From a virus, in IMG/VR virus record IMGVR_UViG_3300018059_000023, positions 1-42,419 of that record: a stretch of DNA of 42,419 bases; one strand, written 5' to 3'. The position numbers and the translations under genes were made by a program. This document shows, in pieces, positions 1 through 42,419 of this stretch. Positions within the stretch are counted from its first letter, which is position 1; the number at the start of each line of letters is the position of its first letter. The notes beneath the pieces are model-generated. The model had not been told where the DNA came from and did not search any database. It saw only the letters and a program-made list of their open reading frames with translations.

Positions 1-123
1 GAATGTCGGCGTCTGACACGCTGCCATCTGCCGACCATTCCTGAAGGATGCGTTCGGCTTCGAGTTCCTGCTGGGTCGTTTCTTGTTCTTTGCGCTGGAA
101 GTAATTCACGATCCCAGCCGGGA
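1..123. repeat. Terminal redundancy, left copy (circular contig)
   Basis: These 123 bases are identical to the last 123 bases of the window (42297-42419). A single large open frame reads through the junction without interruption when the ends are overlapped. The window is therefore a closed circle of about 42,296 bp, cut at an arbitrary point inside a gene. The short exact overlap may be an assembly artefact and need not be a biological terminal repeat. Confidence 0.95.
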
Positions 124-3100
124 AAAAAAGATTGCGGAGCGGGTCGATATACAGAGCGTCGCCCATCCAGTCGGGCATCCACGGGGCGGGGATTTTTATT
201 TTGCCGCGTAGTCTTTCAGGGATGTCTCTCTCGTATCGCTGTTGCTGCATATTGAGCCGTGCATAGTTCGAGAACCAGGCCGGCGCGTCAATTCCTCGCG
301 CTGCCCATGTTATGAAGCTGCGTGTCGAATACAGTTCGTAAGGCCATCCGACCTGTGTCCATCTGTCGAAGCCGTACTGCTTGCTGTAGTTGAGCATGGC
401 GAAGTCTCTCTGCTGTTCGCCGTAGCGCATGGTTGCCAGCTTCGAGGTTGCCATGTCACCCTGCACCTGCTTCACATACCGCTTGAGTTGTGCCTGTCCC
501 TCAGATGCCAGATCACGGACCGCGCCGTCGAGTGGTCGCTCGTCCAATTGCCTGACCGCACCTTCCTGCATTGCATCCAGAAGCGGACGCACGAACTGAC
601 TCCATCCCTGATCCAATGCTTCTGAGTGCGGAGTGAATTGACTGGCTGCGTCGAGTGCGCCGACGGGTTGGTTCGCGTCTGCGAGAACATCGCCTTCTGC
701 GGCGGTGCCGGATCTGATTGCTTTCAGGTTGCGCTTGACAGTCGGGACGGGTGGTGTCTCGGGTAACTGCTCTGCCTGTGCTTCCATCTCTGCTGTTGCC
801 TGGTCTGCGCGGTGCATGGCTTCGGCTACGGATTGTTCACGCGTGTCTGTCTCGGCGCGGGCGGCAGTTTCTTCCCATGATCGGACCATGAAAGCATCGA
901 AGGTCTCGCCCGTGGGCGCCAGGTCGTTAGCCTTCTCGGGCGGGAAGGACTCAAACAGATCGATCATGCGGGTCATGTTGCCAGACTGGACAACCGCGTC
1001 GAAGTCCTTTTGCCAGGAAGAAAGATTGAAGGACGGCTGCTGTGTCGGCTCTTCACCTGCCTTGATCTGCGCGCGTTTCTCCATCACATCACGGATGAAT
1101 TCAGGGGTGAGACGAGGGTCGTCAAGTCCTGTCAGGTCTTTTATCCCGCCGTATTCCTTCTTGCGCAGTGCACCCAACAAAGCAAAGCGGTCGCGTGTAA
1201 CGCCTCGATTGTATAACTCACCCTCACGCGTGTACCCCTCGGCAATACCCCAGACACCATTCACCTGCTCCGCGCGCGCGGCGGTATCTGCGGACTGTCT
1301 CTGCTCTGCCCGGGCAACCAGACCGTTGATCTCCTCTGCCTCACTCGGGCGTGTAGTCGAAGCAGGGGAGGGGAGCGCCTCGGTGCCAGTAGCCCCGCGT
1401 CCTCCGCCTTTGCGTACGACTCTCTCAAGTCTGGTGATCCCTTCCTGGTTGATCTTCTCCGCCTCCGCGATCAACAGGATCTTCGTCTCCCGGTAATACT
1501 TCTGCTTGGCGGCTTCTCTCTGCTGCTTCGGCATCTGTGCAAATTCACGCCGGGCTTTCTGTTCGCGCTTCACGATGTCATCGTTGAACTTTGTAACATC
1601 CTCCCACCATTTACGCGCGGCTTCCCCGGCTGCCGGTCCATACAGATCGCCATAGATGGAACCAAGCGACTGACCCATGCGTACTTCTGCGTCATGCTTG
1701 GATTTGAAAGCGCGCTGGAACTCAGCATCGATCAGGGTTTGGCTTGCGCTCCACTCTTCAATGGGTCGGCCTCCGTCGAAGAACTGCCGCCGCTCTGTCC
1801 TCATGAAGTCGTACGCCTGCTTCATGGCGCTGTCGGATTGTGCGATCGCAGACAACATCTCCATGGCTTTCGGGCTGCCGCTCCTGCCCCATGCGTCGAA
1901 GATCCCCTGGTAATTCGCGGCGGTGCGTGCATTGATCCGCCGGAACTCTGCATCGGAAATCGAGTACTGTGTCTCGATGGCTTTGCTTTTCATGGCGGGG
2001 TCGTCCAGTGTGGACAGGTCGCTCATCACTTCGCCTAACCTAAAGAAGTGATCCATCCAGGCATCGAAGCGGGTTGAGTCCACGCGCTGCACTACATCCA
2101 GCCCGGACGCTGCACCCTCCAATCCAACCTTCTGCCTAACGTGTTCGGCAATAGCTTTCAGATCCTCGCCTGTCTGCAAGTCGAGCCGATCCTGTGCGAT
2201 CTGGTCAGCGCGCCGGAATGCAGACTGGATACCGTCCGGGGTGGTCTGTCCCTTCAAGTAGCCGTCCAATGTATCAAGCACTCCCACCTTTTCCAGGAGA
2301 TCGGCTGCCTGTTGTGGCGTCAGTCCGGTCCGGCGGGCTGCGTCATCTACCAATGCGCGGGTCTGTACTCCCTCGAAGCGACCATACAATGCCTTCTCGA
2401 TCTCGCCCTGGTTCATGCCTGCTTCGATCGCTGCGTAGATCCGGCCAGGGTCAATCCCCATACCCTGCACTACCTTCGTCAACTGCGGGTCCATCGATCG
2501 GAACCCCACCCCCCGCCTCCAGGACTGCGACCAGAACTGTTTCATGGCAATACTGAATGCCTGCCGGCCTTCGCTCTTCTCCATCCAGGAAGAGAGCTTC
2601 GAGAACGGCATCCCTTTGCTGAGCCGCGAGAGTTTATCCTTTGCGTCGGCAAGGGTGCCCGTTCCCTTGACTGCTTTCTGCTGCGCTTCGGTGATCACGC
2701 CCGTACTGGTACTTGCCTGATCTACCATCCCGCCAATGCCTACACCCTCTTCGAAGCGGGCAGGCGTTGTTCCGAAGCGGTCCATCCAGCCGTTGATCTG
2801 GTCCGGCGTCAGGTAGCCAAAGACGCCCGAGGCCGCACGGTGGAGCATGTTCGATAGGCCGTTGGTGATGGCATAGCCAGGGGAAGCACCGAGAAGCAGG
2901 ATGGATTGTGCCGTCTTCATCAGTGCTGCGGTGCGAAAGAACGCAGACTTGGCTTCCGGTGTCTGGTCCAGCATCAGGCGGTTCGTGACAAACTCATCAA
3001 AGTGTGAGCCGAGGGAGTCCAGCATCATGGCTTTCCATTGCCCAGGGTGCCAGGGGAGCGCGCCGTCGCCGGTGAACACATCCACGATCTGTTTGAGACT

Positions 3101-5197
3101 GTCGGCATTGAAGCGCCCAGCTTGCACATCACCCAGGATCAGCCTTGCCGCGTCAGTATCGGACTGCTGTAGACGCGTAACCATTCTCTGAAAGTCCTGC
3201 TCTGCCGTGCCTCTGGCTGCCAGGTCGTCTAGAAGCTTGGATGGACTATCCCCCAGCACCTCCGCCACGCGGGTCAGCATGTCGCGGTTGGGCGCGCTCA
3301 TGTCCCAGGTCTGGACGATGCCATCCAGGACTGAGCCGTTGTATGCCTTGAGCGCCGGCAGGACTGTGTAGAATTCGGGACTGTCGGCAAACCTCGAGCC
3401 TAGTTCCTTCCACGTTTCCATGTCGCTGTTAGATAGCGCCTTGAGATACTTACCTGCCTCATGTGGATCATCGAAGCGCGTCAGGAGTGCCCCGATATTT
3501 TCATAGAACATCGATGCGCCGATCTGTGCCCGGCTCTGTGGGGTGAGACTGGTCATCTCCTGCACAAAGCCTGCCAGGTTCTTGCGTGGTGTGGGTGTGT
3601 CGAGGAGGCCAGCGCGCGTGAAGGGTCCTGCCCTGACCTGCCCCTGCTCGTTGACCCCTGCCACGAACCGGGAGAAGGCGCCCATCGTGTCCACCTTGAA
3701 GGATGGGTCAATCGTCAATGCCTGCCCCGTCTGCACCAGCGTCTTATAGGTTCTGGCTGCCTGCATGGGTCCGCTTGCTGTGCGCAGGGCTTCGGATGCA
3801 ACCTTGTTTCCTGTTACATCCGCGACGGCTTTCATGGCGCCCGTCTCTACCCTCGGCATGACGTTCAATGGGTCGGCGAGTGCCTGCCCTGCCATGTCGC
3901 TGATTTGCCCGACGACTCCATTCTGAAAGTCCTGCATCACCGCGCGGTAGTTCTCCCCGCCCTTGATCCGCTCGCGCGCTTCCGTGATCCGCTCCTGAAA
4001 TGTCTGCTCAAGATCAATCGGCTCGTTCGCCCCGAGGATCATCTCCTGTCCCTTGTACTTCTCCGGGTTGAGCATCAGGTCGGTGAGCTGCTTCACATAG
4101 AACACGGTCGGGACCGCCATCAGGAAGTCGCTGCCCTTCAAGTCTCTGACATCCACCTTAATCGCTTCCGCCACTGCCGGCCCAAGAGTTTCATACGTAA
4201 TAGCCCCCGTGTTCCAGGCACTCCATGCTTTATCGTCAAACGGATTGATGGCATTCCCTGCGTCCTTGTACAGGTCGGCTACGTTTTGGTTCGGGTCAAC
4301 TGCCGCGCCAATGGTTTGCACACCAAGCCCGATAGATTTTTCGGCAAACTCTGCGAGGAAGTTCAACCAGCCGAACACGCCGGCGGCCACGCCCTTCTGC
4401 TGCCAGGCTTCCTTGAGCGGATCATAGCCAGACTTCGCCGCGACGTATCCAAGCCCAGCACCGACCCCTGCGCCAATCGCACCACCCGCCGGACCCCCAC
4501 CCAGACCCAGCAACGCACCCTGCGCCGCGCCCATACTAGCCGGAGAAGACGATACCTCGTAATATAACTTCTGCCACTTGGGTAACTTCTCCCACTTGAA
4601 AGCAGGGTCGGCGAGGATCTGCTGCTGCATCCACTTGGGGTACTTCATGATCGCGCCGGATGCGTAGAACCCCGGATCAGAGAGCGCCTTCTGCCGCTGG
4701 TCTACCTCCACGTCTGACCAATTTGCATTACCACTGACGGCATCCTGGATCGTGGCCGGCGCATTTGAGATCTTCCCTGTGTCGTACTTCGTCGGCTCAT
4801 ACCCATACCCCGCCGCGATCTGCAATTGTGTCAGCGGTCTGGTTGGCTGGAACGTCGGGCTGGCGGCTGGCTGCGTTGTCTTCTGCTTTATGAGTAGTCC
4901 ATTGGGCGCGGTGCTGTAGTTGATCTGTAGGCTCTGGCTCTGCTGTGGCGCTGGCTGTGTCGGCTGGTTGTACCAGCTTGGATCAGGCTTCGGCGCGTCA
5001 TAGTTCTGCTCGAACCAGTTATCCTGCACCTTGACGCGTGCCCGCGCATAACGATCAGCGATGTCCTGAGTAGACAAGCCCTCCGTCTGGTAGTTCAGAA
5101 GTCCGTACTTCTCAAGGTAGCGGTCCATCTTCTCGCGCTGGGCGGGCGAGTCGATACGCTTGGGTTTCTTCGGGCGCTGCCAGTATTTATTTGCCAT
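1..5197 (-). CDS. Giant 2194-aa virion/ejection protein candidate, N-terminal 1732 residues
   Basis: The ATG at 5197 opens a frame with no stop down to base 1. It continues in the same frame from 42296 to a stop at 40909, giving 2194 residues in all (frame check: 5197 minus 109 is divisible by 3). The N-terminus is basic and then Gln/Pro-rich. Residues about 215-255 form a Gly/Ala-rich hydrophobic stretch that could insert into or cross a membrane. The remainder is mostly soluble and helix-rich with many charged Glu/Lys/Arg segments. It follows terminase, portal and three small genes and overlaps the preceding small gene by 11 nt, so it is late-expressed. In short-tailed phages, very large proteins near the portal are usually internal ejection proteins, transglycosylases or virion RNA polymerases. 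I see no lysozyme or polymerase motif, so the exact role is unknown. A tape-measure-like role is also possible. Confidence 0.85.
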   Translation of the reverse strand, partial: MANKYWQRPKKPKRIDSPAQREKMDRYLEKYGLLNYQTEGLSTQDIADRYARARVKVQDNWFEQNYDAPKPDPSWYNQPTQPAPQQSQSLQINYSTAPNGLLIKQKTTQPAASPTFQPTRPLTQLQIAAGYGYEPTKYDTGKISNAPATIQDAVSGNANWSDVEVDQRQKALSDPGFYASGAIMKYPKWMQQQILADPAFKWEKLPKWQKLYYEVSSSPASMGAAQGALLGLGGGPAGGAIGAGVGAGLGYVAAKSGYDPLKEAWQQKGVAAGVFGWLNFLAEFAEKSIGLGVQTIGAAVDPNQNVADLYKDAGNAINPFDDKAWSAWNTGAITYETLGPAVAEAIKVDVRDLKGSDFLMAVPTVFYVKQLTDLMLNPEKYKGQEMILGANEPIDLEQTFQERITEARERIKGGENYRAVMQDFQNGVVGQISDMAGQALADPLNVMPRVETGAMKAVADVTGNKVASEALRTASGPMQAARTYKTLVQTGQALTIDPSFKVDTMGAFSRFVAGVNEQGQVRAGPFTRAGLLDTPTPRKNLAGFVQEMTSLTPQSRAQIGASMFYENIGALLTRFDDPHEAGKYLKALSNSDMETWKELGSRFADSPEFYTVLPALKAYNGSVLDGIVQTWDMSAPNRDMLTRVAEVLGDSPSKLLDDLAARGTAEQDFQRMVTRLQQSDTDAARLILGDVQAGRFNADSLKQIVDVFTGDGALPWHPGQWKAMMLDSLGSHFDEFVTNRLMLDQTPEAKSAFFRTAALMKTAQSILLLGASPGYAITNGLSNMLHRAASGVFGYLTPDQINGWMDRFGTTPARFEEGVGIGGMVDQASTSTGVITEAQQKAVKGTGTLADAKDKLSRLSKGMPFSKLSSWMEKSEGRQAFSIAMKQFWSQSWRRGVGFRSMDPQLTKVVQGMGIDPGRIYAAIEAGMNQGEIEKALYGRFEGVQTRALVDDAARRTGLTPQQAADLLEKVGVLDTLDGYLKGQTTPDGIQSAFRRADQIAQDRLDLQTGEDLKAIAEHVRQKVGLEGAASGLDVVQRVDSTRFDAWMDHFFRLGEVMSDLSTLDDPAMKSKAIETQYSISDAEFRRINARTAANYQGIFDAWGRSGSPKAMEMLSAIAQSDSAMKQAYDFMRTERRQFFDGGRPIEEWSASQTLIDAEFQRAFKSKHDAEVRMGQSLGSIYGDLYGPAAGEAARKWWEDVTKFNDDIVKREQKARREFAQMPKQQREAAKQKYYRETKILLIAEAEKINQEGITRLERVVRKGGGRGATGTEALPSPASTTRPSEAEEINGLVARAEQRQSADTAARAEQVNGVWGIAEGYTREGELYNRGVTRDRFALLGALRKKEYGGIKDLTGLDDPRLTPEFIRDVMEKRAQIKAGEEPTQQPSFNLSSWQKDFDAVVQSGNMTRMIDLFESFPPEKANDLAPTGETFDAFMVRSWEETAARAETDTREQSVAEAMHRADQATAEMEAQAEQLPETPPVPTVKRNLKAIRSGTAAEGDVLADANQPVGALDAASQFTPHSEALDQGWSQFVRPLLDAMQEGAVRQLDERPLDGAVRDLASEGQAQLKRYVKQVQGDMATSKLATMRYGEQQRDFAMLNYSKQYGFDRWTQVGWPYELYSTRSFITWAARGIDAPAWFSNYARLNMQQQRYERDIPERLRGKIKIPAPWMPDWMGDALYIDPLRNLFFPAGIVNYFQRKEQETTQQELEAERILQEWSADGSVSDADI

Positions 5198-5432
5198 TTG
5201 TCCTTCTAGTTGTAGTGATAGGTTGTGCCAATGCCGGGGTATTGTAGTGCCGACGAAGGGCACCCGTTGCGCGATTATTTCTCGTGAATGAAACAAAAAC
5301 CTTACCGCCTTCGAGTCTAACTTGCAGATCGTGGACGAGCGCGCAATCACAACACGCAAAATTCAGACCTACACCAGGACGCACTTCTATTTCTTGATGA
5401 TCATGAAATTGTTTATATTTTGATTTCGCCAC
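5187..5432 (-). CDS. Small cysteine-motif phage protein
   Basis: 81-aa protein, ATG at 5432. The central motif CCDCALVHDL followed by a beta-rich stretch and NNRATGALRR resembles a small family often seen near phage structural or packaging genes (CCDC/DCGLVH pattern). The Cys-Cys-x-Cys and His suggest metal binding. It lies between the Gly/Tyr-rich protein and the giant gene, overlapping the latter by 11 nt, so the two are probably translated together. The function is unknown. Confidence 0.7.
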   Translation of the reverse strand: MAKSKYKQFHDHQEIEVRPGVGLNFACCDCALVHDLQVRLEGGKVFVSFTRNNRATGALRRHYNTPALAQPITTTRRTNGK

Positions 5433-5439
5433 ACAACAC

Positions 5440-6192
5440 CTAGCCTATCGACCAGTTCGCAAGACCACGTGCCCAGGCCGGCGCGTTGTCGTACTGAGCC
5501 TTTTCATATTGCTGCGGCTGATACCCTCCATACCTGCTGCCTCCACCACCTCGACGCTTCTTGCTGCCATACCCGCCATAGCCATACCCTCCGCTGCCTG
5601 AAGTGGTTGATGTAGTCGGCGTGGTTGGGGTGCCGGGGTGCCGGAAGTAGAAGTCGTCCCGTGGTGATTCGGGTGGCTGGATCGGGCCACGTGCCGCCCC
5701 TTGCTGTGCATATTGCTGAGCTATCTGGTTCCACCACGCGGGAGGCTGCACAGAAGCCGGCATGTTGACGCTCATCCATGCGGGGTTGTTGTATTTCAAC
5801 TCCGGGTTCTGGGCTGTGTTGTTGTACGGCTGGGCGGCAAGTGTCTGCTGCTGCGCGATCTGCCATGGCTGTATGCCGTAGGGGTTAGCCGGGGTGGTCG
5901 CTGGTCTATTGACGTTGAGCCAGGATGGATTGTTGTACTTCAGTTCCGGGTTCTGGACTGTCCTGTCGCCTGGGACGGGAGCCGTCGGCGTTCCGTATTG
6001 CTGTTGGTACTGCTGAGCTATCTGGTTCCACGATTGGGGCGGTGTCGGCGCGCCGGGTGTGATTGCGTCTGGTCTGGACTGGCTGGCTGCCACGTTGGTG
6101 CCGGTCGCGCGCTGCTGGTTCAACTCGGACACGATTTGGTTATATCGTTTCTTTGCCTCGAAACGTTCCCTGGCTTTGTTTACTTTTGCCAT
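5440..6192 (-). CDS. Low-complexity Gln/Pro/Gly/Tyr-rich protein with internal repeats
   Basis: 250 aa, ATG at 6192 preceded by a good Shine-Dalgarno (AGGAG). A basic N-terminal helix (about residues 1-30) is followed by a disordered Gln/Pro region carrying two copies of a repeat. WNQIAQQY occurs at about 55 and 155, and QNPELKYNNP followed by W(L/M)xVN occurs at about 81 and 128. The C-terminal third is Thr/Ser-rich, then Gly/Tyr/Arg-rich (GYGYGGYGSKKRRGGGG). The tail is composed like phase-separating or nucleic-acid-binding segments. Located between portal and the giant protein, it is probably a minor virion or assembly protein. No homologue is recognised. Confidence 0.75.
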   Translation of the reverse strand: MAKVNKARERFEAKKRYNQIVSELNQQRATGTNVAASQSRPDAITPGAPTPPQSWNQIAQQYQQQYGTPTAPVPGDRTVQNPELKYNNPSWLNVNRPATTPANPYGIQPWQIAQQQTLAAQPYNNTAQNPELKYNNPAWMSVNMPASVQPPAWWNQIAQQYAQQGAARGPIQPPESPRDDFYFRHPGTPTTPTTSTTSGSGGYGYGGYGSKKRRGGGGSRYGGYQPQQYEKAQYDNAPAWARGLANWSIG

Positions 6193-6194
6193 AA

Positions 6195-6410
6195 CTAACT
6201 CCTTTCTTCCATAGCCGCCATCAGCGCACGGTATTCTTCCGGTCGTTCATTGGCAAACTGATCCTTCATCTCGTCAGGCGCACTCATCCAGGCTTCCCGG
6301 ACCTTTGCCTTCATCTGGGGTTCGGCGAGTTCGGTCATCACTTCCCGGATAAGTTCCTGAACTTCGGCGGTCGCCTCAAGCATCACGTCACGCAGATCGA
6401 AGTCGTCCAT
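6195..6410 (-). CDS. Small acidic helical protein downstream of portal
   Basis: 71 aa, ATG at 6410, overlapping the end of the portal gene by 23 nt and ending 2 bp before the next start. Nearly all predicted helix, rich in Glu, Met and Ala. The size, charge and position after portal would suit a small chaperone or head-assembly protein, but that is inference. No motif is recognised. Confidence 0.65.
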   Translation of the reverse strand: MDDFDLRDVMLEATAEVQELIREVMTELAEPQMKAKVREAWMSAPDEMKDQFANERPEEYRALMAAMEERS

Positions 6411-8166
6411 TGGGTCTCTCCTGTGGTCCCGGCATTGCGTCCGTCATCGGCATTTCTTCCAGTCCCGGCTGTCCGCTTTGTGGAGGCATCTCACTGTCTT
6501 GCATCATCGAGCCGTCCGGCATCTGGTGCATTCCTGACTGCGCTTCACCTGGTGGTACCGCCGTTCCTGGTGGTACTTCAGGTTGTTTCGGCTGCCCTCC
6601 CTGTCCCATGGCTGCCATGATGAACTGCTGCATGATCTCCTCGTTTTGCAGGATGTTGCCGATGATGGCTTTTCGGAACTCTTCCTTGGTCTTCTGCCGG
6701 AACATGGCATTGCTATCCGCAATCTTCAATAGGTTTGTGTTGAGCCATTCGTCTGAGACATTCGCGCCGGAGGTTTTGAGCTGCGTCACGATCTGGCTAT
6801 TACGGAGGTCGTCCTGCTGTAAGTCGGGTTCAAGCGCCACTTCCAATTCGATGTTATCGGGGATCTCATCGGGCGCGATCAGGTCATTCTCGATCCCCTC
6901 GGCTTTGATGCGTTGCAGGATGTGCAGGAATGAGTCCTTGTAACACTGCTCCTGTGCTTCGATTGGGTCTATGGCCGGGAGTTTGCCGGCGTTCATCTGC
7001 ATAACATAGGAGGAAAAGGTCGCGGCGTCTGATGCCCCGCCGATAGTCTGTTCCTGAATGGTTGACTGCCCGGTCTGCTGCTCCATCAAGTTCTTGAGCT
7101 GGATGACATCGCCGTCGATCACCTGCACGTTCTCCATCTTGCCTTTGGTCGTGATGATCTTCACGCCGCCGGTGTAATCCACTTTGATCTCGCTGGTGTC
7201 GTCCGGGTCGCGCAGGATTGTCGGACCGGGCAAGCCCTGGGTGTAGATGGCCGTGAAGAGATAGGTCCAGAATAGGTTCTCGCGCTTATCCCATTCGCCC
7301 TTGGCATACGCATACAGGAAGGATTGAAGCTGTTCCTCCGGCTTATGAAAGAGCGTCGAGCCGCCGGCATACCTGACAAAGATCGGGATCGAGGTCACAC
7401 CTTCGTACTCTCCTGACTCACCAATGCTCAGCCACTCGCCGGCAAAGAGCGTCACACCTATGCACTCCACCAGCCGCTGGTTATAGTGGAAGAAGTCCTG
7501 CACGGTGTAGTCTGTATCGTCCTTGAACTTCGTTGGGTCACAACTCCATTCCTCCTTGATCTCATAACCCTTGAGGATGTACTCTTGCAGGTGTCCACTC
7601 AATCCATACCGTCCCCACTCCGGGTAGCTTTCCTTCGGGTTCAGTGTGTCGAATAGGAACGGCGTCCGCTTGCGGATGGTCTTGAGCTGGTTGACGATGA
7701 ACTTATCCGTTGGGGAATCATAGCCTTTCCTGGCTTCGATCAGGTCATCCACACTATTGACACTCAGCACAACTGGTCCATACAGGATCGCGGCGAGGTT
7801 GGTATCGCGTTCGGTGCGCGCGCTCTTGTATTCACCACTGATCTTGAGCATGGTCTTGAGTGCTGCTTCGATCTTGTCCGACTCTTGCGCCGGCTCGCCT
7901 GTCTTATCCTTAACCTTGATGTGGATCTCGGATGTGTCGAGGATGCGCTTTAGTCCTGTGACTTTATCCCGCCCACCTGGGGAGGCTGTGATCTTCCAGT
8001 CGTTGGGGTCGACTCCGCTATCCTTCGGCTTCTCGATGTTCTTCATAAAGTAGATCTCTTCGTAGCGCGTGAAGAGCTGGTTGCGTTCGCCGTAGCTGGT
8101 CTTGATCTGCTCGCGCCGGATGCGTAGCTTCTGGATCTCTTCGGTTGATAAATCGATTGTCGTCAT
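6388..8166 (-). CDS. Portal protein
   Basis: 592 aa, ATG at 8166, overlapping the end of the large terminase by 4 nt. The portal forms the dodecameric ring at the capsid vertex through which DNA enters and leaves. The N-terminus is a helical stem (EEIQKLRIRREQIK). It is followed by a mixed alpha/beta wing containing DTSEIHIKVKDK and TNLAAILYGPVVLSVNSVDD, typical of podovirus-type portals. The last 90 residues are Met/Pro/Gly/Gln-rich and probably disordered (a flexible C-terminal barrel or tail). Size and position immediately after large terminase support the call; no single catalytic motif can be checked. Confidence 0.85.
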   Translation of the reverse strand: MTTIDLSTEEIQKLRIRREQIKTSYGERNQLFTRYEEIYFMKNIEKPKDSGVDPNDWKITASPGGRDKVTGLKRILDTSEIHIKVKDKTGEPAQESDKIEAALKTMLKISGEYKSARTERDTNLAAILYGPVVLSVNSVDDLIEARKGYDSPTDKFIVNQLKTIRKRTPFLFDTLNPKESYPEWGRYGLSGHLQEYILKGYEIKEEWSCDPTKFKDDTDYTVQDFFHYNQRLVECIGVTLFAGEWLSIGESGEYEGVTSIPIFVRYAGGSTLFHKPEEQLQSFLYAYAKGEWDKRENLFWTYLFTAIYTQGLPGPTILRDPDDTSEIKVDYTGGVKIITTKGKMENVQVIDGDVIQLKNLMEQQTGQSTIQEQTIGGASDAATFSSYVMQMNAGKLPAIDPIEAQEQCYKDSFLHILQRIKAEGIENDLIAPDEIPDNIELEVALEPDLQQDDLRNSQIVTQLKTSGANVSDEWLNTNLLKIADSNAMFRQKTKEEFRKAIIGNILQNEEIMQQFIMAAMGQGGQPKQPEVPPGTAVPPGEAQSGMHQMPDGSMMQDSEMPPQSGQPGLEEMPMTDAMPGPQERPNGRLRSA

Positions 8167-9566
8167 AATCCTCTCACTCCTGCCATCGGGTGGCGTTGCT
8201 GGTCCTTCGGTGATTGTCTCTGCTCGGCTTTCCGTTCGTTGGTCAGGCCGTAGCGGGCGGTGTCATACGCGTGGTCCTCCTGGTCGGTGTCGACATCTTC
8301 CGGGTTGGTCTTGTCAGACGCGAGGGATGACATCTGTTCGATCAGATGCGGGCATGTCTCGAATACCTGCAAGCCTGGCTCACCGTCGGGAAGATCTGCA
8401 AGCAGGTTGTGCATCTTGCGGATGCCTGAGAGCCTGTCGTTGTCGGCCTTTGTAAGTAGTATCCCCTCCGCTTTGTATTCGTCGGCGGTTGAATAAACCT
8501 TTCCTTCCATGTTCTTCCGCTGCCATAAGGCGGGGTCGGCGTAGTGTGCAAAGTATGTCTCGCTCTCTGGTGACATGTCCAGAATGCCGCGCGCCTGCTG
8601 CCGGTCGGTGAGACCAGCCTGATAATATTCCCGATAGATGTAGACCCGGCGCGTGTCGGGGTCTTTGGTCAACCAGTGATTACAGAACGGCGAACGGAAC
8701 CCCCCATCAGTAGCTTTCCATTTCAGCCAGTGCGCAGGGATCTCAAACGGCCGGACGACATGTCTCTCCCGATTCCAATCAGGGAAGGCCATGCCTGCGA
8801 ACGCGTCCCAGTCTCCATCTCGCCACGCCTTACCGAGGGGGCCGGTTAGACTGTCCAGCCACGCGTGATACTCCGGGTTGGTGAATGGGTTATGGATGTG
8901 GGTTACATCAAAGAAGCGCGTCAGCCTCTCAATCCCCTTGCGGAACGGCTCAATGAACATCCGCTTGAACCACAACAGACCAATGCCGTCGGCGTTGGTG
9001 CTCAGGTAGATCCTTGGTCTCCAGTTCGGCTTCGAGGTGCGCAACGACCCGCGCAGTTTATCCTTCTTGGTCTCGCTGATCTGCGTACACTCCTCAATTA
9101 CGATCACGTCATACTCGATACCCAAATACTTTTCAATATCCTTCTCGTCTTTGAAGCCGCCGATCACAATCCTTGAGCTGTTCTTGAGCGAGACGCCGTC
9201 GGCAGTCGGTGTGTGGGGGGTGTAGCGAAACACGCCGCGTACAATATCATCAAGCGACTCCCTGGCTGCCTTCATGATCTTGCGCAGGAAGAGAACCTTG
9301 AGAGCATCCACCCGCAGGCAGTCGTCTAGGCACTGCGCCATGATCGCGTGGGATTTTCCCGGTCCACGTTTGCCGCCAAGTGCAATCCACTCCGGCCCAC
9401 CCTGTTTGTCTGCGGCCCTGGCCGCGGCGTGGAAGGGAAGCATTCCTGCAAGCGGAACATACCCAGCCTTCGCGAAACACTCTGCCTGGTCGCGTGGACA
9501 GCCGGCGTCACGCATGGCGATCAGCATATTCTCAATTCGTTCGTCAGCCTGGATTGTTACGACCAT
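8163..9566 (-). CDS. terL: Large terminase subunit (TerL)
   Basis: 467 aa, ATG at 9566, overlapping the small terminase by 23 nt. It is the DNA-packaging motor ATPase and headful/site nuclease. Walker A is GKRGPGKS at residues 65-72 and Walker B with the catalytic Glu is VIVIEE at about 154-159. A coupling-type segment YLSTNADG follows near 190. The C-terminal RNase H-like nuclease half starts near 285 (TDGGFRSPFCNHW) with further acidic residues in YADPALW. Gene order TerS-TerL-portal is canonical. The packaging type (cos, pac or headful) cannot be decided from this sequence. Confidence 0.93.
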   Translation of the reverse strand: MVVTIQADERIENMLIAMRDAGCPRDQAECFAKAGYVPLAGMLPFHAAARAADKQGGPEWIALGGKRGPGKSHAIMAQCLDDCLRVDALKVLFLRKIMKAARESLDDIVRGVFRYTPHTPTADGVSLKNSSRIVIGGFKDEKDIEKYLGIEYDVIVIEECTQISETKKDKLRGSLRTSKPNWRPRIYLSTNADGIGLLWFKRMFIEPFRKGIERLTRFFDVTHIHNPFTNPEYHAWLDSLTGPLGKAWRDGDWDAFAGMAFPDWNRERHVVRPFEIPAHWLKWKATDGGFRSPFCNHWLTKDPDTRRVYIYREYYQAGLTDRQQARGILDMSPESETYFAHYADPALWQRKNMEGKVYSTADEYKAEGILLTKADNDRLSGIRKMHNLLADLPDGEPGLQVFETCPHLIEQMSSLASDKTNPEDVDTDQEDHAYDTARYGLTNERKAEQRQSPKDQQRHPMAGVRGL

Positions 9567-9966
9567 AAATATTGTCCAATGCCTGATCTAATCCATCCAC
9601 ATTCAGCTTGCCTTCCAGCTGCAGGCGGTCCGGGACTTTCCCGTCGGCTCTATCCATCAACCCATTCCATAAACCAGATGTCGGCTCGAACATCAGCGCC
9701 GCATACACGCGAGCGGTCACGAGATATTTCATCTGCACATTGGGTGGGAGTAGTTTGATCTGCCTGCCGAGGTCGTTGGTTTCTCCAATGAATGCAAGCA
9801 GATCACCAGGGTACATATCACCAATGTCCTTGATGATCTTGGACCAACTCTCGCCGTCCTTTGGTCTACCCGCCGGATTGCCTGACTGGCCCTTTGGCCA
9901 TGCGTTTTTCGGCGGTCTGCGCTTGCCTGTTGTTTGCCTGTTAGCAGGCTTCTTTTTCTCTGCCAT
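9544..9966 (-). CDS. terS: Small terminase-like DNA-binding protein
   Basis: 140 aa from the ATG at 9966; a TTG one codon upstream is less likely. The basic N-terminus contains KGQSGNPAGRPK, the signature of DUF5681-type proteins that often occupy the small-terminase position. The rest is helical. It lies directly upstream of and overlaps TerL, so it probably recognises the packaging site and loads TerL. The Shine-Dalgarno is weak and I see no clear promoter in the 95 bp upstream, which instead carries the divergent plus-strand promoter. Confidence 0.75.
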   Translation of the reverse strand: MAEKKKPANRQTTGKRRPPKNAWPKGQSGNPAGRPKDGESWSKIIKDIGDMYPGDLLAFIGETNDLGRQIKLLPPNVQMKYLVTARVYAALMFEPTSGLWNGLMDRADGKVPDRLQLEGKLNVDGLDQALDNIYGRNNPG

Positions 9967-10009
9967 CAAATATCCGTTCTATTGGCGAAAACGAGTTTGC
10001 TGTTTACCC

Positions 10010-10037
10010 TTGACAAAACCCTACGTTGGGTTATAAT
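10010..10037 (+). promoter_or_regulatory. Strong sigma70-type promoter of the plus-strand moron-like unit
   Basis: TTGACA at 10010-10015, 16 bp spacer, TATAAT at 10032-10037: both hexamers match consensus. A Shine-Dalgarno (AAGGAG) and ATG follow at 10049-10064. Confidence 0.8.
10017..10032. promoter_or_regulatory. Palindromic operator inside the promoter spacer
   Basis: AACCCTACGTTGGGTT is a 16-bp near-perfect palindrome, mismatched at only one pair next to the centre. It fills the space between the -35 and -10 boxes. A dimeric repressor bound here would block the promoter. It does not resemble the operator-like palindrome next to the CI-like gene, so the regulator may be a host protein or another phage protein. 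Confidence 0.6.
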
Positions 10038-10061
10038 ACAGTCAATCAAGGAGATAAGACG

Positions 10062-10118
10062 ATGGATACAAACGAAATTCAAAACAAACTTGAAACACTG
10101 ACACGAGAACCGAAGTGA
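10062..10118 (+). CDS. 18-residue leader ORF (or first half of a frameshifted gene)
   Basis: ATG at 10062 sits 6 nt after a consensus Shine-Dalgarno (AAGGAG) and directly downstream of the strong promoter at 10010. It encodes MDTNEIQNKLETLTREPK and stops at 10116-10118. A neighbouring frame, open from about 10101, continues as a charged helical sequence (SERKAQARETVKF) into the next ORF. A +1 shift or a one-base sequencing error near 10110 would give a single protein of about 57 residues. Confidence 0.45.
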   Translation: MDTNEIQNKLETLTREPK

Positions 10119-10152
10119 ACGTAAGGCGCAAGCTCGCGAAACCGTAAAATTC

Positions 10153-10236
10153 ATGGGCATTTATCTCTCGCAAGGTCGCCAGATCAAAGCTGGACTGCTT
10201 CGCGATCTTGAAGCGGCACTTGAGGCGACGAAATGA
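10153..10236 (+). CDS. 27-residue small ORF coupled to the next gene
   Basis: ATG at 10153 (MGIYLSQGRQIKAGLLRDLE and on), stop TGA at 10234-10236 overlapping the next ATG as ATGA. This suggests translational coupling. The frame is open upstream for about 17 codons without another ATG, so it may instead be the C-terminal half of a frameshifted product beginning at 10062. The function is unknown. Confidence 0.4.
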   Translation: MGIYLSQGRQIKAGLLRDLEAALEATK

Positions 10237-10535
10237 ACAACGAACAGATTGCAAAACAGCGTGTCGCAGATAATCCAGAACTGACCAAACACGAAGAAAC
10301 GATTTTCTACGATTGGTCAAACTGGGATGAGCACATGGAATGGGTTGCAACCGCACCGATTGAAAAAATCGTTTCGTGGGCGAGAGAGATAGAGGGCTAT
10401 TCCAAATCACAGGCCGCCTCCACTCTCCGCGCCATCCCCAGCGAACTCCGCTCCCAGCGCAGCCGGGATAACGGCAAAGCACCCGTCAAGCCGGGGAGTA
10501 ATCCGAGGGGTAGACCCAGCACCAAGAAAAAGTAA
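10233..10535 (+). CDS. Plus-strand 100-aa basic-tailed protein (moron-like)
   Basis: 100 aa, ATG at 10233 coupled by ATGA to the preceding small ORF. The N-terminal about 70 residues are an unrecognised helical domain (YDWSNWDEHMEWVATAP then KIVSWAREIEGYSKSQAA). The C-terminus is basic and disordered, ending in GSNPRGRPSTKKK. That GRP core is AT-hook-like and echoes the SGNPAGRPK motif of this phage's own small terminase. The gene is oriented against all its neighbours and has its own promoter, operator and terminator, the classic architecture of a moron. DNA binding is plausible; the role is unknown. Confidence 0.75.
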   Translation: MNNEQIAKQRVADNPELTKHEETIFYDWSNWDEHMEWVATAPIEKIVSWAREIEGYSKSQAASTLRAIPSELRSQRSRDNGKAPVKPGSNPRGRPSTKKK

Positions 10536-10554
10536 CATCATCATCCAATCACCT

Positions 10555-10580
10555 GTCCCGCTTCGGCGGGACTTTTGTTT
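10555..10580 (+). terminator. Rho-independent terminator of the plus-strand unit
   Basis: Stem GTCCCGC / GCGGGAC (10555-10561 with 10566-10572) with a stable TTCG tetraloop, then TTTTGTTT. It is oriented for plus-strand transcription and lies 20 bp after the 100-aa gene and just before the end of the convergent lysozyme gene. Confidence 0.85.
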
Positions 10581-10607
10581 CAGATAAATGATCCATTCTT
10601 TTGCTCT

Positions 10608-12236
10608 TCACACCTTCACCACATGTCGCTTCGGGATGAAGCCGTAACCCTCTTTGGTTACAAGAAAATAGTACACCTGCCCGCGTGGGGTTCCAGTTGA
10701 TTCAATGCGTTTAGTAGTTCTTGTCTCTCGATCAAATGTCACGCACGTAAAGCGATGCACCAGATGCGGATGTGTCTCGATGGTCATGCCGCGCGCACGC
10801 GCAACGTCACCGGGTTTCAGGGTATCGAACCGGAACCAGTCCCCCACGAACTCGCCTCGTAGTTTGTTTCCACTCATGGCGAGGTACGCCTGCATCGGCC
10901 ATCCAGTACCGTTGTACTGCGCGGTAGACGGAGTGGTCAGGTACTTCCACTTCTGTTCGTCCCCGCCATTTACCGCAATGATCGCCGCTTTCCAGTCAGG
11001 CTTCGCGAGATTGACGCGGAAGTCACCGCCCTTCTCTCTCATCTCTGGATAGTAACGGTTGACCGCGGGTGGGTTATCTGCCGATGACCAATCAGATTGT
11101 TGTGTCCGGCTCTTGAAGTTGAAGTCGCTGTTCTGGTCATCCCACACGACAGTCACCAGCTCCCCTTCTACTGGTGGCGTTGGCGGTTTCGGCTGCTGGT
11201 CGAGCTTGATAAAGCCGTCACCGCCAATCTTCCGCACCGCAACCCACAAGCCTGTAAAGGCAGGAGCATTGCTCGCGTCCAGCTGCATCCAGACATACTC
11301 ATTCCCCTGCCACAGCTTGCCACTCACCAGTTCGCCGGGAATAAGACGAAGCCGGGTGTCAAAGCTCGCCACGCGTGAGGGGTACGATCGGACGACCATG
11401 CGGTCGAAGGCAACGACCCGCCCGGTCCATGTTTCCTTCTCGGTCGCTGGTTGTTCCATGGGAGGCGGCACCACCACCGGCGGCGGCTCGGGTGTGGGTC
11501 CAGGTGTTACCAGTCCGAGGATCCGGGCGCGCATCTCCTCGACTGTCCCGTTGTAGACATTTAGGTCCGCATCCCCATTCGTGCCGTAGTCTTCCTTCTT
11601 ACCGTTGCTGCTGTGCTGCCAGAATAACCACGAGGCTGTGCGGTTCTTCGGCATGGTCGGACCGCCGTCCACGCCCTGCCCGTTGTAGTTCGCCAGCCAG
11701 AGAGGTAACTCTTCCAGCCACATGACACCCTCTGCACCATACAATCTCTTGATTGCGGGGTGGATATAGTTCTGGTAGATATCGGTGTTGGTATAGAGTA
11801 CGACCAGCACCTTGGCCGGCGCGTGCTGCCGCCAGTAATCCAGGATGCGGCGCATGTCGCCGAAGAACGTGTCGCCAGCTGCGCGATCGGTGAAAGCTCC
11901 TTCGTTGTATGCCTTCTCCACGTCGAGAGCATAAATGTGGAGATCACAAAGCGTCACAGTCCGCAGAAAGAATTCCGCCTGGGCAACCCACGACACACCC
12001 GACTTCTGGTAGTGGTACGCACCCCGGACAGAGATCTGCTCAGACGCCTTGTAGTTTTCCTTGAAGGCAGAGTCGAGCATGTTATTGCCCTGGGTGGCCT
12101 TGACGACGATGAAGTCCACCGGCTTCTTTGCCTGCTCCGGGCGGAACACACCCCACCAGTGCGAGCCGTCTATCCCCTGGGCGCGGTGCTTGGGCGCAAC
12201 CAGGCTGACAACAAAGTTCCTGATCTTATTGAACAT
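10608..12236 (-). CDS. GH25 lysozyme (endolysin) with SH3-like and unique C-terminal domains
   Basis: 542 aa, ATG at 12236 after AAGGAGAG. It cleaves the glycan beta-1,4 bond of peptidoglycan to release phage. The GH25 muramidase domain (about residues 18-245) shows GIDGSH with catalytic Asp23, ALDVEK (Asp105/Glu107), LWLANY and FWQHSS. A Pro-rich linker (about 247-270) leads to an SH3-like module (about 272-350, cell-wall binding). After a second linker, a C-terminal domain of about 170 residues ending GFIPKRHVVKV is not recognised. There is no signal peptide, so export must depend on a holin. It is the last gene of the lysis cassette, overlapping the preceding gene by 11 nt. It is long for a GH25 endolysin because of the extra C-terminal domain. 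Confidence 0.92.
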   Translation of the reverse strand: MFNKIRNFVVSLVAPKHRAQGIDGSHWWGVFRPEQAKKPVDFIVVKATQGNNMLDSAFKENYKASEQISVRGAYHYQKSGVSWVAQAEFFLRTVTLCDLHIYALDVEKAYNEGAFTDRAAGDTFFGDMRRILDYWRQHAPAKVLVVLYTNTDIYQNYIHPAIKRLYGAEGVMWLEELPLWLANYNGQGVDGGPTMPKNRTASWLFWQHSSNGKKEDYGTNGDADLNVYNGTVEEMRARILGLVTPGPTPEPPPVVVPPPMEQPATEKETWTGRVVAFDRMVVRSYPSRVASFDTRLRLIPGELVSGKLWQGNEYVWMQLDASNAPAFTGLWVAVRKIGGDGFIKLDQQPKPPTPPVEGELVTVVWDDQNSDFNFKSRTQQSDWSSADNPPAVNRYYPEMREKGGDFRVNLAKPDWKAAIIAVNGGDEQKWKYLTTPSTAQYNGTGWPMQAYLAMSGNKLRGEFVGDWFRFDTLKPGDVARARGMTIETHPHLVHRFTCVTFDRETRTTKRIESTGTPRGQVYYFLVTKEGYGFIPKRHVVKV

Positions 12237-12660
12237 GCTTACTCTCCTTCGCCGCTTCCACCTGCGCCTGGGTGATGGCTTTCATCTTGTCGCTGTCGCC
12301 ATTGGAGGGATAGCGCCGGAAAGGGATCGGCAGTATTTCATGCTCCTCCAATTGCTGCCGCAGTTTTTCGGCGTAGTGTTTCCAGTCACCTTTATCTTTT
12401 ATCGCCTGGGTAGTCTGCTGTTTTACCGTTGCGATCTCCACCAGCACCGGCCGCAGGACATGCAGCTCCTCATCCTGAGCCTTGATCGTTGTCAGCGCTC
12501 TTGAATATTCCTGACCCAATTTCTCCAGGGCATCCCCCATCACAGAGTCGGATTGCGCGGTGGTCAATGGCTTCTCCGCCCGGCGGGTCTGGTAATTGTT
12601 GTACATGCCCGCCAGTTGCAAAACAACAATGCCGATCAGCGTCCAGAATTCAGGTGACAT
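12226..12660 (-). CDS. Membrane-anchored coiled-coil lysis-cassette protein
   Basis: 144 aa, ATG at 12660 overlapping the stop of the HD-GYP gene (TAATG). An N-terminal hydrophobic segment (about residues 4-20, FWTLIGIVVLQLAGMY) is followed by a long charged helix, probably a coiled coil (about 45-125). Small membrane proteins with coiled coils beside an endolysin are often accessory holins or spanin-like proteins. There is no lipobox here, so that role is inferred from context only. Confidence 0.7.
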   Translation of the reverse strand: MSPEFWTLIGIVVLQLAGMYNNYQTRRAEKPLTTAQSDSVMGDALEKLGQEYSRALTTIKAQDEELHVLRPVLVEIATVKQQTTQAIKDKGDWKHYAEKLRQQLEEHEILPIPFRRYPSNGDSDKMKAITQAQVEAAKESKHVQ

Positions 12661-13226
12661 TATTTTTTCTCGCCTCTCTCGGTGAGCACCTGCTCGAAGA
12701 ACAGATCCACCAGCCGCGGGTCGAAGTACGTCCCTCGCCCGTGCTCGATGTAGGTGCGTGTGAATTCGTGCGTGCAGGGTCCGCGATACGAACGCTCCGC
12801 GGTCATCGCCTGATACACATCGCAGATAGTCACCACCCGCGCGGCAAGTGGTATCTCCTGCCCTTGCAGCTTGTCGGGGTAGCCGGTCCCGTCCCATTTC
12901 TCATGATGAGACCGGATGATGTCGAGAATGATTTGCTCGTACCCCGCCCGCTCGACCACAACCCACCCCAGAGCTACGTGCTTTTTCATCTCGTTCCTCT
13001 CTGCGGTGGTCAGTTTGCGCGGCGCGTTCAGGAGGTCAGCATCGATGAAGATCTTTCCGATGTCATGCAGTGCGGCGCCGGCCGCGACCAGGCCGATCTC
13101 GTTCCTCGTCATACCGCAGACCTCCGCCAGCTTCACGGCATAGCCTGCCACGCGCGGGCCGTGGTGATTGAACTGCTCGCGCATGGCCGAGATCACAGAC
13201 ACGATGTTTCGTACGTCGGTATGCAC
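12660..13226 (-). CDS. HD-GYP cyclic-dinucleotide phosphodiesterase
   Basis: 188 aa, a free-standing complete HD-GYP domain. Visible metal and catalytic motifs are HDIGKI (His54-Asp55), HxxxG at 83-87 and HH at 107-108. The signature WDGTGYP is at 111-117 and CDVYQAMTAERSYR at 135-148 (Asp136). The family hydrolyses c-di-GMP, and some members hydrolyse 3'3'-cGAMP. There is no receiver or membrane domain, so it acts freely in the cytoplasm. The start is a GTG at 13226 sharing its G with the holin stop (TAGTG). There is no good Shine-Dalgarno, so translation is probably coupled to the holin. An HD-GYP enzyme inside a lysis operon is highly unusual. It may lower host c-di-GMP before lysis or destroy an immune cyclic nucleotide. 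Confidence 0.93.
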   Translation of the reverse strand: MHTDVRNIVSVISAMREQFNHHGPRVAGYAVKLAEVCGMTRNEIGLVAAGAALHDIGKIFIDADLLNAPRKLTTAERNEMKKHVALGWVVVERAGYEQIILDIIRSHHEKWDGTGYPDKLQGQEIPLAARVVTICDVYQAMTAERSYRGPCTHEFTRTYIEHGRGTYFDPRLVDLFFEQVLTERGEKK

Positions 13227-13459
13227 TAGGTGAACGGAGGGCGGTAACGGGGAAGGTCATTCGGGAGCAGGCCGCGCGACTTCGCTGAAGCACGCAACCA
13301 TAGGCTATAACCGAACAATGAAAGGATGTAGGCGACGATCACCTGCGCCAGTCCGGTAGCGGTTTCGCTGCCGAGGTCGAGTCCAAGTGCCTTGAAAAGC
13401 AATTGGACCAGCCAGGCAAACACAGTAACGAGCGCGGCATGAACAACAGGGTCAAGCAT
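13226..13459 (-). CDS. Holin candidate
   Basis: 77 aa from ATG 13459, preceded by AAAAGGAGAT. It has two hydrophobic helices (about residues 5-26 and 35-57) separated by a short glycine/acidic turn, and a short basic, Pro-rich C-terminus. This matches small two-TM holins or phage-encoded membrane proteins that precede endolysins. It is the first gene after a terminator, so lysis transcription presumably starts by readthrough or late activation. I recognise no named holin family with certainty. Confidence 0.75.
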   Translation of the reverse strand: MLDPVVHAALVTVFAWLVQLLFKALGLDLGSETATGLAQVIVAYILSLFGYSLWLRASAKSRGLLPNDLPRYRPPFT

Positions 13460-13484
13460 GGGGATCTCCTTTTGATTGGGGACA

Positions 13485-13518
13485 ACAAAAAAACGGGGCA
13501 CCTCTTGGGGTGTCCCGT
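13485..13518 (-). terminator. Rho-independent terminator upstream of the lysis cassette
   Basis: On the minus strand, ACGGGACACC / GGTGCCCCGT (one mismatch) closes a 6-nt loop and is followed by a run of T (13493-13485). It separates the early genes (down to 13572) from the holin operon, giving a switch point for delayed lysis expression. Confidence 0.75.
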
Positions 13519-13571
13519 TTCTCTGCTGTCGGACGAAAATATATTTGGTTGGCGTGGTTATTCTACCATCA

Positions 13572-13850
13572 CTAGACTTCAAGTCTCCGCTTGATGTCTG
13601 TGATCTGATGGGAAACTTCGTCGATCTGCATAATGATTTCATTGAGTTCCACTGCAAGCAAGGCCATAGGCTGCGCCTGGACTTTGGGGGTATCTGGCAC
13701 AGGCGGCTTATTGCCCTCCGGCCTGATAACCCCTTGGAGACGTAGCTCTAAACCACTCCACTCATCGCGCAGGACGGCGACGGACCTGATCAACGTTTCT
13801 TTTGCGATCTGGATCTGCGGGACTTGCTGAGCTTCAGTTGTTAGAGACAT
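13572..13850 (-). CDS. Small helical protein
   Basis: 92 aa, ATG at 13850 with AAAGGA upstream. Helical, with a heptad-like C-terminus (LLAVELNEIIMQIDEVSHQITDIKRR, here split only for description: residues about 64-90) and a Pro-rich middle (GNKPPVPDTPKVQ). It is the last gene before the terminator at 13518. The function is unknown. Confidence 0.65.
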   Translation of the reverse strand: MSLTTEAQQVPQIQIAKETLIRSVAVLRDEWSGLELRLQGVIRPEGNKPPVPDTPKVQAQPMALLAVELNEIIMQIDEVSHQITDIKRRLEV

Positions 13851-13862
13851 TAGATTTTCCTT

Positions 13863-14066
13863 TCACTCTGACTTATATATTTTCGGCACAGTTGCCCGGA
13901 CGTTGTCTGTGCCGTTGATGTGACGAGGCAGACCCTTGTCATTGATCACTATCGTAAGCGACTGCTCACACCCCCGGTCGATGGCCCGCTCTTTCAGTCT
14001 CATGAGTAAGTCCAGGACCTGCTGTAACTGATCTTCGCTAAGGACGGACGATAAATTTTGGAGCAT
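13863..14066 (-). CDS. Small helical protein with repeated upstream element
   Basis: 67 aa starting MLQNLSSVLSEDQLQQVLDLL. ATG 14066 is chosen because AAGGAAGG lies 5 nt before it; the open frame extends to 14105 without a better signal. A 21-bp element shared with the 14351 gene lies just upstream. The function is unknown. Confidence 0.55.
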   Translation of the reverse strand: MLQNLSSVLSEDQLQQVLDLLMRLKERAIDRGCEQSLTIVINDKGLPRHINGTDNVRATVPKIYKSE

Positions 14067-14081
14067 GTCTGCCTTCCTTGA

Positions 14082-14102
14082 TGATTGGCGGGCACTGTTG
14101 AA
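14082..14102 (-). repeat. 21-bp direct repeat, copy 1 (5'-leader element)
   Basis: Read on the minus strand it begins TTCAACAGTGC and ends CCAATCA, just before the Shine-Dalgarno of the 14066 gene. It differs at one base from copy 2 at 14374-14394. TAAAAT at about 14110 upstream could be a -10 box. Confidence 0.7.
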
Positions 14103-14123
14103 CATATTTTAGATTAAGGGTGA

Positions 14124-14351
14124 TCACCACTCTTCGCCACACGCAGTACATTTCGCCTTGCCTTCAGGCGTTCGCACATAGGGACCGACATGGTCAGTAT
14201 CAGTACACAGCCTTTCAGCCGGCCCATCCACGATAAGGGGCGCACTATCCAGCGGGCATTTCAACGACACATCAAGAGCAGGACCGCACCACCGATGGCC
14301 GCACTTGCCGCACTTGTACCAAACGTATCTATACTCTTTTTGTGGAAACAT
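14124..14351 (-). CDS. Small double zinc-ribbon protein
   Basis: 75 aa from ATG 14351 (GAGGAG five bases upstream). It has YKCGKCGHRWCGP at about 12-24, a third Cys at 31 (LKCPLD), and C-terminal AKCTACGEEW. The paired CxxC knuckles suggest one or two zinc sites. The family is not recognised. The open frame extends to 14426, but the downstream ATG has the Shine-Dalgarno. Confidence 0.65.
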   Translation of the reverse strand: MFPQKEYRYVWYKCGKCGHRWCGPALDVSLKCPLDSAPLIVDGPAERLCTDTDHVGPYVRTPEGKAKCTACGEEW

Positions 14352-14373
14352 ATTTCTCCTCGGGTGTGTCCGC

Positions 14374-14394
14374 TGATTGGCGAGCACTGTTGAA
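14374..14394 (-). repeat. 21-bp direct repeat, copy 2 (5'-leader element)
   Basis: 20 of 21 bases match copy 1, in the same position relative to the next gene (ATG 14351, GAGGAGAAAT). TATACA lies upstream at about 14401-14406. The shared element could be a regulatory binding site or a transcript start region. Confidence 0.7.
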
Positions 14395-14445
14395 AAGATT
14401 GTATAACGAGCGCGACCGGGAAGCAATGAGGGTGTAACCTTTTGC

Positions 14446-14826
14446 TCATTGCAAATTCGTGAACAAATCCAGTTGCACAGCGCGGGTATTGCCAGCCTTC
14501 ACATATTCAAAGATCTCGCGCCAGGTGATAGTGAGGTCTGCTTTACGCTTCGTCCATCCACCATCCATCCAGGCACTGACCGGAGTAGACGCCGCACTAC
14601 CGTGACACTCCACATCAATACTGCCCCAGTGCAACCCGAAGTTTCCGCACGTCTCTGCCATCGATGAATGCCGCCGCTCATCTTTGCGGCTGAATTGCTT
14701 CAAGGCAAGTGTTACATCGCCGTGACAGTCGTCGATCAACTGGCGAATAACCCTCTCCACCCAGCGATTAGCATAATGACTGAGCGTGTAATCTACCGCC
14801 CGCGTCCAGAGTTCTTCCTTGGTCAC
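14446..14826 (-). CDS. Unknown 126-aa early protein (GTG start)
   Basis: GTG at 14826 overlaps the stop of the previous gene (GTGA), implying coupling. The N-terminal helices (ELWTRAVDYTLSHYANRWVE) are followed by a central region with several His, Cys and Trp, and a C-terminus ending LDLFTNLQ. No motif is assignable. Confidence 0.6.
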   Translation of the reverse strand: MTKEELWTRAVDYTLSHYANRWVERVIRQLIDDCHGDVTLALKQFSRKDERRHSSMAETCGNFGLHWGSIDVECHGSAASTPVSAWMDGGWTKRKADLTITWREIFEYVKAGNTRAVQLDLFTNLQ

Positions 14827-15038
14827 GCCTTCACCTTCTCTTCAGCACCACCAGCATTGGCGGTATCTTCCGGAACCAAGTCAACACAGTAGTGATGCAG
14901 GGGGTCAGACTTATTCAACTCACTCGCGACGCGGTCTGCATCATCGAAGCAATCGAACGGTGTTCTACCTAACCACACAGGCACCGCGCTCGCCTTGTCT
15001 ATTGGTCTCCATCCTATTCGCCATTGTCTCTTCTTCAT
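14823..15038 (-). CDS. Unknown 71-aa early protein
   Basis: ATG at 15038 overlaps the previous stop as ATGA; RBS-like purines lie within the preceding gene. It reads MKKRQWRIGWRPIDKASAV and on, with a Pro/Glu-rich end. No recognised domain. Confidence 0.6.
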   Translation of the reverse strand: MKKRQWRIGWRPIDKASAVPVWLGRTPFDCFDDADRVASELNKSDPLHHYCVDLVPEDTANAGGAEEKVKA

Positions 15039-15190
15039 GGTTTCACCTGTTGAAGTTGCCGCATCTTCGCGGCGATCTCTTTACACTTGATCCTTGTCAG
15101 CTTCAAGCTCCGAATATCGAGGCGTACCATCATTTGCCAGTAACGCAACTCGCCGCGCATTTCCTTGATGAGTGTCTTGTTCGTTTTCAT
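15035..15190 (-). CDS. Unknown 51-aa basic helical protein
   Basis: ATG at 15190 overlaps the previous stop (ATGA), which fixes the start; the open frame extends further upstream without support. Highly basic and helical (KTLIKEMRGELRYWQMMVR). It could bind nucleic acid, but this is a guess from charge. Confidence 0.55.
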   Translation of the reverse strand: MKTNKTLIKEMRGELRYWQMMVRLDIRSLKLTRIKCKEIAAKMRQLQQVKP

Positions 15191-15585
15191 GGTGTCACCG
15201 CCATCTGTGGCGTTGCCTGATCGGATATCACATCGCCATCCGTGGCGGCGGGACGTTCTCCACACCAATGACCCATCATGCAATACTGCGATGGCAGGAT
15301 TGCACTGTCGCATTCGGGGCAGAAAATCCCAAGCGCCTCCGCTCGTATGATCCTCGCCAGCGTTGGACATCCGCCATGCCTGCCAAGTGTTTCGTATTCA
15401 ATCGCAAGATTGAGCAGGGCTTGCCTGTCTCGGTTGCCGAGCGCCGCGGTGTGCCGGTCGTTCATCTCGCCGAGTGTGGCGATCGCGCGCAGGATCTCCG
15501 GCTTGTTCTTCGAGCCGAGCATGGGTGTAACGTAGTCGCGGCCGTAGCCGGTGACTTTGCTTGTTGATTTTGTTAAGGTTGTCAT
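15187..15585 (-). CDS. Unknown 132-aa protein with C-terminal Cys cluster
   Basis: Start ATG 15585 overlaps the previous stop (ATGA). The N-terminal helical part contains a hydrophobic HTH-sized region (ILRAIATLGEMNDRHTAALG). The C-terminal IFCPECDS and YCMMGHWCG supply four Cys and a His, a probable zinc site. The function is unknown. Confidence 0.6.
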   Translation of the reverse strand: MTTLTKSTSKVTGYGRDYVTPMLGSKNKPEILRAIATLGEMNDRHTAALGNRDRQALLNLAIEYETLGRHGGCPTLARIIRAEALGIFCPECDSAILPSQYCMMGHWCGERPAATDGDVISDQATPQMAVTP

Positions 15586-15785
15586 TTTGATTTTGCTCTC
15601 CATGCTTCTGGTATTTTGCCTTGCCATAATCTGCAACCGCATGGGCGGGCGTAAGTACACCGACCGATCTGCTCAAGCGCAATCACCTGCTTTCCACAAT
15701 GAATACATAGATCAGTTTTACGCGTGTTGAACGCCGCTAGTTTTTCAAGGAACTCGATAATTTCTACGTCGTCATTGTCGATCAT
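15582..15785 (-). CDS. Small zinc-binding protein
   Basis: 67 aa, ATG at 15785 overlapping the previous stop (ATGA). An acidic N-terminal helix is followed by CIHCGKQV and CTYARPCGC, a likely zinc knuckle. It belongs to the run of small Cys-motif early proteins typical of this phage. Confidence 0.6.
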   Translation of the reverse strand: MIDNDDVEIIEFLEKLAAFNTRKTDLCIHCGKQVIALEQIGRCTYARPCGCRLWQGKIPEAWRAKSK

Positions 15786-15865
15786 CGCTCACCTCCATCG
15801 CATCGCACGGCTCGGTAACGCAGTCGCCGCCATAACCATGATAGATGTTCAATCAGTTTCTTCAT
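15782..15865 (-). CDS. 27-aa basic Trp/Arg-rich peptide
   Basis: ATG 15865 follows a strong AAGGAGATACCA ribosome site, and the stop overlaps the next start (ATGA). It encodes MKKLIEHLSWLWRRLRYRAV and seven more residues: an amphipathic cationic helix. It could be a membrane-active peptide or simply a coupling ORF. Confidence 0.5.
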   Translation of the reverse strand: MKKLIEHLSWLWRRLRYRAVRCDGGER

Positions 15866-15882
15866 TGGTATCTCCTTCTCTC

Positions 15883-16275
15883 TCAGTCTTCAAGTGTTGT
15901 GGAATGTGTTTCGTAATCCCACACCCATCTTTTACCGCCGTTTTTTACAAACAAGTAAGTCTGCCCGTTGCTATCCTTGGTGGCGTTGTAGAGAGAGTGC
16001 CCCTCCTGATAGTAGAGGGAGATGTAATGTCTCTCTCTTTCACACAGTAACTCCTTGGCACATTTCTCAATCACATCCGCCGTAAACACATCGGCTCCCA
16101 TTTTTTGGAAATCTTCCAGTAAGCCAGTGTTGCCATGCTTCCCTGTTACCAGCTGACTAACATGACCCGCCCACCTATATGGAATATTGGTTGATTGCCC
16201 TATGTAAATCCTTCCGTTCTCGGTGTTGGTAATTTTATATATTCCACATATCGGTAATAGATCTGATAATTTCAT
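15883..16275 (-). CDS. GIY-YIG endonuclease (homing-type) in a promoter-RNA cassette
   Basis: 130 aa from ATG 16275, with GGAGG six bases upstream. The GIY-YIG domain covers about residues 8-95. It shows GIYKITN (11-17), IYIGQS (23-28), an Arg at 34 and the metal-binding Glu in CERERHYI (about 79-83), then YNAT. The C-terminus (about 100-130) is a short aromatic tail, possibly a target-recognition remnant. The open frame reaches 16470, but the upstream part is a structured leader with its own promoter. The family includes homing and free-standing mobile nucleases. It interrupts an otherwise tightly overlapping early operon, consistent with insertion. The leader matches that of the unrelated HNH-AP2 gene at 37643. 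Confidence 0.88.
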   Translation of the reverse strand: MKLSDLLPICGIYKITNTENGRIYIGQSTNIPYRWAGHVSQLVTGKHGNTGLLEDFQKMGADVFTADVIEKCAKELLCERERHYISLYYQEGHSLYNATKDSNGQTYLFVKNGGKRWVWDYETHSTTLED

Positions 16276-16403
16276 TACTGCCTCCGAATCAAAAAGCCGC
16301 CTACCTGTTGTTTCCACGCGCTTGTCACAGTCACGGGAGACGCATACAGATAGACGGCTCTTTGGGTAGAAACACAAAGCGCCTCCGAACGTGACTGTGA
16401 CAA
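16276..16403 (-). ncRNA. Pseudoknotted leader RNA of the GIY-YIG gene
   Basis: Minus-strand 5' leader. A 14-bp perfect stem (16390-16403 with 16322-16335) stacks on an 8-bp stem with one wobble (16379-16386 with 16336-16343), capped by a 35-nt loop. Loop bases 16355-16359 (AGCCG in RNA sense) pair with CGGCT at 16295-16299. That partner lies outside the stem and 12 nt before the Shine-Dalgarno, forming a pseudoknot. The order, the GGTAG-N-CGGC block and the T-run before GGAGG are shared with the HNH leader at 37644-37772. It could control translation of the nuclease, or be a catalytic or guide RNA of a mobile unit. Confidence 0.75.
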
Positions 16404-16407
16404 AGTT

Positions 16408-16436
16408 ATTGTAGCACATTGGCGTGTCACTTTCAA
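16408..16436 (-). promoter_or_regulatory. Sigma70-type promoter of the GIY-YIG cassette
   Basis: On the minus strand, TTGAAA (16436-16431), 17 bp spacer, TACAAT (16413-16408). The predicted start is at about 16402, exactly at the base of the leader stem. The -35 box overlaps the end of the upstream gene. Confidence 0.65.
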
Positions 16437-16783
16437 CCACCTGTAACCTTTTTCTTTTTCCTATAAGCATACTGTCCAGACCGCGTTTCGTTACTCAATA
16501 TTCTGGCTTGGTTTTGGATATACCTAAAGAGCCTCAATGTCTCCGGCGTCCTCTCCCACCAGCGCGGCATAATGGCATAGGGAGAACGGACAGTAAGCAG
16601 TCTGAGCTTCCTCAAGATGGTTTCGTCCTTCGGAATCCATTCGCCCCGGCTCTTTGCAATGCGGTTGAGCGTGACGTGATTGACGCCGTATTTCTCCGAA
16701 AGATCGCGCCAGGTTGCGCCAGAGCGATTCTCTCTGAGAAGCTCTCTGGCAAACTTTTTCGCCTTAGACGATGAAACACTCAT
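16433..16783 (-). CDS. Helix-turn-helix DNA-binding protein
   Basis: 116 aa, ATG at 16783 with GGAGAG upstream. The N-terminal region contains an HTH of the replicase/transposase-like type: ATWRDLSEKYGVNHVTLNRIAKSRG at about residues 23-47 (longer than shown as one motif; key residues are Trp25, Gly34, Val35, Thr38 and Arg41). The C-terminus is basic (YRKKKKVTGG). It probably regulates early transcription or binds phage DNA. It sits just downstream of a G-rich intergenic segment. Confidence 0.65.
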   Translation of the reverse strand: MSVSSSKAKKFARELLRENRSGATWRDLSEKYGVNHVTLNRIAKSRGEWIPKDETILRKLRLLTVRSPYAIMPRWWERTPETLRLFRYIQNQARILSNETRSGQYAYRKKKKVTGG

Positions 16784-16865
16784 GGTTACTCTCCATCAAT
16801 ATCCTTGGTGCTGTAACGAGCCGTTACATAAACGCTGTTCCAGTAGTCGCGAACCGCATTTCGCC

Positions 16866-16896
16866 GGTGGGCCGCGGTGGGTGGCGGTGGGTGGGG
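16866..16896 (+). other. G-quadruplex-capable tandem repeat
   Basis: The plus strand carries four G-tracts (16869-71, 16879-81, 16889-91, 16893-96) with loops of 7, 7 and 1 nt. It includes two exact tandem copies of GCGGTGGGTG (16874-16893). It lies in the 128-bp gap between the genes ending at 16912 and starting at 16783; the rest of the gap shows nothing else clear. Confidence 0.6.
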
Positions 16897-16911
16897 TACG
16901 TACCCTAGTTT

Positions 16912-17583
16912 TCACCCCTCCGACTCGGAGGGGGAGGGGGGTGCTGCCTGCTCACGCGAGTACCAACCATCGGCGATCTCCTCGCCTTCCTCCGTCAGTA
17001 CACACTCATTCCCTTTGATGGTCACCAATCGCTGCTTCACCAGCTCGGCATAGAACGCGTCCCACTCACCCTCCGAGAAACCGTTGACATTCTTGGGTGT
17101 CCACTGCCGGCGGGAGATACCCTTCCCTTCGCGTGTCGAGGTCTTGACTGTGGTAAAGAAACGCTGGAGCTGCTGGTCGCTCACCGAGAAGGTGTGCTGC
17201 ATTTGTTCCACGTGTTGGTTCTCTTTTACGTGGTTCACGGTGATGGTCACGCGCTGCGGAGGCTCGCCGATAAATTTATCGTTGTCGAGATCCACGCCCA
17301 GCCACTCTTCAAGGCGAGAGACGTTCAGCCAGTTCTTGTGTAGCCAGATCCATGTGGCGCCCGAGACAAGTAGCCACGTGAAGAACGTCCACCCAATGAC
17401 GTCGTCAGCGTCAAACTTGAAAAGCATGAAGCTAACCAACGCGGCTATGAATGTGCCGGTGATGATCGCCTGCATGATCGGCAAGCCAACCCCAGCTATC
17501 CACGAAAACAAAAAGGATTTGTCTGAATAGGATGGCGGTTGTGGCGGCTGCACCTGCGGAGTGGTTTGAGAAAATTTATTCAT
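16912..17583 (-). CDS. Two-TM membrane protein with cytoplasmic winged-helix-like domain
   Basis: 223 aa, ATG at 17583. A Pro/Gln-rich N-terminus leads to two transmembrane helices (about residues 27-52 and 62-82). A soluble domain with KGISRRQWTPKNVNGFSEGE and a winged-helix-like segment (WDAFYAELVKQRLVTIKG) follows at about 150-205, and then an acidic Ser/Pro tail. The same layout occurs in Chloroflexota-type mobile elements as I remember them, but no function is known. It could sense or tether DNA at the membrane. Confidence 0.6.
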   Translation of the reverse strand: MNKFSQTTPQVQPPQPPSYSDKSFLFSWIAGVGLPIMQAIITGTFIAALVSFMLFKFDADDVIGWTFFTWLLVSGATWIWLHKNWLNVSRLEEWLGVDLDNDKFIGEPPQRVTITVNHVKENQHVEQMQHTFSVSDQQLQRFFTTVKTSTREGKGISRRQWTPKNVNGFSEGEWDAFYAELVKQRLVTIKGNECVLTEEGEEIADGWYSREQAAPPSPSESEG

Positions 17584-17630
17584 GGTATGCGTCCTTCTGT
17601 TGGGTAATCATATACTTGACACACGCGACG

Positions 17631-17963
17631 TCACTCGTACATGGCGTAATCGGCTTCATCATTTGCTGCGTCTTCCGGGTCTTCGTTGTCTGGATTATCT
17701 GCTGCATCCGCGCTCTCATGAGCATCCTGCCGTATGTACCCACGCGCTACAAGCTGCTTCTCGTATCGCTCCCGCCAAGCCATGTCTGCTGTGATTTTCT
17801 CGCGGATGACTTTCGCGAGATGTCTACCCATCATTGCAGATGTGCGGTCAATAAAGCCAGGATAACGCTCAATCACATCATCCCGTTCGCCTTGTGTTGT
17901 GTCAGGAAAAACATCCTGCGGATATGCCCTTTCGATTTCGTCGAGAATTTCAAGGATATTCAT
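17631..17963 (-). CDS. Acidic 110-aa protein
   Basis: ATG 17963 overlaps the previous stop (ATGA). The helical N-terminal two thirds are followed by a very acidic tail (DNPDNEDPEDAANDEAD). Possibly a DNA mimic by charge alone; otherwise unknown. Confidence 0.6.
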   Translation of the reverse strand: MNILEILDEIERAYPQDVFPDTTQGERDDVIERYPGFIDRTSAMMGRHLAKVIREKITADMAWRERYEKQLVARGYIRQDAHESADAADNPDNEDPEDAANDEADYAMYE

Positions 17964-18691
17964 CGCTCACCTTCTTTGTGTGTCAAGTGTGTTGTTGCCT
18001 TCGGTTGCTTTGTCACTCTGTCAAAATATTCACGCACATCGGAAAACTTCGCTTCGATGATCGGCGGGTTCTGCGCCAGCGCGGTAGATGGTGCGGTGTC
18101 TTTATGTGACCTGCGTGTCTCTTTCGCAACGATGCCGACGTGTCGATTTGCAATGGCTCCGGCGATTGCTTGCGGGTCGCCAGGATGAGACTCATCGGTT
18201 GCAACGGTCGCGCCGGTCGTGATGTCTGTGATCATGTTTGTCTCCGCATCCACCAACGCGGGGAACTGTCGGCCGTCATCCAGGTAGACAAGGCGTGATC
18301 TGATTTCGGCAGATTGAGCAATGGCATTGGCAATTCCGGCGGCCGCTGTTTGGTACGCGGCGACTGTCGACTTCGTTCCCTCGAAGATGGCGTACACCAT
18401 ACCAGCGGTCAGGAAAAGGAAGCTCCAGCGGATCATAGTTATCCAGCCGTCACGTACATCCTGCTCAACTGCTTCGCGGCGGGCCTGCTCCAAACGCTCC
18501 TGTTCCATCTGGACCGCGTGCAGGTCCGCAGCTTGCTGCCTCTGCTGTTCCTGCGTGAGTGCGTATTGCTCTGCTCTCATCTCGGTTTCGTTGGCCTTCG
18601 CCTGCGCTTCGATCTGATCCGCCGCCCACGGATCTTGTGAGCACGCCGTCAGGATGATCAGTAGAAATAAAATCAATATCGCTTTTGTCAT
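17960..18691 (-). CDS. Lipoprotein with coiled coil and internal TM segment
   Basis: 243 aa, ATG at 18691 after AAAGGAG. The N-terminus is a lipoprotein signal (KAILILFLLIILTACSQ, lipobox LTAC, lipidated Cys17). A Gln/Glu/Ala-rich coiled coil follows (about 25-80), then a transmembrane helix (about 86-105) and a soluble tail. An early-region phage lipoprotein may act in superinfection exclusion, and a coiled-coil lipoprotein also recalls o-spanins, but the distance from the lysis genes argues against that. Confidence 0.65.
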   Translation of the reverse strand: MTKAILILFLLIILTACSQDPWAADQIEAQAKANETEMRAEQYALTQEQQRQQAADLHAVQMEQERLEQARREAVEQDVRDGWITMIRWSFLFLTAGMVYAIFEGTKSTVAAYQTAAAGIANAIAQSAEIRSRLVYLDDGRQFPALVDAETNMITDITTGATVATDESHPGDPQAIAGAIANRHVGIVAKETRRSHKDTAPSTALAQNPPIIEAKFSDVREYFDRVTKQPKATTHLTHKEGER

Positions 18692-18776
18692 AGCTCCAAG
18701 CTCCTTTCAGTTACAATACGCCTGCTCGTTCTCAGCGGAAGTTCCAAGCTCGCCGTTGAGGACGAGTATTTAAGTG

Positions 18777-18935
18777 TTAGCTCGCCTTCTTTTTTGGCGG
18801 TGTCTTTGTGTGGTCGCTATCCGCTGGACACTGACGAGGCTTATCGTTCTTTTCAGCTTGCTTGTATTTATCGATGTTCGACTGGTACTTATCCACATTC
18901 GATTTATAGGGCGGCTTTTCATAATCTTTTGGCAT
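18777..18935 (-). CDS. 52-aa basic soluble small protein
   Basis: ATG 18935, directly downstream of the 46-aa TM gene. It encodes MPKDYEKPPYKSNVDKYQ and on, with a near-repeat (KSNVDKYQ / QSNIDKYK) and a basic KKKAS end. Lys/Asp-rich and probably disordered. The function is unknown. Confidence 0.5.
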   Translation of the reverse strand: MPKDYEKPPYKSNVDKYQSNIDKYKQAEKNDKPRQCPADSDHTKTPPKKKAS

Positions 18936-18949
18936 GGTATGTTGCCTTT

Positions 18950-19090
18950 TTATTTGTCCTCGCGTTGCTCGTCTTTGATGTTGCCAATGATGACGCCCAG
19001 GTCAACACCATCATCTTTTCTGGTAGGAACAATCCACAGCAGAAATAAAAGCATGAGAATAAAAGCGAGGGGAATAAGAAACTTGATCAT
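18950..19090 (-). CDS. 46-aa single-TM protein
   Basis: ATG 19090 two bases after the previous stop (TAACATG). The N-terminal TM helix (FLIPLAFILMLLFLLWIV, residues 4-21) is followed by a charged cytoplasmic or periplasmic tail. It is part of a cluster of three or four tiny membrane proteins upstream of the lipoprotein. Confidence 0.55.
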   Translation of the reverse strand: MIKFLIPLAFILMLLFLLWIVPTRKDDGVDLGVIIGNIKDEQREDK

Positions 19091-19091
19091 G

Positions 19092-19172
19092 TTATTTCTC
19101 CGTGAGCAGTGTGACCAGGACGATCACGACAAATAGAATTGCGTAGGCGTTGCGGATCAATCTAGCTGCCAT
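19092..19172 (-). CDS. 26-aa single-TM peptide
   Basis: ATG 19172, product MAARLIRNAYAILFVVIVLV followed by TLLTEK: one TM helix. The preceding genes end at 19162/19172. Small but compact in the operon; no homologue recognised. Confidence 0.45.
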   Translation of the reverse strand: MAARLIRNAYAILFVVIVLVTLLTEK

Positions 19173-19359
19173 TATGTTTCTCGTTGCTTTCTCGGATCAC
19201 GCGACCCCAATCCGTTTTTCCGTTCTTTATTGGATGGCCCGTCGCGCCGTCCCTCACCGGAGGGATAGGCTTGGCGAATGGAGACCAGCCGCGCCGCCCG
19301 CTGCCTGGCTTCCAGTTGTTCCAGTTGGTATTGGTCTGTTCGTTCTTCGTGTTCTTCAT
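19162..19359 (-). CDS. 65-aa Asn/Gly-rich small protein
   Basis: ATG 19359 with a perfect GGAGG six bases upstream. Rich in Asn, Trp and Gly (NTNWNNWKPGSGRRGWSP), ending DWGRVIRESNEKHNGS. It overlaps the gene ending at 19172 almost completely in another frame. The strong ribosome site makes this frame the better candidate over the shared stretch. Confidence 0.5.
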   Translation of the reverse strand: MKNTKNEQTNTNWNNWKPGSGRRGWSPFAKPIPPVRDGATGHPIKNGKTDWGRVIRESNEKHNGS

Positions 19360-19528
19360 GTCGTGCCTCCGTACACACAAGTAGTATTTGCCGACCGCGT
19401 GTTTGCCTGAGTGCTTCCGGGTCGATCAAGCCGACACTTTCCACGATGCGCTGCTTCCTGCCGCGGATGGAGACAAGCGTCGTCGGGTCGCAGTCAGGGT
19501 CGAAGCCGCAATGCGGGCAGGCGGTCAT
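19172..19528 (-). CDS. 118-aa protein with N-terminal zinc knuckle
   Basis: ATG 19528 immediately after the DnaC-like stop (TGAGATG). The N-terminus ACPHCGFDPDCDP is a zinc-knuckle pattern; the remainder is Glu/Arg-rich. The last 62 codons overlap the 19359 gene and may be a passive extension. Either the two genes truly overlap by about 190 nt, or one base is missing near 19370. Confidence 0.45.
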   Translation of the reverse strand: MTACPHCGFDPDCDPTTLVSIRGRKQRIVESVGLIDPEALRQTRGRQILLVCTEARHEEHEERTDQYQLEQLEARQRAARLVSIRQAYPSGEGRRDGPSNKERKNGLGSRDPRKQRET

Positions 19529-19529
19529 C

Positions 19530-20264
19530 TCAGTACCTATACCCGTCCGGCATGGACTCGCGTCCGTCCGGTCCATTGAGATACACCACCGGCCCCAGGC
19601 GGCGGTCGTTCAAGCGGCTCTTGAGATAGCCATCCAGTTCCTTGTCGCTGCCGTTCGAGGCGACTACAGTCAGGGCATCTTCCCGGATGGCGCGCGTGTA
19701 GCGCTGGTCCAGCAGTTGAAAGATCCGTTCCTGTGCCCATTCTGTTGAGTTCGCTTTATCTAGCTCGTCCAGGAACAGAACGTCCCGCTTGATCCACCAG
19801 TCCATGCGGCGGAGTAGCTCTGTGGTCTTGTGCTCCCGCTCGTCGAATGCCAGGCGGATGTCATCCAGGACCATCGACATGTTTGCATACGCCGCGCTCT
19901 TGCCATCCCGTAAAGCCGTCGCGGTTAGAATCTTGCCAGTCAGGGTCTTGGCCTGACCCCAGCTCCCCCACAGGAAGACCATGCCGAACCCCTTTTTGTA
20001 AGCATCCTTCACTGCATCGCGTGCCTTCACGCCGTCTGATATACCTGTCTTGATCGCCGACCAGCTGAGGTCCGCTTCGTCCTCTTCCAGTCCCATGCGG
20101 GCATAGTCCAGCTTGAAGGCTTGGCACTCGCGCTCTGCCAGTCTGGTCATCTGCTCAACCTTCAAGCGCTCGTACTCTTCGTCGCTGATGGGTTGATATA
20201 AGCCACTGCCCTGAAGCTTGGCGCGCAGGTGTTCCGCTGATTTCGCTAAGGTTGTTTGGTTCAC
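19530..20264 (-). CDS. DnaC-like AAA+ helicase loader
   Basis: 244 aa, GTG at 20264 overlapping the DnaD-like stop (GTGA). Helicase loaders deliver the replicative helicase to the phage origin. The Walker A site is GSWGQAKT (100-107), in which the usual last Gly is Ala. Walker B is VLFLDELDK (162-170), sensor-1 is VVASNGS, and an Arg-finger region reads SRLNDRR near the C-terminus. The N-terminal about 90 residues are a helical adaptor region. It pairs with the upstream initiator. As the phage has no helicase or polymerase of its own, it probably recruits host DnaB and the host replisome. Confidence 0.85.
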   Translation of the reverse strand: MNQTTLAKSAEHLRAKLQGSGLYQPISDEEYERLKVEQMTRLAERECQAFKLDYARMGLEEDEADLSWSAIKTGISDGVKARDAVKDAYKKGFGMVFLWGSWGQAKTLTGKILTATALRDGKSAAYANMSMVLDDIRLAFDEREHKTTELLRRMDWWIKRDVLFLDELDKANSTEWAQERIFQLLDQRYTRAIREDALTVVASNGSDKELDGYLKSRLNDRRLGPVVYLNGPDGRESMPDGYRY

Positions 20265-21052
20265 TTGGTACCTCCAAAGGCTTCCTGTGCCTGGCGCCGC
20301 AACTCGGCGCGTTGTTCTTCCGTCAGTTGGACCGGCTCGAATGGAGTGGCTTTGGCTTTGCCGTTGCTGCGGTGCCCATTGGCGCGGGCGGGTTTCTTCG
20401 CGGACTCCTGATTGCCTTGGGACTTCCAGCGCTTCAGGATGGCTTCGATGTACCTCCAGCTTCGGGCGTTACTCTTCACTGCCTCGGCAATGGCGTCCCG
20501 GATGTACTTCTCTGGGACATCCTTTTCCCAGTCCTCGATGGCGTCTGCGATTAGTGGAGTTAGTAGGCCGATCTCCTGGGTGTAGAGCATGAAGAGGTTC
20601 TGTGTTTTGGGGTCACCCTCCTCCTCCTCATGAATATCGGTAAGATCACTATCGTTAAGCGTGAGGTTTCCCGCTTGCGGTTTTACCGCTTGCGGTAAAT
20701 TAGTAGGCGGCAAAGTAACCGGTATCTCGTGGACTTCCAGGACATACTGTTTGAAGCGCCCGCTCTCGTCGCGTTCTTCTCTTCTGGTGATATGGCCTGC
20801 TTTACTTAGTTCCTTCAAGGCGGCGCGCACAGCAAAGACGCCGTCAGGAGATCGCTTCACCAGATCACCGAGTCTTACAATCCAGTTCTCTGGGCGGCTT
20901 ATGAGATAAGTCAACACGCCCTTCGCCCTCCATGACAGAGTTGAATTTTCAATGGGTCGGCGGTCGATCATCACGAAGGGGTTGTCTTTGTTCTTCTCAA
21001 CCTTGAAGATCGTCTTGCCGCGCGTGGTGTAGTCTGCTCGTTGCTCAGTCAT
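20261..21052 (-). CDS. Replication initiator (winged-helix plus DnaD domain)
   Basis: 263 aa, ATG at 21052 overlapping the HNH stop (ATGA). The N-terminal winged helix (about 35-110: LSWRAKGVLTYLISRPENW and AALKELSKAGHITRRE) leads to a Gly/Asn linker. A DnaD/DnaB_2 domain (about 150-215) carries the signature YIRDAIAEAV and YIEAILKRWKSQG. The end is a basic Lys/Arg-rich tail. Proteins of this build bind the origin and recruit the DnaC-like loader encoded next to it. The linker-coding region contains two exact 11-bp repeats, a likely origin. Confidence 0.82.
   Translation of the reverse strand: MTEQRADYTTRGKTIFKVEKNKDNPFVMIDRRPIENSTLSWRAKGVLTYLISRPENWIVRLGDLVKRSPDGVFAVRAALKELSKAGHITRREERDESGRFKQYVLEVHEIPVTLPPTNLPQAVKPQAGNLTLNDSDLTDIHEEEEGDPKTQNLFMLYTQEIGLLTPLIADAIEDWEKDVPEKYIRDAIAEAVKSNARSWRYIEAILKRWKSQGNQESAKKPARANGHRSNGKAKATPFEPVQLTEEQRAELRRQAQEAFGGTK
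20671..20696. other. Candidate phage replication origin (iterons inside initiator gene)
   Basis: Two exact copies of CCGCTTGCGGT (20671-20681 and 20686-20696), each with a CCGC/GCGG inverted repeat, spaced 15 bp start-to-start. AT-richer flanks lie on both sides. They fall in the linker between the two domains of the initiator, the same arrangement as lambda O with ori. Known pattern; assignment inferred. Confidence 0.5.
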
Positions 21053-21486
21053 GATTGCATTGCTCCTGTCGAATGTGTTGGTGGCTGCCCGAGGACAAGA
21101 AGGTTGTTCTCGAATAAGGCAATAAACTCACGTCGAACCATTGCGAGACTGTCGAAGTAATCCATCGTGACGGGCAGTAGCCCGGCTCGTACTCCGTAGT
21201 ACGCCGCCACATATGGACGGAACCATTGAGAGTGCTCGAACATCCAGTCACGCTCCATAATGACCTTGCCTTGAATTGACAGGTGGCAACGTTGGCAAAG
21301 TGGCGGGATGTTCCACCACGCACAATTCGCAGGGTTGAGATCGAGATGGTGAACCGTCAGGGTGTATCCGTTCTCCGGGTCGTGCGGCTTACCGCAACGA
21401 ACGCAACACCACCCAGCGGCATCCTTCACTGCCTTGGCGATCTCTTTCCAGTCGTCGGGATATTTGCCTGTGGATTTTCGTTTCAT
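21049..21486 (-). CDS. HNH nuclease
   Basis: 145 aa, ATG at 21486 with AGGAGAA upstream. The zinc-stabilised HNH motif runs over residues about 28-70: CVRCGK (Cys28/31), TVHHLDLNPANC (His46-His47), WNIPPLCQRCH (Cys64/67, His68). It is a complete ordinary phage HNH nuclease just upstream of the initiator. It could cut DNA during replication or recombination, or be a former homing nuclease. It has no structured leader like the two cassettes elsewhere. The C-terminus ends in the recurrent Gln-Ser junction motif. Confidence 0.85.
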   Translation of the reverse strand: MKRKSTGKYPDDWKEIAKAVKDAAGWCCVRCGKPHDPENGYTLTVHHLDLNPANCAWWNIPPLCQRCHLSIQGKVIMERDWMFEHSQWFRPYVAAYYGVRAGLLPVTMDYFDSLAMVRREFIALFENNLLVLGQPPTHSTGAMQS

Positions 21487-21550
21487 CGTGTTCTCCTTCC
21501 AGCTGGGGCGTGGCCTTCCGCACGTCCCAGCCTTTGGTATAGGGAATTGG

Positions 21551-22621
21551 TTAGGGTTGCGGTTCCAGGCTGCGGACCTTTAGAACAACCTGAGCGGCTT
21601 CGCGCTGTGCGGCGTCCGGCGAACTGGCAATGATCCTGTTCAGTTGATCGTCAGTCAACTCACCTATGAACTTCTCCTTGCCCTGCTTGGTGAGTATGAT
21701 CATCTGCCTGGCTTCTTCGTAGGACATCTCGACCGGCTGGACATCCGGCTCCGGGGGGTAGCCGTCTGCGTCAGGCGCGTTCTGCGTTGGGGCATCCTTC
21801 ACTTCCGCCTCGATGTATTCCGGCAAGGCGAGGCGCTCGATCATCTCGATAGCTTGCCTGCCCCACGCGCCGCCAGCGGTCAGATGCACCGGCCACGAAT
21901 CGCCCTTGGATAACTTGCCGTTCATGTTCTTGGTGACACTCTCTTTGCGCCTGCCGAGAACAAACGGAATGCCTGTGATGGAGTTGCCATAGGAGGAAGC
22001 CATCGCCGCATACATGGCGATCTCGGAAGAGATGCTTCGGATGTCGCGCGGGCTTAGTGGTTGAAACACAAAGTAGCCAACAGCCAGATGTGCCACTTCA
22101 GGGATAACAACCTGCAAGCGCCCAACAGGTTCGAGAAGGACAGGTTCGTCTTTTGAGTTGCGATAGATCGGCGCGCTCAGGTCGATGGGTTTCTCGAAGA
22201 ACCTGCGGCCTTCCTCGCCAACCGGGGAGCCGTTGCGGACCAGGACTTCAGACGTATCCGGGTCGCGGTAGAAAATCCAGTAAGCGCCGCTTTCGTTGGT
22301 GCCTGCCTTGGCAATCATGCCGCCCTGCTTGAAGCATTCGTAGTTCGCGTCCCATACTTCGTTTATCGAAGCGTCCGCAAACCTAACATTCAACTCCTGC
22401 GGCTTTTCTCCGTAAGCGGCGCGGAAGGCGGCTTCGATTTCGCCTGCTAGTTTTCCGGGCGAAAAGATCATGCGGAAGTAGTCGAGGTCCACAGGTACCT
22501 CCTTCTCGTAGGTTGTCCCGTCTTGTTTCTTGAAGGTCTTGAGTTGCTTCTCGCCCTTCTTGATCATCCCGAGTTTCATGAATGCTTTGGGGGCATCGGT
22601 AAGGCCTGAAATTGGACTCAT
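21551..22621 (-). CDS. phiC31 gp3-like protein, candidate recombination directionality factor
   Basis: 356 aa from ATG 22621 (AAAGGAG upstream); the longer frame to 22786 lacks support. The N-terminal half (about 30-190) contains VDLDYFRMIFSP, EIEAAFRAAYGEKPQELNV, EVWDANYECFKQGG and WIFYRDPDTSEVLVRNG. This layout resembles gp3-like recombination directionality factors that switch serine integrases to excision. The middle (LAVGYFVFQPLSPRDI to GIPFVLGRR) and an Asp/Glu/Pro-rich linker precede a helical C-terminus. The presence of a large serine recombinase supports the call. An alternative role in recombination or metal binding cannot be excluded. Confidence 0.55.
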   Translation of the reverse strand: MSPISGLTDAPKAFMKLGMIKKGEKQLKTFKKQDGTTYEKEVPVDLDYFRMIFSPGKLAGEIEAAFRAAYGEKPQELNVRFADASINEVWDANYECFKQGGMIAKAGTNESGAYWIFYRDPDTSEVLVRNGSPVGEEGRRFFEKPIDLSAPIYRNSKDEPVLLEPVGRLQVVIPEVAHLAVGYFVFQPLSPRDIRSISSEIAMYAAMASSYGNSITGIPFVLGRRKESVTKNMNGKLSKGDSWPVHLTAGGAWGRQAIEMIERLALPEYIEAEVKDAPTQNAPDADGYPPEPDVQPVEMSYEEARQMIILTKQGKEKFIGELTDDQLNRIIASSPDAAQREAAQVVLKVRSLEPQP

Positions 22622-22632
22622 ATAAATCTCCT

Positions 22633-22956
22633 TTAGAACCCCAGTTCCCTGAGGTTCTGCTCTTTGCTTTGTCTTGGTGGTATCAACTCTCCCCATAGAT
22701 CGGGGAGGCTGCGGATTACAGAATTGAATTTCGATAACGACCGCTGCATTTCCATGCTGACCGTTGTCCGCGTCACGCGTCCGCACTTCGTTACGTTGCC
22801 GTGTTCAGGGCAGACCACCAACACGCGCCAGTGAGATTTCCCAAACAGGATCGTCAGTTCACCTGCGCACACGCCGCACACAAATTCACGGATCACGCGC
22901 GGCGCTTCGGTCTGGTCAAAAGAATCGTCTTCGGAAGTGATCACGACTTCAAACAT
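22633..22956 (-). CDS. Small zinc-binding early protein
   Basis: 107 aa, ATG at 22956 with AGGTG upstream. FVCGVCAGEL and VVCPEHGNVTKCG provide four Cys and a His for zinc. The acidic N-terminus and Arg-rich end suggest binding to nucleic acid or protein. The family is not recognised. Confidence 0.6.
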   Translation of the reverse strand: MFEVVITSEDDSFDQTEAPRVIREFVCGVCAGELTILFGKSHWRVLVVCPEHGNVTKCGRVTRTTVSMEMQRSLSKFNSVIRSLPDLWGELIPPRQSKEQNLRELGF

Positions 22957-22963
22957 GGTTCAC

Positions 22964-23158
22964 CTATAGAGTGGCGAGTTGTGCAACGATCGTCCGCTGC
23001 TCCAGCTTGAGCCGGTCATGCTGCTGGAAGTCCAGCCCACACTTCTTGATCTCTTTGCGGGTTTCGTCCAGACGCACCAGCAGATCTGTTCTCGCTTTGG
23101 CGCGCTCCTGGGCTTGCTTGCTCAGGTCCTCTTTCCAGTTGCGTCGGCGGTTTATCAT
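22964..23158 (-). CDS. Small coiled-coil protein
   Basis: 64 aa, ATG 23158 overlapping the previous stop (ATGA). Almost wholly a charged helix (QERAKARTDLLVRLDETRKE), probably a coiled coil. Unknown role. Confidence 0.6.
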   Translation of the reverse strand: MINRRRNWKEDLSKQAQERAKARTDLLVRLDETRKEIKKCGLDFQQHDRLKLEQRTIVAQLATL

Positions 23159-23385
23159 GACCGTCTCTGTTGTGACTGCCAGTAATCCAGCGCGGCTTTG
23201 TACAGATTGCTTCGGTGCGGGTCAAGGGTTGGATCGGCTGCCCGTTGTTGCAGTTCAGAGGGAGAGAGAGACATCGTCCGTTGGTTGATCGTGTTAAAAA
23301 TAATCACCTTTGTTTGCAGGAAGTCCAATCCGAATTTGTACGGGAAGGTCTGACTGGTCTGGGTGGTGTCGTTGAGGGCGGTCAT
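23155..23385 (-). CDS. Unknown 76-aa early protein
   Basis: Start ATG 23385 is set by its overlap with the previous stop (ATGA). MTALNDTTQTSQTFPYKFG starts the protein; the C-terminus contains a helical LSPSELQQRAADPTLDPH segment. No motif. Confidence 0.55.
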   Translation of the reverse strand: MTALNDTTQTSQTFPYKFGLDFLQTKVIIFNTINQRTMSLSPSELQQRAADPTLDPHRSNLYKAALDYWQSQQRRS

Positions 23386-23684
23386 GATTGCGCCTCGTTG
23401 TATGGGTTGGTTTGGGCTTCGGCTCTTACTGCATCGTAGGTGTCTACGTGTCCGCATGGGTTCTTCCAGCAATGCACGGTCATGCGGCGCGAGCCGTCAT
23501 AAGATAATCCCTCGAAGAGTTCACCGCGTGGACCTCCACAGATGGGGCATTCCCATTTGAGAATGACGGTCCGCTTATAGTGGCCTTCGTGCGTTGCCGT
23601 GGCCGGGATTGTCACGGTTTTGAGAACTAATCGAGCGTGCAATTGCTGATAGTTCTTGGGGTTGATGGGTTGGGAGTTGTTCAT
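23382..23684 (-). CDS. Zinc-ribbon protein
   Basis: 100 aa, ATG 23684 overlapping the previous stop (ATGA). WECPICGGPRGELF and HCWKNPCGHVD form a four-Cys zinc ribbon in the C-terminal two thirds. Ends EAQS, the recurrent junction motif. Function unknown. Confidence 0.6.
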   Translation of the reverse strand: MNNSQPINPKNYQQLHARLVLKTVTIPATATHEGHYKRTVILKWECPICGGPRGELFEGLSYDGSRRMTVHCWKNPCGHVDTYDAVRAEAQTNPYNEAQS

Positions 23685-23851
23685 GATTGTGCTTTCAATA
23701 AAACTTGCTTTGCATACTTGCCGAAGTCAAAGAAAAATCCACACTTACCAGCGACGTGCGCGGCGGCATGTTCTTTTTCAGTGGCGGCAGGGCGACCGCA
23801 GGGGCAAGTTTTCGTTTTTGGTAGGGTAGTGGTTTGATCGTGGGTGGTCAT
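23681..23851 (-). CDS. Small Cys/His protein
   Basis: 56 aa from ATG 23851 (ATGA overlap; the longer frame starts inside the upstream gene). TKTCPCGRPAATEKEHAAAH with a later KCG suggests a zinc knuckle. Ends KAQS. Unknown. Confidence 0.55.
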   Translation of the reverse strand: MTTHDQTTTLPKTKTCPCGRPAATEKEHAAAHVAGKCGFFFDFGKYAKQVLLKAQS

Positions 23852-24306
23852 GATTGCACAGCTATTTCTTTTGCACCCTCGGAGCAAATCACTTCGAAGA
23901 TTGGTACAGTCTTTTCACCGATCTTGTTGAGCACACAGGTTGTTCCTTTGTGATCTGTACGAAATCCAAATTGAAACCACGTGCGATCTGTACGATCTTC
24001 TTCATGCGTTTCGTACTCCAAAAAATGACCGGCTGTTTTTGATGTATCCCACACGAATTGATTTTCTCGCAGGAGTTTATATTCCGGGAATTGCTCGGTC
24101 ATGAAAGCGCGCACCTGTGCAATTAATTCAAAGTTGAATGGCAAGGTAAATTCAAATCCCTGACTCCAGTACGTTATCCATGTCCCATCAGGGAAGCATT
24201 GGGAAATCAAACCACAAGGTACGCGCTCAAGTTTTTCGAGCATCTTCATGCGCTGATCTATTTCCCATTGGATACTTTTTTTAAGTTGTTCCTTTTGTTT
24301 TTTCAT
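23848..24306 (-). CDS. Unknown 152-aa early protein
   Basis: ATG at 24306 (GAAAGGACC upstream). A Lys/Glu-rich N-terminal helix is followed by an alpha/beta domain with many aromatic residues (GTWITYWSQGFEFTLPFNFE and TWFQFGFRTDHKGTTC). No family recognised. Ends AVQS. Confidence 0.6.
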   Translation of the reverse strand: MKKQKEQLKKSIQWEIDQRMKMLEKLERVPCGLISQCFPDGTWITYWSQGFEFTLPFNFELIAQVRAFMTEQFPEYKLLRENQFVWDTSKTAGHFLEYETHEEDRTDRTWFQFGFRTDHKGTTCVLNKIGEKTVPIFEVICSEGAKEIAVQS

Positions 24307-24370
24307 CGCTTGGTCCTTTCGTCTGTTACAATTGGCAATGTCCCTAATTTATGGGGCACATCGCTTGATC

Positions 24371-24399
24371 AAAGAGTCGCCGCCTATCGGTGGCTCTTT
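24371..24399. promoter_or_regulatory. Strong intergenic hairpin in the early leader
   Basis: A 12-bp stem (24371-24382 with 24388-24399, two G-T wobbles) with a CCTAT loop sits in the 97-bp gap upstream of the 24306 gene. A second weaker hairpin (TGTCCC / GGGGCA) lies at about 24340-24358. Neither is followed by a T-run on the minus strand, so this may be an RNA processing site or attenuator rather than a terminator. Confidence 0.5.
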
Positions 24400-24403
24400 G
24401 CAT

Positions 24404-24730
24404 TTACGGGTGGGTGAGTGTTACTTCCGTTTGATTGGAAACTAACAAGGGAAGGGCGGCGGCTTGCGTGATCTCGTTCCAGCAAGCTTCACACACGTGA
24501 AACTGGTGGGAGCCTGTGCCGGTCAAGAATAGATTGCGAATGCCTGGGTCCTGTGGCTTGAGGCAGATGTCGCAGGTAGCCTTACGAACTGTGAACGCTT
24601 TCTGCGCGGGCTGAATTAGTGTGATACGGTCGCTGTAGAACTTCACATTCGAGATCCTGCGTTCTTCGCGCCAGTTACTCATCTCGACCAGCAGATCCCT
24701 ATAGGCTGCGTTAGTGGGGGATGTCGTCAT
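24404..24730 (-). CDS. Zinc-ribbon early protein
   Basis: 108 aa, ATG 24730 overlapping the previous stop (ATGA). The C-terminal half contains TCDICLKPQDPG and HVCEACWNEI, a four-Cys zinc site. Second gene of the leftward early operon. Function unknown. Confidence 0.6.
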   Translation of the reverse strand: MTTSPTNAAYRDLLVEMSNWREERRISNVKFYSDRITLIQPAQKAFTVRKATCDICLKPQDPGIRNLFLTGTGSHQFHVCEACWNEITQAAALPLLVSNQTEVTLTHP

Positions 24731-24924
24731 TTGATCACCCCCTTCTTTCGCATTGCGGATAAGAAACCCTTGACCTGCTTGCGGTTATCGTACTCATTTA
24801 GAATCAGAAGGCGGACAAGTTGAGCGCGGCTACTTCCGTATTCAGTAACCATTTCATCAAGCTTGTCCGCTAGTTCTTTTTCCATCAGGGTGTTGACCCA
24901 AACCTTGTTATCTTCTGTAGCCAT
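24727..24924 (-). CDS. Ribbon-helix-helix-like regulator
   Basis: 65 aa, ATG 24924 with AAAGG upstream. The strand KVWVNTLMEKELADKLDEM and a helix pair containing GSSRAQLVRLLILNEYDN are typical of ribbon-helix-helix (Arc/CopG-like) repressors. As first gene of the leftward operon, divergent from the CI-like gene, it is in the Cro position and may counter-regulate the switch region. Confidence 0.75.
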   Translation of the reverse strand: MATEDNKVWVNTLMEKELADKLDEMVTEYGSSRAQLVRLLILNEYDNRKQVKGFLSAMRKKGVIK

Positions 24925-24955
24925 CGCTTTGCCTTTCGCTTTTGCTTGGTTGTAT

Positions 24956-24992
24956 TTAGCAGTTGCTAAGTACAGTTCTTATACTACAGTAG
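24956..24992. promoter_or_regulatory. Operator-like palindromes and divergent rightward promoter of the switch region
   Basis: TTAGCA-GT-TGCTAA (24956-24969) is a 14-bp inverted repeat at the leftward transcription start. CTAC-A-GTAG (24984-24992) lies next to the leftward -10. A rightward promoter for the repressor can be drawn as TTAGCA (24956-61), 18 bp, TATACT (24980-85), overlapping both. Repressor binding here would control both directions, as in lambdoid switches. Confidence 0.55.
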
Positions 24993-25006
24993 ACTAGGTT
25001 TGTCAA
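24978..25006 (-). promoter_or_regulatory. Leftward early promoter (PL-like)
   Basis: On the minus strand, TTGACA (25006-25001), 17 bp spacer, TATAAG (24983-24978); predicted start at about 24971. It drives the RHH gene and the whole early block. Confidence 0.75.
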
Positions 25007-25053
25007 GAGCTAAAAAGGATTACGCCCATGCTAATCAAAGGGAGTGCATAATA

Positions 25054-25437
25054 TTGCCAATGAATAATTTCAGTCAATGGCTGATAGATGAGATGAAGCG
25101 GGCAGACATCCGATCACAGTCGGAGCTTGCCCGCCGCGCCGATGTAAGCGACGCGGCGATCAGTGATGTGCTGTCTGGTCGGCGCAACTTAGGACTTGAC
25201 CTAGCCAAAGCAATTGCGAAAGCCCTGGGGGTTCATTCGGTAGATGTGTTATATGCGGCGGGGTTGATAGAAAAACCAAAAGAAGCAACTCAAGACAAGT
25301 GGGTGCGTCGTGTTGAACGCAAGCTCGAATCCATCACAAATGAAAGGGACAGGGAAATTGTCGAAAAGACCATCGACTTACTCTCCCCCGATAAGAAAGC
25401 CCCGGCAGGAAAGCGCGCGAAGAGTGAAAGCACGTAA
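25054..25437 (+). CDS. CI-like HTH repressor
   Basis: 127 aa if started at TTG 25054, which is placed well after AGGGAG (25039-25044); the ATG at 25060 gives 125 aa. The HTH_3/XRE domain covers about residues 8-65: SQSELARRADVSDAAISDVL is followed by a recognition end GRRNLGLDLAKAIAKALG and VDVLYAAGLI. The C-terminus is a short helical dimerisation region ending in a basic tail. There is no LexA-like protease domain, so induction would not be by RecA cleavage. It is the first gene of the rightward operon. Confidence 0.85.
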   Translation: MPMNNFSQWLIDEMKRADIRSQSELARRADVSDAAISDVLSGRRNLGLDLAKAIAKALGVHSVDVLYAAGLIEKPKEATQDKWVRRVERKLESITNERDREIVEKTIDLLSPDKKAPAGKRAKSEST

Positions 25438-25471
25438 ACCATATCACCCCAATTATTGGAAAATCTACAAG

Positions 25472-25600
25472 ATGAGCATCGGCCAGTTGATTGCGCTAGA
25501 CGCTGCACTTAGTTTGCTTGCACTGAAAAACCAGGTTGTTGAGAGTTTATATCGCGCTGGTCGGCGCGCAGTGTTCGAGGCTCATTGGGTGGGGAGATGA
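25472..25600 (+). CDS. 42-aa helical protein in the lysogeny operon
   Basis: ATG 25472; the stop overlaps the next ATG (ATGA), supporting coupling. MSIGQLIALDAALSLLALKN starts an amphipathic or hydrophobic helix. The ribosome site is weak. Possibly a regulatory peptide. Confidence 0.5.
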   Translation: MSIGQLIALDAALSLLALKNQVVESLYRAGRRAVFEAHWVGR

Positions 25601-25884
25601 ATTACATCAGCCTGTTCTTTGAGATCCAAAGGGAATTCGGTATTCCTCCAGAGAAGGCACAGGAGGCATTGAAGATTTGCGAGGGGGATTATCGAACAGC
25701 TTGCGAGATGTTACTAGACACCCATAAACCACGTGTTCTACAACCAATCCCGCCGCCCGTTATCACACCAAGGAGGGACACTTTTTGGGATAAGGTTGTT
25801 ATGGCGATTGTCTACGTTCTGGCTTTCATCTTTTTTGCTTTTGTCGCTTATGTACTTATCGTCAACTGGCTTTATGTCACATGA
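25597..25884 (+). CDS. UBA-like domain with C-terminal TM helix
   Basis: 95 aa, ATG 25597; a TTG at 25585 would add four residues but the ATG is coupled to the previous stop. Residues about 11-42 (EFGIPPEKAQEALKICEGDY then RTACEMLL) match the three-helix UBA/TS-N pattern, in which a Gly-hydrophobic loop is followed by EALxxxxGDxxxAxxxLL. A Pro-rich linker (46-60) leads to one TM helix (about 67-92). It overlaps the recombinase start (ATGA). It may tether or recruit a partner to the membrane in lysogeny. Confidence 0.7.
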   Translation: MNYISLFFEIQREFGIPPEKAQEALKICEGDYRTACEMLLDTHKPRVLQPIPPPVITPRRDTFWDKVVMAIVYVLAFIFFAFVAYVLIVNWLYVT

Positions 25885-27356
25885 GATTTTCAATTCTCAC
25901 AGCCGTCTCTACAGCAAGTCAAGCAACCGAAGATAAAGCATCCCTCTCTGAACAGGAAACTAAATGTCGCGCGGTCGGCACGTCGCGCGGGTGGGTGGAG
26001 TCTTCGGGTCCGTACGTGATCCCGGGGAAAAGCCGTACACGCTTCGTCAATCTCCGAGATGCAGAGGCAGAGATTCCCGCGCTTCGCACTATGTTGGAGG
26101 ACGGCAAACATGGGCGCTATGATGTCCTTATGTTGTTCGATTACAATCGTTTGAGGGACCTAATAGACCCGGTCGCGAAGACATTAGGGGCGTATGGCAT
26201 TCAGTTGTTCTCCGTCAACCAACCCGTAGACCCTATTCCTCCTCAAGAGTTCAGCCCCTACGCTTCCGACACTGAGCCGATGGTTCGGGGTATCAATCAG
26301 ATCATATCGAGATGGACGATCTCTGATTTGCGGCGGAAGTATTACTTCGGCGTTTCCGCTCGCGTCCGCTCCGGGCTGCCTTCCATTCGCATTCCGTACG
26401 GATACTCGAAGCCGCCGGGCAGGGAGCAGGACACAAAGGCGGTTCCTATCCAGGTCCCCTCTCACGCGCGCGTGGTCATAGAGATCAAAGAGATGTTCCT
26501 GAATGGCACCTCGTACTACGGCATTCGAGACTGTCTCAACGAGCGCGGCACACCTACGCCCGAAGGCGCCAAAGGCTGGTCTCACTCCACTGTGAAGAAG
26601 ATCCTGCGCAATCCGTTCTATGCAGGGAAGGTATTCTTCCAGCGCTACCGAACGAAGCGAGATCCCAACTCGGCCAGCAAAGCGCGGGTGGTTTTGAATG
26701 CCGATCACCTCATCGAGGACGGCGCGCACGTTGGGCTGTACAGTTGGGATGATTACCAATCCATCCTGGCGGAGTTTAAACGGCGCGAGGGTTTCCCGCA
26801 CAATAACCGCTATCCGTTCTCTGGGCTGCTGGTCTGCTCTGTGTGTGGCGCGAGATTATGCCACGATCATGGGTCCTGGAGATGCAAACTCAAGGGCACC
26901 AAGAAGGACCACATCGGCTTGCGTGTAGAAGAGGCACTGGCGCTTGTGCCGCGTGCGTTGCAGAGAGCTTTGCGTGATGTCAGTCCGGCAGATCCGTCAC
27001 CGTCATCCACGGCGGTGCTTCAGGGAGAAGACACAACCACCCTCGAACGTCAGAGACGCCGCGTCCAGCAGGCGTATGAGTCGGAGGTCTACAGTCTCGA
27101 AGAGGCAGAGGCGAAGATCAAAGCCATTGACATACAGATCCGTGACCTGAAAGATGGGGAGGCGGTCCGGCTTCGGAAACAAAAAGAGCGTGAACAGTTT
27201 ATGCTCACGCTTGATCAGGCCAGGGAGATACTTGAGTTTCTGCCGCGGTGGTGTGCAGAGCAGGACCCGAAGACGGTCAACTACTTTCTATTGCGGCTGT
27301 GCCGATCGGTCACCGTCACGCCCGACGGTGTGATCACGGTGCAGTTGAGGGATTAA
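25881..27356 (+). CDS. Large serine recombinase (integrase)
   Basis: 491 aa, ATG 25881 overlapping the previous stop (ATGA). The N-terminal resolvase domain (about 1-150) has the nucleophile Ser10 in TAVSTASQ, but the usual Arg two residues earlier is Ala8. LMLFDYNRLRD (about 75-85) supplies other catalytic Arg positions. A Recombinase domain follows (about 165-265: RIPYGYSKPPG, GWSHSTVKKILRNPFYAGK). A zinc ribbon (CSVCGARLCHDHGSWRC, about 315-331) and a coiled coil (about 380-440) come next. It presumably integrates the circular genome into host attB. The loss of Arg8 is odd and needs comparison with close relatives. Confidence 0.93.
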   Translation: MRFSILTAVSTASQATEDKASLSEQETKCRAVGTSRGWVESSGPYVIPGKSRTRFVNLRDAEAEIPALRTMLEDGKHGRYDVLMLFDYNRLRDLIDPVAKTLGAYGIQLFSVNQPVDPIPPQEFSPYASDTEPMVRGINQIISRWTISDLRRKYYFGVSARVRSGLPSIRIPYGYSKPPGREQDTKAVPIQVPSHARVVIEIKEMFLNGTSYYGIRDCLNERGTPTPEGAKGWSHSTVKKILRNPFYAGKVFFQRYRTKRDPNSASKARVVLNADHLIEDGAHVGLYSWDDYQSILAEFKRREGFPHNNRYPFSGLLVCSVCGARLCHDHGSWRCKLKGTKKDHIGLRVEEALALVPRALQRALRDVSPADPSPSSTAVLQGEDTTTLERQRRRVQQAYESEVYSLEEAEAKIKAIDIQIRDLKDGEAVRLRKQKEREQFMLTLDQAREILEFLPRWCAEQDPKTVNYFLLRLCRSVTVTPDGVITVQLRD

Positions 27357-27370
27357 AACTATTTATCCCT
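27348..27370. terminator. Weak bidirectional hairpin between convergent genes
   Basis: AGGGAT-t-AAA / TTTATCCCT (27348-27357 with 27362-27370) with a 4-nt loop overlaps the stops of the recombinase and of the gene ending at 27359. It could terminate transcription from both sides; there is no strong T-run. Confidence 0.35.
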
Positions 27371-27598
27371 ACAGGTTAGTTTGACGATAAACTTTCCTTT
27401 CACGAAATCGGCGAAGTCAACTCGATAACTCAGCCCGTTTATCTGCACACTCTCACCACTCTTTGGGAGCTTACTGATTGTATGCGAGACCGCCCCCTTC
27501 TCTTCGGCGGCTTTGACTTTGGCAACAAGATCATCGAGATTGCCGAAGTCAACGGAAACTAACTGCTTGATGTTTCCTAATTCGTCTTGGCTTTGCAT
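27359..27598 (-). CDS. Unknown 79-aa protein
   Basis: ATG 27598. Helical N-terminal half (GNLDDLVAKVKAAEEKG) and a beta-rich C-terminal half (SVQINGLSYRVDFADFVKGK). Last gene of the leftward late block; pairs with the Acb2-like gene 11 bp upstream. The function is unknown. Confidence 0.6.
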   Translation of the reverse strand: MQSQDELGNIKQLVSVDFGNLDDLVAKVKAAEEKGAVSHTISKLPKSGESVQINGLSYRVDFADFVKGKFIVKLTCRDK

Positions 27599-27609
27599 CG
27601 GAGACCTTT

Positions 27610-27804
27610 CTACTTTTCTTCCAATTTCGCACGGACAAAGCAGTCTTTTGCCTCGAGCAGTTTACGCATCCCGGCGGATTTCTCTGGTCCGTCCGGCAGG
27701 GTTTCTTCCATCAATCGCGCAAGTTCCGCAATCGGCTTCGATACCCCTTGTAGTTTTTCAGGCAGGTGTTCGTAAGAGAACCATTGAATAGTCGTGCTCG
27801 GCAT
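27610..27804 (-). CDS. Acb2/Tad1-hairpin-like protein, candidate cyclic-nucleotide sponge
   Basis: 64 aa, ATG 27804 (AAAGGAAAA upstream). Two helices with the signature LPDGPEKSAGMRKLLEAKD at 36-54. The pattern F.Y.HLP.....S.P...LA at 9-29 resembles the Acb2/Tad1 helical-hairpin group common in phages. Acb2 proteins bind cyclic di- and trinucleotides and block CBASS (and Thoeris signals for Tad1). Here only the family resemblance is visible; binding is inferred. It has a possible own promoter upstream and is co-oriented with the 79-aa gene. Confidence 0.6.
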   Translation of the reverse strand: MPSTTIQWFSYEHLPEKLQGVSKPIAELARLMEETLPDGPEKSAGMRKLLEAKDCFVRAKLEEK

Positions 27805-27972
27805 TGGATTTTTCCTTTCTTGTACTAGGTTTTGGTTATTATAACGAATTTCAAAGCCCAGTTGGTAGACTACGTTCCTGAATTCGCAAACTAAAGCAAA
27901 GTTCTCCAGGTCCTTACCGCCGCGCGTGGTGGTGCTTACCGGTAGACATCGACGTATTCGGCGGTGTGAGAT
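27805..27972 (-). promoter_or_regulatory. Intergenic region with TATAAT box and inverted repeats
   Basis: 168 bp without a gene. On the minus strand TATAAT at 27843-27838 could be a -10 box for the Acb2-like gene; no good -35 is seen. ACCGCC-N6-GGTGGT near 27915-27933 and a distant GGCGGT form inverted repeats and could be an attP or regulator site. A tRNA D-arm-like stretch at 27855-27870 is not a tRNA. Confidence 0.4.
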
Positions 27973-28164
27973 CTACTTCACCTTCGTCCACGCCTTCACT
28001 TTGCCATTCTCGGCGGGCGCGACCTTCTCCACCGGCATCGCCTCGATCTTCCGCGCCAGGGCATTCAACTTTTCCAGTGTCCTGCCTATGGTTTCCCGCG
28101 TCCCCTGCAACTGCACCGCGTTCAACACATCCAAAAGCATTTTCTTTTCTTCCTGAGTGAGCAT
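27973..28164 (-). CDS. Unknown 63-aa helical protein
   Basis: ATG 28164, 12 bp after the fibre gene, with AAGGAGAT upstream. A single charged helix (EEKKMLLDVLNAVQLQG and LEKLNALARKIE) and a Lys/Pro-rich end. Possibly a fibre chaperone from its position; unproven. Confidence 0.6.
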   Translation of the reverse strand: MLTQEEKKMLLDVLNAVQLQGTRETIGRTLEKLNALARKIEAMPVEKVAPAENGKVKAWTKVK

Positions 28165-28176
28165 GCTATCTCCTTG

Positions 28177-29559
28177 TTACGCTGGTCTAAATTCCAGTGC
28201 CATGCCGCCAATTGTGCCACTTGCGCCTGTTGCGTTGTTTTGCAGGTTCACACGGATGGCATCCCCTGCGACCACGGTAAAACTATGTGTGAGGTCTGAG
28301 TAGCCACCTGCGCCCGATCCTGCCGGGATGGTAATGGTCAGCGCGGTTGCTGATCCACCCTTCATCACGGTAGCAACCAAGGAGCCGCTGGCTGGCTGCG
28401 CTGACCCAATGGTGATGTAGAAGTTTTTGAACACGCCCGGCTTTGGGATTGTTGCGTTTCGGCTGGCGGTCAATAGCCCGCTCATAAACGGGTGCAGAAA
28501 GTACGTAGTGCTCGCCGGGATCGCCACGGCATCACCGTTTGCGCCCATGATCTGCCCCAAGGGTTCGCCGTTCACTGAGATGGCGCCCGTGCTGTTCATC
28601 GCTCCTGTCACTTTGAGTTTGTAGCTACCATCCGCCGCGCCACCGATGCCAATGGCATCCAGACCTGCATCGACGTAGAACAGACTGCCGTCCGTGGCGC
28701 CCTCGACGGAAAAATCAATGTCCTTGTTCCGCTCGTTGAAGTAGACGCGCGCCGATCCTGTCCCGCTCGATGGCAGGGTGTCGATAAAATGGTCATAGCC
28801 GAAAGAGGTGCGCCCGCCTGCGCTGCCTGGGAGGATCTCAAAGAGAGTCGAATTATCTACAACACCCTCAATCCATTTGATGTAAGGCTTTTCATCGGCC
28901 GTTGTTGTGACGATTAGTTTAATTGCTTTGCCCGCGATGTCGTTTAGTAGACCCAGCGCGTCGTCTGCGTCCGAGAACAAATATAGGTTGCCGACATTCC
29001 CGGCCGTGTCTTTGAAACCAAAAACAGCCTCTTGATTTTTCGCCCATATTCCATATTGATCAATGGTTATATCCCCCCCGCCAGCCTTGATCGTTCCGTC
29101 TGTGTCCATGTAGACGTTGACAGTTGTCCCGAACCGGAACTGCAACTGACCCTCGGAGGCGTCATATTTCGCATTGGATTTTCCTAGTGAGTTATCCCCG
29201 ATCAGTAAGTCTCCTTCTTGCATGGCTTCGCTGTTGTAGTCCTGGTCATTCGCGAAGACCGCAAAGGTCATCCCTTCCGGCGCCTCGATGTTCGAGCCGA
29301 TCAATACGTCCCCGTCCGGCTCGATGGTGCTTTTCTTGATACCGCCCTCATACACACGTACACCCAGGCCCGGCCCCACCTGCACGCCGCTCGCGTTGAT
29401 CCGGCCGAGAGACCCTTGCATCCCGACCTTCTCGGTCAACTCTTTGGTCGCGGCTTTCAACTGCTCCGCGGCGTCTTCCTGGTTGGCTTGCAGCCGGGTT
29501 TGAGCAGTGGTCTCCGCCGCGTCCAGGTCGTTCCAGCCAGTCTTCGGGTTACGTCTCAC
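28177..29559 (-). CDS. Tail fibre / receptor-binding protein
   Basis: 460 aa, GTG 29559 overlapping the upstream stop (GTGAGACGTAA). An N-terminal helix with coiled-coil character (about 10-45) is followed by a long Gly/Asp/Asn-rich beta region with repeated short strands (GDVLIGS, GDLLIGDNS, GSLFYVDAG). A C-terminal beta-sandwich-like domain (about 350-460) contains SGSLVATVMKGG and GDAIRVNLQNN. Layout and position at the end of the tail module fit a trimeric fibre that contacts the host. No enzymatic motif is visible. Confidence 0.75.
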   Translation of the reverse strand: MRRNPKTGWNDLDAAETTAQTRLQANQEDAAEQLKAATKELTEKVGMQGSLGRINASGVQVGPGLGVRVYEGGIKKSTIEPDGDVLIGSNIEAPEGMTFAVFANDQDYNSEAMQEGDLLIGDNSLGKSNAKYDASEGQLQFRFGTTVNVYMDTDGTIKAGGGDITIDQYGIWAKNQEAVFGFKDTAGNVGNLYLFSDADDALGLLNDIAGKAIKLIVTTTADEKPYIKWIEGVVDNSTLFEILPGSAGGRTSFGYDHFIDTLPSSGTGSARVYFNERNKDIDFSVEGATDGSLFYVDAGLDAIGIGGAADGSYKLKVTGAMNSTGAISVNGEPLGQIMGANGDAVAIPASTTYFLHPFMSGLLTASRNATIPKPGVFKNFYITIGSAQPASGSLVATVMKGGSATALTITIPAGSGAGGYSDLTHSFTVVAGDAIRVNLQNNATGASGTIGGMALEFRPA

Positions 29560-29989
29560 GGAACATCCTTTCCAGTGCTGCGTTCACGGTCTCATGGGTC
29601 ATCATATCGTCAGCCCAGAGAAACCGCATCGGGATCTTGGCGATATCGCGCATGGCATCCTCGATCTTGATCTGACGCAGGCGGTCGTCCTGACCCAGTT
29701 CCCCGTAATGCCAGTGCCCGCCGTTCAGTTCCAGCATGGTCGCGAGCGGCACGGTGTAGACCAGGAAATCGATGTTATAAAAATCCTCCGCGCCGGGGAA
29801 GACCAGGTATTGAAACTTGTAGCCCAGGTCCTTCCGGTCCAGCCATAACGAGACCCAGTATTCCTGCTGGCTGTCGGGGGTAATGCCTTGCACCAGACCA
29901 ACCGGCTCCGGGGCTGCTGCCTGCCGGGGTGGGTTGGAGTTTGGTACGTCGATCCTTCGAGCGCGGCGGGTTTTGAATTTGAAAGTCAT
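29549..29989 (-). CDS. Predicted VSR/DUF559-like nuclease in the tail operon
   Basis: 146 aa, ATG 29989 overlapping the stop of the 1000-aa gene (ATGA). A disordered basic N-terminus (1-35) is followed by an alpha/beta fold with NIDFLVY, MLELNGGHWH and DDRLRQIKIEDA, then IPMRFLWADD. The D-x-(n)-E-x-N-G-xx-W-H pattern and the final strand-helix resemble VSR-like PD-(D/E)XK nucleases, with Asn in place of the usual Lys. It could process DNA at packaging or injection, or attack competitors. The assignment is by pattern only. Confidence 0.5.
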   Translation of the reverse strand: MTFKFKTRRARRIDVPNSNPPRQAAAPEPVGLVQGITPDSQQEYWVSLWLDRKDLGYKFQYLVFPGAEDFYNIDFLVYTVPLATMLELNGGHWHYGELGQDDRLRQIKIEDAMRDIAKIPMRFLWADDMMTHETVNAALERMFRET

Positions 29990-32988
29990 TGTGGTTCCGT
30001 GGCCGTCAGGGTCCCGCTCTGCTTTTCCTGCTGTTCGTTGGTTACATTCGCGACGGGTCCGATCGGAGTTGGGTCTAGGAAGACCGTCTTGTTATCGAAG
30101 GTCTCAGAGATGGAGTGCATGGTCAGCGCCGTTTTATTGGCGGACCAGGTGTCCAGCTGAGCGATGAGGGTCTCGGCGCGGTTGTAATTCTCTACCATCC
30201 CCAGCAGGTCGCGCCCGTCGTCCTGGTACACAAAGGTCATTGAGTAGGCATAACGCGTGTCGGGCTGTTCGGTCGTGGAGAGAAAGATGCTCGTAATGCG
30301 CGGCGTCTCGGTGTTGGAGTTCGTTTGCATCCTGAAGCGGACCTTGATCCGCTTGCCGGTCACGTTCAGGCTGATGGTCTGCACCGGACCCGAAGTGAAC
30401 GGCGTGGCAACCGGCGTCCAGGTCTCGGTCTCATCCAGTCGGTAATCCCACTCAACACAGCGCGCGGCGCTCACGTTCTCCAGCCCAAGCTTCACTGACG
30501 AAAATATACGCTGTTGATCGTCACCAATCCAGGCCGGTTCCAGCACTCCCTCATGGGTAAAGCGGTAGGTGGGATCAGTCAGCTCGTTGACCGTGTTGCC
30601 CGGCATGGGGAGGTAGGCCGTGTCCTCGCCCTCACTAAACCACAGCCGATCTGCCATATCGCCGGGGATGATCTGCAAAAAGATGGACCGCAGGCGTTTC
30701 CCCGCGGCGTCACAGCGATAATCCTCATGCCAGCCGCCACCCTTGCGCGTCATGATGGATGAATAGCCACCATCGCCTGCATCGTAGTTTGCCAGAAAGC
30801 GGTCCGGGTAGCCGAGCATCGAAGTGATGTACCCCTGACGACCTTCGGGCAGTCCCTCCTCTTTGTTTGGGCCGACGTCGTCGAGGTTTGAGCGATAGTA
30901 TTCCTCCAACCCTTGCAGAAACGAGAAATACAAGTAGACATCATGGACGAGATGACCCACGCCGTTGTGGATATTCTCGACCTGGGTATATTCCCGCAGG
31001 GGCACGGGCTGGTAGGTCCCATTCTCGATATAGCCCACAGAGCCTGACCTAAATATCCAGGGCGTCTCCGGGTCTCCGTACAGTTCCAGTCCGGTGATGC
31101 GTTCCATGTCATTGCCGAGTGAGATCTCTGAGCCATCCGGCACGGTCTCGATCCCATCCACCAGGAAAGTAAGAGCGGTTGCAAAGGTTTTCAGAAAGCC
31201 GATGGACTGCAACCCGCCCAGCCCGTCCATGTGTGTGATCGGCAATTCGACAAGCGTCCATTGGCTCGGCTCGATGGCCGGCAGGTCGATGTCCTGAATG
31301 GTGGTGGATGCGTCGGTCGCGGTGGAGAGCCGTACTTTGATCATACCTGCATTCAACAAGTAACCCGAGTACGCCCACAACCTGAGCTTCTTCTGGAAGA
31401 GGAGCGAGATGGCGGCTGAAAACGTCCGGTACGCGAATAGGTTGGCGGCCCCCGCGCCAATAGTGGAGACGATTGAGCCACTGCCGGTCACATAGATGGA
31501 TGTGCTAATCGAGCCGGTAGTTCCTGCGCCGAAAGTCCAGCCGGTGGTCACCTCGCAGGCGTCGATCAGCCACGGAAACTTCAAGCGCGCCTGCCACGAC
31601 TGTGCCTTTGTGATCGCGACTGACGGCCGGTTTGAGTTGTCGTAGTCATTGGCCTTCATCAGCATCATCCCCTTGGTCTGGTCGCGGTAGGCCATCAGCA
31701 ATTTGGCAAAGTTATCCTCTTCCGCAAAGAGACGCGCCCAGGCACCTGCGACAGTGCGGCGTTCCTGCATCCGTCTCATCTTCACCCCGTCACCCTGCGC
31801 GAAGTACACCACGTCCCCTGTGTCTGCAACCGATGTCGGCAGGCGGGTCAGTCCATGGCCGGTGATCTCTGTCCAGACCTCCGTGCCGAGGATGACATAG
31901 GTTGTTAGCGTAGTTACGTGAGCGGCGGCAAAAGCATTTGTTACCACTGCGTTGGCAGTGTTGGAGAGGATGGTCTGATACGGCTGGCTCCACTCCGAGT
32001 TCGGGCCATCGATGATCAGGAGTAGTTTTCCGGTCAGGGAATTCACGGTCCAGTTCTGGGTCGTGTCCTGCATGGATGTCCTGCTCTGCGTCCCTGTGGC
32101 AACCCCGCGGTAGCCATTCATATACAGCTTCGGCGCGGCGGTACCGGCCGGACGGGTGAGCTTGTAGAGCTGCGACTTATACCGAAAGGGCACCACCCCG
32201 ACAATGTCTGCATCGTCCACCAACCGGAAGAATAAATCGTAGGTTGGGTTTGTCCAGCTGCCATCTGTCCCATCCGGGGAGGCTTTGGTCTTTGCGTTTG
32301 TGCGCGCCGCGTCGGTCCCCACCTCCCAATGGTTGCTTGCATCGTCAGTGCTTGCGCCTGATATATCCACCCAGTAGACATTGGCGGCTGTCACAGCCTG
32401 CACACTGGTGAATGTGAACTCGTAGAGCATCGAAACTGTATCAGTAATGTCTGAGGTTGTGACCTGGACCAGCTTCGCTTGGGTACCCGGAAAGCCGGCG
32501 TTGTCTTCCTTCAGACGTACGCTTAGCACACCAGGCGTCCCGCGTCTGCGTACCCATAAATAGATGCGTGCCCGGTTGCCGGTGGCGGAGATCGTGACGT
32601 TGTAGGAGGCAAAGCGGTTTGCTCCGGTGAGTGACTGCCATGTCAGCCCCGCGGCGGCCGAGGGCATGAACTGTTCGGTTTGCCGGTGGCCGGTGGTGTA
32701 GGTCTCCAGCCCGCCCAGGGTGATCTGCCCGGGCCTGCGTGTGTTCAGTCGCTTGCTGTCGGCAAAGCGCGAGCGGTCGTCGGTCGCAAGTTTCAGCCCG
32801 CGCCCCCCAGACCAGTCGTTTTGTGTGAAGGGGACGTACTGGCTGTTTTGTTTAGGCCGTCTCTGGATGGCGTTGCCGTTCGGGGATAACACAAGACCGT
32901 AACGCGTCCCGCTGCCGTCCGCCGGCTCCAGGGTGATATGGTGTGCATAAGTCTTGCTGGTTGGGTCAACAGCCGGAACAGAGGTCAT
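29986..32988 (-). CDS. Large tail protein (1000 aa)
   Basis: ATG 32988 with only a weak ribosome site; 145 bp upstream hold a structured RNA on the other strand. The protein is rich in beta strands and Ser/Thr/Gly. The N-terminal domain resembles tail-tube or nozzle proteins (HITLEPADGSGTRYGLVLSP). A carbohydrate-binding-like beta-sandwich lies at about 110-235 (IYLWVRRRGTPGVLSVRLKE). The middle and C-terminal parts have propeller-like repeats (TGDVVYFAQGDGVKMRRM; YIENGTYQPVPLREY). A second sandwich sits at about 490-640. It is probably a tail hub or nozzle protein. No peptidase or lysozyme motif is seen. Confidence 0.7.
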   Translation of the reverse strand: MTSVPAVDPTSKTYAHHITLEPADGSGTRYGLVLSPNGNAIQRRPKQNSQYVPFTQNDWSGGRGLKLATDDRSRFADSKRLNTRRPGQITLGGLETYTTGHRQTEQFMPSAAAGLTWQSLTGANRFASYNVTISATGNRARIYLWVRRRGTPGVLSVRLKEDNAGFPGTQAKLVQVTTSDITDTVSMLYEFTFTSVQAVTAANVYWVDISGASTDDASNHWEVGTDAARTNAKTKASPDGTDGSWTNPTYDLFFRLVDDADIVGVVPFRYKSQLYKLTRPAGTAAPKLYMNGYRGVATGTQSRTSMQDTTQNWTVNSLTGKLLLIIDGPNSEWSQPYQTILSNTANAVVTNAFAAAHVTTLTTYVILGTEVWTEITGHGLTRLPTSVADTGDVVYFAQGDGVKMRRMQERRTVAGAWARLFAEEDNFAKLLMAYRDQTKGMMLMKANDYDNSNRPSVAITKAQSWQARLKFPWLIDACEVTTGWTFGAGTTGSISTSIYVTGSGSIVSTIGAGAANLFAYRTFSAAISLLFQKKLRLWAYSGYLLNAGMIKVRLSTATDASTTIQDIDLPAIEPSQWTLVELPITHMDGLGGLQSIGFLKTFATALTFLVDGIETVPDGSEISLGNDMERITGLELYGDPETPWIFRSGSVGYIENGTYQPVPLREYTQVENIHNGVGHLVHDVYLYFSFLQGLEEYYRSNLDDVGPNKEEGLPEGRQGYITSMLGYPDRFLANYDAGDGGYSSIMTRKGGGWHEDYRCDAAGKRLRSIFLQIIPGDMADRLWFSEGEDTAYLPMPGNTVNELTDPTYRFTHEGVLEPAWIGDDQQRIFSSVKLGLENVSAARCVEWDYRLDETETWTPVATPFTSGPVQTISLNVTGKRIKVRFRMQTNSNTETPRITSIFLSTTEQPDTRYAYSMTFVYQDDGRDLLGMVENYNRAETLIAQLDTWSANKTALTMHSISETFDNKTVFLDPTPIGPVANVTNEQQEKQSGTLTATEPQ

Positions 32989-32996
32989 GGTATAAT
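32988..32996 (+). promoter_or_regulatory. Extended -10 promoter for the plus-strand RNA
   Basis: TGG-TATAAT on the plus strand (32988-32996), an extended -10 element; the -35 region is poor. It overlaps the start codon of the minus-strand tail gene. Transcription would start at about 33003. Confidence 0.5.
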
Positions 32997-33002
32997 CTCG
33001 CT

Positions 33003-33128
33003 GGTGGCAGGATGGATGCTCGAAGAAATGCTTGTCATGCTAACTGTCGGATATATAGTAGCGACAAGCGCCGACAGCAGAGTTAAGTCCTGCCGCAACA
33101 CAACACCCATTAGGGTGTTGTTGTTTTT
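33003..33128 (+). ncRNA. Structured antisense-strand RNA with pseudoknot and terminator
   Basis: The 145-bp gap between two minus-strand tail genes contains three perfect 7-bp complementarities. GGCAGGA/TCCTGCC (33006-12 with 33088-94) encloses GCTTGTC/GACAAGC (33030-36 with 33063-69) and CTGTCGG/CCGACAG (33044-50 with 33071-77). The inner two interleave as an H-type pseudoknot. A CAACACCC-ATTA-GGGTGTTG hairpin (33101-33120) followed by TTGTTTTT terminates plus-strand transcription. Together with the extended -10 at 32988 this suggests an RNA of about 126 nt. The same stems could form in a minus-strand leader, but the T-run fits only the plus strand. Confidence 0.55.
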
Positions 33129-33133
33129 ATTAT

Positions 33134-33937
33134 TCACGCTGTCCTCACTCTCACGCGCTGGCTGTGTCTATTCGGCTTGATATGCTTCTTCGCTTCTTCA
33201 ATCGCTTCGTTCAACCACTCAGGAATCTCTGTATTCCCTGCCTTCCCAAACCGTTTGTACGCGAGCCGCATCGCCTGGCGCGCGGCGAGATAGACCAGAT
33301 ACTCTTCGTCGATCTGGTCATTGAGCGCGTCGGTGTCCACAGATAGTTCTGTGTGAAACTTCTTATACTCAATGCGAATGATTGTGTCAGTGTCGAGGTG
33401 CGGCTCGCGGTACTTCTCAAAGACCAGGTACCCGTCTATTTCATCACAGTGATTATTGATCACCTTCGACTCGTCGGCATCCCCCAGGTGCTCGACGATC
33501 TCGATCTTCTGGACGTGCGCCACACCCGCGGGCAGGGCATAGACAAGCTTATCGTCCACAACTGCGGTCGCCTCGTTCCAGTCAACGATCTTCCCGATCT
33601 CCCGGAGCGCCAGGTTGACAGCCTGCCTGAGATCCGCGTAGGTCGCGAAGTCGGCGCTTGCTGCCTCCCATGTCACGCCTGAGGCGATGGCTGCGGGAAA
33701 GGTAGCAAAGGTCAGGGTATCCGTCGAGTCCACGAAGTCTGTGATAGCTCGGGTCTTTCCGATCTGTGCACCCGAGGTAATCCAAATCGTCCCGCCGTTG
33801 AAGTGATCATTGGGATACCCGGCCAGCCCGGTCGTGTCGATCAGGGTGGTGGCTGTGCCCAGAGATGTCGCCGCGCCGGACGCGAGACGCGTGATAAGCT
33901 TTGCAGTCTGACGGGTAAGGTCGGCTAAAGTAGTCAT
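33134..33937 (-). CDS. Head-tail adaptor/connector protein
   Basis: 267 aa, ATG 33937, 3 bp after the 101-aa gene. The N-terminal beta domain (about 1-95) has GGTIWITSGAQIGKTRAI and a FATFPAAIASG segment. It is followed by helices (YADLRQAVNLALREIGKIVD) and a strand YALPAGVAHVQKIEI. The C-terminal helices are VYLAARQAMRLAYKRFG. This resembles podovirus adaptor (gp11/tail tubular A-type) proteins that extend the portal. Position between decoration and tail genes fits. Confidence 0.7.
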   Translation of the reverse strand: MTTLADLTRQTAKLITRLASGAATSLGTATTLIDTTGLAGYPNDHFNGGTIWITSGAQIGKTRAITDFVDSTDTLTFATFPAAIASGVTWEAASADFATYADLRQAVNLALREIGKIVDWNEATAVVDDKLVYALPAGVAHVQKIEIVEHLGDADESKVINNHCDEIDGYLVFEKYREPHLDTDTIIRIEYKKFHTELSVDTDALNDQIDEEYLVYLAARQAMRLAYKRFGKAGNTEIPEWLNEAIEEAKKHIKPNRHSQRVRVRTA

Positions 33938-33940
33938 GGT

Positions 33941-34246
33941 TTAGCCTCCTATGAACTTCTCATAGATGGGAAGATAACCCTCGTTGAGCTTCTTTTGTTT
34001 GTTCAGGTCTTGCAGGGTAGTGACGATCAGGGCAGTGGCCTGCGGTCCGACATCGATTTCCTTCTCAAGTTCCTTTTCCCACCCGACGCGGTTCCCTTCT
34101 TCGGAGTGTACGCCGCATGCTTTGATCTCCTCTTCCGATAATCCCAACGCCATGCGCAGGTCGTGCACAATGCGGATCGTCAGGATGTCTCCCTCGCCGG
34201 GTAGGATGGATTGAAGCGCAAGCCGTTCGCCGATTCCAAGTTTCAT
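33941..34246 (-). CDS. Small phage protein of a common tail/head-completion group
   Basis: 101 aa, ATG 34246. Helical with the recurring features IGERLALQSILPGEGD, LSEEEI and a charged helix, ending YEKFIGG. Similar small proteins (ERLALxxILPxEG) are frequent in phage genomes near structural or early genes; the function is unknown. Confidence 0.65.
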   Translation of the reverse strand: MKLGIGERLALQSILPGEGDILTIRIVHDLRMALGLSEEEIKACGVHSEEGNRVGWEKELEKEIDVGPQATALIVTTLQDLNKQKKLNEGYLPIYEKFIGG

Positions 34247-34307
34247 GTCGTCTCCATAAGAAGGGGAGGGCGCAACCCTGCGCCCTCCTGTTAGTGTTTG
34301 GTTGTTA

Positions 34308-35003
34308 CTATGGCACGTCTACGACCACGTAGCCTGTTTCTCCGCCCACTTTCACCTTGACCAGTCTGGTTTTTGTGAAGGTGTAATCGGAGGTTACTGG
34401 ATCACTGACCATGTTTCCGTCTGCGCTGTTGTCAATCTCAAAGAGATTAGTAATGTTGTTGCCGGCGTAGACAAAGAAGACGTTATCGAAGACAGTTGAG
34501 CCGTTGTTGGTGAGATACACCAGTTCCGACTTGCCGGCTGAGATGGTCTGGGTCAGGTGGGAATCGACCCACAAACCCGAGATATGAGAAACCTCTGTAA
34601 AGGTACCGCCAGCTTCCAACAAGGCGTAGTGTCCGGCCACGAAAATGCCAGACCCGTTGAGTGTCCCGTTGTTACACGCCTGAGAGTATCCACCGATCAG
34701 CGACCCGCCGGTCATGGTGTAGGTGGATTTCAGCCTGCCGATGAAGCCGCCGCCGCGGATGCCGGCCTGTGATGTGGCTGTCGACGGCTTGGCGTCCACT
34801 GTACACTCGATCCCGTAGTGCGTCCCACTCACAGCACTAGGCTCGTCCTTGACTTCGATACCGAATCCGCCGATGCTTGGACGGGTGTGAAATTTGATAG
34901 AGCCGGCCTTGACACGAAACAGTGCGGCGCCGAGGTCAAACAGCATACTAGCGCCGCTAGTCTCGAAGGTATACGTCCCGTTAATAAGGGTGAGGTAGTT
35001 CAT
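34308..35003 (-). CDS. Capsid decoration / head-fibre-like protein
   Basis: 231 aa, ATG 35003 after AAAAGGAGGG. Entirely beta-rich with Gly/Ser/Thr turns (SQAGIRGGGFIGRLKS, GGSLIGGYSQACNNG). The layout suggests a beta-helix or trimeric outer capsid protein. Directly downstream of the 117-aa and capsid genes. Evidence is context and composition only. Confidence 0.6.
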   Translation of the reverse strand: MNYLTLINGTYTFETSGASMLFDLGAALFRVKAGSIKFHTRPSIGGFGIEVKDEPSAVSGTHYGIECTVDAKPSTATSQAGIRGGGFIGRLKSTYTMTGGSLIGGYSQACNNGTLNGSGIFVAGHYALLEAGGTFTEVSHISGLWVDSHLTQTISAGKSELVYLTNNGSTVFDNVFFVYAGNNITNLFEIDNSADGNMVSDPVTSDYTFTKTRLVKVKVGGETGYVVVDVP

Positions 35004-35015
35004 AACCCCCTCCTT

Positions 35016-35369
35016 TTAGGAGTGTCTCGAGGTCGAGACGTACACCACCACCGCGCCGAAGTTCGGCGCGCCGTTGTCGGTCTGGTTTAGGATGACAGAC
35101 AGGTCGGTAAGCGATGGGTGATCGCAGAAGAGCGGCACGACGTAATGACCCGCGGCTGTGATCTGCGGGATGGTCGTCTGTTGGAGGGTGTTATTCGAGA
35201 CGTCCTCGAAGTCGGCGGTCACATCCAGCACGTCACCCGCGGAAACCGCGGGAATGATCAGATGCAGGTAGAGCGGCGTCACCATCGGGGTGAGATCCAT
35301 GTCTGTCAGGGTTTCGTCACCTGTGTAGTCGCCGACGGATGCGGCCCGTAATACTAGATTGGTATCCAT
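35016..35369 (-). CDS. Small beta-sandwich capsid-associated protein
   Basis: 117 aa, ATG 35369 with AAGGAGAT upstream, 11 bp after the major capsid gene. All-beta (PLYLHLIIPAVSAGDVLDVTA), Ig-like size, ending in VVVYVSTSRHS. Likely a decoration or head-stabilising protein by position and fold. Confidence 0.65.
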   Translation of the reverse strand: MDTNLVLRAASVGDYTGDETLTDMDLTPMVTPLYLHLIIPAVSAGDVLDVTADFEDVSNNTLQQTTIPQITAAGHYVVPLFCDHPSLTDLSVILNQTDNGAPNFGAVVVYVSTSRHS

Positions 35370-35380
35370 GGTCTATCTCC

Positions 35381-36337
35381 TTATGCGGCGGTCCAACCCC
35401 AGGCAACGGCTGCCGGGCGGGGGCTGACAATATAAATACCGATGGAGCCGTCGACTACGGTCCGGTAATTGACGCGGTCTTCGAGCAGGCCAACATCTTC
35501 GGCGGTCGGCATTTGCATCGCCCAGCCTGCAACGTATGGCTCGCCGAAGCGGGCACAGTACATCGAAGACTCGCTGCCGCCGGTCAGAGCGGTGTTGTTG
35601 GTTTCCGCATCGCCGAGGATCTGGGTGGATTGGTCGACCTTGTAGCCCGCTTGAACAATCTTCGCCCCGCCCGGTCCGTAGGTCAGGAGCTTGCGTCCGA
35701 GGTACTCTTCGCTGAACAACTGGTTCGCTTTGCGCAAAGCCGCGACAAAGCGGAAATACATCGTGCGGCCCATGAAGAGCGTCTTCTGATTCGCTTCGCC
35801 GTCCACGCGGTCGATCAAGTCATCGACCTTGTCGAACATATCAAACCACCAGCTCGTCACACTGGTGTCCGGCGAGATGTCGAGCGCGGCGTCGAATTTC
35901 TGACCCGCGGCCAGGTCGTTATGGATGCGGTACCAGAGTCCGACAATCGCGTCCTCGTCGCCGGTGGGGGTGTTGTTGAAGAATGCGTCATTGAAGGCAA
36001 AGGCAGAGCCTCGCATGATCGCTTCGCTCTGCTGCGACCGGACGTCGACCAGGCTGCGAGCCTGCACATATTCCTTCGGCACGTCGATCTTTGCGCCGAG
36101 GAAGTGCAGCCGTTCACGCCATGGGTCGGGGGTGACTTTCAAATCAGCGAACGATTCGCCGATCTTGCGCCAGGGTACGATGGGAAGGGAATTGAAGCGG
36201 ATACCTTCCTGTGTCAGTTGGGCGTCCGTCTTGAAGGAAAGCATGTCCATGATCAGGGATGCTTCCCGCCAGGTCTTGATCACTGCACGCGTCAGGGGTG
36301 GCGCGGTCAGTTCATAGTCTGCGAGTGTGTATGCCAT
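35381..36337 (-). CDS. Major capsid protein
   Basis: 318 aa, ATG 36337. It follows the scaffold gene by 34 bp. HK97-fold features are an N-terminal arm and helix (TREASLIMDMLSFKT-like at about 20-40) and an E-loop region. A spine-helix-like VRSQQSEAIMRGSAFAFNDAF lies at about 100-120 (key residues Arg101, Glu106, Arg110, Asp118). P-domain strands and YRTVVDGSIGIYIVSPRPAA follow near the C-terminus. Size and order scaffold-capsid-decoration are canonical. Confidence 0.85.
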   Translation of the reverse strand: MAYTLADYELTAPPLTRAVIKTWREASLIMDMLSFKTDAQLTQEGIRFNSLPIVPWRKIGESFADLKVTPDPWRERLHFLGAKIDVPKEYVQARSLVDVRSQQSEAIMRGSAFAFNDAFFNNTPTGDEDAIVGLWYRIHNDLAAGQKFDAALDISPDTSVTSWWFDMFDKVDDLIDRVDGEANQKTLFMGRTMYFRFVAALRKANQLFSEEYLGRKLLTYGPGGAKIVQAGYKVDQSTQILGDAETNNTALTGGSESSMYCARFGEPYVAGWAMQMPTAEDVGLLEDRVNYRTVVDGSIGIYIVSPRPAAVAWGWTAA

Positions 36338-36371
36338 TGCTGGCCTCCATAGTTAGGGTATGGCGGTCAGG

Positions 36372-37070
36372 TTACTTTTTCTCGTAGGCAGTGCTCCATG
36401 CGTCATGAGCATTGCCTGCCTGTTGAACCTGTCCGCTTGATTGAGGTCCACCGCCGACCACGCGGGCGGCGGCGTGAGAGTTGAGGTTCTGGAGGCGTGT
36501 TGCCTTTGTGGTTGCGGCTTTATCTGCCGCGCGCAGGATCTTCACCAACCCTCTCGGGTCGTTCCATGACGCGTCGACCACCTTTTGCAAGTCTGCAAAT
36601 TCGGGATCGGCTTTCGTCACGGATGTTCCTACTTCCTCAAAGACATTCTTGATTTCGGCATTCATAAACTGGATGGCTTCGTCGGCATTGGGGACAGGAG
36701 AAGGCGGCTGAGTGGTCGGCGGTTCTTCCGCGGGGGAAGTGTACGCCTCAGTCACGATCTTCTGTTTCGCCTGTGCGACCTGCTCGTCGGTAAGTCCAAG
36801 CGTTCCTTTGGTCTGCTCGAGCGCTGCGAACTTATCCTGTATCAGTTTCTGAATGCGGTTTTCACTCTTTGCCGTCTGAGACTGTGCGATCCGTGCGGCT
36901 CGCTGGTCGGCTATCTTTTCAATAGCCGTGATCTGCTCAGGGGTAAGAAGCGGTGTTTCCGTCGGCGGTTCTTTCGGAGGATCTACCTGCGGGGTAATCG
37001 TCTCCTGAACCTGTGCGCTGGACGGAGTGACCAACTCCGGGGGCGCTGCTTGGGAAATATCGTCTGGCAT
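36372..37070 (-). CDS. Scaffolding protein
   Basis: 232 aa, ATG 37070 with GGAGG upstream. A Pro/Glu/Thr-rich disordered N-terminus (1-45) leads to a long coiled coil (about 45-110), a Pro-rich hinge and a helical C-terminus with basic capsid-binding end. Immediately upstream of the major capsid gene. It would direct procapsid assembly and leave before packaging. Confidence 0.8.
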   Translation of the reverse strand: MPDDISQAAPPELVTPSSAQVQETITPQVDPPKEPPTETPLLTPEQITAIEKIADQRAARIAQSQTAKSENRIQKLIQDKFAALEQTKGTLGLTDEQVAQAKQKIVTEAYTSPAEEPPTTQPPSPVPNADEAIQFMNAEIKNVFEEVGTSVTKADPEFADLQKVVDASWNDPRGLVKILRAADKAATTKATRLQNLNSHAAARVVGGGPQSSGQVQQAGNAHDAWSTAYEKK

Positions 37071-37102
37071 TGTGAATCCTCCATACTGGTTGGACAGATA
37101 AC

Positions 37103-37132
37103 AAAAAAAGGGCTGGCTCCAAGAGCCAACCC
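37103..37132 (-). terminator. Rho-independent terminator after the HNH-AP2 cassette
   Basis: On the minus strand GGGTTGGCTC / GAGCCAGCCC (37132-37123 with 37119-37110, one wobble) with a 3-nt loop, then seven T. It ends the HNH cassette 53 bp after the stop and lies only 33 bp before the scaffold start. Head-gene transcription must therefore read through or start within that gap. Confidence 0.85.
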
Positions 37133-37184
37133 GCGGTTTTGCCGATCTGTCGGTTGAGTAACTACTGTTTATTTTAGCACACGT

Positions 37185-37643
37185 CTAGAAATTCGTCCTT
37201 GCAAATCTACCGTAATACTTCCTTGCCGCTTCGTCGTACGCGCGGGCGGCGTCGATAGGGTCTTCGAAGTAGCCAATTTTTAAACGTTTCCCTTGAACAG
37301 ATATTTGTGCTCTAAACTTCTTGTCTCGCTTATCCCACACCACGCCCTTGTACCCGATGGTGTTATTTTTGTGCTTGCCTTGATTAGCCATGTTCTGGCT
37401 CTGTGTGGCAACTCGCAAGTTATCATCCTGGTTATTCAGTCCGTCGCCATCGCGGTGATCCACCAATATCTTCGGGTCAGTCACGCCCATGACAAACCGA
37501 TGAAGGAACATGTTGTCACTACCGCGTCGAACATACCAGCGATCTTTTATCCACACGGCGCGCCAGGTGTGTTGGATTGCTTGATTGTATTTTCCGTCAC
37601 TTATCTTTGCAATCATTCCGTGTTTCAGAGGTATCTCTTTCAT
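37185..37643 (-). CDS. HNH-AP2 endonuclease in a promoter-RNA-terminator cassette
   Basis: 152 aa from ATG 37643 with GGAGG directly upstream. The HNH motif spans about residues 46-85: LHRFVMG (His48), ILVDHRDGDGLNNQDDNLR (Asp62-His63, Asn75) and SQNMANQ. The AP2 DNA-binding domain spans about 97-150: IGYKGVVWDKRDKKFRAQIS, GYFEDPIDAARAYDEAA, YYGRFARTN. This is a classic mobile HNH-AP2 homing-type nuclease. It sits alone between a TM protein and scaffold with its own promoter (37778-37786), structured leader and terminator. The leader is homologous to that of the unrelated GIY-YIG gene, which makes the cassette, not the nuclease, the common unit. Confidence 0.93.
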   Translation of the reverse strand: MKEIPLKHGMIAKISDGKYNQAIQHTWRAVWIKDRWYVRRGSDNMFLHRFVMGVTDPKILVDHRDGDGLNNQDDNLRVATQSQNMANQGKHKNNTIGYKGVVWDKRDKKFRAQISVQGKRLKIGYFEDPIDAARAYDEAARKYYGRFARTNF

Positions 37644-37772
37644 GATATCCTCCAAACAAAATGCCGACTACCAGCCATCCTAGTTTCTTGTCACAGTTGC
37701 TAGGGCGTGTGCTGATAATCGGCAGTTTGTTAAGATGAATAAATACAAAACGCCCAAAGGCAACTGTGACAA
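37644..37772 (-). ncRNA. Pseudoknotted leader RNA of the HNH-AP2 gene
   Basis: A 13-bp perfect stem (37760-37772 with 37688-37700) plus an inner 5-bp stem GGGCG/CGCCC (37751-37755 with 37703-37707) close a 43-nt loop. Loop bases TGCCGA (37724-37719 in RNA sense) pair perfectly with TCGGCA at 37667-37662, just before a T-rich spacer and the GGAGG. Stem start TTGTCACAGT, the pseudoknot position, GGTAG-N-CGGC and the distance to the start codon all match the GIY-YIG leader, while the inner stem and loop have diverged with pairing kept. Confidence 0.75.
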
Positions 37773-37777
37773 TCTAG

Positions 37778-37786
37778 ATTATATCA
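37778..37786 (-). promoter_or_regulatory. Extended -10 promoter of the HNH-AP2 cassette
   Basis: TGA-TATAAT on the minus strand, an extended -10. The predicted start at about 37772 is the first base of the leader stem, as in the GIY-YIG cassette. No convincing -35 is seen. Confidence 0.6.
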
Positions 37787-37912
37787 CAAGGGAAAGCGCC
37801 GCCTATTCAGGAGTATACTTGTCCCATTGACGGCGAACCACTACCTGAACCCAGCCGATCCTATAGATTGCCAGTGACCGCCATCAAACATTGCGCGCGC
37901 ATTGTCGCAAGT

Positions 37913-37965
37913 AGACCTTCCCCTGGGAACTTTGAGAAGAGACCGGGGGAAGGTCTGTCTTTTTT
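37913..37965 (+). terminator. Plus-oriented terminator-like hairpin
   Basis: AGACCTTCCCC / GGGGAAGGTCT (37913-37923 with 37946-37956), 22-nt loop, then GTC and six T. It can stop plus-strand transcription, yet no plus-strand gene or clear promoter lies upstream. The rest of the 180-bp gap 37787-37965 shows nothing else. Confidence 0.6.
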
Positions 37966-38070
37966 CTACTTCCAGATCGTTGAGATAATTCGATTACCGA
38001 TTGCCCAGCCTGCACCGGCAATCAAAGCCACGACGAAAACAGTGATGAGAAACATTGGTTCTAGGGACAT
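37966..38070 (-). CDS. 34-aa single-TM protein
   Basis: ATG 38070 with AAAGGAGAT upstream. MSLEPMFLITVFVVALIAGA begins one TM helix (residues 5-27), ending IISTIWK. The longer frame to 38163 lacks a ribosome site. Could be a small holin-like or virion membrane peptide; unknown. Confidence 0.55.
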   Translation of the reverse strand: MSLEPMFLITVFVVALIAGAGWAIGNRIISTIWK

Positions 38071-38238
38071 GCTGATCTCCTTTCCTGTTGGATTTGTAGG
38101 TACTGTTACTGCTTCGTAACAGGCGCTCCCTGCTTGCAATCCTGCCGAGTTGACCCGTGGCATGGGTAAACTGCATCCACGGCCGTATGACCGTGTAGTC
38201 GTATTCAGGAATGCCGAGGAGTGCAGATAGATGATCCA
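37994..38238 (-). CDS. Doubtful 81-aa ORF downstream of the tail spike
   Basis: ATG 38238 just after the spike stop, no ribosome site. The first half (MDHLSALLGIPEYDYTVIRP) looks coding. The second half overlaps the 34-aa TM gene in another frame and is Cys/Arg-rich. A true short gene ending earlier, or a frameshift into the TM frame, is possible. Confidence 0.25.
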
Positions 38239-38244
38239 TTTTAT

Positions 38245-40527
38245 TTATGGCAACCACGTTATAGGGGTGTACCCCACGCGCCATGCATTACCAGCAGAAA
38301 CGCCCGTATAAAACAAATCAAATCCCGTCGCGGTTCTGCCGATGGTTGCTACATAAATTTGGCTTGCCGACCATGCCGGATTTGTGCCAACAAATATCGA
38401 GACAGGCATCTCGTCAAACGCTAAACCATCATCGGACACGGCCAATGTGATGGTTTTTGCAATGACCGCGTAAAACTTTCCATCGGCATAAATCACATTG
38501 GTATGATTGATTACCGACGCGCTGGCGGGTCTGGTGCAATCTACTGCCGCCGACCATGCGCCCGTGATAGTAGAGCATGAGCGGCGGGTCATTTTGTAGG
38601 GACTTGCGACGGTCAAATCCGCACAGTATATGTAATAGGTTGAGCCAGCTTTTATTAGGGACGGACTCAGAGTGTCAAGCACAGCGCCCTCCAACAGCAT
38701 TACCGGCGTACTCCACGCTATCCCGTTGGTGCTGTGCGTTTCCCATATCCTGCCATACTGGGGAGAACCAGAATCCTTGTAGGTTCGGAAGGTGCAGTAA
38801 AGTGTCCCGCTCTCGTAATATAAATTCGGGTCACTGTTGGCGGTTGCACCGTCAGTCGGGAATGGGACAATCGGGTTTGTCAATCCATCAGGCACAACCC
38901 ATGTCGCTTTATCCGCGCTGGCTAATATCGAGGGGTTTTCGTATGCAGCATTATTAGCTGGCAGCGGTGTCATCGCCATCCAATAGCGATAACCATTCCA
39001 GGTTTCTACAAAATCAATCACAGACGGATGGACAACCTCTCCTGACTCGTCATAAGTTGGGGTGGTTAGAGGATCGGCGGCATACTCAGCCGCCGCGCTG
39101 AACAAATAAGACGGGATTGTTGCGTCGCTTGTTTTGCCCGATGCGGTGTTGAGCTTGGCAGCATCAACAGACGCCAATGTTGCAGGCCATGCCGTGAGAT
39201 TTGTCACGGTTGCCCCGCCTGAAACTTTAACTCCTGTTGCTGCATAATTAACCGACGCGTTGGTTATGCTGCGTTTTGTGGAGTTTGCCGTCCTCAGAGT
39301 AACGTACCTACCCAAAAAATATACTTGTATGAGATAGGTGTTTGCTGTGTTCCAGGTCTGCGCCGCACCGCCCGCACCACCCTGTTCAGTTTCCACTCCA
39401 CCAACAACCGAATATAAATATATCTTGGAGTTAGCTTGGTCACACCTGATGAGCCAACGGTTATTATCGTCGGTATATCGAAAAGACAGCTCGAAAACTT
39501 CACTACTCGCGGGCTGCCAACTCACCTCGACATAGCCATTTGCTGATCCCGTAGCGGTCTGCGGGTTGGTGGGGGATGCAACATTCACAAGCGCGATAGC
39601 TTTGTCAGTCGCAAGATTTCCGGCAATGTCAACTGCACTCAGATTATCAAGCGTGCCTGTCTCGTTATAATTGGACAATCCGATATATTCATCGTATACA
39701 CCACCCTCCCCGGCGTAGAGCAAACACCAGTTTGTAAAGCGATTGCCCTTGACAAACACCATCCCCCCCGCCGCGCGCATAGCGAGAGCCGCTGTAAATG
39801 GCAAACCCTTGGGGATTGGGATCGTTGTGTCGTAACCTTTCAAATCCATCACAGCCAAAAAATTCAGTGAATTTACACTTAAGCAAGCTCCCATGTTGGC
39901 ATATGCGGATGTATTCAGGTTTTGATTTTTTAGCCAACCAAAGTCAAAATATTTATTCAGGATAACTGAAAAATTGAAATCTCCGAATAGCGTCCTACCT
40001 GCTGTCCGTGTTATCGCGGTGGAGTAAAATCCCTGATCGCCGTTGGCGGGGGTTGTTTGCGCGGTGATTGCCAATTCTCCGCCCGTTGTGGCTAGCTCGC
40101 CGTCAGTTTGCACGAGGGTCAGAGTACCAGTGTCTGACGTGTGCGGGGATGCCATCGGCGCGGCTTCTGCTGCCGTGAATTGATCGAGGAATAACGGAAC
40201 AATCACGGAAGCAGGCGAACCATAGACAGATGACACATTTCCAGCAGTGTCTTTCACCCAGGGGTATAACGTTTTGGTTCCAACGGTTTCCACTACATAA
40301 GTCGTTTGTGCTTCTGCTGCCCAGCCCGCCGCGTCCGGTTCAGGTTGTGTTGACGATTCGGTAATCAAGAACGATACACCCTCTTCAGAAGCCGTGAAGG
40401 CGGTGATTGCAATCGTTAGCCCGCTTGGGGTTGTGGCCGCAAACGCCGCCACGGTCGGCGCGGTGGTATCGCTCGGCCCCTGATTTCCAAGACCCAACTT
40501 ATAGTTGAAGTTATTGAATAACATCAT
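38245..40527 (-). CDS. Tail spike with C-terminal glycoside-hydrolase-like beta-propeller
   Basis: 760 aa, ATG 40527 overlapping the previous stop; the second Met is at 40524. An N-terminal Ig-like/Big domain (about 20-105: DTTAPTVAAFAATTPSG, SEEGVSFLITESS, AGNVSSVYG) and a jelly-roll-like middle (about 115-460) precede a propeller (about 495-760). The propeller has HPSVIDFVETWNGYRYWMAM, ENPSILASADKATW, NSDPNLYYESGTLYC, LSPSLIKAGSTYYIYCA and a later SASVINHTNVIYADGKFY. This repeats the exposed-strand pattern of GH43/GH32-type five-bladed propellers with Asp/Glu near blade starts. It probably binds or degrades a host surface glycan. The catalytic residues cannot be fixed by eye. Confidence 0.72.
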   Translation of the reverse strand: MMLFNNFNYKLGLGNQGPSDTTAPTVAAFAATTPSGLTIAITAFTASEEGVSFLITESSTQPEPDAAGWAAEAQTTYVVETVGTKTLYPWVKDTAGNVSSVYGSPASVIVPLFLDQFTAAEAAPMASPHTSDTGTLTLVQTDGELATTGGELAITAQTTPANGDQGFYSTAITRTAGRTLFGDFNFSVILNKYFDFGWLKNQNLNTSAYANMGACLSVNSLNFLAVMDLKGYDTTIPIPKGLPFTAALAMRAAGGMVFVKGNRFTNWCLLYAGEGGVYDEYIGLSNYNETGTLDNLSAVDIAGNLATDKAIALVNVASPTNPQTATGSANGYVEVSWQPASSEVFELSFRYTDDNNRWLIRCDQANSKIYLYSVVGGVETEQGGAGGAAQTWNTANTYLIQVYFLGRYVTLRTANSTKRSITNASVNYAATGVKVSGGATVTNLTAWPATLASVDAAKLNTASGKTSDATIPSYLFSAAAEYAADPLTTPTYDESGEVVHPSVIDFVETWNGYRYWMAMTPLPANNAAYENPSILASADKATWVVPDGLTNPIVPFPTDGATANSDPNLYYESGTLYCTFRTYKDSGSPQYGRIWETHSTNGIAWSTPVMLLEGAVLDTLSPSLIKAGSTYYIYCADLTVASPYKMTRRSCSTITGAWSAAVDCTRPASASVINHTNVIYADGKFYAVIAKTITLAVSDDGLAFDEMPVSIFVGTNPAWSASQIYVATIGRTATGFDLFYTGVSAGNAWRVGYTPITWLP

Positions 40528-40898
40528 TCATACCAGACGTAGCAGATCGCTCCCGTCCCGGCGGGTTTGCAAAACATTGCCGTCGAGAAGGACAATCCGC
40601 CGAGGGATGATAGATCAACTCCCGTTGATGTACCAGCTTTGCAGTTCAACCCAAGCAACACTGTTCCCGTATCGGTTGCGGCGTTCTTGAATTCAACCTG
40701 TGAATCCTCCGAACCGCCGAACAGGACCGCGCCCATTAGCCTCCGTGCACCAGTGTCGCCGACCTTCGCTGCTGCGGAGGCTGGTACGATTGCCGTGGAA
40801 TATGCGGGCGCGCTGGGTGCGGTTGTGACAGGAACGGGTGTGCCGTTCGCGACCCCTTCTATTACTGCTGCGATTGGGTTAGTGAGTGTCATTGTCAA
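40524..40898 (-). CDS. Small beta-rich virion-associated protein
   Basis: 124 aa, ATG 40898 with AAAGGAGAT upstream, 10 bp after the giant gene. An Ala/Pro/Thr-rich N-terminal arm is followed by a beta domain (ARRLMGAVLFGGSEDSQVEF, GAICYVWYE). It overlaps the spike start. Size and place suggest a spike-anchoring or structural protein; unproven. Confidence 0.6.
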   Translation of the reverse strand: MTMTLTNPIAAVIEGVANGTPVPVTTAPSAPAYSTAIVPASAAAKVGDTGARRLMGAVLFGGSEDSQVEFKNAATDTGTVLLGLNCKAGTSTGVDLSSLGGLSFSTAMFCKPAGTGAICYVWYE

Positions 40899-40908
40899 TC
40901 TCCTTTTT

Positions 40909-42419
40909 TTATTGTTGTCCTTGATAAAGCATTGCCGGCACGACCTGACTATTCAGCCACGTATTGAGATCGTCGTAAGGCCGGCCTTCGATGATCCACT
41001 GCTGTTCCAGTGCCTTGTATGCACCTGTCGATAGTTTCTTCCCGGTGTAGGCGTAGGCTTCCACGTAGTCAGTCAGTCCCGGCGGCCATGCGGAAGTATC
41101 AATTTCCTTGAAAACCTGCCCGCGGAATATCGGCTCCAACTCAGGAAAGCCCTTGTACCATTGATCCTTGAAGTCCCAGTATTCTTTCAGTTCGGGGTTC
41201 TTCAGCAGATAGCTTGACCGCTGGCTCTTGGGCAGGGCGAAGTATCCCTGTTCCAACTCGTAGTAATTGCCGTGGTTCTTCGTTCGCTGGCTAAAGAATT
41301 CATCTGTGACGCGGGTCACGTCTTCGCTGTACAGGTCCAGATTCGGCGGCTGTGTAACTTCCAACGGCTGCGCATTGACCGCCTGCGGGACTTTCTGGTT
41401 CAACTGCTGCGCCCACTGGATCAAGGTCTCTGTGTCGATGCTTTCATAACTGCGCGTCTCTTTGTCCAGAAATGCCTGCTGGAATAACTCGCCCATCTCG
41501 GAACGGGCCTGCTTCTGGTTGGTTGTGCCGAGTTCCATGTACCCATTCCAAATCTGACCGATCATGAAAGACTTCATAAGCTCATCGTCGCCCTTGCCTT
41601 TGGCGAGGTACGCTTCATACTCCGGGTGCTCGTCGAAGAATGTATTGACGGCCCCCGTGTCGCCTGCATCGTACTTCTTCCAGGCTTCATTCCATTCCTG
41701 CTTCAGTCCTCGGTACTCCAACTCTCCCGCCGGTAGAAGACCTGACCCAAACAGGGACGGAAGCGCGGCTTGTGCAAACGCCTGCGGTCCTTCGTGCAAT
41801 CCTGCATAGAGCGCGCCTGCTGTCGGCACGCGCAGAGCCAGTTCCATCCGTACCCGTTCGCCTGCGTTCTCCCATACTTCCCCCTGCTTTTCGATCATCG
41901 CGAGTTGCGCTTCTTCGGAGGAGATCAGTCCTTCGGCGACCATGTTGGCAACCTGCCGCTTCTGGTAATACTCGCCATATTCTCCCATTGTCGGCAGTCC
42001 GGCCTTCTTACGTGCCCACTCCTCCGGCTTCCCCAGGAGACCAAGTACATCGCCGATGGGTTCTGCCCAGGTGCCCTGCGTAACGGTGTCGAGTGCCCGC
42101 GCTGTGTTGGTGAGCGGCAGGGTAGACGGCTGTCTGCCCTTTCCTGTAGCTAAGTAATAAGGGGCGGTGAGATACCATGCAGGACCTAGCATGGTAGAGA
42201 AGAAGTCGAGCGGGCTAGCCGCCTCTGCTTCTCGCCTGATTTGTGCTTCGGCAAAAGCCCGCTCCCATGCCGACCCTTCCCGATTCATTGCCTGTTGAAT
42301 GTCGGCGTCTGACACGCTGCCATCTGCCGACCATTCCTGAAGGATGCGTTCGGCTTCGAGTTCCTGCTGGGTCGTTTCTTGTTCTTTGCGCTGGAAGTAA
42401 TTCACGATCCCAGCCGGGA
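40909..42419 (-). CDS. Giant virion/ejection protein candidate, C-terminal 462 residues
   Basis: This is the continuation across the circular junction of the gene starting at 5197. Bases 42297-42419 duplicate 1-123. A GTG at 42405 could be mistaken for a start, but codons upstream of it stay open in the joined sequence, so it is an internal valine. The C-terminal part includes an aromatic hydrophobic patch (AWYLTAPYYLATGKG) and is otherwise charged, helical and rich in Gln/Glu/Trp/Tyr. It ends in YQGQQ. It is followed after 10 bp by the 124-aa gene. No known domain is recognised. Confidence 0.85.
   Translation of the reverse strand, partial: PAGIVNYFQRKEQETTQQELEAERILQEWSADGSVSDADIQQAMNREGSAWERAFAEAQIRREAEAASPLDFFSTMLGPAWYLTAPYYLATGKGRQPSTLPLTNTARALDTVTQGTWAEPIGDVLGLLGKPEEWARKKAGLPTMGEYGEYYQKRQVANMVAEGLISSEEAQLAMIEKQGEVWENAGERVRMELALRVPTAGALYAGLHEGPQAFAQAALPSLFGSGLLPAGELEYRGLKQEWNEAWKKYDAGDTGAVNTFFDEHPEYEAYLAKGKGDDELMKSFMIGQIWNGYMELGTTNQKQARSEMGELFQQAFLDKETRSYESIDTETLIQWAQQLNQKVPQAVNAQPLEVTQPPNLDLYSEDVTRVTDEFFSQRTKNHGNYYELEQGYFALPKSQRSSYLLKNPELKEYWDFKDQWYKGFPELEPIFRGQVFKEIDTSAWPPGLTDYVEAYAYTGKKLSTGAYKALEQQWIIEGRPYDDLNTWLNSQVVPAMLYQGQQ
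42297..42419. repeat. Terminal redundancy, right copy
   Basis: Exact copy of bases 1-123. Both copies hold the same stretch of the giant virion gene, so this part should be counted once. Confidence 0.95.

Follow-up and report, generated by a model that had tools for sequence, protein, structure and literature searches.

Two genes for non-homologous endonucleases in the window, by which we mean the whole 42,419-nucleotide stretch of viral DNA analysed (IMG/VR record IMGVR_UViG_3300018059_000023), are preceded by RNA leaders of the same layout, and these leaders belong to a family whose members have the order of helices, the spacing and the leader length in common and share almost no helix sequence. 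The element is best explained as a promoter plus 5'-leader RNA of about 120 nt that acts in cis on the gene behind it, and it appears to provide phages with a kind of built-in expression control not described so far. The leader structure itself is well supported. Copy 1 lies in front of a GIY-YIG gene and consists of the following features.

16403–16273, minus strand: leader of copy 1 as a whole
16408–16436, minus strand: promoter, with -35 TTGAAA at 16436–16431, 17 nt, -10 TACAAT at 16413–16408 and an extended -10 TGC
16390–16402, minus strand: 5' arm of helix s, TGTCACAGTCACG, opening at the predicted start and pairing with 16335–16323
16379–16386, minus strand: 5' arm of the inner helix s2, GGAGGCGC, 8 bp with 16343–16336
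16366–16374, minus strand: 5' arm of helix a, TGTTTCTAC, pairing with 16317–16309
16346–16364, minus strand: 5' arm of helix b, CAAAGAGCCGTCTATCTGT, pairing with 16308–16290
16323–16343, minus strand: 3' arms s2' (16343–16336) and s' (16335–16323)
16309–16317, minus strand: 3' arm of helix a, GTGGAAACA
16290–16308, minus strand: 3' arm of helix b, including the U-tract 16295–16291
16281–16285, minus strand: Shine-Dalgarno sequence GGAGG
15883–16275, minus strand: GIY-YIG endonuclease gene, 130 aa (Pfam GIY-YIG, E=5.7e-10)

The elements of the RNA thus follow each other as s (13 bp), s2 (8 bp), a, b, s2', s', a', b', U-tract, Shine-Dalgarno sequence and ATG. A preliminary description of this DNA had assigned to the GIY-YIG gene a TTGAAA-17-TACAAT promoter of its own and a stacked stem of 14 and 8 bp; the promoter is present at 16436–16408, the stem was found as s with 13–14 bp (16403/16402–16390 with 16335–16323/16322) plus s2 with 8 bp, and the Pfam match agrees with the identity proposed for the gene. 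The first pair of s lies at, or at most one base from, the predicted start at 16402. A pseudoknot between the loop and a segment next to the Shine-Dalgarno sequence (AGCCG with CGGCT) had been described as well. This pairing exists but is much longer than stated, forming helix b/b' of 19 bp in copy 1 (CAAAGAGCCGUCUAUCUGU, 16364–16346, with ACAGGUAGGCGGCUUUUUG, 16308–16290) and of 14 bp in copy 2, and a further helix a/a' of 9 bp (UGUUUCUAC/GUGGAAACA, 16374–16366 with 16317–16309), which crosses s, had been missed. The features of copy 2, in front of the HNH-AP2 gene, are given below.

37772–37641, minus strand: leader of copy 2 as a whole
37778–37786, minus strand: extended -10, TGATATAAT
37760–37771, minus strand: 5' arm of helix s, TGTCACAGTTGC, pairing with 37700–37689
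37731–37737, minus strand: 5' arm of helix a, CATCTTA, pairing with 37682–37676
37711–37724, minus strand: 5' arm of helix b, TGCCGATTATCAGC, 14 bp with 37675–37662
37689–37708, minus strand: inner arm ACGCCC (37708–37703) and s' (37700–37689)
37676–37682, minus strand: 3' arm of helix a, TAGGATG
37658–37675, minus strand: 3' arm of helix b (37675–37662) and U-tract (37661–37658)
37649–37653, minus strand: Shine-Dalgarno sequence GGAGG
37185–37643, minus strand: HNH_3 and AP2 endonuclease gene, 152 aa (Pfam AP2, E=5.3e-10; HNH_3, E=1.4e-6)

The claim that this leader repeats the layout of copy 1 holds for the order of the elements, with a helix a/a' of 7 bp, but not for the promoter, as no recognisable -35 box lies upstream of the extended -10. 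A GGTAG-N-CGGC motif noted before is common to the two window copies but is not a feature of the family. Judged by their sequence both promoters are of the sigma70 type, with the predicted transcription start at the base of the stem s/s'.

As had been expected, further homologues exist: 23 more distinct leaders were found in 17 other IMG/VR phage records, giving 25 well-defined distinct leaders in 18 records with one to three per record, and a leader on the minus strand of L132 is likely the 26th. An exact-pattern scan of IMG/VR with the stem sequence returned two true members and two chance matches, later scans with the -10 box added and the stem relaxed gave more members, and a script checked the matches for a start codon and for b as a crossing helix. 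Loose pattern matches such as L001, L004 and L106 and most of the early scan matches were discarded, being without helix b and the start geometry. Inverted repeats of the TTGTCAC/GTGACA type, which might be arrays of operators or iterons, are clustered near pattern matches in L001, L004 and L242 and lie outside the leader family. A covariance model (R1), built on helix s together with sequence, matched L305 in the phage of L022, L306 in that of L002, L304 in that of L152 and a second leader in L249, all of them second and third copies inside phages already holding a leader. A descriptor without any fixed helix sequence matched 19 times in the 2.30 Mb of DNA that had been fetched and not once when this DNA was reversed. 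A relaxed version, applied to the window and the member records (0.62 Mb), gave 0 rows after reversal and 27 before it, of which 21 are recognisable leaders (one duplicate pair counted) and the lowest-scoring look like chance, the true members L003 and L128 scoring below its limits. As the descriptors match the real DNA but not the reversed DNA, the leaders are not products of chance.

The view that no described family has such a layout agrees with Rfam 15, which gave no match for the window at the gathering threshold and just a chance microRNA match for four member loci at E up to 1. In a protein-led search no relatives of the HNH-AP2 gene were found, and the 24 relatives of the GIY-YIG gene showed none of the leaders. 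Cultured phages gave no DNA match to the leaders, the stretches fetched from S-H1 and XX1924, the nearest helicase relatives, contain none, and one strict-pattern scan of prokaryote genomes returned no member and a single chance match. Protein matches are mixed as to host.

Each of the three helices crosses the other two, their arms being arranged as s-a-b-s'-a'-b'. The base of s lies 115–130 nt from the start codon in 23 of 25 leaders, the discriminator between -10 box and stem measures 5–6 nt in nearly all of them (5 being typical and 6–7 occurring in few), and the predicted start falls within 1–2 nt of the base of s, again in nearly all. In many members b abuts the 3' strand of s/s2 with 0–2 nt between them and a' abuts b' with 0–2 nt, as if s, b and a were joined at one junction. 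Two layouts can be distinguished: in type I, to which both window copies belong, a U-rich stretch precedes a and a short A-rich linker connects a and b, and in type II a follows directly after s with 17–29 nt from a to b. Apart from U-rich or A-rich stretches, no conserved unpaired positions were found in the leaders.

Compensatory changes maintain the pairing of all three helices, and they do so in the RNA sense. Covariation of the paired bases had been named as a test. In helix s, 90.3% of the cells are paired, 62 cells differ in both partners, and a covariation score of 0.513 stands against 0.116 for shuffled and at most 0.11 for slid alignments. Its first five pairs (UGUCA) are invariant in the alignment, the searches having required UGUC(A). 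This constancy is partly a search bias, since leaders found without that requirement carry UGUGAUAG, UGUCUAAGG or UACCACAACG there, and TGTCAC as an obligatory motif was rejected, as L305, L306 and the L249 leader at 1723 are without UGUCA. Helix b/b', which served as recognition criterion for most members, has a mean score of 32.8 against 16.7 for cross-pairings and exceeds the 95th percentile in 23 of 25 leaders. For helix a/a', never used in selection, the mean is 15.7 against 9.7 in the control, a value reached in 0 of 20000 permutations. A gapped helix alignment with lax penalties had merged a and b and was replaced. The b helices, picked on Watson-Crick pairs only with all other pairs penalised alike, contain 31 G-U and 4 A-C pairs (p = 3.5e-6), and therefore it is the gene-strand RNA that is under selection.

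The same rewriting can be seen between orthologous loci. L002 and L133, with flanks 74–89% identical, match in their promoters, a-b linkers and Shine-Dalgarno regions, while s2, a and b are rewritten with the pairing kept. A second orthologous pair is L211 and L249, with 76% identity over 2.4 kb, and in both pairs the leader has been inherited in place. The replication proteins encoded at L002:3723-4469 and L133:653-1393, from one metagenome, are near-identical in their C-terminal part and differ in their N-terminal part. The sequences suggest recombination directly behind the leader in this pair.

Nuclease genes (GIY-YIG, HNH-AP2, HNH or NUMOD4-HNH) lie downstream of 14 of the 25 leaders, in support of one structured leader being common to non-homologous nucleases. 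Pfam confirms nuclease domains in 12 of 25 (GIY-YIG, HNH, HNH_3 with AP2 or NUMOD4, and T5orf172) and reveals no IscB-type architecture; L003 has a truncated HNH-AP2 start, and L152 is zinc-ribbon HNH-like as judged by eye only. Replication-initiation, helicase or methylase genes follow in 7 of 25, namely replication initiators in L002, L133 and L132, DNA helicases in L134 and L131 and DNA methyltransferases in L150 and L305, and the remaining genes encode proteins of no recognised function. Because initiators, helicases and methylases also carry it, the leader is an expression element and not a part of the nuclease, and the initial name, structured-RNA endonuclease cassette, is too narrow. 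In L022:588-1142 a leader and its HNH gene stand directly before a replication-initiation-like gene, unlike in L002 and L133, where the leader sits directly on the replication-initiation gene; it is possible that the leader was captured by either gene.

One leader and its nuclease are found inside another gene. At L052:3974-4704 the leader and an HNH-AP2 gene interrupt a P-loop ATPase-like gene (GSHDTGKT, identified by eye), which gave no PHROG match; no intact relative was found in cultured phages. The stump ahead of the -10 box codes for the same 18 residues as the restart behind the nuclease gene, apart from two differences, and 12 of the 18 codons differ synonymously (12 of 14 changed codons). 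As the match of the stump to the gene stops just before the extended -10, placing the left end of the cassette at the -10 region, promoter, leader and nuclease probably entered together. The simplest reading of these sequences would be that the cassette brings a recoded 5' end, which restores the gene and removes the cleavage site. Among the members tested such a recoded copy of the target gene was seen in L052 only. In L003:7864-7938 the leader is followed by only 25 codons of an HNH-AP2-like start (MKEIQLSQGKVS), probably a decayed cassette.

As mechanism we prefer a co-transcriptional attenuator, with a probability of roughly 0.45. In this model s/s', with a/a' as an H-type pseudoknot, would form once transcribed and enclose b in its loop, and the terminator-like b/b' with its U-tract would become the more stable nested fold only after b' has emerged. 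The race between holding s/a and forming b/b' would then set the amount of read-through into the gene, so that wherever the element is located nucleases and replication genes would be expressed in metered amounts and from a promoter of their own. The attenuator is favoured because of the U-tract and the energy order of s and then b. A T-run of three or more ends b' directly before the Shine-Dalgarno sequence in 24 of 25 leaders, so that a GC-rich b helix followed by a U-tract precedes the gene, and in many leaders an A-rich strand lies opposite this tract. With s' just transcribed, s is part of the nested minimum-energy fold in 25 of 25 leaders, and in the full leader b is part of it in 23 of 25, the two states differing by about 4 kcal/mol (mean -4.2); pseudoknots, however, cannot be scored by nested folding, and the length of b would account for part of its preference. 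Most terminator/antiterminator pairs overlap in sequence, whereas the arms of s, a and b are separate, and any competition between s and b would be topological. Also against an attenuator, the hairpin loop of b/b' with 26–45 nt is long for a terminator, the U-tracts are short (3–6) in many members, and helices that share no sequence and often abut with 0–2 nt suit a coaxial pseudoknot with both formed.

This last point favours coexistence and thereby the main rival explanation, which is possible though rather unlikely. Here s, a and b would all be present at once in a single compact structure, protecting the 5' end against pyrophosphohydrolase, RNase E or RNase J and leaving only the U-rich stretch and the Shine-Dalgarno sequence open, so that the mRNA would be long-lived. 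The position of the predicted start, the short discriminator and the freedom of the helix sequence would fit such a stabiliser, and a pseudoknot is also present at the 5' end of the T4 gene 32 mRNA, which is described as more stable than any other T4 mRNA (PMC3014915), but the U-tract after a GC-rich helix and the near balance of the s and b states would be left unexplained. Attenuator and stabiliser may both be true in part. We regard it as unlikely that the leader is an operator whose s stem or pseudoknot is bound by a protein, of phage or host origin, which like gp32 on gene 32 mRNA would repress or activate translation: UGUCAC/GUGACA recurs in most members found, but at a frequency biased by the searches as described above, and the downstream genes are unrelated. 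The inner arm could pair with the Shine-Dalgarno sequence in L003, L052 and copy 1, but such pairing exceeds the control in only 2–3 of 21 leaders, and sequestration was rejected as a general feature. A riboswitch is unlikely as well, since the leaders have no conserved ligand-binding core.

The preliminary description had offered the RNA as a functional part of a mobile unit or as a common expression switch. The first idea, that the RNA helps to move the nuclease unit in the manner of an omega-RNA or an intron, draws support from the L052 cassette with its recoded gene start, weakly from the L003 remnant, and from the 14 leaders before nucleases of several unrelated folds, and is nevertheless improbable in view of the seven leaders on replication-initiation, helicase or methylase genes, the inheritance in place in L002/L133 and L211/L249, and the lack of a guide-like or conserved core. 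These seven leaders make the common expression switch the better fit. Chance or DNA-level inverted repeats such as operator sites, to which the TGTCAC repeats in the unrelated contigs L001, L004 and L242 might point, are extremely improbable given the empty reversed controls, and the covariation and strand tests exclude them for the family as a whole.

RNA structure at the translation start of phage homing endonuclease genes, free-standing ones included, is known from the RBS-sequestering hairpins of I-TevI, mobE and segB, which are local, lie over the Shine-Dalgarno sequence and silence read-through transcripts (PMC3014915). The leaders differ in their generally free Shine-Dalgarno sequence, their 5'-terminal multi-pseudoknot, their own promoter and their presence on non-nuclease genes. 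T4-type gene 32 mRNA also has a pseudoknot in its 5' leader upstream of the start codon, a single small H-type one bound by gp32 and serving one gene (PMC3014915), in contrast to the leaders, in which three long helices cross and a U-tract is present, and which serve many genes. With intrinsic-terminator attenuators and riboswitches, which fold differently early and late and carry a GC-rich helix with a U-tract ahead of the gene, the leaders share the latter and the predicted order of folds, but they have no aptamer core, non-overlapping helices, free helix sequence and no Rfam match. HEARO/IsrB omega-RNAs are structured RNAs adjoining mobile nuclease genes and, as stated before, are different: the leader is shorter, forms the 5' end of an mRNA and accompanies GIY-YIG, HNH-AP2 and non-nuclease genes instead of the IscB/IsrB family. 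The L052 unit resembles the yeast WHO elements, free-standing endonuclease units that replace the 3' end of FBA1 (PMC7282813), in logic only, the L052 cassette probably likewise bringing its own copy of part of the target gene. In L052, the one case seen, it is a recoded 5' end, in a phage and with an RNA leader.

In summary, we tentatively suggest that these leaders could represent a new class of regulatory RNA whose members have nothing but their topology conserved. Three mutually crossing helices, beginning at the first nucleotides of the transcript, would act as a sequence-free kinetic switch or 5' seal, and the RNA would serve as a portable expression device of mobile nucleases and early replication genes in phages for which no cultured member was found. 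Structured leaders are usually detected via conserved sequence, and this family escapes sequence-based searches and Rfam, as it retains order, spacing and pairing with almost all of the paired bases replaced. It ties promoter position, RNA fold and terminator-like geometry together on unrelated phage genes, offers a natural set of rewritten pseudoknots for studies of co-transcriptional folding, and suggests a testable route by which free-standing homing endonucleases may bring their own controlled expression.
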